Under the pieces are notes generated by a model that was not told where the DNA came from, did not search any database, and saw nothing but the letters and a program-made list of their open reading frames with translations. 32,100 nt of DNA, taken from the NCBI GenBank assembly GCA_012518415.1, contig JAAYSH010000034.1, positions 1-32,100 of the forward strand, written 5' to 3'. This stretch comes from Erysipelotrichaceae bacterium (lineage in GTDB: Bacteria; Bacillota_I; Bacilli_A; RFN20; CAG-826). Made by a program: the position numbers and the translations under genes. Position 1 is the stretch's first letter, and each line of letters opens with the position of its first letter. Shown here in pieces: positions 1-32,100 of the stretch.

Positions 1-132
1 ATTATTGTTATGTTGAATGAGTGAGAAAGTTATATGATTTTTTCTTTAAATAGGCTTAATTTACACAAATTAAACATGAATAAAAATATTTACAAATTAA
101 TCGGCTAAAAGGGTCCTAGATAGGTGGCAATT
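1..132. other. Leading edge with no supported gene
   Basis: No complete gene is visible. Bases 1-24 could be the last codons of an upstream plus-strand gene, since frame 1 reads IIVMLNE and then TGA, but so short a stretch cannot be assigned. The rest is AT-rich and has no convincing terminator hairpin. Confidence 0.4.
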
Positions 133-154
133 TGCTATAATTATTTGGGAAGGA
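133..154 (+). promoter_or_regulatory. Extended -10 promoter and RBS of the FAD dehydrogenase gene
   Basis: TGC-TATAAT at 133-141 is a perfect extended -10 element, and no good -35 is seen about 17 bases upstream. GGGAAGGA at 147-154 is the likely ribosome-binding site, 14 bases before the ATG. Transcription would start at or just before the RBS, giving a very short 5' leader. Confidence 0.6.
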
Positions 155-168
155 ATTAAAGATATAAA

Positions 169-1596
169 ATGGAAAAATATGATGTAATTATTGTGGGTGC
201 TGGTCCAACGGGGATGATGAGTGCTTACGAACTTTTAAAAGCGCGACCTACAAGCAAAGTTTTACTTATTGATAAAGGGCTCGACATTCATAAACGTCAA
301 TGTCCGATTTTACAAGGAAAAATAAGAAAGTGTCCAACGAATGCAGAAGGAGTAATTGGTTGCTCACCAGCATGTTCAATTACTTCGGGGTTCGGTGGCT
401 CTGGCGCATATAGCGATGGAAAATTTAATATTACAAGTGAATTTGGTGGTTGGCTTGATGAATACTTAGATGATGAAGAAATTTTAGAATTAATTCATTA
501 TATGGATGAAATTAATTTGGAACACGGTGCACCAAAAAATATTACCGACCCATATTCGCCAAAAGTCGAAGAAATTGAACGGCGCGGAATCGCGTACGGT
601 TTAAAATTATTACGTGCAGAAGTCTGTCATTTTGGCACAGAAGTTAATTTACAAGTGCTAAAAAATATTAACCTTGAAATGAAAAAACATGTTGAAATGC
701 GCTTTGAAACAGAAGTCGAAGATATTCTCGTTGAAGATAAAACTGTCGTTGGTGTTTTACTAACTACAGGAGAGAAAATATATTCTAAATATGTTGTTTT
801 AGGCGTTGGCCGTAACGGCTCCGAGTGGAGTGAGAAAATTTTAACGAAACACGGTGTTATTCACCATCATAACTCCGTCGATATTGGCGTTAGAGTTGAA
901 ACTAACGATATTGTTATGGCAGAAATTAACGAACACTTATATGAAGGTAAATTCGTTTATAAAACAAGTTTAGGAACAAAAGTAAGAACATTTTGTGCGA
1001 ATCCTTCAGGCCACGTCGTTATTGAAAACCATAACGGTGTTGCAGTATGTAATGGTCATTCATTTAATGATCCGGAGTTAGGTAGTAATAACACCAACTT
1101 TGCTTTATTAGTGTCACATCGTTTTGAAGAACCATTTAAAAATCCAAATGCATACGCGATTGAAATCGCACGCCTTGCTAATCAATTAAGTAATGGCTCA
1201 GTTATCGTTCAAAGTTATGGTGATATTAAAAAGAAAAGAAGATCAACCGTAAAACGAATTAATGAAGGCTTCGTAAAACCGACCTTAAAAGATGCAGTTC
1301 CAGGTGATTTAGGTTTAGTCCTTCCATTTAATACAATGCAAGCGATTATTGAAATGATTGAAGCGCTTGATAGTGTAACGCCAGGTATTGCAAACGACCA
1401 TACATTATTTTACGGGGTTGAAGCGAAGTTTTATAGCGCTAGACCAGCAGTTCGAGGTGGTTTTGAATTGCGTGATTTAAATAATATATTCGTTGGTGGC
1501 GATGGTGCAGGTCTTACTAGAGGCTTAGCCCAAAGCAGTGCGAATGGAATATATATTGCTCGCTATATCGCGGAGAAATTAAACGGAGAAAGATAA
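169..1596 (+). CDS. FAD-dependent dehydrogenase (COG2509-like)
   Basis: This is a soluble flavoprotein oxidoreductase whose substrate cannot be read from sequence. The N-terminus has a Rossmann dinucleotide-binding motif, GAGPTG at residues 11-16, after a beta strand of the type DVIIVG. A matching C-terminal FAD motif, FVGGDGAGLTRG, lies near residues 445-456. Residues 45-85 hold a cysteine-rich stretch (CPI, KCP, then GCSPAC) leading into GFGGSGAYSDGK, which is characteristic of the uncharacterised COG2509 dehydrogenases. The length of 475 residues is ordinary for that family. The ATG at 169 follows GGGAAGGA. The stop is one base before the next start, so the two genes are co-transcribed. 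Whether the cysteines bind a metal or are redox-active is unknown. Confidence 0.85.
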   Translation: MEKYDVIIVGAGPTGMMSAYELLKARPTSKVLLIDKGLDIHKRQCPILQGKIRKCPTNAEGVIGCSPACSITSGFGGSGAYSDGKFNITSEFGGWLDEYLDDEEILELIHYMDEINLEHGAPKNITDPYSPKVEEIERRGIAYGLKLLRAEVCHFGTEVNLQVLKNINLEMKKHVEMRFETEVEDILVEDKTVVGVLLTTGEKIYSKYVVLGVGRNGSEWSEKILTKHGVIHHHNSVDIGVRVETNDIVMAEINEHLYEGKFVYKTSLGTKVRTFCANPSGHVVIENHNGVAVCNGHSFNDPELGSNNTNFALLVSHRFEEPFKNPNAYAIEIARLANQLSNGSVIVQSYGDIKKKRRSTVKRINEGFVKPTLKDAVPGDLGLVLPFNTMQAIIEMIEALDSVTPGIANDHTLFYGVEAKFYSARPAVRGGFELRDLNNIFVGGDGAGLTRGLAQSSANGIYIARYIAEKLNGER

Positions 1597-1597
1597 T

Positions 1598-2770
1598 ATG
1601 CGTTATTTTGGTACAGTTGCTCGCGGAGTTAGAATGCCGATTATTCGTCAAGGGGATGACTTAGCAACAATCGTTGCGGAAACAATTTTTCAAGCGTTTA
1701 AATACGAAAAAATCGAAGTAAAAGATAAAGATATTATTGCCTTAACCGAATCGATTGTTGCGCGCGCAGAGGGCAACTATGCCTCAAGCAAAGCAATTAT
1801 TAAAGATGTTCAGGCTAAAGTTGGAAAAGGACCGGTTGGGTTTGTTTTTCCTATTTTAAGTAGAAATCGAATGTATGGCATCGTTAAGGCAGTTGCAAGC
1901 GCGGTTGATGAATTAATTATTCAACTTTCTTATCCAAGTGATGAGGTTGGGAATGCTTTAATTAGCGAAGAATTATTATTTGATTATGAGATTAATCCAA
2001 ATACACAGACATTTGAAGAAGCAGAGTTTCGCAATCTTTTTGGTGAAGAATTACTTCACCCAATCACGAAGCAAGACTATCCCTCCTTATATAAAAGCTG
2101 TGGGGATAATGTGAAAATAATTTTTTCAAACGACCCTCAAGCTATTTTAAAATATACAAATAAAGTTATTGCTGCAGACGTACACTCTCGACATATAACA
2201 AAGGCGAGATTAAAGCAGGGCGGTGCTGAACTCGTGTTAGGACTTGACGATATTTTAACCAAATCAATTGGAGGAAGTGGTTATCATCCAGAGTACGGAT
2301 TGCTCGGTTCAAATTATGCAAGTGAGGATGTTTTAAAATTATTCCCTCGTTCATCAAAGCAGGTTGCCGAAAAAATTCAGGCGTTATTCAAGAAAAAAAC
2401 TAACCGCCAAGTCGAAGTCCTTGTTTTCGGTGATGGCGCGTTTAAAGACCCAGTTGCTAAAATTTGGGAACTCGCTGATCCAGTTGTCGCGGCCGCGTAT
2501 ACAAGCGGATTAGGCGGAACCCCTCATGAAAATAAATTAAAACTTCTCGCTGATGATGACTTTAAGCATCTTGATGGTGAAGAACTTGAAGAAAAACTAA
2601 AAGAACATATCAAAAGTAGTAGCAAAAGTGCCCCGAACGCACTTGGAACAACACCGAGACAAATTAGCGATTTACTCGGTTCGTTATCTGATTTGATGGC
2701 TGGAAGTGGCGATAAAGGCACACCGGTTATTTATATCCAAGGCTATTTTGATAATTATGCGGATGAATAA
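1598..2770 (+). CDS. CofE-family (F420-0:L-glutamate ligase-like) protein
   Basis: The protein belongs to the family of coenzyme F420-0 gamma-glutamyl ligase (CofE), which adds glutamate to a phospholactyl-flavin. The N-terminal half, with segments such as DKDIIALTESIVARAEGN (residues 43-60) and GPVGFVFPILSRNRM (residues 78-92), matches the family's nucleotide and metal region. At 390 residues it is longer than archaeal CofE of about 250, as in many Firmicutes homologues. No other F420 gene is in the window, so the true substrate may differ. A CofE homologue in Chlamydia was reported to replace folylpolyglutamate synthase, and that is a reasonable alternative here. GGAGAAAG at 1585-1592 is the RBS. 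It follows the FAD dehydrogenase by one base. Family call confident, substrate not. Confidence 0.75.
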   Translation: MRYFGTVARGVRMPIIRQGDDLATIVAETIFQAFKYEKIEVKDKDIIALTESIVARAEGNYASSKAIIKDVQAKVGKGPVGFVFPILSRNRMYGIVKAVASAVDELIIQLSYPSDEVGNALISEELLFDYEINPNTQTFEEAEFRNLFGEELLHPITKQDYPSLYKSCGDNVKIIFSNDPQAILKYTNKVIAADVHSRHITKARLKQGGAELVLGLDDILTKSIGGSGYHPEYGLLGSNYASEDVLKLFPRSSKQVAEKIQALFKKKTNRQVEVLVFGDGAFKDPVAKIWELADPVVAAAYTSGLGGTPHENKLKLLADDDFKHLDGEELEEKLKEHIKSSSKSAPNALGTTPRQISDLLGSLSDLMAGSGDKGTPVIYIQGYFDNYADE

Positions 2771-2783
2771 AATCCGCGATAAT
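2754..2783 (+). terminator. Weak hairpin at the end of the CofE-like gene
   Basis: ATTAT-GCGGAT pairs with ATCCGC-(G)-ATAAT around a 7-base loop, giving 11 base pairs with one bulged G. The hairpin overlaps the stop codon and is followed by T-rich but interrupted sequence rather than a clean T-run. It may end or stabilise the two-gene transcript. Confidence 0.35.
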
Positions 2784-3022
2784 CTTTAATTCACTTTAAT
2801 AAATTTTTTAGGAAGAAGAAGTTGGTTTTTTCATATACAAAATTATACTAAAAAGTTTTTTGCGCTGGACTATATTAAAACGAACGCGCTTAATTTATTT
2901 GCATCAAGCAAATAAGTTGTATAACAATAATTTGTTTTCAGTGAGAGTTTTAACGTTTTTATAAAAAAACGAACAATTTTGAAAGTTTTTTTATGCTACA
3001 ATTTAATTAGGAGAACAAGATA
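2771..3022. other. Hairpin-rich noncoding gap
   Basis: No gene is seen before 3023. There is a 12-bp hairpin with two G-T pairs and a 5-base loop at 2891-2919 (core TTATTTGC/GCAAATAA), and a 7-bp hairpin at 2954-2971 (CGTTTTT/AAAAACG). Neither is followed by a clear T-run. The motif AAAACGAAC occurs twice, near 2877 and 2965. Function unknown. Confidence 0.45.
2994..3013 (+). promoter_or_regulatory. Extended -10 promoter with RBS-like AGGAG
   Basis: TGC-TACAAT at 2994-3002 is an extended -10 element. AGGAG follows at 3009-3013. The spacing mirrors the promoter of the FAD dehydrogenase gene. It would drive the small ORF at 3023 and the lipoprotein gene at 3140. Confidence 0.5.
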
Positions 3023-3127
3023 TTGACTAATGCAATAATTTTGGATTTAAATATTTTTTCGGGAATAACGGGTTTTGCAAGCAGTGTGACGTATCCTACC
3101 AAAATCATTATGTACGACGCATATTAG
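3023..3127 (+). CDS. Possible 34-residue small ORF or leader peptide
   Basis: A TTG codon at 3023 lies 9 bases after AGGAG (3009-3013) and opens a 34-codon frame. The peptide begins MTNAIILDLNIFSG and ends KIIMYDAY at TAG 3125-3127. The final G of that stop is the first base of GGGGAGG, the RBS of the lipoprotein gene at 3140, so translation could be coupled. It is in the same frame as the lipoprotein gene. There is no transmembrane segment or known motif. It has an RBS, a promoter and a fitting position, but its shortness and rare start codon make it uncertain. Confidence 0.35.
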   Translation: MTNAIILDLNIFSGITGFASSVTYPTKIIMYDAY

Positions 3128-3139
3128 GGGAGGCTGTTT

Positions 3140-3769
3140 ATGAAAAAAAACAAAAAGGCAATATTTTTGGCAATAGGCCTAATTAGTCTTACTAGTGGCT
3201 GTGGCGCAAGTAAAAGTGGTTTGTCAATTTTTATCAACTCATTTGAAACATTTGAAGGGATGGTTACTGATTTAGAAGCACAAAGAAGTAAACACGGAGA
3301 AAATCCTATGAGACTATTTGATTTTGATCTTAGTGAAATTGATGCCGATATAATTCAAACTTATCATGTTGGAGGGATAGATTATTGTCCACAATTAGAA
3401 CAGAATTGGTGGACGCCAGGGTGCGCTAGAAGAATTCCAGGTAAAAGAGCACACAAACCTGGCGAGCATTGCCCGAACCTCTTTTATCGTCGAATGCATG
3501 TTGAAGCACGAAATAGCGAGGAAGATTTGTTAGCGATGATTACATATATGGACGCGGTCCAAGTTATTGGAACTCCGTTCTTCAAAGAGGGTGAGGAAAT
3601 AACTTGGGCAGTTGGTTACAATTCCGATGATCAACATATATTAGTTGATGAAAACGAAAATATCCTCCTGCAAGTTAAATTTGGCAGGGGCATTACTGAC
3701 CAATTTCGCTCAGATGTCTTCGATTATTTGCTAATAGTTTGGGAAGAAGGCTCCCATATATATGTTTAA
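3140..3769 (+). CDS. Predicted lipoprotein of unknown function
   Basis: The product has 209 residues. It starts with a lysine-rich n-region, a hydrophobic core and the lipobox LTSGC, so Cys21 should be lipidated and the protein anchored on the outer face of the membrane. The mature part is soluble, with a cluster of Cys, Trp and His at about residues 83-120 (DYCPQ, WWTPGC, GEHCPN, RRMH) that might bind a metal or form disulfides. I do not recognise the family. The start is set by GGGGAGG at 3127-3133, six bases before the ATG. It is probably a single gene or follows the small ORF at 3023, and it ends at a strong shared terminator. Confidence 0.8.
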   Translation: MKKNKKAIFLAIGLISLTSGCGASKSGLSIFINSFETFEGMVTDLEAQRSKHGENPMRLFDFDLSEIDADIIQTYHVGGIDYCPQLEQNWWTPGCARRIPGKRAHKPGEHCPNLFYRRMHVEARNSEEDLLAMITYMDAVQVIGTPFFKEGEEITWAVGYNSDDQHILVDENENILLQVKFGRGITDQFRSDVFDYLLIVWEEGSHIYV

Positions 3770-3789
3770 TTTAGCGTAATTATGCTAAC

Positions 3790-3819
3790 AAAAACTGCTC
3801 TGTTCTAGAGCAGTTTTTT
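3790..3819. terminator. Bidirectional Rho-independent terminator
   Basis: AAAAACTGCTCT pairs with AGAGCAGTTTTT over 12 base pairs around loop GTTCT, and T-runs occur on both strands. It separates the plus-strand lipoprotein gene (ending 3769) from the minus-strand hydrolase gene (ending 3828) and can serve both. Confidence 0.9.
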
Positions 3820-3827
3820 AATAATTA

Positions 3828-4973
3828 TTATAAGATTTTTTGTTGTTCAAGTATTTCGATAATCTTTTTTGCTGTTAAGGGATTTTCACTAATGTGGAAG
3901 TGATCATAACCGCCACTATAAGTTTCATAGAAGATGTCGTAGGTTTCAATGTTAAGTTCATTATTATGACCTCGATTATTAACCGCATCAAAACTACCAT
4001 CAAGAACACTATTAATTAAATGGGGGATAGGAATTTTATTACGTAAGTCATGGATTAGGCTCCGGAAGTTGAATTCGACTAACTCACAATCATGACAAGT
4101 TAAACAGCGACTATAAACATTAAAAACTGTCCGCTCTTCCTTAATGCAAGGAAGCGTTTTTTCACTAAGTATATGCCGTTCATCATAATCGACATCTTGC
4201 ATTTCATAAACAGTGATAAAGCCATCGTAGGCTCTACGCCAATTGAAGACGGAACCATTAAATATACCAGAGATACTACATATAACATCAAGACGCGGAG
4301 GGTAAGTTAAATTAGCAAACCGCTCTTTTATTTCATTTGACATTTTATTGTTCGTAAAACGAATACCGGCTGCAGTAAGCTTTTCTTCACTTTCTTCGGT
4401 CAAATTAGGAACCGAGTTAGATAAAAACTTATGCAAAGCGTCTGATGCCCTATCTGAGCGTTTATAAAGAGCAAAAAACTCCGAAATTGCCTGGACATTA
4501 CGGTAAGGAGTGTTTATTGATATAACTTGATCGACCATCGCATCTAAATAAGAAGAAGCGAGCAAGTTAACAAGTCCGCCTTGAGAATGACCAACTAATA
4601 CAAGCGGACGATCAGGAGATAAAATATATAAATGTCTAATTAAATATACAAGTCGTAGTGCTTGCTCTTCAACTGACGCGGCGTAGTCTTTCCCGCATAA
4701 GCGAAGCCGAAGTAAGATTGATTTTTTTGAGTATTTTAGCGCGAACTTAGCAAACTTTTTTACTGTTTTATGGAACTGAATTTCGCTTAATTCGTCCGCA
4801 AAACTCATCTTAATGCTATCACCCGCAGGCATATGTAAGTTGTCTAAATTGATAAAAGGATATTCAATCATAGACGGATAGTTTTCGACTAAAAAACTCG
4901 TCATTTTTTCAAATGCTTTTTCACTATCTACATATCCGTGTGTAAATATAATAATTGGTTTACTTGTTTTCAT
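3828..4973 (-). CDS. Alpha/beta hydrolase, lipase-like
   Basis: A 381-residue predicted serine hydrolase without a signal peptide, so cytoplasmic. The oxyanion-hole strand IIIFTHGY is at residues 7-14, and the nucleophile elbow GHSQGG puts the catalytic Ser at 130. A His near 358-360 (YDHFH) is the likely third triad member. This arrangement is typical of lipase or acyl-ester hydrolases with a DUF676/PGAP1-like core. An unusual CLTCHDC cluster at residues 290-296 lies in the cap or C-terminal region and could bind a metal. The nearest gene upstream on the strand is the purine nucleoside phosphorylase, 78 bases away. No Shine-Dalgarno site is apparent before the ATG, so expression may be low. 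Substrate unknown. Confidence 0.75.
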   Translation of the reverse strand: MKTSKPIIIFTHGYVDSEKAFEKMTSFLVENYPSMIEYPFINLDNLHMPAGDSIKMSFADELSEIQFHKTVKKFAKFALKYSKKSILLRLRLCGKDYAASVEEQALRLVYLIRHLYILSPDRPLVLVGHSQGGLVNLLASSYLDAMVDQVISINTPYRNVQAISEFFALYKRSDRASDALHKFLSNSVPNLTEESEEKLTAAGIRFTNNKMSNEIKERFANLTYPPRLDVICSISGIFNGSVFNWRRAYDGFITVYEMQDVDYDERHILSEKTLPCIKEERTVFNVYSRCLTCHDCELVEFNFRSLIHDLRNKIPIPHLINSVLDGSFDAVNNRGHNNELNIETYDIFYETYSGGYDHFHISENPLTAKKIIEILEQQKIL

Positions 4974-5051
4974 CTTAGTTTAATTATTGCAAGTTTATTA
5001 TCTTTTTTTAATAAGGCAAATTAATAATAATGCTCAATTTAATAAACTTAA

Positions 5052-5882
5052 TTAGAGTAAATGCTTAAAGTTTAAAATACTTTCAGTGACAAGTTTTTCA
5101 AAATTGCTTGCAGCTTTGTTAGCGGCAATTTCTACTTCCGCATGGTTTAAATGTTCCTCTTTTAGTCCAGCAGCGTAATTAGTAATACAGCTGACCCCAC
5201 ATACGCGTAAGCCCATATGAACTGCAGCGATATTTTCAACAGCAGTTGACATACCAACCGCACTTGCACCTAACTTAATTGCCATTTGAACTTCTGCGCG
5301 TGTCTCATATGTTGGACCAGTGAACTGACAATAGACTCCGCGGTGAAGTTTAACACCGACTTTGTCCGCGGCTTTTAATATGATTTCTTTTAATTCAGGA
5401 TCATAAGCATAAGACATACTTGGGAATCTTGTTCCTAGGGAGTCTAAGTTCGGTCCAATTAATGGATTTGGTGCAAGTCCAATATGATCATCAATAAGCA
5501 TTAAATCACCTGGAGTTAAGTCTAAACTTGTTCCTCCCGCAGCATTTGATAAGAATAAGATTTTCGCGCCGAGTAATCCCATTAACCGGACTGGTAAAAC
5601 GACATCACTCATGTCGTAACCTTCATAGTAATGGACCCGGCCTTTCATACAAATAACTTTAATGTCGCCAACATATCCTAAAATGAAGCGGCCATCATGA
5701 CCTACAACAGTTGATACCGGAAATCCTTCGATTGATTCATAAGGAATTTCTAGTTCAACATCAATGTTTTTTGCATAATTACCTAAACCTGAGCCTAAAA
5801 CAATCGCGACCTCAGGTACAAAATCAGTTAATTCACGTACACTTGCTAAGCATCCGCGTAATTTAGTTTCAACTTTATTCAT
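5052..5882 (-). CDS. punA: Purine-nucleoside phosphorylase, trimeric type
   Basis: The enzyme splits purine (deoxy)nucleosides with phosphate to free base and (deoxy)ribose-1-phosphate in the cytoplasm, for purine salvage. Family motifs are present in order: GSGLG (30-34) and GHDGR (61-65) for phosphate, KGRVHYYEG (80-88), NAAGG (113-117), GPTYET (189-194), GMST (210-213) and ITN (233-235). Glu193 and Asn235 correspond to the base-binding Glu201 and Asn243 of the human enzyme, which favour 6-oxopurines (inosine, guanosine), and His247 matches human His257. The length of 276 is standard. GGAGG (reverse of 5892-5896) precedes the start. It diverges from glyA. Confidence 0.95.
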   Translation of the reverse strand: MNKVETKLRGCLASVRELTDFVPEVAIVLGSGLGNYAKNIDVELEIPYESIEGFPVSTVVGHDGRFILGYVGDIKVICMKGRVHYYEGYDMSDVVLPVRLMGLLGAKILFLSNAAGGTSLDLTPGDLMLIDDHIGLAPNPLIGPNLDSLGTRFPSMSYAYDPELKEIILKAADKVGVKLHRGVYCQFTGPTYETRAEVQMAIKLGASAVGMSTAVENIAAVHMGLRVCGVSCITNYAAGLKEEHLNHAEVEIAANKAASNFEKLVTESILNFKHLL

Positions 5883-5913
5883 TTTATATTTCCTCCACTT
5901 TTTATATATTTAA

Positions 5914-5919
5914 ATTATA
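5914..5919 (-). promoter_or_regulatory. -10 element of the punA gene
   Basis: The minus strand reads TATAAT here, about 30 bases before the ATG and upstream of a GGAGGA RBS at 5891-5896. No recognisable -35 box was found. Confidence 0.45.
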
Positions 5920-5992
5920 ACCTATTAATTAGACATAAACCCTTAAATTTATGTAATGACTAGTTTTAAATGTAATCTCATCGCAATCTCGA

Positions 5993-6011
5993 TATAATTA
6001 AAAAAGTGAGG
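5993..6011 (+). promoter_or_regulatory. -10 element and RBS of glyA
   Basis: TATAAT at 5993-5998 is followed by GTGAGG at 6006-6011, eight bases before the ATG. The -35 region is poor. With the punA -10 on the other strand this makes a compact divergent promoter region. Confidence 0.5.
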
Positions 6012-6019
6012 TAATTAAT

Positions 6020-7231
6020 ATGGATAAAATTTTAAAGGATGCACTTATTAATGAAAATAAGCGGCAAAACGAAGGGTTAGAGTTAATCGCTTCAGAAAAT
6101 TTCGTAACAAAAGAAATCCGATCTTTACAAGGCTCGATTGTAACAAATAAATATGCAGAAGGATATCCTGGCCGAAGATATTACGGCGGCTGCGAATACA
6201 TTGATATTATGGAAAGCCGGGCGATTGAACTTGCATGTAAGTTATTTAATGCAAAATACGCGAATGTTCAACCACATAGCGGCTCAAGCGCGAATATGAT
6301 TGTTTACTACGCTCTATTAGATACAGGAGACAAAATCTTATCGCTTTCTTTAGATGAAGGCGGACATTTAACTCATGGTTCTCCAGTTAGTTTTTCAAGT
6401 CGGTACTATGATATCGCCCACTACAATTTAGGTGAAGATGAAAAACTTGATTATGAAGCAATTAGGGAAGTCGCCCTAAAAGAACGGCCAAAACTATTAC
6501 TAGCAGGATTTTCAAGTTATCCGTATAAAACTGATTATAAAAAGTTTCGCGAAATCGCTGATGAAGTTGGGGCGTACTTACTAGTTGATATGGCTCATAT
6601 CGCTGGTTTAGTCGCAGGAGGAGTGCACGAAAATCCTGTTGATTATGCCCACGTTGTTACTTCGACAACGCACAAAACACTCCGCGGGCCCCGTGGCGGA
6701 TTAATTCTTACTAATGATGAAGACATAGCGAACAAAATAAACAAAGCGACCTTCCCCGCGCTTCAAGGTGGTCCACTTGAGCACGTAATCGCCGCAAAAG
6801 CCCAATGTTTTTATGAAGCAAGCCAATCAGAGTTTAGGGATTATGCAAAACAAGTAGTAAAAAACACGAAAGCTGCCGCAGATGAATTTGCAAAATTAGA
6901 TGCAATAGTAAGCGGAACTGACACACACTTATTTTTACTCAATACAAAAGCAACTTACGGTATAAGTGGCAAAGATGCAGAAGATCTTTTAGGTGAAGTA
7001 AATATTACTTTAAATAAAAATATGTTACCAAATGATAAGGAACGGTCGTCTGTCACTAGTGGTGTAAGAATTGGATTTGCTGCGCTTACAACCCGCGGAC
7101 TAAAAGAAGATGGAGCTAAAAAAGTCGCACAAATCATCCATAATTATTTAAGTAAAACAGTTGACATCAAAAAAACAAAAGAAGCTGTCAGTCAACTTAC
7201 AAATGAATTAAAGCAAGTAGAACAACTCTAA
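6020..7231 (+). CDS. glyA: Serine hydroxymethyltransferase
   Basis: PLP enzyme that interconverts serine plus tetrahydrofolate with glycine plus 5,10-methylene-tetrahydrofolate, feeding one-carbon units to thymidylate and purine synthesis. The signatures are strong: NEGLELIASENF (17-28), NKYAEGYPGRRYYGG (43-57), the Asp that contacts PLP in LVDMAHIAG (188-196), and THKTLRGPRGG (217-227), where Lys219 forms the Schiff base. The length of 403 is usual for bacteria. The start is fixed by GTGAGG eight bases upstream. It stands alone between punA (divergent) and the ATP synthase operon. Confidence 0.98.
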   Translation: MDKILKDALINENKRQNEGLELIASENFVTKEIRSLQGSIVTNKYAEGYPGRRYYGGCEYIDIMESRAIELACKLFNAKYANVQPHSGSSANMIVYYALLDTGDKILSLSLDEGGHLTHGSPVSFSSRYYDIAHYNLGEDEKLDYEAIREVALKERPKLLLAGFSSYPYKTDYKKFREIADEVGAYLLVDMAHIAGLVAGGVHENPVDYAHVVTSTTHKTLRGPRGGLILTNDEDIANKINKATFPALQGGPLEHVIAAKAQCFYEASQSEFRDYAKQVVKNTKAAADEFAKLDAIVSGTDTHLFLLNTKATYGISGKDAEDLLGEVNITLNKNMLPNDKERSSVTSGVRIGFAALTTRGLKEDGAKKVAQIIHNYLSKTVDIKKTKEAVSQLTNELKQVEQL

Positions 7232-7289
7232 CCGCGATTAATTGATAGACAAAAACCTAATCATTGTATAAGTGACAAAAATAATTTTA

Positions 7290-7319
7290 TGTTATAATTT
7301 TTATTGTTAAGTAGAAAGG
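7290..7319 (+). promoter_or_regulatory. Extended -10 promoter of the ATP synthase operon
   Basis: TGT-TATAAT at 7290-7298 is a perfect extended -10. GTGACA at 7272-7277 could act as a -35, with a short 15-base spacer. AAAGG at 7315-7319 is the RBS of the first gene. No terminator separates it from glyA, so some read-through is possible. Confidence 0.6.
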
Positions 7320-7330
7320 TTAAACCTTAG

Positions 7331-7849
7331 ATGAAGAAGTTGTCAATAGTCGCTAAAACATTCATAATCGCATCAGGCTTAACCGCCTTCGGTTTATTGC
7401 TTTTTGGAGTATTATGGGTGTTTCAAGTAAATTACTCCCAAGGAATGTTCTTTGGTTGGTTACTTGGTGCGGCAGTAGGAATGATAAACTTTGGACTTAT
7501 CGTTTTACAAGCGCATTTAACGGTACGTTCACTTAATAAGCGAAACGTTAGCGTTTATGCGAGTTTTTTATTCTTAGCCCGCTTACTACTTGCTGGTGGT
7601 GCGCTTGCACTATCAGGTTGGCTTACTTATAAACATCAAACACCTGAAACGACCTTGTTTAATTTATGGACGACGTTTGCAGGCTTAGTTTTAACCCAAT
7701 TTAGTGTTCGCTTCTCTGGCGCGAAATCACCTTGGAGTCAAGACTCTCCCCTAAAAGAAGGTGAAGGCGATAGCGAAGGGATATTCACTTTAAAAGATTT
7801 ATTTTCAAAAGATAGTACAACTAATGAAGAAGAGGATGATATCGAATAA
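7331..7849 (+). CDS. atpI: ATP synthase protein I-like membrane protein
   Basis: A 172-residue protein with four predicted transmembrane helices (about residues 8-30, 37-60, 75-98 and 108-126), placed first in the ATP synthase operon. AtpI proteins help assemble the c-ring or serve in ion uptake, and position plus topology support this call more than sequence motifs do. The last 40 residues form an acidic cytoplasmic tail ending EEEDDIE, longer than usual for AtpI. The stop overlaps the atpB start by one base (TAATG), which implies translational coupling. The RBS is AAAGG at 7315-7319. Confidence 0.7.
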   Translation: MKKLSIVAKTFIIASGLTAFGLLLFGVLWVFQVNYSQGMFFGWLLGAAVGMINFGLIVLQAHLTVRSLNKRNVSVYASFLFLARLLLAGGALALSGWLTYKHQTPETTLFNLWTTFAGLVLTQFSVRFSGAKSPWSQDSPLKEGEGDSEGIFTLKDLFSKDSTTNEEEDDIE

Positions 7850-8655
7850 TGCTTATAAAAGTCTTTGCAAATAGTAATTGGTTTAGTGAATTTCTTCATA
7901 ACTTACCAAGTGAAATTTATGTGACTTTTTTAATTGTCATAGTCGTATTAATTTTGGGTATTATCGTTTCAATAAAAGCAAGAAAAGCCGATCCGTTAGA
8001 AAAACCAAAAGGCATTTTGCATTTGGTCGAAATACTAGTTACCTTTTTTGATAACTTAAAAGAAAGTGCGATGGGTAAAGGCTTTAATGGGATGGCACCT
8101 TACTTTATGGGTGTGGCTATTTTTATATTTTTGAACTTCCTCGTTGGTTTAGTTGGCTTACCAACACCAACAGCAAGTTTGATTGTTCCAATGGCACTTG
8201 CTTTGCTTACGGTTATATTAATTCATGCGACATCAGTACGTACGAATAAGTGGGGATACTTTGAGCGGTATACATCGCCGAGTATTTTATTTTTGCCGAT
8301 GAATATTATTTCGCAGTTTTCACCACTTATCTCTTTATCTTTCCGTTTATTTGGTAACACCTTGGCAGGTTGGTCGATTATGACCCTTATTTATTGGGCG
8401 CTGGAAATGGGAAGTAACTTTATTTTCGGCTTCTTTATGCCTGCAGGAGTTGCCTCAATTTGGTTAGCGCCATTAATTACACCATGGTTGCACTTATATT
8501 TCGATATATTCAGCGGCCTTATTCAAACATACGTGTTTGTAATGCTTTCGATGATGTTTATTGCCCAAGAAGGACCTGAAGAAGAAGATGTCCCGGTGCA
8601 GAAGTTTGTCGATAAAGCAGGAAATACAATTACAACATTAGCAAAGGAGAATTAA
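7849..8655 (+). CDS. atpB: F-type ATP synthase subunit a
   Basis: Membrane stator subunit that forms the two ion half-channels against the c-ring. The decisive motif is LSFRLFGNTLAG at residues 163-174, in which Arg166 is the essential stator arginine that displaces the ion from the c-subunit carboxylate. Several hydrophobic helices precede it, and the final helix region (IQTYVFVMLSMMFIAQE) is typical. The length of 268 is slightly above average. It starts on the stop codon of atpI. Nothing in this subunit alone settles Na+ against H+. Confidence 0.95.
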   Translation: MLIKVFANSNWFSEFLHNLPSEIYVTFLIVIVVLILGIIVSIKARKADPLEKPKGILHLVEILVTFFDNLKESAMGKGFNGMAPYFMGVAIFIFLNFLVGLVGLPTPTASLIVPMALALLTVILIHATSVRTNKWGYFERYTSPSILFLPMNIISQFSPLISLSFRLFGNTLAGWSIMTLIYWALEMGSNFIFGFFMPAGVASIWLAPLITPWLHLYFDIFSGLIQTYVFVMLSMMFIAQEGPEEEDVPVQKFVDKAGNTITTLAKEN

Positions 8656-8658
8656 TTT

Positions 8659-8934
8659 ATGCTAGTAAACTTTTTACAATCACTTCCAGTTTTAGCTGGA
8701 GCATCAACGAGGGATGGAATTATTGCGCTTGCCGCTGCAATCGCTGTTGCCCCGGGGATGGTGAACGCCTGGGGAGAAGCGAAAATTGCAATTAAGGCAA
8801 TTGATGCAATGATGCGTGTTCCCGAACAAACTAACAATATTCGGAATACGATGATTCTCGGTATCGCTCTAGTCGAAACAACCGCGATTTACGCTTTACT
8901 TGTCGCAATTTTAATTATTTTCATTTTAGGATAA
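8659..8934 (+). CDS. atpE: F-type ATP synthase subunit c, Na+-type ion site
   Basis: A two-helix hairpin that forms the rotor ring. Helix 2 carries the ion carboxylate Glu73 in LVETTAIY. Aligned on the polar loop (Arg53-Val-Pro55), Glu40 falls on Gln32 of the Ilyobacter c subunit, and Glu73, Thr74, Thr75 and Tyr78 fall on Glu65, Ser66, Thr67 and Tyr70, the Na+ ligands. The Glu40 to Glu73 distance of 33 residues matches exactly. Two carboxylates at these places are known from the Fusobacterium nucleatum Na+ rotor. Helix 1 lacks the full GxGxGxG series: it reads G33-M-V-N-A-W-G39, with Val35 and Ala37 in glycine places, so ring size could be unusual. AAAGGAG is the RBS. Confidence 0.95.
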   Translation: MLVNFLQSLPVLAGASTRDGIIALAAAIAVAPGMVNAWGEAKIAIKAIDAMMRVPEQTNNIRNTMILGIALVETTAIYALLVAILIIFILG

Positions 8935-8946
8935 TTGGAGGAAAAC

Positions 8947-9522
8947 GTGCTTAACAATTTATTAAGAACAAGCATCGTTATTTTGGCAGAGGCTGAGCAA
9001 ACTGGCCCCTTTACTGCAGAAGATTTTGTTGACAAATTATTCCCAAGCGGCTTTCTTTGGGGCGCAGTAACGCAAATACTTGCCTTTTTAGTACTCATTT
9101 TAATCGTGTGGAAACTTTTATATAATCCAGTTAAAAAGATTTTAGTAAAACGGCAAAACACTGTTGAAGAAAACATTAATTCCGCTGAAATTATGCGTGA
9201 AGAAATGGAAAAGCAACTTGCGGAATCAGAGGAACTAATTAAGGCTGAACGGCAAAAAGCTCAAGCACTCGTCGCGGAAGCGCTTAAACAAAGTGAAAAA
9301 GCAAAGGAAGAACTCATTGAACAAGCTAAGGCTGAAATCGAAATTGAAAAAGCTAAAGCTCGTGAAGAAATTGCGCAAGCAAGAAAAGATGCAGAAGAAG
9401 AAATTAGAAGCGAAATTATTAATGTCGCCTTATTAGCATCAAAAGAAATTATTGGACGAGAAATTAACGAACAAGATAGCGAACGACTTGTTAATGATTT
9501 TATAAAGGATATGACTAACTAG
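8947..9522 (+). CDS. atpF: F-type ATP synthase subunit b
   Basis: Peripheral stalk subunit that links the membrane to F1. One transmembrane helix lies near residues 37-58 (ILAFLVLILIVWKLL), followed by the basic junction NPVKKILVKRQ and a long Lys/Glu/Ala-rich coiled coil to the C-terminus. I chose GTG at 8947: GGAGG at 8937-8941 is the only good RBS, and the TTG at 8935 would put the RBS inside the coding region. The protein is then 191 residues. Unlike b subunits of many mycoplasmas there is no lipobox cysteine. It follows atpE by 12 bases and abuts atpH. Confidence 0.92.
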   Translation: MLNNLLRTSIVILAEAEQTGPFTAEDFVDKLFPSGFLWGAVTQILAFLVLILIVWKLLYNPVKKILVKRQNTVEENINSAEIMREEMEKQLAESEELIKAERQKAQALVAEALKQSEKAKEELIEQAKAEIEIEKAKAREEIAQARKDAEEEIRSEIINVALLASKEIIGREINEQDSERLVNDFIKDMTN

Positions 9523-10065
9523 ATGGCTGATGTAGCAATTACTTATGCACAGGCACTTTTAAATATTGCCATTGAAGAAAATGATATCGACCGTTATTTA
9601 GCGGCGAATGATTTGATGTTGCACTTATTTGAAGAACAACCTGAACTATATGCATTGCTAACATCAGAGTTCATCTCAAAAAGCGACCGATTAGGGCTAG
9701 TTGATAAATTTTTAACTTCAATTAATTTACCAAATTATGTGAATTTTATTAAAGTTCTCATTGATCGGAAGCGACTATCAAGTTTTATTCCAATCGCATT
9801 CGAGTTTAAACGACTCGCCCATACGGTACAAAATAAAGTGGAGGCAATCGTTTACTCAACAACACCACTACAAGAAGAGAAATTTCAGCAATTACAGCTC
9901 ACATTATCAAAAAAACACGGCAAAACCGTATTACTTAGAAATGAAATTGATGAACAACTACTAGGTGGAATCAAAGTCGTTATTGGCGATGAAGTATATG
10001 ATGGCTCAATCAGCGGTAAACTCCAACAATTACAAGCAAAGCTACACCAAGGAAAGGCGGAATAG
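9523..10065 (+). CDS. atpH: F-type ATP synthase subunit delta
   Basis: OSCP-type stator protein that joins subunit b to the top of the alpha/beta head. The N-terminal helical domain begins AITYAQALLNIAIEE, as in other delta subunits, and the C-terminal part contains DEQLLGGIKVVIGDEVYDGS (residues 144-163), the family signature near the end. The length of 180 is standard. The ATG follows the atpF stop directly, with AAAGGA inside the end of atpF as a distant RBS, so expression is likely coupled. Confidence 0.95.
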   Translation: MADVAITYAQALLNIAIEENDIDRYLAANDLMLHLFEEQPELYALLTSEFISKSDRLGLVDKFLTSINLPNYVNFIKVLIDRKRLSSFIPIAFEFKRLAHTVQNKVEAIVYSTTPLQEEKFQQLQLTLSKKHGKTVLLRNEIDEQLLGGIKVVIGDEVYDGSISGKLQQLQAKLHQGKAE

Positions 10066-10068
10066 TAT

Positions 10069-11591
10069 ATGAAATTTAAAACAAATGAAATTAGTGCTCT
10101 AATCCAAAAGGAAATAGAAAACTTTGAAGCGAAAGTTCAAAGCGCGGACGTCGGAACAGTCGTGACAGTTGGTGATGGTATTGCCATCATTTACGGCTTA
10201 GACGATGCAATGCTTGGCGAACTTTTAGAATTTCCTGGTGGAGTTTATGGAATGGTTCAAAACTTAGAACCAGACAATGTTGGCGCCGTTCTTTTAGGTA
10301 ATGATGTCAAAATTAAAGAAGGCGATATTGTTAAAAGAACAAACCGGGTTGTCGAAGTTCCGGTCGGTGACGCCATGCTTGGCCGTGTTGTTAATGCTCT
10401 TGGTCATCCAATTGATGGAAAGGGAGTAATTGAAACGAAAAAATCTCGACCAATTGAAAGAATTGCGCCAGGAGTTATGAAACGAGAACCTGTTAATAAA
10501 CCACTACAAACGGGAATTAAAGCAGTCGACTCGATGGTACCAATTGGACGCGGGCAACGAGAGTTAATTATCGGAGACCGCCAAACTGGTAAAACTGCAA
10601 TCGCTGTTGATACGATTATTAATCAAAAGAACGAAAATGTTTACTGTGTTTATGTCGCAATCGGACAAAAACAAAGCAGTGTTGCGGATATAAACGAAAG
10701 ATTAATCGAAAAAGGCGCAATGAGTTATACAACAATTGTTTCAGCATCCGCAAGTGAAGCGGCACCGATGCAAATGATTGCCCCATTCGCAGGTATGGCA
10801 ATTGCAGAAGAGTGGCTTGAACAAGGAAAAGATGTCTTAATCGTCTTAGATGATTTAAGTAAGCACGCAGTCGCATATCGAACTTTATCTTTATTACTAA
10901 AACGCTCACCTGGAAGAGAAGCATATCCTGGTGATATTTTCTATCTCCATTCAAGATTATTAGAGCGGGCATGTAAATTAAACGAAGAAAATGGTGGTGG
11001 ATCAATTACGGCGCTACCAATTATTGAAACACAAGCAGGCGATCGCTCCGCTTATATTCCTACAAACGTAATCTCGATTACGGATGGACAAATTTTCTTA
11101 TTAACTGAATTGTTTAATGCGGGTCAACGCCCAGCGATTGATAGCGGACAATCAGTTTCACGTGTTGGAGGCAGCGCGCAAATTAATGCAATGCGGCAAG
11201 TCGCAGGTCAGTTGAAAATTCAACTTGCCAACTACCGCGAATTACAAAGTTTCGCCCAATTTGGTAGTGATTTAGATGAATCAACAAGACGCGTACTAAA
11301 TCACGGGCGTGTTTTACTAGCAGTATTAAGACAAAACCAATACGAACCATATCCAATTGAACGACAAATATTCGAATTGTTTGTCGCGCAACATAATTTT
11401 TTAGAACAACTCAGCGATGATGATATCGGGCCAGCACTTACCGACGCGTATAACGCTTTAAAAGTTCAACATCCGGAATATTTAAACGAAATCGTTGAAG
11501 AAGAAATTATTAGTGATGAATTAAAAGAAAACTTATTAGCATTTATTAAAGACTTCTTTGAAACAAGAGATAATGAGGAGGTTGAAGTTTA

Positions 11592-11592
<1 letters not shown>
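10069..11592 (+). CDS. atpA: F-type ATP synthase subunit alpha
   Basis: Non-catalytic nucleotide-binding subunit of F1. The N-terminal beta barrel is followed by the Walker A motif GDRQTGKT at residues 169-176. Walker B is within [12 protein letters not shown], and the segment [13 protein letters not shown] holds the arginine finger that completes the beta catalytic site. The 507-residue length is normal. The C-terminal 40 residues are rich in Glu and Asp. GGCGGA just upstream is the RBS. The stop overlaps the atpG start (TAATG). Confidence 0.98.
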
Positions 11593-13918
<2,326 letters not shown>

Positions 13919-13921
13919 AAT

Positions 13922-14350
13922 ATGAAACTATTTCCAATCCAAATACTTACTCCTGACCGCGAAGTATTTCGCGGAGATGTGAGAAGGTTACACGTTCCCA
14001 CTGAAAGTGGACCTTACACTCTCCATGCGAATACTTATCCTTTTATCGTAATGATTAAATATGGAAACTTATGGTTAGAAACAACCGAAGGTCGAAGTGA
14101 CTACGCGATAAGTGGTGGTATTTTGATTGTGCAGAAGGAAATAGTGACTGTACTAGCAGAAGCGATTGAACGTGCAGATGAAATTGATGTCGACCGTGCC
14201 CTCGCTGCTAAAGAGCGAGCCGAAAGTAGACTTGCAAAAAAGTCGGAAAAAATCGATATAAAACGCGCACAAACTGCTTTGTTAAGAGCGCTTAACCGTC
14301 TCGATGTCGCTGGTTATGAAGCGACTTCAATATATAAGTTTAAAGACTAA
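13922..14350 (+). CDS. atpC: F-type ATP synthase subunit epsilon
   Basis: Small rotor subunit that couples gamma to the c-ring and can inhibit ATP hydrolysis. The N-terminal beta sandwich (FPIQILTPDREVFRGDV, residues 4-20) and the middle AISGGILIVQKEIVTVLAE segment are typical. The C-terminal helical part, rich in Ala, Arg and Lys, is the regulatory helix pair. The length of 142 is standard. It starts three bases after atpD and closes the operon. Confidence 0.95.
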   Translation: MKLFPIQILTPDREVFRGDVRRLHVPTESGPYTLHANTYPFIVMIKYGNLWLETTEGRSDYAISGGILIVQKEIVTVLAEAIERADEIDVDRALAAKERAESRLAKKSEKIDIKRAQTALLRALNRLDVAGYEATSIYKFKD

Positions 14351-14358
14351 GCATTAAT

Positions 14359-14405
14359 TGCTATACTAGTTGTGGTTTTTAAAATATTAAAACAAGAAAA
14401 AGGAG
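14359..14405 (+). promoter_or_regulatory. Extended -10 promoter and RBS of the PPi-PFK gene
   Basis: TGC-TATACT at 14359-14367 is an extended -10 element nine bases after the atpC stop. AGGAG at 14401-14405 is the RBS, seven bases before the ATG. There is no terminator after atpC, so the gene may be served both by this promoter and by read-through from the ATP synthase operon. Confidence 0.55.
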
Positions 14406-14412
14406 AGAATAT

Positions 14413-15630
14413 ATGAAGAAAAAATCACTATTATATTTTCAAAGCGGAGGCCCAACCTCAGTCATTAACACCTCCTTATATGGTGTAATCACCGAGGCGA
14501 AAAAGCATCCAGAAATCGATGGAATTTATGGAGCAATTCATGGTATTGAAGGTGTCTTAAATGACCGCCTCATCGATTTAAGAGCAGAAGATGAAGAAAC
14601 GGTTGAATTACTAAAACAAACACCTGGCGCAGCACTTGGTAGCGCACGCTATAAGTTAAGTAATGATATTCATGATGATGATTATAAACGCATTGTCGAA
14701 GTTGTTAAAAAACATAATATCGGCTACTTACTCGTCAACGGTGGAAACGACTCAATGGATACGTGTACTAAGTTGAGTAAGTTATTTAAAGAAATTGATT
14801 ATGATTGTAATGTCATGGGAATTCCTAAAACAATTGATAATGACTTATACGGCTTAGACCACAGTCTTGGTTTCCCAAGCGCAGCGAAATATGTTGCCCA
14901 AAGTTTACAAGATATTCAAATTGATAACCTTTCATATGATAAAGGTAAAGTATTAATCGTTGAAGTTATGGGTCGACATACTGGATGGCTAACTGCCGCG
15001 GCAGTGATGTTACCAGAAGAACTTCGCCCAGACCGCATTTACTTCCCAGAAGAAGACTTTGATATTGATGAATTCGGTGCCTTAATTAAAGAAAAATACG
15101 AAGAAAAAGGTAAAGCCTTTATTGTTATTTCTGAAGGTGTAGACGCGAATATTCCAAGTGAAGATGTCCGTGTCGATAGTTTTGGTCACAAACAACTTGG
15201 TGGCTTAGCAAGTGAACTTGGAAGTTATGTCCAAGACAAATTCGATGTTCCAGTCCGTGCGGTTGAGTTTTCTTTAATGCAACGCGCAGGTGTAAGCCAT
15301 ATTACCAAAGTTGATCAAAATGAAGCGATTCGTATTTCTAGGAAAGCTGTTCGTAGCGTTTTAAAAGATAGCAACTCAGGTAAAATGGTTGCTCTAAAAC
15401 GCGGAGTAACAAGTACAGGTAAATACAAATCAACTTGTTACTTACAAAAAGCTTCAAAAGTCGCGAACGTTGAAAGAAAGTTACCCGAAGAATTTATCGA
15501 TGATATTCACAACGGCAACGGCGACCTAATGAGAGAGTACTTAGCTCCGTTAATTGAAGACGGAATTAAACTTGATTATGAAAACGGAATTACTAAATAC
15601 GCTCAACTTAAAAAAGTACGCGTCGAATAA
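14413..15630 (+). CDS. pfp: Pyrophosphate-dependent 6-phosphofructokinase
   Basis: Phosphorylates fructose 6-phosphate to the 1,6-bisphosphate in glycolysis, by motif using pyrophosphate and reversibly. The donor-site residues decide this: GGNDS at 110-114 has Asp113 where ATP enzymes have Gly, and PKTIDND at 138-144 has Lys139 where ATP enzymes have Gly. Both changes mark PPi use. The substrate motif MGRHTGW (186-192) is intact. The length of 405 fits the longer PPi-dependent clade. It has its own promoter and a strong terminator. Placement next to the ATP synthase fits a cell that saves ATP by using PPi. Confidence 0.93.
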   Translation: MKKKSLLYFQSGGPTSVINTSLYGVITEAKKHPEIDGIYGAIHGIEGVLNDRLIDLRAEDEETVELLKQTPGAALGSARYKLSNDIHDDDYKRIVEVVKKHNIGYLLVNGGNDSMDTCTKLSKLFKEIDYDCNVMGIPKTIDNDLYGLDHSLGFPSAAKYVAQSLQDIQIDNLSYDKGKVLIVEVMGRHTGWLTAAAVMLPEELRPDRIYFPEEDFDIDEFGALIKEKYEEKGKAFIVISEGVDANIPSEDVRVDSFGHKQLGGLASELGSYVQDKFDVPVRAVEFSLMQRAGVSHITKVDQNEAIRISRKAVRSVLKDSNSGKMVALKRGVTSTGKYKSTCYLQKASKVANVERKLPEEFIDDIHNGNGDLMREYLAPLIEDGIKLDYENGITKYAQLKKVRVE

Positions 15631-15652
15631 TTAATTTTGTCTTTAAACATAT

Positions 15653-15681
15653 AAAGCCTAGGAATTACCCTAGGCTTTTTT
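15653..15681 (+). terminator. Rho-independent terminator after pfp
   Basis: AAAGCCTAGG pairs with CCTAGGCTTT around the loop AATTAC, and the T-run continues for three more bases. It is perfectly paired over ten base pairs and lies 22 bases after the pfp stop. Confidence 0.92.
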
Positions 15682-15865
15682 ATGAAAGTAAAGGATGTAT
15701 AGCAAAAAGTGTATAAAAAGCAGTATTTTCTACCTATATTAATTAAGAGGGCTATACCTAAAAGCGATAGATGAAATGTATAAAGTATTAATTATTTATG
15801 ATGAAGTTGGATTTAACCTTCGCATTGATAGCCACGGCCTTTTTGCAATAGTTTTTAATATTTAC

Positions 15866-17236
15866 TTACTTTAATACTTTGCGTAAATACTTATATTTTT
15901 TCTTCGTATATGGTTGATAGCGAATGTTTAAATCCGGTTTATCCTTTTTCTCATAAATACTCTTGTAGTGTGAGAATGTCGAAAAACTCCATTTACCGTG
16001 ATATGCACCCATACCAGAATTCCCAACGCCACCAAAAGGCATATGAACGGTGGAAATGTGTTGGATTGTATCATTAACTGCTGCGCCGCCAAAGGATATT
16101 CGCTCAAGCATCTTTTCAATAAAATCTTCTCGCTCTGAAAAGATATATAATGCTAAAGGAGTCGGGTTTTGCAGTATAATTCCTTCTAATTCATCATCTT
16201 CTTTATAAGTAATAATCGGCAAAAGCGGGCCGAAAATCTCTTCTTGCATGATTGCATCACCTAAAGTAACATCCTTTAAAATTGTAGGTGAGATTTGAAG
16301 GGTCTCGTGTTTAACTTCTCCGCCAAATACAACCTTTTCTTTGTCGATTAAATTACTTATTCTCTCAAAGTGTTTTTCGTTAATGATTTTACCGTAATCC
16401 TTATTACTTAAGGGTTCTTCGCCGTACTGCTTTGTGATTTCTTTTTGAGCAAGATCGATGAACTCATCGACGATACTTTCATGCACTAAAGCATAATCAG
16501 GCGCAATACAAGTTTGACCTGAGTTTAGTAATTTACCAAAGACTATTCTTCGAGCTGCGAGTTTTAAATTGGCACTTTCATCAATAATAACTGGTGATTT
16601 GCCACCTAATTCTAATGTTACAGGTGTTAAATGGACACTCGCCTTACTTTGAACAAGTCTTCCAACGGTTGGAGAACCAGTGAAGAAGATGTAATCAAAT
16701 TTTGTTTCGAGAAGTTCGGTATTTTCTTTTCGACCTCCTAAGACAACTGCGACATATTCTTTTGGAAAAACTTCGCTAAGCAATTCATAAATTACATCCG
16801 CGGTATGAGCACTGTAACTACCAGGTTTAATAACTGCAGTATTACCTGCTGCAATCGCACCGATTAAAGGATCAACTGCAAGTAAGAACGGATAATTCCA
16901 AGGACTCATAATTAAAACATTCCCATAAGGAGAGGGGAGCCTGTATGATTTCCCGCGGAAGTTAGCAAGCGGTGTCTTAACTTTTTTTGGTTTCATCCAC
17001 TTTTTTAAATTTTTGATTGCATAGTTAAGTGAATTATAAACAATTCCAACTTCACTCATATATGCTTCCATTTCGCTTTTACCTAAATCATCCTTCAATG
17101 CTTTAATGATTTTGGTTTCGTGTTTTTTAATCGTTTCTAATAACATTTCCAAAGCATCAATGCGGAATTCAAACGAAAGTGTAATCCCGCTTCTAAAATA
17201 TTGTCTTTGCATTTCAACAACTTCTTGTATTTTCAT
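15866..17236 (-). CDS. Aldehyde dehydrogenase, class 3-like
   Basis: NAD(P)-dependent oxidation of aldehydes to carboxylic acids. Motifs in order: SPWNYPF (111-117) with Asn114 in the oxyanion site, KPGSYSAHTA (137-146), FFTGSPTVG (184-192) for the coenzyme, TLELGGKSP (207-215) with general-base Glu209, and NSGQTCIAPDY (238-248) with catalytic Cys243. The short 456-residue length and this motif set match class 3 enzymes such as fatty-aldehyde dehydrogenases, often with a membrane-near, basic C-terminus as here (YTKKKYKYLRKVLK). The RBS is GGTGGTGA on the minus strand. No clear terminator follows. It is single, transcribed away from the opp operon. Substrate not determined. Confidence 0.92.
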   Translation of the reverse strand: MKIQEVVEMQRQYFRSGITLSFEFRIDALEMLLETIKKHETKIIKALKDDLGKSEMEAYMSEVGIVYNSLNYAIKNLKKWMKPKKVKTPLANFRGKSYRLPSPYGNVLIMSPWNYPFLLAVDPLIGAIAAGNTAVIKPGSYSAHTADVIYELLSEVFPKEYVAVVLGGRKENTELLETKFDYIFFTGSPTVGRLVQSKASVHLTPVTLELGGKSPVIIDESANLKLAARRIVFGKLLNSGQTCIAPDYALVHESIVDEFIDLAQKEITKQYGEEPLSNKDYGKIINEKHFERISNLIDKEKVVFGGEVKHETLQISPTILKDVTLGDAIMQEEIFGPLLPIITYKEDDELEGIILQNPTPLALYIFSEREDFIEKMLERISFGGAAVNDTIQHISTVHMPFGGVGNSGMGAYHGKWSFSTFSHYKSIYEKKDKPDLNIRYQPYTKKKYKYLRKVLK

Positions 17237-17609
17237 ATTATCACCACCTTATTTACTTATACTTTATTATAAATTCCCTCTATTTTAAACCTATTTATAT
17301 ACGGTTTTTAATAAAAATCTAAATGTTTTTCTAAAAAAAGAAAATAAATGGAATGACTTCTAAATGTAAAATGGAAAACTGCTGATTATAAGCGGATTTT
17401 TTAATAAGTAAGCCCTTTCAAAAACGTTTTACCGATTTTTTGCCCAAATACATATCTATATATAACGGGGACGTTTTTTTAATAATGTAAATATCTTCAA
17501 ATCACTGATTGTAAGTGTGTTTTGGGGAAATGGATAATTTTGGTTAATTTCTTAAAAACTACAAACTATCCGCACTATAAGCCTTTTTTATCAATCATTC
17601 AAAAAAACC
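17237..17609. other. Long noncoding divergent region
   Basis: No gene is seen between the aldehyde dehydrogenase and oppA. On the minus strand TATAAT (17266-17271) may be the -10 of the dehydrogenase gene. On the plus strand an imperfect 19-base direct repeat occurs at 17382-17400 and 17505-17523 (CTGATTRTAAG core, 15 of 19 identical), with a further ATAAGCCTTTTTT near 17577. A perfect 10-base palindrome AAAACGTTTT is at 17421-17430. Regulatory use is possible but unproven. Confidence 0.45.
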
Positions 17610-17625
17610 TTGAAAACGCTTACAT
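17610..17625 (+). promoter_or_regulatory. Catabolite-responsive element (cre) upstream of oppA
   Basis: TTGAAAACGCTTACAT fits every fixed position of the Firmicutes cre consensus WTGNAANCGNWWNCAW, the operator bound by CcpA with HPr-Ser-P. Its centre is about 64 bases before the likely transcription start, upstream of the -35, where cre sites more often activate than block. No ccpA gene is in the window. Confidence 0.7.
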
Positions 17626-17646
17626 CCATTTTCACTTTAGTTTTGT

Positions 17647-17675
17647 TTAACATTGGCGTTTTTTTGTTCTAGTAT
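17647..17675 (+). promoter_or_regulatory. Probable opp operon promoter
   Basis: TTAACA (17647-17652) and TAGTAT (17670-17675) are separated by 17 bases and match the vegetative consensus at 5/6 and 4/6 positions. Transcription would start near 17682. Other phasings of the TATATA run are possible. Confidence 0.45.
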
Positions 17676-17685
17676 ATATCCACAA

Positions 17686-17702
17686 ATGCACAAGAAGTGC
17701 AT
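17686..17702 (+). other. Small hairpin in the oppA 5' leader
   Basis: ATGCAC and GTGCAT pair over six bases around the loop AAGAA, at the predicted 5' end of the mRNA and 8 bases before the RBS AAAGGAG. A 5'-terminal hairpin often protects mRNA from decay. Confidence 0.4.
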
Positions 17703-17727
17703 ACAAAATGAAAGGAGAAAAAAGTTT

Positions 17728-20304
17728 ATGAAAAAGAAAAAACTACTAGGCTTAACTGTGCTCGGTACATTAATCTTATCCGCTTGTGGCGGCGGCGAAG
17801 AGCTAGTATGGAAAAGCCGTGGTGAAGATCAAAGACCTCCATATGCGGGGCCCGTAGCTGATGGGTTTAAAAACTTTTCCTACTATAGCTACGAAGATAA
17901 AGCTGAAATTCTATACGAACTAGAGAAATATGCACTAGACAATTTCTTAGGTGGAATTCCGCTTTATGACAACGGTACAAACGTTCTTTATTCACCAAGA
18001 TTACAAATTCCATCAGACGTTTACGTCCCTAACTATGGATTTGGTGTTGGAGAAGGTGTTATTACCGAACCAATGACCGCTGAACAAGAGCCGGTCGAAG
18101 CTTGGCGCTGGTATTACCACTCATGGCAATCATCAGACCCAGGAACACTTAACTATTGGGATAGCCAAGACGCTGTAACTGGTGACCTTTGGGCGTTATT
18201 CAACTCAGGTTACTATTCAACAGAGTTTACAGATGACAAAACCAATTACCAATGGAGAACGCAACTCGCTAGAGAAATGCCAATTCCATTAAACCCAGAC
18301 GCAAATGGTCGGGCTTCTAAGTGGCGGATTCCAGTTAAAACTGTAGAAGATGACCCAAACTTGGTTTATCACACACTATCTACAACTCCAGCAGTCGCAG
18401 AATATAATGGCAGAGGAGTCCAATTAGAAGACTACTTAACACCATTCAAAGCGATGTTAGATGGAAACTTATTCCGTTCAACAGACTTAGGTTCAAAAAC
18501 AAGTGGTTATGTTGGTGTTGCTCAGTATAAAGCACAACCAGCAGGACAAAAAGACTGGAGTGTATTAGGTATTCAACTTAACGAAGAAGAACGTGCAATT
18601 GAGTTTGAATTTAACACAAGACACGATTCATTCTTCGCAATGTATTATAACGCTTCAAGTTTATACTCCCCACGTCCACAAGAGTTTATTGATTACTTAG
18701 ATGGTTTAAACCTTGAAGATGAAGATTTATCCGGAGCAGCACGTTACGGTAAAAAAGAATTAGGCGTTGATGGTATCTTATCATTAGGTATGTATACTCT
18801 CGAACACTGGGAAGATAACAAAGTAATCGTCTTCAAAAAGAACCCATTATACTTTGAAAAAGATCGGGCTTCATTCGCAGGATACACATATCAAATTGTT
18901 AAAGACTCTAATACGGCTTATGAACTTTATAAAAACCGTCAGTTAGACTCAGTCGGAGTCCCAACACGTTATGTTGAAGACGAAATGAACAACCCAGAAC
19001 GTCGTCGTACATTAGGAGATACAGTCTTCAAATTACAAGTTAACGCTACAAACCCACGACGTTGGGAAGAACTATTCGGTGTTGATGGTGCAATCGCACC
19101 TCATGCAGAAGATCAATACTGGGATGTCAAACCAGTAATGAGTAATAGAGACTTCTTAAATGGAATTTATTACGCAATTGACCGTGTACAATTAGCGGAA
19201 TCAAACGGACGAACTCCAGCACATGGATTCTTCCCAAGCGCGTACATGATTGATCCAGTCGAAGGTGTATCATTCCGCGATACTCCATACGGTGAAAGAG
19301 TTCTTGCAGGACGTCTACCAGCAACTTATGGTTTCTCAAAAGAACTAGCTGGTGACTACTTCAAAAAAGCAATGGATGACTTAGTTGAAGACGGAGCATA
19401 TAAACGTGGTTCATCACGCAGGCCAACCGTCATTACAATTAGAAACCACATGCAGACTCAACAACAAGTCGATACTGATGCGAAATTAATCGAACAATAC
19501 ATCCAAGACGCATTCAACGATGCAGTCGAAGGATTCGAATTAGTAGTCGATTCATACGCAACAGAAAACTGGTTCGACCCATATTATGATTCAATGATGG
19601 TAGGTCAATTCGACCTTGGCTTTGGATCAATCGGTGGAAACGTACTTGACCCAATCGGCTTCTTGGACACACTTTGCTCAGACAACCGTTCAGGATTTAC
19701 ATTATCCTGGGGTCCAGATACAAGCAAAGTTGACCCAGAACCAGTCTTCTATAAAGGCGAAGCTTATGCATTCGACGCATTATTAGGCGCCGCAACAGTC
19801 GGTGTCGCGATTAAAGACGGTGTTGAACTTCAAAACTTCACATTCGATTCAGTCGAAGCCGCTGCTCAATTAGAAGCAGACGGAACAGTCACTGTTACAG
19901 CATCAGGTACTTACTACAATGGTGCGCCAGACAAAATTCAGGTCGACTTAGACTACGTTGAATTCTGGTACTACGGTGAATCTGGAGAAGGATTTGAAAG
20001 CGCAGAAGAAGCAAAAGCTTTCTTAGCTAATGATCCGCAAGCTTGGTACTACAAAGACAACGGCGGAGCTATTACAAGTCCAATTAGAGAGGGTGAAAAT
20101 CCAAATGGTGCAGTAGCTGAAATTACCTTCAATGATGATGGTACATGGGTACTAGTCGTCAAAGGAGTTCCTGCTTCTAACCAAAAAGGTCAAGAAGACG
20201 GCACTGCTGTCTATGAAATCGACTACTACTTCACAGTAACTGTTGATGGCATAGATTCAACTGCATCAGGTTACGAACTCTTTATCGGACCAGTCGCAGC
20301 TTAA
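17728..20304 (+). CDS. oppA: Oligopeptide-type substrate-binding lipoprotein with C-terminal extension
   Basis: Extracellular lipoprotein that captures substrate for the OppBCDF permease. The chosen ATG follows AAAGGAG (17711-17717) and gives a signal ending in LILSAC, with lipidated Cys20. A longer in-frame start at 17653 has no RBS and would spoil the signal. Residues up to about 665 match family 5 solute-binding proteins (for example WNTR-like RHDSFFAMYYN and the Asp/Gly-rich end near GGNVLDPIGFLDTLCSDN). A further 190 residues or so form a beta-rich, acidic C-terminal part that ordinary OppA proteins of 540-600 residues lack, for a total of 858. Substrate may be peptides or, as in some family 5 proteins, oligosaccharides. 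The cre site upstream keeps the second option open. Confidence 0.88.
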   Translation: MKKKKLLGLTVLGTLILSACGGGEELVWKSRGEDQRPPYAGPVADGFKNFSYYSYEDKAEILYELEKYALDNFLGGIPLYDNGTNVLYSPRLQIPSDVYVPNYGFGVGEGVITEPMTAEQEPVEAWRWYYHSWQSSDPGTLNYWDSQDAVTGDLWALFNSGYYSTEFTDDKTNYQWRTQLAREMPIPLNPDANGRASKWRIPVKTVEDDPNLVYHTLSTTPAVAEYNGRGVQLEDYLTPFKAMLDGNLFRSTDLGSKTSGYVGVAQYKAQPAGQKDWSVLGIQLNEEERAIEFEFNTRHDSFFAMYYNASSLYSPRPQEFIDYLDGLNLEDEDLSGAARYGKKELGVDGILSLGMYTLEHWEDNKVIVFKKNPLYFEKDRASFAGYTYQIVKDSNTAYELYKNRQLDSVGVPTRYVEDEMNNPERRRTLGDTVFKLQVNATNPRRWEELFGVDGAIAPHAEDQYWDVKPVMSNRDFLNGIYYAIDRVQLAESNGRTPAHGFFPSAYMIDPVEGVSFRDTPYGERVLAGRLPATYGFSKELAGDYFKKAMDDLVEDGAYKRGSSRRPTVITIRNHMQTQQQVDTDAKLIEQYIQDAFNDAVEGFELVVDSYATENWFDPYYDSMMVGQFDLGFGSIGGNVLDPIGFLDTLCSDNRSGFTLSWGPDTSKVDPEPVFYKGEAYAFDALLGAATVGVAIKDGVELQNFTFDSVEAAAQLEADGTVTVTASGTYYNGAPDKIQVDLDYVEFWYYGESGEGFESAEEAKAFLANDPQAWYYKDNGGAITSPIREGENPNGAVAEITFNDDGTWVLVVKGVPASNQKGQEDGTAVYEIDYYFTVTVDGIDSTASGYELFIGPVAA

Positions 20305-20318
20305 ATTGTGAATTTAGT

Positions 20319-20356
20319 TAACCCTAGCACTGGTTAATTGACCAGTGCCAGGGTTA
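20319..20356 (+). other. Intercistronic hairpin 1 between oppA and oppB
   Basis: TTAACCCT-A-GCACTGGT pairs with ACCAGTGC-C-AGGGTTAA-like sequence: 15 of 16 positions pair, with one A-C mismatch and loop TAATTG. No T-run follows, so it is not a standard terminator. It more likely protects the 3' end of oppA mRNA or partly attenuates transcription. Confidence 0.8.
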
Positions 20357-20363
20357 GTATATT

Positions 20364-20413
20364 CGTGGACAAGCATTGCCGGCCTTAACAGCCGGCAATG
20401 TTAATTTGTCTAC
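20364..20413 (+). other. Intercistronic hairpin 2 between oppA and oppB
   Basis: Inner stem CATTGCCGGC/GCCGGCAATG (10 base pairs, GC-rich, loop CTTAACA) is extended by an outer stem CGTGGACAA/TTGTCTACG (9 pairs, one G-T) across a small asymmetric bulge. No T-run follows. It sits seven bases after the first hairpin. Confidence 0.85.
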
Positions 20414-20473
20414 GTATATCAATATAATTATGATATTCTTATTAATGTTATTTATAGAGTAGGAGGACAAAAT

Positions 20474-21520
20474 ATGTGGAGGTATATCCTTAGAAGAATT
20501 GGATTAATATTTGTTACAGCATTTATAATTCTTTCACTCACATATTTATTAATGAAACTGTTACCAATGGATAAACCGCTTGGTCGCGCTGATGTCCAAT
20601 TAGCGTATTATGAAAACCAAGTTAACCTTGGCTACATGGTTAGAGTCCATTATGAAAAAGGCTCGCCAAGACCAGCTAGTGATGTCATTGTCGTTAATGA
20701 ACTTGATCCAAGCCAACCATACTTATATAATGCAGTTCCTGTATTTCAACAGTATGTTTCATGGATTAAAAACATTTTTACTAAATGGCATTGGGGAACA
20801 TCATCAGTAATCGAACCTGGATCACCAGCTATGTTAGTTATTCGAAGAAGATTACCAGTTTCTTTAAAATTAAATATTTGGGCGATGGTAGTTTCTGTTC
20901 CGTTAGGTTTTCTTTTTGGTATATGGGCTGCTCTAAAGAAAAACACATTAACTGACCATATTATTACAATTGTTACGATGGTATTTATTTCAGTTCCATC
21001 ATTTGTAATTATCACATTCTTAATGAAGTGGTTTGGTTTTGATACAAACCTTTTACCAACTCAGTGGCCATCGGTGTTAGCACCGGCCTGGGAAAGGTTC
21101 AAGGGCTATATTATTCCAGTTGCCTGTTTGTCGTTTGGAACAATCGCGGGATTTACAAGAATGACAAGGGCAGAATTAACCGAAATTATGTCTAGTGAGT
21201 TTTTATTACTAGCTAGAACAAAAGGGTTAACCAAAACTCAATCTGTTTTACGTCATGCTTTACGTAATGCACTTGTACCACTCGTACCAATGATTATTGG
21301 TCAATTTGTTGGATTACTCGGTGGTTCAATGGTTTTAGAAAACCTTTATGGTATTCCAGGAATCGGTAGTTTATTTACCGAAGGTATTACGCAAAAAGAC
21401 TACAACCTCGTTATGGTTGTTATGTCGGTATATACAATGATTGGTTTATTTACAACATTAATCGTTGATGTTAGTTACGGTATTGTTGACCCGCGAATTA
21501 GAATGGGGGCGAGAAAATAA
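20474..21520 (+). CDS. oppB: Oligopeptide ABC transporter permease OppB
   Basis: Inner permease subunit of the transporter, 348 residues against about 306-310 in typical OppB. TM1 is at residues 10-30. Residues 31-115 form an enlarged external loop, and the core with five more helices follows from about 130. The EAA coupling loop is EFLLLARTKGLTKTQSVLRH (residues 242-261), which docks on an ATPase, and the family end VDVSYGIVDPRIR is present. AGGAGG (20461-20466) is seven bases before the ATG. The stop overlaps oppC (TAATG). Confidence 0.93.
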   Translation: MWRYILRRIGLIFVTAFIILSLTYLLMKLLPMDKPLGRADVQLAYYENQVNLGYMVRVHYEKGSPRPASDVIVVNELDPSQPYLYNAVPVFQQYVSWIKNIFTKWHWGTSSVIEPGSPAMLVIRRRLPVSLKLNIWAMVVSVPLGFLFGIWAALKKNTLTDHIITIVTMVFISVPSFVIITFLMKWFGFDTNLLPTQWPSVLAPAWERFKGYIIPVACLSFGTIAGFTRMTRAELTEIMSSEFLLLARTKGLTKTQSVLRHALRNALVPLVPMIIGQFVGLLGGSMVLENLYGIPGIGSLFTEGITQKDYNLVMVVMSVYTMIGLFTTLIVDVSYGIVDPRIRMGARK

Positions 21521-23580
21521 TGGCAAATAAAAAAGATAAGCAAAATTTATTTGATTATGAACAATCAAAAAAGAGTGCGCGTGTATTTTTAGACCCTTCG
21601 AGTAGCGAAGAAATATCGCAAGAAGATTTTAAGTTTGTTCAAATGGATAAGTCAATCCATGATACAAAATTTGATACGCAACCAACTACGTTCTTTAAAG
21701 ATGCGCTTAGACGTTTTGTTAAGAACAAATCCTCAGTTGTCGCATTTATCATTTTATCAGTGATTATTTTAATGGCTATTTTTGTCCCGGTTTTCAACGA
21801 TAACCCAATTGACCGCAACTTCCCGGAGCAAAGATTCTTAACTCCCCGGTGGCGCGGTTTTGAAAACGCAAGTGTTTTTAATGGAAAACGGACATTTAGA
21901 AATGCTTTAGTTGTTAAACCTGATCCAGACGATCAGTCAACTTGGTATCCAGCAGGAAGGAAAAAAGAAGCTGTTGTAGCTGGTAGTGAAAGGTATTTTG
22001 ATGATACCATTTCTGGTACACCATCGATTTATGCAACTGGTGGAAGTCTTTCAATCCGTACTGATACAAGAGAAAGAAGTAGCGGACTTATTTCCTATCC
22101 AGAGCAATTAGATTTTTCTGCTAATAGTGATTTTCAAATACAAATGTATTTACCAGAAGATAAAAACACATATTCTGTTGGACTCGGCGGCGTCGATGTT
22201 GTCCGCGAATCAATTGCTGAGTATGCAGTTTTCATTAGTGTTGAGTATGAACCAGGTGAGGAGGAGATTGTTTACTTAACTGATTTCTCATCACAATTTG
22301 GTGAAATCATCATTGATGATGTCAATGCTAAAGTACTTGCTAATCGTCCTGATGGCGTTAGTGAAACAACCTTTAACGCTAAGGTTGGTTATGAACTTAA
22401 AACTGTTGCAGAAGGTGACTTCCCAATCTTATTTGTCGATAAGTTTATCTTTGAAAATAAACTTGATACGACTCAAAATTTAGAAAGACTCTCATGGTCA
22501 GATGCAAACGCACTACTCCTTCGTCCAGTTACAAGACCTGAAAGCATTCCAGTTGCGGAGTGGCGCCCAACAAACTGGAGCATTTACGGCAGTGGTACAC
22601 GTTCACTTGACCGCGCTAACGTTACACGGGTAACGTTTGAATATGATGAATACTTAGATGTTTTTGGTCTAAGAAAAAATTATGTTATATCAGGTACAAA
22701 AGTGACCGAATATATCAATGAAGGCTGGATTGAGTATGACTTTAATGAAGGCGTTTCATCATTTAAATTAACCGAATTAGGCGAAGAACACTCACCACTA
22801 CGAAGTGTTTCTGCACAAATAGACCTCCCAGGTGCAACAGGTACAATTTACGAACTTACTGGTGATGTAGTTATGTATCGTTACTGGGGTTATGATAATA
22901 TCCCTTATTATATTTTTGGTACAAACCATAGTGGTCGAGACCAGTTTAAAGTTGTTTTCTCTGGGCTTCGAACATCATTGTTACTTGGTTTAATTACGAC
23001 TGTTATTTGTGTAACAATTGGTATTATTTGGGGTTCAATCTCTGGTTATTACGGTGGCTGGGTTGATCTTATAATGGAAAGGATTACTGATATTTTAAGT
23101 GGTGTTCCTTACATTGTTGTGATGACTCTATCAATTTTATTACTTGGTAATAACTTCGGAGTCTTTATCCTTTCATTAGTCTTAACCGGCTGGATTGGTA
23201 TTTCATCTAGGACAAGGGCTCAGTTTTATCGATATAAAGGTCGAGAGTTTGTCTTAGCATCAAGAACATTAGGTGCAAAAGACAGCCGACTTATTTTCAA
23301 ACACATTTTACCAAACGCAATTGGACCAATTATTACTGGTAGTATCTTAATGATTCCAAGCATTGTGTTTACTGAAGCTAACATTGCTTATTTAGGTTTA
23401 GGTTTACAAGGTATGCCAAGCTTAGGTGTTGCCCTATCAGAAGCACAAAAATACTTGGCGTCTGACCCGTATTTAATCGTATCTTCGGCAATTGTCGTTT
23501 CAATCCTAATGATTTGTTTCAACTTGTTTGGTAACGGTTTACGTGATGCGTTTAACCCATCATTGAAAGGAGCGGAGTAG
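21520..23580 (+). CDS. oppC: Oligopeptide ABC transporter permease OppC with a giant external domain
   Basis: Second permease subunit. A 70-residue cytoplasmic N-tail leads to TM1 (about 71-91). The normal OppC core restarts at FGTNHSGRDQFKVVFSGLRT (466-485), with the EAA loop EFVLASRTLGAKDSR (576-590) and the C-terminal helices. Between TM1 and the core lie about 370 residues (95-465) with no hydrophobic helix, rich in beta-type segments and aromatic, Asp and Ser residues. By topology this domain is outside the cell. Total length is 686, against about 300 for ordinary OppC. The core motifs are intact, so the transporter should work. The origin of the insert is unknown. Confidence 0.93.
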   Translation: MANKKDKQNLFDYEQSKKSARVFLDPSSSEEISQEDFKFVQMDKSIHDTKFDTQPTTFFKDALRRFVKNKSSVVAFIILSVIILMAIFVPVFNDNPIDRNFPEQRFLTPRWRGFENASVFNGKRTFRNALVVKPDPDDQSTWYPAGRKKEAVVAGSERYFDDTISGTPSIYATGGSLSIRTDTRERSSGLISYPEQLDFSANSDFQIQMYLPEDKNTYSVGLGGVDVVRESIAEYAVFISVEYEPGEEEIVYLTDFSSQFGEIIIDDVNAKVLANRPDGVSETTFNAKVGYELKTVAEGDFPILFVDKFIFENKLDTTQNLERLSWSDANALLLRPVTRPESIPVAEWRPTNWSIYGSGTRSLDRANVTRVTFEYDEYLDVFGLRKNYVISGTKVTEYINEGWIEYDFNEGVSSFKLTELGEEHSPLRSVSAQIDLPGATGTIYELTGDVVMYRYWGYDNIPYYIFGTNHSGRDQFKVVFSGLRTSLLLGLITTVICVTIGIIWGSISGYYGGWVDLIMERITDILSGVPYIVVMTLSILLLGNNFGVFILSLVLTGWIGISSRTRAQFYRYKGREFVLASRTLGAKDSRLIFKHILPNAIGPIITGSILMIPSIVFTEANIAYLGLGLQGMPSLGVALSEAQKYLASDPYLIVSSAIVVSILMICFNLFGNGLRDAFNPSLKGAE

Positions 23581-23581
23581 T

Positions 23582-25153
23582 ATGGAAAAATTACAAGCAA
23601 ATGTTCAACAACAAGGCGAAGTGGTTATTGATGTTAAAGATTTAAAAATATCTTTTTATACTGATCATGGTCGTGTCCGTGCAGTCCGCGGTATTTCATT
23701 TCAACTTCGTAAGGGTGAAATTCTTTGTATTGTTGGAGAATCGGGTTCAGGTAAATCGGTAACGACAAAAGCAATTATGGGAATCTTACCTGGTAACGGA
23801 AGAATCGATGGCGGTTCAATTATGTACGAAGGTGAAGATTTAACGAAAGTATCCGAAGAAGAGTTCCACCGGATTCGTGGACATAAAATCGGTATGGTTT
23901 TCCAAGACCCATTATCAAGTCTTAACCCGATTATGCGGGTTGGAAAGCAAATTACTGAAGCGATTATTTTAAATAGTAATAAAATCAAAAGGTACTATAA
24001 TGACTTAATCGCTAAGGAATTTGTTGACTATAAAAACGCAGTTTCTAATAAAAAACGTTTACTTCATAATGCGAATTTAGAACTCCGAGAAGCAAAACGA
24101 AAAAAAGAAACAGAGATTACGAAAATTAAAGAAAACAATAAATTATCTCGTGAAGAAAAATCTGCAGCAATCGCTCAAGAAAAAGAACAATATAAGGAAG
24201 CTAAAACCTCAATAAGAAACGAGAAAAAGGCTATCCGCGAAAGTTCTGATGCTGAGATTAAAGAAAAGAAACAGCAACTAAACTTGGTGAAAAAATCTGC
24301 TAGAGTAAAAGTTAAACAGAAAAAACGCGAACTTAAAGAAGAACGCGATAAAGAAGTCGCAGCATTGCAAGCTAAGCTTAAAGCGACAGAAGATGAACAA
24401 CAACAAGAGGCGATCAAAGCCGAAATTAAAAAAGTTAAAGAAACTTATGTTAATTCGATAAAGATTACAAGAAGAGCTGCAAAACAACGGGCCATTCGTG
24501 TGATGACTGAGGTCGGTATTCCAAATGCTGAACGTCGCTATAAGCAATATCCATTTGAATTCTCAGGTGGAATGCGTCAACGCGTTGTTATTGCGATTGC
24601 TTTAACACAAGACCCTGATGTCTTGATTCTTGATGAGCCAACAACCGCCCTTGATGTTACGATTCAGGCGCAAATTCTTGAGTTAATTAATGAACTTAAG
24701 GAAGAAAGAAACTTATCATGTATATTTATTACGCACGACTTAGGTGTTGTTGCTAATATGGCTGATCGAGTTGCCGTTATGTATGCTGGTAAAATTGTTG
24801 AAAGTGCAACGGTTAATGAATTATTTTATAACCCACAACACCCATACACATGGGCGCTGCTTTCATCAATCGCTGACGTTGATACAGAAGAGCGACTTGA
24901 AGCAATTCCAGGTACTCCACCAGATATGGTTAATCCACCTAAAGGAGATGCCTTCTCATTAAGAAACAGATACGCGCTCGCGGTCGATTATGAATATGAA
25001 CCACCAACTTATCAGGTGAGTCCAACTCACTTTGCTTCAACGTGGTTACTTGATCCGCGCGCACCAAAAGTTGAACGGCCAGCAATTGTTGAAGAAAGAA
25101 TTAAAAACTCGCTGAAAGCCGCGAAGGAAGCGGGGGTGAAATTAGATGAGTAA
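23582..25153 (+). CDS. oppD: Oligopeptide ABC transporter ATPase OppD with coiled-coil insertion
   Basis: Cytoplasmic ATPase. Walker A is GESGSGKS (52-59), the Q-loop is FQDP (Gln108), the signature is FSGGM (327-331), Walker B is ILDEP (349-353) and the switch His is 385. Between Q-loop and signature, at the helical subdomain, residues about 131-300 are a Lys/Glu/Ala-rich helical stretch that looks like a long coiled-coil hairpin, absent from normal OppD. The C-terminal tail keeps GTPPDMVNPPKG, but all cysteines of the usual CPFxxRC-type motif are replaced (GDAFSLRNRY). GGAG precedes the ATG, one base after oppC, and it overlaps oppF by 8 bases. Confidence 0.94.
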   Translation: MEKLQANVQQQGEVVIDVKDLKISFYTDHGRVRAVRGISFQLRKGEILCIVGESGSGKSVTTKAIMGILPGNGRIDGGSIMYEGEDLTKVSEEEFHRIRGHKIGMVFQDPLSSLNPIMRVGKQITEAIILNSNKIKRYYNDLIAKEFVDYKNAVSNKKRLLHNANLELREAKRKKETEITKIKENNKLSREEKSAAIAQEKEQYKEAKTSIRNEKKAIRESSDAEIKEKKQQLNLVKKSARVKVKQKKRELKEERDKEVAALQAKLKATEDEQQQEAIKAEIKKVKETYVNSIKITRRAAKQRAIRVMTEVGIPNAERRYKQYPFEFSGGMRQRVVIAIALTQDPDVLILDEPTTALDVTIQAQILELINELKEERNLSCIFITHDLGVVANMADRVAVMYAGKIVESATVNELFYNPQHPYTWALLSSIADVDTEERLEAIPGTPPDMVNPPKGDAFSLRNRYALAVDYEYEPPTYQVSPTHFASTWLLDPRAPKVERPAIVEERIKNSLKAAKEAGVKLDE

Positions 25154-26825
25154 TAAAGAAGTAAACCAATTTGATATTGACGCAGTTGTAGAGAAATTTT
25201 ACATAAGTCTTTTCCAAAGAGAAGAAGGACAATTATTTGCACTCGAAAAAGAACAAAGTGAAGCGTTACAAGAAGCTCAAGAAGAAGCGAATAAAGAAAT
25301 TAGTGAACTAGAAGAAAAACTTCAAGAACTTAAAGACGCTGAAAAAAGTGCTGAAAATAAAGGTTTAATTAAAAAACAAAAAAGTAAAATTAAAGCTGCG
25401 AGACGCTCTGCCAAAGCTCGCGACCGGCTAATAAAAGCTGAATTTAAACCAAGACTTAAAAAAATAAGGCAAATTTTAAAGGTCGCTAGAGGAAGAGCAG
25501 ATATTTTAAAAAAGGCGCGATACAATGAATTTAAAGCGTGGCAAAAAGCTGGCTTTGAAGATATTGAAAACCGTCCGTCAGAGATTGAAAAGCTACGTTT
25601 CGACTCTTATAAACCAGAATTAGTAGAAAATGATGTCGTCCTTAGTGTTCGCCACCTCAAGCAATATTTCGAAAGCGGGTTTGGAGCAAACAAACTAAGG
25701 ACCAAAGCGGTTCATGACATTTCATTTGATATTCATAACGGTGAAGTATTTGGGCTTGTTGGTGAATCAGGCTGTGGTAAAACAACAACTGGTCGCTCGA
25801 TTATTCGTCTTTACGATATAACTTCAGGCAGTATTTACTTTAAAGGCCACCGGATATCAGGTGGAACAAGATGGAATGAGAAAGAAATTAAGTGGAAACG
25901 AATTCGCTTGCGTCAGGAAATCAAAGAACTCAAAGCTAAGATGAAAGAGGAACTAGATGACGCTGAAGCGATTGATGAAGATGTTACCGAAGCAAGATCA
26001 GAACAAATCAAAGATCATTACAATAAAAAAATTGCGGCGATTGAGTATGAGATCGATGAAATCGTTCGAGTCCAAAAAACAAAAATTAAACTCATTAGAT
26101 ACGACAATAAAAACTATGATGAAGAATTCATGAGTCAAATTCAAATGATTTTCCAAGATCCAACAGACTCGCTCGATCCAAGGATGACAGTCGAAGATGC
26201 GATTCAAGAAGGATTACAAATCCAAGGATATCGCAATAAGGCAGCAAATTCTAACAAAGTTTCTGATGTTTTAGACCAAGTTGGCTTACTTCCAGAGTAT
26301 GCCTCACGTTATCCGCATGAATTTAGCGGTGGTCAAAGGCAAAGAATTGGGATTGCTCGAGCGATTGTTATGCAACCAGAATTTATGATTTGTGATGAAC
26401 CAGTCAGTGCATTAGACGTTTCAATTCAGGCGCAAGTTATTAACTTATTAAGTGACTTACGTGATGAAATGGGATTAACCTTACTATTCGTTGCACATGA
26501 CCTCTCATTAGTTAAATACTTCTGTGACCGCATTGCAGTTATGTATTTTGGAAGAATTGTTGAATTAGCAACGAGTGAAGATTTATTTGCTAATCCACTT
26601 CATCCATATACAAAATCACTTATTAGTGCGATTCCAAAACCAGATCCAATTAGTGAAAAAGCTCGGAAGAGAATTCACTATAATCCAGCGGAAGCGCATA
26701 ATTATGCCGAAGAAGGTAACCCAACATTGACCGAAATTACGCCTGGACACTTTGTTCTTGCTAATGAGGTCGAACTTGAGCGATACCGCAAGGAAATCGA
26801 AGATAGAACGAAAAGTAAAAAATAA
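25146..26825 (+). CDS. oppF: Oligopeptide ABC transporter ATPase OppF with two coiled coils
   Basis: Second ATPase of the transporter, 559 residues against about 330 normally. Residues 1-155 are an N-terminal Lys/Glu-rich helical region, and the ABC domain begins about 163. Walker A is GESGCGKT (206-213), the Q-loop is MIFQDP (Gln337), the signature is FSGGQ (393-397), Walker B is MICDEP (414-419) and the switch His is 451. A second coiled-coil insertion covers about 245-325, between Walker A and Q-loop, so not at the same place as in OppD. The C-terminal cysteine motif is also missing. The start overlaps the oppD stop (ATGAGTAA), with GGGGGTG as RBS. Confidence 0.94.
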   Translation: MSNKEVNQFDIDAVVEKFYISLFQREEGQLFALEKEQSEALQEAQEEANKEISELEEKLQELKDAEKSAENKGLIKKQKSKIKAARRSAKARDRLIKAEFKPRLKKIRQILKVARGRADILKKARYNEFKAWQKAGFEDIENRPSEIEKLRFDSYKPELVENDVVLSVRHLKQYFESGFGANKLRTKAVHDISFDIHNGEVFGLVGESGCGKTTTGRSIIRLYDITSGSIYFKGHRISGGTRWNEKEIKWKRIRLRQEIKELKAKMKEELDDAEAIDEDVTEARSEQIKDHYNKKIAAIEYEIDEIVRVQKTKIKLIRYDNKNYDEEFMSQIQMIFQDPTDSLDPRMTVEDAIQEGLQIQGYRNKAANSNKVSDVLDQVGLLPEYASRYPHEFSGGQRQRIGIARAIVMQPEFMICDEPVSALDVSIQAQVINLLSDLRDEMGLTLLFVAHDLSLVKYFCDRIAVMYFGRIVELATSEDLFANPLHPYTKSLISAIPKPDPISEKARKRIHYNPAEAHNYAEEGNPTLTEITPGHFVLANEVELERYRKEIEDRTKSKK

Positions 26826-26828
26826 ATT

Positions 26829-26860
26829 AAACGTCCAAGGTTTATTAGCCTTGGATGTTT
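26829..26860 (+). terminator. Probable terminator after oppF
   Basis: AAACGTCCAAGG pairs with CCTTGGATGTTT over 12 pairs (one G-T) around an 8-base loop. Only three Ts end the stem and the following sequence is mixed A/T, so termination may be partial and the next genes could be read through. Confidence 0.6.
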
Positions 26861-26884
26861 ACTTAATTAAGGTTATTTAGATAA

Positions 26885-27319
26885 ATGTTACCAAGTACAA
26901 GAAAAAAACTTAATCAGTGGATTGCCGCAATGATTATTGCTGCAATTCTTTTTGGAGTGCTTCTTTTAGTTGCGAGCTTAAACCGAGAATTATTTGACGT
27001 CCGACTTTTTTCTGATGTGTCATTTATATCGGGTGTAATTTTGTTAGGAATGACAACAATTGTTTTAATTGGTAATAAGGGGACGTTTGATGTTATTCAA
27101 TATGGCTTCTCAAAGTTTTGGCACTATATTAGAATTCCAAGAAAAGATGAACGCGGTAACAAAGAAGCAGAAAAAGCTCACTTTAAAGATGCCTATGAGT
27201 ATATGGAATACAAAGAGGAAAAACGGCGTGCAAAACCAGCATATTTTTTACCTTACTATGTAATCGGATTAATTATTACTGTCATTGGGATAGTTTTAAG
27301 TTTTGTCGCTGTGGCTTAA
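26885..27319 (+). CDS. DUF3899-like small membrane protein
   Basis: A 144-residue protein with three predicted transmembrane helices: about 12-32, 42-62 and 120-142. The segment NKGTFDVIQYGFSKFW (64-79) after the second helix resembles the G-x-F-D-x-x-x-Y-G/S motif of the DUF3899 family of Firmicutes. A charged cytoplasmic loop of about 40 residues (KDERGNKEAEKAHF and beyond) precedes the last helix. Function is unknown. A weak AAGG lies 12 bases before the ATG. It follows the opp operon and precedes tcdA by 12 bases. Confidence 0.65.
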   Translation: MLPSTRKKLNQWIAAMIIAAILFGVLLLVASLNRELFDVRLFSDVSFISGVILLGMTTIVLIGNKGTFDVIQYGFSKFWHYIRIPRKDERGNKEAEKAHFKDAYEYMEYKEEKRRAKPAYFLPYYVIGLIITVIGIVLSFVAVA

Positions 27320-27331
27320 AAGGATAAATGC

Positions 27332-28027
27332 GTGAAAGAAGAACTACATCGATATTCATTAATAGTTGGCGAAAACGCCATTAATAAACTAAATAAATCT
27401 CATGTTGCTATTTTTGGTGTTGGTGGAGTTGGTGGCGCTGCAGTAATCGCGCTTGCCCGGGCAGGCATTGGTGAAATTAGTGTCTTTGATTTTGATGTCG
27501 TTGAAAAAAGTAATATTAACCGTCAAGTTGTTGCAAATCAATTAACTATTGGTGAAAGCAAAGTTGAAGTAATTAGAAATTTAATTAAAGAAATTAATCC
27601 TGTAATAAAAGTAAATGTACATAATATGTTTGTCAATGCGGATAACTATTTAAATATAAATTGGGATGAATTTGATTTTGTTATTGATGCTCTCGATAAT
27701 GTCAGTGCGAAACTTTTAATTATCAAACAATGTAGCGAAAACAATGTTAGAGTCATCAGCGCAATGGGAGCAGGTAATCGGCTTGACCCAAGTAAGTTAG
27801 AAATTTGTGATATATTTAAAACAAGTCATGATCCACTAGCAAAAGTAATGCGATATGAATTAAGAAAATTAGGTATTAAGAGTTTACCAGTCGCTTTTTC
27901 GAAAGAAGTAGGTGCGGTTTTTGAAAAAGGGCATCAAAACGTGGTTGGTTCATCACCCTTTGTCCCAAATGCGATGGGCCTATTACTCGCTAGTTATGTG
28001 GCGAGTGAACTAATTAAAGGGTTATAG
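27332..28027 (+). CDS. tcdA: tRNA threonylcarbamoyladenosine dehydratase
   Basis: ThiF/MoeB/HesA-like E1 family protein that uses ATP to cyclise t6A to ct6A at position 37 of tRNAs reading ANN codons. The nucleotide motif GVGGVGG is at 29-35, Asp54 and Asn61/Arg64 (VEKSNINRQ) follow, then VIDALDNVSAK (118-127), and the TcdA-specific GAGNRLDP (147-153) and IFKTSHDPLAKVMR (161-174). The C-terminal VVGSSPFVPNAMGLLLA is also typical. The length of 231 is slightly short. It starts at GTG, with AAAAGGA 8 bases upstream; an ATG four bases before is in another frame. Confidence 0.9.
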   Translation: MKEELHRYSLIVGENAINKLNKSHVAIFGVGGVGGAAVIALARAGIGEISVFDFDVVEKSNINRQVVANQLTIGESKVEVIRNLIKEINPVIKVNVHNMFVNADNYLNINWDEFDFVIDALDNVSAKLLIIKQCSENNVRVISAMGAGNRLDPSKLEICDIFKTSHDPLAKVMRYELRKLGIKSLPVAFSKEVGAVFEKGHQNVVGSSPFVPNAMGLLLASYVASELIKGL

Positions 28028-28030
28028 TTA

Positions 28031-28606
28031 ATGAAAAAAGTTGGAACAATTAAATTACATTCAAAGCGGTTAGTATTAAGAGCGCTTAAAAATGATGACT
28101 TAGATTTATACTGCATTTATCATTATTTAGATAATGATACACGGGTAAATAAATATATGCGGCCAATTCATAGTGGTATTGGAAGTAATAGTAAATTGTA
28201 TTTACAGTTAGTTACTTCTCGCTATGAGGAGCCGTATTTTTTTACTTGGGGAATTACTTTAAAAGAAAGCGATATCGTAATTGGAACGCTTGAAATATAT
28301 AATGTTAATAAACAAGCAAAACAAGGTGAAATTGGCTTTAGGCTCGCTTATGAGTTTTGGAATCATGGCTATATGAGCGAAGCGTTAGCAAGAGTCTTAG
28401 AGTTTGCTTTCAAAGAAGTCGGTTTTGCTATGATTATTGTTCATGTTAATGCCAAAAACATCGCGGCACAAAAAGTCGCTTCAAAGCAAGGGTTTGTACA
28501 TATTCATACGTATGAAGAAATCCAAACAAATACCAATACGTCCCAGATATTAAAATACGAGTTAAGTAAGCATACTTGGTTGGAACGTTTAATTAACAAC
28601 GACTAA
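28031..28606 (+). CDS. GNAT-family N-acetyltransferase (RimJ/RimL type)
   Basis: Transfers an acetyl group from acetyl-CoA to an amine. The segment HSKRLVLRALKNDDLDLY (10-27) is the typical beginning of RimJ/RimL-like enzymes. GEIGFRLAYEFWNHGYMSEA (residues about 100-119) contains the acetyl-CoA pyrophosphate loop (R/Q-x-x-G-x-G/A variant NHGYMSEA), and VNAKNIAAQKVASKQGF is the conserved C-terminal part. The length of 191 is normal. The start lies three bases after tcdA. The acceptor cannot be told. Confidence 0.88.
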   Translation: MKKVGTIKLHSKRLVLRALKNDDLDLYCIYHYLDNDTRVNKYMRPIHSGIGSNSKLYLQLVTSRYEEPYFFTWGITLKESDIVIGTLEIYNVNKQAKQGEIGFRLAYEFWNHGYMSEALARVLEFAFKEVGFAMIIVHVNAKNIAAQKVASKQGFVHIHTYEEIQTNTNTSQILKYELSKHTWLERLINND

Positions 28607-28622
28607 CAATAAATTGTATAAT
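28593..28622 (+). promoter_or_regulatory. Promoter of the GT-D-like gene
   Basis: TTAACA (28593-28598) and a perfect TATAAT (28617-28622) are spaced 18 bases apart. The predicted start of transcription (about 28629) coincides with the ATG at 28629. The -35 lies inside the end of the GNAT gene. Confidence 0.6.
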
Positions 28623-28628
28623 GATAGT

Positions 28629-29576
28629 ATGAAAAAATGGTCAGATTTTTGGAAATACATATGGAACTTTATTCGCGGTATACCGCGTGTTTTAAATTAT
28701 AAATTATTTAAAAAAGTGCCGCCATATGACCGGCTCGGTAAAAGAAAAAATATTACTTTTGAGTTTAGTGATGATTATATTAAACAAAAACTTGAAAATG
28801 GTGAACCCTTTGCGATGATTCGCTTTGGGGGAAGTGAATTAAGTGCGCTGAATAATTATGAAAAGATTCGACTTAGATTTAAAAGGAAATATAAAAAGAG
28901 CGTTAAGTATGCAATGAAAAATAATGCGGGATTTTTCCCTGCTGATGATGAGCAATTAGACTTTTACGGTCAATATATGACAAAAGAGCTCATTAATACC
29001 GATACTTTGGCAATATCTGGTCTTCATATGGAAAACTATTTTTATGAAAAATACACACCACTTGCAGCTATTATTCAAAATTGGGCGCTTGATCCTTTAC
29101 TTGGTTCTTGGACACCTTTATTAAAAGGAAAGAAGGTCTTAGTTATTTCTCCATTCGCCGAAGATATCGAAGCACAGTATAAAAAAAGACTCCTCCTCTT
29201 TCCAAATGACGAAGAAATTTTACCAGAGTTTGAACTAACGACAATTAAAGCAGTTCAATCAATTGGCAATAGTAAAGATCCAAGATATGAAACTTGGTTT
29301 GAAGCGCTTGATGCGATGAAAATAGAAATATTAACGAAAGATTTTGATATCGCTCTTGTTGGTGCGGGAGCGTATGGTTCTCCGCTTTGTTTATATATTA
29401 AAAGTTTAGGTAAGCAAGCATTGCAAACGGGTGGAGCAACCCAACTATTATTTGGTATAATAGGAAAACGATGGGAAGATCGTGACTATGTTAAAACGAA
29501 AATTAATGAACATTGGATTCGCCCAAGCGAACGACCAAGCGGATATGAAAATGTAGAAGAAGGATGCTATTGGTAG
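28629..29576 (+). CDS. GT-D fold glycosyltransferase-like protein
   Basis: A 315-residue protein. MIRFGGSELSAL (about 64-75) resembles the R-x-G-x-x-E motif of GT-D (DUF1792-type) glycosyltransferases. The C-terminal VGAGAYGSPLCLYIKSLGKQ and GGATQLLFGIIGKRW segments are typical of proteins carrying that domain, often found in surface polysaccharide loci. I prefer ATG at 28629 because TTG 28614 overlaps the TATAAT box, and the first residues (MKKWSDFWKYIWNFIRG) are amphipathic and aromatic, possibly membrane-binding. No Shine-Dalgarno site precedes either start. Next to it is a polytopic membrane protein resembling O-antigen ligases. Donor and acceptor unknown. Confidence 0.65.
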   Translation: MKKWSDFWKYIWNFIRGIPRVLNYKLFKKVPPYDRLGKRKNITFEFSDDYIKQKLENGEPFAMIRFGGSELSALNNYEKIRLRFKRKYKKSVKYAMKNNAGFFPADDEQLDFYGQYMTKELINTDTLAISGLHMENYFYEKYTPLAAIIQNWALDPLLGSWTPLLKGKKVLVISPFAEDIEAQYKKRLLLFPNDEEILPEFELTTIKAVQSIGNSKDPRYETWFEALDAMKIEILTKDFDIALVGAGAYGSPLCLYIKSLGKQALQTGGATQLLFGIIGKRWEDRDYVKTKINEHWIRPSERPSGYENVEEGCYW

Positions 29577-29577
29577 C

Positions 29578-30978
29578 ATGGAACAAACAACACAAAAAAA
29601 GAGAAATAAATTAACTAATGCAGTAACGGGTGACTTATTTGGGTTTTTACTTGCAGAGTTATTATTTTTTGTCGCCTTAGGCCTAGATCAAAGCGCGATT
29701 GTTGTAACAGTTATTGGCATTATTTTATTAATACTCGCAGTTATAACGACAATGCGCTTATATACGCTTGATGATAAAGTAAGTAAAATCCTTTTTGGCG
29801 GCGGACTGCTTTTATTTATATTTGGTGCACTTGCAGCCTTTGGGTCATATTATGGAGACCGGGATTTTTTAGGTCTATTTAGTGTTATTGCTAGTTTTAT
29901 TACCTTTTTTCTCCTTGGCTATTTAGTAACAGTTTTAGAACGACCAACGATTAGGCTCGTTATAATGGGTCTATTTCTTGGCTTAGGTGTTTTGATTTTA
30001 CTTACATTGCTTGTCAATTTATATAATTATGGATTGTTTTATTTAGCAAGATATAAAGGTAAGATCTTTTACTATGACGGTCAACCAGTCGTTATATCTA
30101 ATCAAGTGCGCTTTTTAATTGGACTTGAGTTTGTTTATGCGAATGAAGCAGTTGCAGGTTTTTATAATGGTTTACTTGCAAGTGTGTTACTGCCTACTTT
30201 ACTAACATTTAATGAGTTTGAAAAGAAATTAACTAAATGGATTTTAATCGGTTTAGGTGCGCTCGGGTTACTTGCCTTATTTATGTATCCTAATTGGTAT
30301 GCGATTTTATTTTACGGTATTTCAACACTAGCACTTTTAGTTATTAAATTTTATCCGCTCCACAAAAAATGGTTAAAACCAACATTATATGTGATCCTAG
30401 CTTTATTTGGAATCTTCGGAGTTTTAGCGATTTTTTGGGCGTTTGATGTATTTGATATATTTAAGCATCTCCCAGTGTTTAGCCGGATATTTAGCAGTGG
30501 CTATATGCTAAGATGGAAAGATGTTATACAAGGTATGACACTGTTTGGTTATAACTGGCATGGAGTATATTTACAAGACGCAACTGGTAATTTCTTATTA
30601 GATGTAATATATCAATTTGGTGCTTTTGCTTTTATTATTTTAGTTGCCTTTATCGCTTATAGTATTTGGCATGCATGCAACTATTATCAAAATAGTGATG
30701 ATCCTTTAAGTATTAAATTAATAATTATTAGTTATTTAATTACTTTATTAGTTTTAGCGTTATTTATTTATCCGTATCATCAGCGAGTAGAAACCGATAA
30801 TACAATTAGAGCGATTAACCACCATCCAATTACTAATAGCGGACCATTCCTTATTGGCTTAGTTTTAGTTGGTTATATGGTCGGCGGAACTTCAACACCA
30901 ACAAAACGCAAATCTAAAACTAGTGAACAAAAAGAAGAATTTATCGAAATGGAGGAAACTACTTATGAAGAAAAATAA
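29578..30978 (+). CDS. Polytopic membrane protein, O-antigen ligase/polymerase-like
   Basis: A 466-residue integral membrane protein with about 11-12 hydrophobic helices and a charged C-terminal tail (residues 430-466). An external loop around 310-340, with YMLRWKDVIQGMTLFG and GNFLLDVIYQFGAFAF, resembles the region before the last helices in O-antigen ligase/Wzy-like proteins, where such motifs bind lipid-linked glycan. That call rests on resemblance only. It starts one base after the GT-D-like gene, which agrees with a role in a surface glycan. GAAGGA lies 14 bases upstream. Its last 14 bases overlap the lipoprotein gene. Confidence 0.55.
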   Translation: MEQTTQKKRNKLTNAVTGDLFGFLLAELLFFVALGLDQSAIVVTVIGIILLILAVITTMRLYTLDDKVSKILFGGGLLLFIFGALAAFGSYYGDRDFLGLFSVIASFITFFLLGYLVTVLERPTIRLVIMGLFLGLGVLILLTLLVNLYNYGLFYLARYKGKIFYYDGQPVVISNQVRFLIGLEFVYANEAVAGFYNGLLASVLLPTLLTFNEFEKKLTKWILIGLGALGLLALFMYPNWYAILFYGISTLALLVIKFYPLHKKWLKPTLYVILALFGIFGVLAIFWAFDVFDIFKHLPVFSRIFSSGYMLRWKDVIQGMTLFGYNWHGVYLQDATGNFLLDVIYQFGAFAFIILVAFIAYSIWHACNYYQNSDDPLSIKLIIISYLITLLVLALFIYPYHQRVETDNTIRAINHHPITNSGPFLIGLVLVGYMVGGTSTPTKRKSKTSEQKEEFIEMEETTYEEK

Positions 30979-31927
30979 AGCCGCCCTCCTTTTAGCATCG
31001 GTATTACTTTTATCAGGATGCGGTGTCGCCTTAAATGAAATATATGATGGACCAATTTTGCAAAATCCTGACTTTGTTGATAACTACTACACACCAAAAA
31101 AAGTTTTTGATGATATTAGCCCAAAAGCAGTATTTGAATTAGATGAACACGGAGAAACAGTTACATATATCGATAGTCTTTCACTAAATCAAGATTCCGT
31201 AATTAAATTATTGATGGATGATGCGCGTTTATATAGTGAAACAATGAGTAATGAAGCACGTGATTTATTAAACGAATACTTACAAGAGTACGATAAGTAC
31301 TTAACCGATCTACATAAATATGAAAATGAGGGTGGTGTTGGTGAAAAACCACTCCAACCAAATGACATTGTTTATGGTCAACGTTATTTTAAGACGGTAA
31401 GTCTAGGAAATACTGATGAGTCATTTAGACGTGGTTATTTTTCTAAATTAACCGACGGTATTACTATGTGTGATGGCCGCGGTGCAGCGATTAGAATGCA
31501 AATAAATGAAGCGGGCATTCAGCAAAAATTTGCTAAAGAATTAACCGATTACAGTTCATTAATTTTTGCACTCCGCGGAGGCACGAATATTCCCTGGGCC
31601 GAACTAGGCGGCTTTGTTAATAAGGCACGAGTAAAAATTAATTTAGACTTTTACATTTACACACTTCAAACATACGAACTAGTCCGGTTTACATTTGAAG
31701 TAGATGTTATTAGTGATAGTGCAGGCTCGACAAGTTTAATTCATCTTAACTTAAGGAAATTACTCGAAGACCAACCCGATTTAATTTACCGGATGAGCGG
31801 GCTTGGAATTAGTTATGAATTACTTGAACACGGAGAAATTAAGCCTGATGGAGTGGACGCTAATAGTGAGTATGAATTCGCCTTAATGCTTTATGAATTC
31901 GCTCTCCCTTACTCAAGATGGAATTAA
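30965..31927 (+). CDS. Predicted lipoprotein of unknown function
   Basis: The ATG at 30965 follows GGAGG (30951-30955) by nine bases and gives a clean lipoprotein signal with lipobox LLSGC and Cys19. A longer in-frame start at 30869 would bury it and lacks an RBS. The mature protein (about 300 residues) is hydrophilic, with a helical part around 85-130 (NEARDLLNEYLQEYDKYL) and later beta-rich segments such as ARVKINLDFYIYTLQTYELV. I do not recognise the family. It overlaps the upstream membrane protein gene by 14 bases, so it is the last gene of the polysaccharide-like group. An IS element begins 17 bases after its stop. Confidence 0.8.
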   Translation: MKKNKAALLLASVLLLSGCGVALNEIYDGPILQNPDFVDNYYTPKKVFDDISPKAVFELDEHGETVTYIDSLSLNQDSVIKLLMDDARLYSETMSNEARDLLNEYLQEYDKYLTDLHKYENEGGVGEKPLQPNDIVYGQRYFKTVSLGNTDESFRRGYFSKLTDGITMCDGRGAAIRMQINEAGIQQKFAKELTDYSSLIFALRGGTNIPWAELGGFVNKARVKINLDFYIYTLQTYELVRFTFEVDVISDSAGSTSLIHLNLRKLLEDQPDLIYRMSGLGISYELLEHGEIKPDGVDANSEYEFALMLYEFALPYSRWN

Positions 31928-31988
31928 AAAAAGAGGTGCATTTTGAAGTGAACCCCATTTAGTTCACATATTAAAAAAAAGCCTAACG

Positions 31989-32022
31989 AAAGACAGGATG
32001 TCACTAAGACTTCCTGTTTTTT
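31989..32022 (+). terminator. Terminator inside the IS end
   Basis: AGACAGGA-T-GTC pairs with GAC-T-TCCTGTTT around the loop ACTAA, with one T-T mismatch, and six Ts close it. It faces into the element, so it ends transcription arriving from the lipoprotein gene and shields the transposase region from read-in. It overlaps the transposase stop codon. Confidence 0.7.
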
Positions 32023-32100
32023 ATTCGGTCAGAATTATAAAAAACAATCCATTCTTCAACGAGTTTAATGTAATGTTCAAGTGATGTGATATCATTGTTA
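32004..32100 (-). pseudogene. Partial IS3-family transposase, C-terminal end
   Basis: The minus strand from 32099 reads NNDITSLEHYIKLVEEWI, then VFYNSDRIKNRKS and a TAG (32004-32006). The pattern of an acidic helix followed by W/Y-x-x-Y-N-x-x-R-I is the conserved end of IS3/IS150 transposases, after the catalytic Glu of the DDE core. The usual end (RI..L..x-SP-x-x-[FY]R) is broken here: TAG TGA is followed in frame by HPVFR, as if stops or a small deletion had entered a segment like SLSPVFFR. Only 97 bases are in the window, so the state of the remainder is unknown. Confidence 0.65.

What the first reader, a model, noticed from the sequence alone, without database searches (positions are those of the whole stretch)
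8659..8934. Two-carboxylate, sodium-type ion site in the ATP synthase c subunit
With the loop R53-V-P55 aligned to R-Q-P of Ilyobacter, Glu40 replaces Gln32 and Glu73-Thr74-Thr75-Tyr78 replace Glu65-Ser66-Thr67-Tyr70, with the spacing exactly kept. Glu at both places is the arrangement described for the Fusobacterium nucleatum Na+ rotor. A sodium-driven ATP synthase would be a notable trait in a lineage near Mollicutes.
Basis: partly seen in the sequence, partly recalled or inferred. Interest (0 to 1): 0.6.

Follow-up and report, generated by a model that had tools for sequence, protein, structure and literature searches.

The report
Sodium-type rotor in bacterial ATP synthase
The rotor subunit of this uncultured gut-type bacterium's ATP synthase carries the full set of residues that bind sodium in known sodium-driven enzymes, a trait that is normal for its whole class; what is unusual is that the glycine pattern which sets the size of the rotor ring is broken in its family.

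Summary
The c subunit (8659-8934) aligns without gaps to the Fusobacterium nucleatum Na+ rotor: E40=E32, L71=V63, E73=E65, T74=S66, T75=T67, Y78=Y70. It meets the published Na+-ligand rule. What points to Na+ is the T66/T67/Y70 set. Nor is the trait remarkable near Mollicutes: in other families of the class 40 of 48 c subunits sampled have the full set, nearly all with Gln32. Glu32 is the mark of this order (48 of 51). The genome has an Rnf complex as a possible Na+ pump, but no membrane pyrophosphatase, oxaloacetate-decarboxylase beta subunit or complex I/Mrp was found. Best reading: an F-type ATP synthase that uses Na+, with Glu40 permanently protonated (about 0.72). A side finding is more interesting. 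The glycine motif, thought to hold Na+ rings at 11 subunits, is broken here (G-V-A-G-A) and in 31 of 32 c sequences of the family, often with a proline, while 24 of the 32 keep the full Na+ set. Ring size is untested.

The parts
8659..8934 (+). atpE, F-type ATP synthase c subunit (91 aa), two-helix hairpin
   Evidence: PF00137 over cut-off, 50.3 bits; phmmer to 3ZK1, 1YCE, 4BEM
8755..8781 (+). residues 33-41, position of the glycine motif (I. tartaricus G25-G33): G33-V35-A37-G39-A41, motif broken
   Evidence: alignment
8776..8778 (+). Glu40 (GAA) = Glu32 of F. nucleatum, Gln32 of I. tartaricus
   Evidence: ungapped alignment; codon
8815..8823 (+). R53-V54-P55, cytoplasmic loop (R-Q-P of other c subunits)
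   Evidence: translation; alignment
8869..8892 (+). L71-V72-E73-T74-T75-A76-I77-Y78: carbonyl ligand, main Glu, hydroxyl ligand, water ligand, Tyr lock
   Evidence: alignment to 3ZK1 and site description in PMC3692424
7331..7849 (+). small membrane protein in the place of atpI; no family match
   Evidence: no Pfam or NCBIfam hit; position and hydrophobic stretches only
7849..8655 (+). atpB, a subunit (268 aa), candidate essential Arg166 in SFRLFGN
   Evidence: NCBIfam ATP synthase subunit A profiles, E to 4e-52 but below cut-off; motif
8935..9522 (+). atpF, b subunit
   Evidence: TIGR01144 over cut-off
9523..10065 (+). atpH, delta subunit
   Evidence: TIGR01145 over cut-off
10069..11592 (+). 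atpA, alpha subunit
   Evidence: TIGR00962 over cut-off
11592..12503 (+). atpG, gamma subunit
   Evidence: TIGR01146 over cut-off
12512..13918 (+). atpD, beta subunit
   Evidence: TIGR01039 over cut-off
13922..14350 (+). atpC, epsilon subunit
   Evidence: TIGR01216 over cut-off

Best explanation
This is the c subunit of a complete F1Fo ATP synthase whose rotor binds Na+. Inferred mechanism: in each site Na+ is held by Glu73 and Glu40 of one subunit and by the Thr74 hydroxyl and the Leu71 carbonyl of the next, with a water on Thr75, and Tyr78 locks Glu73. Glu40 stays protonated and acts like the Gln32 it replaced, so only Na+ moves. Na+ expelled by the Rnf complex would drive ATP synthesis; if Rnf runs short the enzyme would export Na+ at the cost of ATP. 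Shown here: the residues, the intact operon, the rnf genes, and the spread of the trait. Inferred: Na+ binding, protonation state, direction of operation, and the ion moved by Rnf.
For: All positions of the published Na+ rule are filled (Gln/Glu32, Glu65, Ser/Thr66, polar 67, with Tyr70; PMC2359735). Ungapped match to the F. nucleatum Na+ ring 3ZK1, E 1.2e-9. A. woodii c2, part of a Na+ rotor, also has Glu-Thr-Thr (ion specificity from PMC3692424). The full set is kept in 24 of 32 c sequences of the family, 14 of 19 in the rest of the order and 40 of 48 in other families of the class. rnfC-D-G-E-A-B-like cluster in the same genome. In the order, Rnf and the Na+-pump subunit OAD-beta tend to replace each other: together in 2 of 58 genomes, Fisher p = 0.014, not corrected for relatedness. 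A V-type K subunit checked in one relative (G034) keeps the E. hirae Na+-site residues.
Against: No biochemistry. Residues predict ion use imperfectly: N-type enzymes predicted to be Na+ included the B. pseudomallei ring that proved H+-specific, though that ring has Met at position 67. All c-rings characterised by 2013 intrinsically prefer H+; Na+ use depends on a large excess of Na+. Whether this Rnf pumps Na+ or H+ is unknown, and its RnfB-like protein is short. No Na+/H+ antiporter of PF03553 or symporter of PF00209 was found in the genome, and no Na+ riboswitch in the window or at the rnf locus. The genome is 96% complete, so absences are not final.
Confidence: 0.72

Rival explanations
1. 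A proton-driven rotor that carries a second, permanently protonated carboxylate, like the B. pseudomallei N-type, S. pneumoniae or mycobacterial rings; the Na+ ligands are relics.
For: Two-carboxylate sites are known in H+ enzymes. Position 67 has drifted to Cys, Ala or Val in several relatives (7 of 32 in the family), so selection on the full set is not absolute.
Against: The H+ examples lack part of the set: M. tuberculosis has Asp32-Glu65-Ala66-Ala67, B. pseudomallei has Met at 67. The window keeps Thr66, Thr67 and Tyr70.
Confidence: 0.13
2. A dual-ion rotor that takes Na+ or H+ according to conditions, as reported for Methanosarcina acetivorans, whose predicted site also has two glutamates.
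For: Two-Glu precedent with mixed coupling under physiological conditions (PMC3692424). Ser66 to Thr and Val63 to Leu may shift selectivity (inference).
Against: No sequence feature examined here distinguishes it from the Na+ reading; F. nucleatum with the same pair moves only Na+.
Confidence: 0.15

Closest known systems
F. nucleatum Na+ c11 ring (3ZK1/3ZK2), two-carboxylate site
   Same: Glu32, Glu65, Thr67, Tyr70 and hydroxyl residue at 66; ungapped alignment, 26 of 70 residues identical
   Different: Thr for Ser66, Leu for Val63, Val for Ala64; glycine motif G-V-A-G-A instead of G-G-G-G-G
I. tartaricus Na+ c11 ring (1YCE) and A. woodii c2 (4BEM)
   Same: Na+ ligand set; A. woodii c2 shares Glu-Thr-Thr
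   Different: Gln32 there, Glu here; glycine motif intact there
B. pseudomallei N-type c17 ring (H+)
   Same: two glutamates, Thr at 66, Tyr at 70, altered glycine motif
   Different: Met at 67 there, Thr here; N-type operon accompanies an F-type operon there, here the only PF00137 match of the genome is this gene

Membership tests
F-type ATP synthase c subunit | PF00137 hairpin with central carboxylate in helix 2, in an atp operon | tested here: met
   PF00137 50.3 bits over cut-off 24; operon a-c-b-delta-alpha-gamma-beta-epsilon
Na+-type rotor (rule of PMC2359735) | Gln/Glu32, Glu65, Ser/Thr66, Ser/Thr/Gln/Arg67 | tested here: met
   E40, E73, T74, T75; rule
Na+-type rotor (rule of PMC2359735) | Tyr70 lock | tested here: met
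   Y78
Two-carboxylate Na+ rotor (F. nucleatum) | Glu at both 32 and 65 | tested here: met
Two-carboxylate Na+ rotor (F. nucleatum) | glycine motif GxGxGxG (accompanies 11 subunits in known Na+ rings; not what defines Na+ binding) | tested here: not met
   motif is G-V-A-G-A; context
Two-carboxylate Na+ rotor (F. nucleatum) | ring of 11 subunits | not testable with these tools
   needs the purified ring
Na+-driven ATP synthase | Na+ dependence, Na+ protection from DCCD | not testable with these tools
   needs purified enzyme or membranes
N-type ATPase | second ATPase operon next to a standard F- or A-type operon | tested here: not met
   single PF00137 match in the 96%-complete genome
Organism with a Na+ pump | Rnf, OAD-beta or membrane pyrophosphatase that moves Na+ | tested here: inconclusive
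   Rnf genes present, others not found; the ion moved by this Rnf could not be tested

The most novel reading that the evidence does not exclude
The rotor is Na+-binding but not an 11-mer. In this family the glycine motif of helix 1, shared by the Na+ F-type rings characterised up to 2013 (all c11), is eroded (G-V-A-G-A here, V-P-A-G with a proline in many relatives) while the Na+ ligands are kept. These would be natural Na+ rotors with a different subunit number, probably larger, and so a different Na+/ATP ratio, suited to a weak Na+ gradient.
Probability: 0.4. Interest if true: 0.6.

Novelty: new member of a known kind. Interest (0 to 1): 0.38.

Why it matters
It suggests that sodium energetics is the norm in a class of small-genome gut bacteria that includes Mollicutes-like genomes, where a 2020 genome survey described Rnf as a proton pump (PMC7301438). 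The family also offers natural rotors to test whether Na+ binding and the 11-subunit ring are linked, a question left open in PMC3692424.

Tried and rejected
Glu40 outside the ion site: rejected, alignments to two Na+ rings are ungapped. Trait special to this genome: rejected. Membrane pyrophosphatase, OAD-beta and complex I/Mrp as ion pumps: not found. Na+ riboswitch at the atp or rnf genes: none found. PF00209 and PF03553 transporters: none found in this genome. A c-subunit tree with position 32 masked does not resolve deep branches; it only agrees broadly with one main Gln-to-Glu change, with possible further ones in two other families. No structure prediction was run: the tool returns no coordinates or inter-subunit distances, so it could not settle the site.

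Full report
Observation. The ORF at 8659-8934 is a 91-residue c subunit, the only PF00137 match in the 0.96-Mb, 96%-complete genome. It lies in an ordinary atp operon, 7331-14350: an unassigned small membrane protein in the place of atpI, then a, c, b, delta, alpha, gamma, beta, epsilon. Against PDB chains it aligns without gaps to F. nucleatum 3ZK1 and I. tartaricus 1YCE. The correspondences are E40=32, L71=63, V72=64, E73=65, T74=66, T75=67, Y78=70.

Does it mean sodium? In F. nucleatum, Na+ is bound by Glu32, Glu65, Ser66 and the Val63 carbonyl plus a water held by Thr67, with Tyr70 as a lock, and Glu32 stays protonated (PMC3692424). The same paper stresses that two-carboxylate sites also occur in H+ enzymes of S. 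pneumoniae and M. tuberculosis. The B. pseudomallei N-type ring, with Glu30 and Glu61, was measured to be H+-specific (PMC5376962). So the second glutamate is not diagnostic. The older rule is more useful: Gln/Glu32, Glu65, Ser/Thr66 and a polar residue at 67 (PMC2359735). The window meets all of it. M. tuberculosis (Asp-Glu-Ala-Ala), Spirulina (Ala66, Leu67) and B. pseudomallei (Met at 67) do not. A. woodii c2, from a Na+ rotor, has the same Glu-Thr-Thr.

Spread. Among F-type c sequences from 58 genomes of the order, Glu32 is in 31 of 32 in the family (one Asp) and 17 of 19 in the rest of the order; the two exceptions are Met-type second copies. In 48 c sequences sampled from other families of the class, position 32 is Gln in 45 and Glu in 3. 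Positions 65 and 70 never vary, and 40 of 48 hold the complete Na+ set. That sample favours the best-scoring hits of the class search and includes some close relatives, so the fractions are rough. The simplest history (inference) is that the class is ancestrally sodium-type with Gln32 and that this order replaced Gln by Glu. A tree with position 32 masked is broadly in line but poorly resolved. The V-type K subunit checked in one relative (G034) also matches the E. hirae Na+ subunit (E 5.7e-33), including PGTQG and Gln and Glu at the site.

Ion pumps. The genome has an rnf cluster on contig C63 (L084): RnfC, RnfD, RnfG, two PF02508 subunits and a short RnfB-like protein, with an ApbE-like protein downstream. 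No membrane pyrophosphatase, OAD-beta or complex I/Mrp subunit was found. Across 58 genomes Rnf is in 33, the pyrophosphatase in 14, OAD-beta in 10, at least one in 43 and none in 15. Rnf and OAD-beta rarely occur together (2 genomes; p = 0.014, relatedness not corrected). This fits two alternative Na+ pumps, but the ion moved by this Rnf is not shown.

Glycine motif. PMC3692424 notes that all Na+ F-type c-rings then characterised had 11 subunits and a glycine-rich motif in helix 1, and left open whether the link is necessary. In B. pseudomallei an altered motif goes with a c17 ring. The window has G-V-A-G-A. In its family only 1 of 32 c sequences keeps GxGxGxG, against 44 of 67 in the other groups (p = 7e-10, relatedness not corrected). 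Proline sits at position 27 in 11 of 32. Yet 24 of 32 keep the complete Na+ set, and 23 of those 24 have a broken motif. A ring that differs from c11 is plausible; its size cannot be predicted from this.

Names. The nearest named relatives of the c subunit come from uncultured Bacilli and Erysipelotrichaceae MAGs, one titled goat rumen. The exact lineage is not given by the tools; placement near the RF39-type Bacilli is my inference.

Verdict. It is a member of a known kind and ordinary for its class. The broken glycine motif is the part worth an experiment.

Noticed in passing
L084:4945-7020 (G000:C63); L085:7598-9649: RnfD is about 690 aa: beyond the RnfD domain (residues 5-333) it has a long C-terminal extension with two similar copies, the last matching FMN_bind weakly. 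The same-genus genome has it too.
   Followed up: partly
L084:9201-9524; L085:4902-5225: RnfB-like protein of only 107 aa with the FeS domain but no ferredoxin-type cluster domain, in both genomes of the genus.
   Followed up: partly
relatives G003, G008, G014, G017, G024, G035, G037, G042, G044, G047, G054: Asp at position 64 directly before the main Glu (LDET/LDES), a possible third carboxylate near the ion site; not in the window (Val72).
   Followed up: no
L131 (G086): three near-identical c-subunit genes in tandem.
   Followed up: no
L056, L057 (G035, G047): second, different c subunit with Met at position 32 and Val at 67 beside the usual Glu32 copy elsewhere in the genome.
   Followed up: no
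window 20474-26825: oligopeptide-type ABC transporter genes with large charged, probably coiled-coil inserts in both ATPase subunits (23582-25153, 25146-26825) and a large insert in the 686-aa permease (21520-23580); read from the sequence only.
   Followed up: no
window 11592-12503: gamma subunit carries an acidic stretch ([22 protein letters not shown], roughly residues 198-220), read from the sequence only.
   Followed up: no
15 of 58 genomes of the order (e.g. G011, G013, G022, G027): no Rnf, OAD-beta or membrane pyrophosphatase found although nearly all have an ATP synthase, which may then work as an ATP-driven ion pump.
   Followed up: no

Follow-up and report, generated by a model that had tools for sequence, protein, structure and literature searches.

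The OppC permease subunit of an Erysipelotrichaceae bacterium (assembly GCA_012518415.1) carries a large extracytoplasmic domain (ECD) between its first transmembrane helix (TM1) and its permease core. This domain is confidently predicted to fold into a jelly-roll beta-sandwich and a C-terminal alpha/beta part, and it is conserved within OppC of one permease clade. We tentatively propose, with a probability of roughly 0.4, that the ECD is a docking or corralling lobe beside the lipoprotein OppA, by analogy with MalF-P2. The window analyzed is a stretch of 32,100 nucleotides at the start of contig JAAYSH010000034.1. The genes of the operon and the parts of OppC are listed in Table 1.

Table 1. 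Coordinates in the window of the opp genes and of the parts of OppC
Feature	Position	Strand	Description and basis
oppA	17653..20304	+	Lipoprotein-type solute-binding protein; Pfam SBP_bac_5
oppB	20474..21520	+	Permease; Pfam BPD_transp_1
oppC, whole gene	21520..23580	+	686 aa; open reading frame; Pfam OppC_N and BPD_transp_1
TM1 of OppC	21736..21792	+	Residues 73-91 by hydropathy; helix 70-92 in the model
ECD	21802..22914	+	Residues 95-465, 371 aa; AlphaFold2; profile A2
Membrane-proximal N-terminal stretch	21802..21921	+	Residues 95-134; LPPR..GxxDGT motif common to shorter OppC loops
Jelly-roll beta-sandwich lobe (predicted)	21994..22476	+	Residues 159-319 approximately; poorly conserved; predicted strands and VIA rows
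C-terminal alpha/beta part (predicted)	22576..22914	+	Residues 353-465, adjoins the membrane; DSSP
Permease core	22915..23577	+	Residues 466-686; Pfam; Foldseek to DppC/OppC
oppD	23582..25153	+	ATPase with Lys/Glu-rich insert; Pfam; best NCBIfam MMSYN1_0167, below cut-off
oppF	25146..26825	+	ATPase with charged N-terminal extension and insert; Pfam; best NCBIfam MMSYN1_0168, below cut-off

OppC is matched by OppC_N at residues 57-109 (46.8 bits, cut-off 23.9) and by BPD_transp_1 at residues 501-683 (98.1 bits, cut-off 26.4), and no Pfam family is found between them. Its best NCBIfam model is Opp3C (NF045475), but the score of 288.2 bits is below the curated cut-off of 450 for this equivalog, and on this sequence score the protein is called Opp3C-like and not filed as Opp3C. 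TM1 is the strongest hydrophobic segment ahead of the core (mean hydropathy 3.15), and the motif FGTNHSGRD is located at residues 466-474. The preliminary description placed the domain at 21802-22914 between TM1 and the FGTN..GRD start of the core, and this range corresponds exactly to residues 95-465 (371 aa). It also reported that no hydrophobic helix is present in this region, in agreement with the hydropathy profile, in which no 19-residue window exceeds 1.3 from TM1 to residue 487. The N-terminus of OppC would be cytoplasmic, as judged from the charged segment RRFVKNK ahead of TM1, and residues 95-465 would face outside by analogy with the topology given for DppC in PMC12136057. The ECD is acidic (D+E 15.7%, K+R 9.7%). 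It contains no Cys in the window, which rules out a disulfide-stabilized domain there, and each of the other 30 rows of alignment A2 contains 1-7 Cys.

The window genome (957 kb, 78 contigs, 96% complete) gives a single match, this OppC, for the whole-protein query. The gene lies in a complete oppA-oppB-oppC-oppD-oppF operon spanning 17653-26825 on the + strand, and the same gene order surrounds the domain in relatives. The probable start of oppA is the ATG near 17728, and a lipobox, LSAC, is read by eye. OppA is large (about 858 aa counted from this probable start; 811-1062 aa for the frames in relatives), and it seemingly contains an additional beta-rich stretch near its C-terminus. The long Lys/Glu-rich inserts of OppD and OppF are probably coiled-coil, and the best NCBIfam models of both ATPases are mycoplasma ones. 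Elsewhere in the window, this mollicute-like genome encodes a protein of the F420-0:gamma-glutamyl ligase family at 1598-2770 (Pfam E 2e-48) and, at 3828-4973 on the - strand, an alpha/beta hydrolase that matches a Tle3 phospholipase-type Pfam family (E 2e-10).

The structure of full-length OppC was predicted with AlphaFold2 from 31 sequences, and the ECD was also predicted alone. The mean pLDDT of the whole protein is 74. In this model, the ten-residue blocks of the ECD score 63-87 before residue 171 and mostly 83-91 thereafter, apart from a gap near residues 210-230. The ECD alone is predicted with a mean pLDDT of 87.8 and a pTM of 0.74, and has one low stretch at ECD 123-134. The independent, mainly beta external domain that had been read from the sequence is thus predicted by the model as well. 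Of the one or two beta-sandwiches suggested earlier, one is retained: ECD 65-219 consists of strands that match jelly-rolls, and the VIA rows cover ECD 71-224. In the other half, DSSP on the predicted model assigns long strands and helices adjoining the core to ECD 259-357, indicating an alpha/beta part and not a second clear sandwich.

Comparison of the model with known structures points to a shape only. The best VIA match is 4yu6_A (InhA2) with a Z of 8.9 and an rmsd of 3.5 over 134 residues, followed by sialidase, meprin, EphA and CBM chains at Z 6-7.5. Because, by the note of the tool, a best Z of 7-8 is typical even when a model has no clear match, these matches would support a shared shape only. 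Families missing from the VIA list are not excluded on that account. Foldseek gives no PDB match of the ECD at E <= 0.001 (best E 3e-3). Its top matches for the full-length model are E. coli DppC/OppC and M. tuberculosis OppC/DppC (E 4e-11 to 2e-8), in the core. The PDB sequence search for the ECD gives nothing at E <= 1 with the single sequence or at E <= 10 with the profile. Pfam gives no family at E <= 1 for the window ECD, and hence no MAM, concanavalin-like or CBM profile, and only scattered one-member matches for the 31 alignment rows, and a viral structure library gives only low-TM look-alikes (TMq <= 0.25). The carbohydrate-binding or concanavalin-like identity raised in the preliminary description is therefore unsupported beyond general shape. 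The two alternatives named there were checked by fold prediction and searches, and both are excluded: a disordered chain by the confident folding of the ECD, and a plain OppC variant by the Pfam layout, the OppC length survey and the separately folding ECD.

Within its clade, the domain is nothing unusual. Of the 279 genomes of the order, 259 give a whole-protein OppC-like match (E <= 1e-20) and 143, in 22 of 56 genera, match the ECD profile A2 (E <= 1e-5). Frames bearing the ECD are about 590-820 aa long; shorter pieces of 416, 399, 361, 254 and 207 aa are among the rows listed. Across the class, sampled evenly, the profile matches 40 of 346 genomes at E <= 0.001, in several cases weakly. Profile A2 also aligns with eight loops of families f16, f19 and f21 (probability 98.4, 286 columns), and so the ECD family, as judged from this profile comparison, extends beyond the order. 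Among 157 sampled genomes of the phylum, Opp3C-type OppC frames range from 287 to 787 aa, and one member of the class reaches 942 aa. Given this range, the term 'giant' is relative for the loop of the window OppC. In four genomes of family f29 (G522, G616, G624 and G631), a UGA-reassigned code is suggested by the 4-6 TGA codons that lie in frame within the OppC matches.

A tree of the permease core was built from 137 of the 140 OppC rows collected, three with repeated or short cores being left out. The RCC1-type rows described below fell under the score filter and are absent from this tree, and row L055, which the script marked as 'short', is a fragment at a contig end. A single clade (95/81) holds the rows with loops of 327-611 residues and, in addition, one truncated row. 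Those with loops of 150-270 residues, Clostridia included, form two other groups beside it, and plain OppC forms a separate group. The window OppC is assigned to the long-loop clade by the homology of its ECD profile and the clade of its core. The only OppC of a genus-mate (G261) is a protein of 545 aa that has a loop of 228 residues, lacks the ECD and falls in the medium-loop group, indicating that close relatives differ in the OppC loop type retained. The presence of different loop clades within one genus points to paralogue loss or gene replacement.

The origin of the domain, described earlier as unknown, is narrowed by these results to a loop family that goes with one core clade and has an N-terminal motif in common with other Opp-type loops. 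The TM1-TM2 loops of Opp-type OppC in the class grade from 23-52 through 150-270 to 327-611 residues, and most of those of at least 52 residues begin with a sequence like LPPRxPxLExxGIFDGT. With hhalign, the long loops match the shorter ones at this motif with an E of 2e-6 over 26 columns, and the f19-type group matches with an E of 6e-9 over 36 columns; the P values from column-shuffled profile controls in 15 comparisons are 0.007 or larger. No match is obtained between the C-terminal halves of long and shorter loops (P 0.09 in local and 0.03 in global alignment). At the level of sequence, only the first 30 or so residues of the ECD (LPPR..GIFDGT) are demonstrably common to the shorter OppC loops. 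The 150-residue-type loops share homology with those of Clostridia (probability 98.3). One may guess that the jelly-roll is nested inside an ancestral 150-residue loop domain, with the match limited to the N-terminal 26-36 columns.

An RCC1 beta-propeller, unrelated to the ECD, is found at the same TM1-TM2 site in other families of the class. In two OppC rows, RCC1 repeats lie between TM1 and the core motif GSDE (Pfam E 8.5e-15 in L132 and, for RCC1_2, 3.1e-36 in L133), and a third (L131) has the same layout. When L133 is used as the query, 12 of the 346 genomes of the class sample match near full length, propeller and core together, and 21 give any match at E <= 1e-60. No RCC1 repeat is detected in the window ECD by Pfam. 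Because two unrelated folds occupy the same position, the TM1-TM2 loop of OppC is a domain-insertion hotspot. Three f19 proteins (L136, L137 and L125; 942, 883 and 787 aa) have loops of 472-611 residues that resemble several jelly-roll units; the loops of L136 and L137 look tandem by eye, but blastp self-comparison detects no internal repeat in them. It is conceivable, though we rather doubt it, that the loop is a general socket into which Bacilli, chiefly wall-less gut lineages, installed unrelated folded outer lobes (the jelly-roll with its alpha/beta part, the RCC1 propeller and perhaps tandem jelly-rolls), a single importer core thereby being refitted with different external docking or capture heads. 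If this is true, the socket would be a modular surface organ of genome-reduced bacteria. The class-wide range of loop sizes, from 23 to 611 residues, and the unrelated domain at the same site elsewhere would also suit neutral or mildly useful loop growth in fast-evolving Bacilli lineages, with no role for the ECD beyond stable folding. However, the ECD is retained in one clade over many genera and is under purifying selection, and we regard such growth as an unlikely explanation.

The ECD evolves faster than the other parts of the operon tested. Among 65 long-loop proteins, the ECD has a median pairwise identity of 0.21 and the core one of 0.64; among 25 operons, the median is 0.23 for the ECD, 0.33 for OppA, 0.56 for OppB, 0.61 for OppD and 0.67 for the core. 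Cores of 93% identity are seen together with ECDs of 46% identity. For dN/dS, the 25 pairs whose cores are most alike below 99.5% identity were used. The values are 0.05-0.41 in the ECD and 0.01-0.11 in the core, and that of the ECD is higher in all 24 computable pairs (one gives no ECD dS), although many dS values exceed 1 and the pairs have members in common. The ECD is thus under purifying selection. This result, together with the recurrence of the domain in 143 of 279 genomes, rules out a chance open reading frame or an assembly fusion. The mean fraction of the top residue is 0.51 in the N-terminal stretch, 0.44 in the C-terminal part, 0.30 in the jelly-roll and 0.79 in the core.

The jelly-roll might be a ligand-binding module for a glycan, mucin, peptide or cell-surface target, which would anchor the transporter to a nutrient source or pre-concentrate substrate. 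Its shape is like those of CBM4, CBM22, CBM86 and the EphA ligand-binding domain (VIA Z 6-7), but Z values of this size are within chance shared arrangements according to the note of the tool, the Foldseek and Pfam searches described above give no matching family, and hardly any residues of the jelly-roll are conserved. This role is improbable.

The ECD is probably located on an exposed, wall-less surface, since mraY (TIGR00445) and transpeptidase (PF00905) genes are absent from all seven genomes of the family tested, including that of the window. Among 14 control genomes, mraY is detected in 12 and the transpeptidase in 10. In the class sample, mraY is present in 6 of 40 genomes with the ECD versus 142 of 306 without it (Fisher p 1.3e-4, a value that ignores kinship), and in 5 of 26 genomes with strong ECD matches. 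Because ECD-bearing genomes with mraY exist, wall loss is not required for the ECD. The absence of these wall genes and the rapid divergence of the ECD might also be accounted for by a shield or variable outer lobe that guards the transporter mouth or varies under phages, antibodies or grazers, but the dN/dS below 1 averaged over the whole ECD and the better-conserved flanks make this explanation as improbable as a ligand-binding module.

The preliminary description raised a docking site or a second substrate-binding module next to OppA; docking is the role put forward here, and second substrate binding is a further candidate. In the docking or corralling role that we tentatively propose for the ECD, the better-conserved N- and C-terminal flanks would form a membrane-proximal platform, from which the variable jelly-roll would project. 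Positioned by the translocation mouth, the ECD may touch docked OppA and keep this lipoprotein near the mouth, and it may guide OppA docking and help seal off the released peptide. Such a corral would pay in a wall-less cell, in which OppA would otherwise be held by its lipid anchor alone. The operon context, the confidence of the predicted fold, purifying selection, covariation with OppA and OppB, the conserved flanks, the absence of wall genes and the precedents described below argue for this role. In 25 operons with complete oppA, oppB, oppC and oppD, the partial distance correlation of the ECD given the others is 0.32 with OppA, 0.30 with OppB, 0.17 with OppD and 0.10 with the core (Mantel p 0.0005 each for OppA and OppB). 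The covariation with OppA is weak and about equal to that with OppB in these related operons, and shared surface exposure could be its cause. The loop of another type in the genus-mate counts against a docking role, and the presence of mraY in some genomes with strong matches counts against its link to wall loss. No conserved OppA-facing patch is evident, with few jelly-roll residues conserved.

The MalF-P2 loop is located between TM3 and TM4 of MalF, versus TM1-TM2 for the loop of OppC. In the maltose importer MalFGK2, MalF-P2 (residues 91-271) contacts MalE, as stated in PMC3150292, and like the ECD it is a folded external region within a permease subunit of an ABC importer. However, the permease family of MalF differs from that of OppC, and contact of the ECD with OppA would be the counterpart that we infer. 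A second precedent is the scoop motif of DppB, which enters the DppA cleft of E. coli DppABCDF according to PMC12136057. This motif is likewise an external element right after TM1 of a peptide-importer permease, but it is located in DppB, is about 30 residues long and is helical, whereas the ECD is located in OppC, has 371 residues and is predicted to be beta-rich. Opp3C-type OppC (NF045475), E. coli DppC/OppC and M. tuberculosis OppC/DppC (8z1z, 8z21, 8j5q, 8wdb) have the same core fold, OppC_N and operon partners as the window OppC. In contrast, these known proteins are short (328 positions in the NF045475 model and 273-289 residues in the structure chains), while the window TM1-TM2 loop alone exceeds them with its own predicted fold. 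The RCC1-bearing OppC proteins have the same insertion point as the ECD but an unrelated fold.

No description of the domain is found in the literature searched, which also includes PMC11466899, PMC10868615 and PMC7301438, with subscription papers and preprints outside its scope. Judged by its sequence distribution and by the literature searched, the ECD is a common but undescribed addition to a well-known type of transporter. It is a domain of a large uncultured gut order, with neither a Pfam entry nor a solved sequence relative. Unrelated folds are tolerated at one insertion point of OppC. Peptide importers are the likely main source of amino acids for genome-reduced bacteria, and the ECD is a clear target for asking how wall-less cells keep their binding proteins at the transporter.
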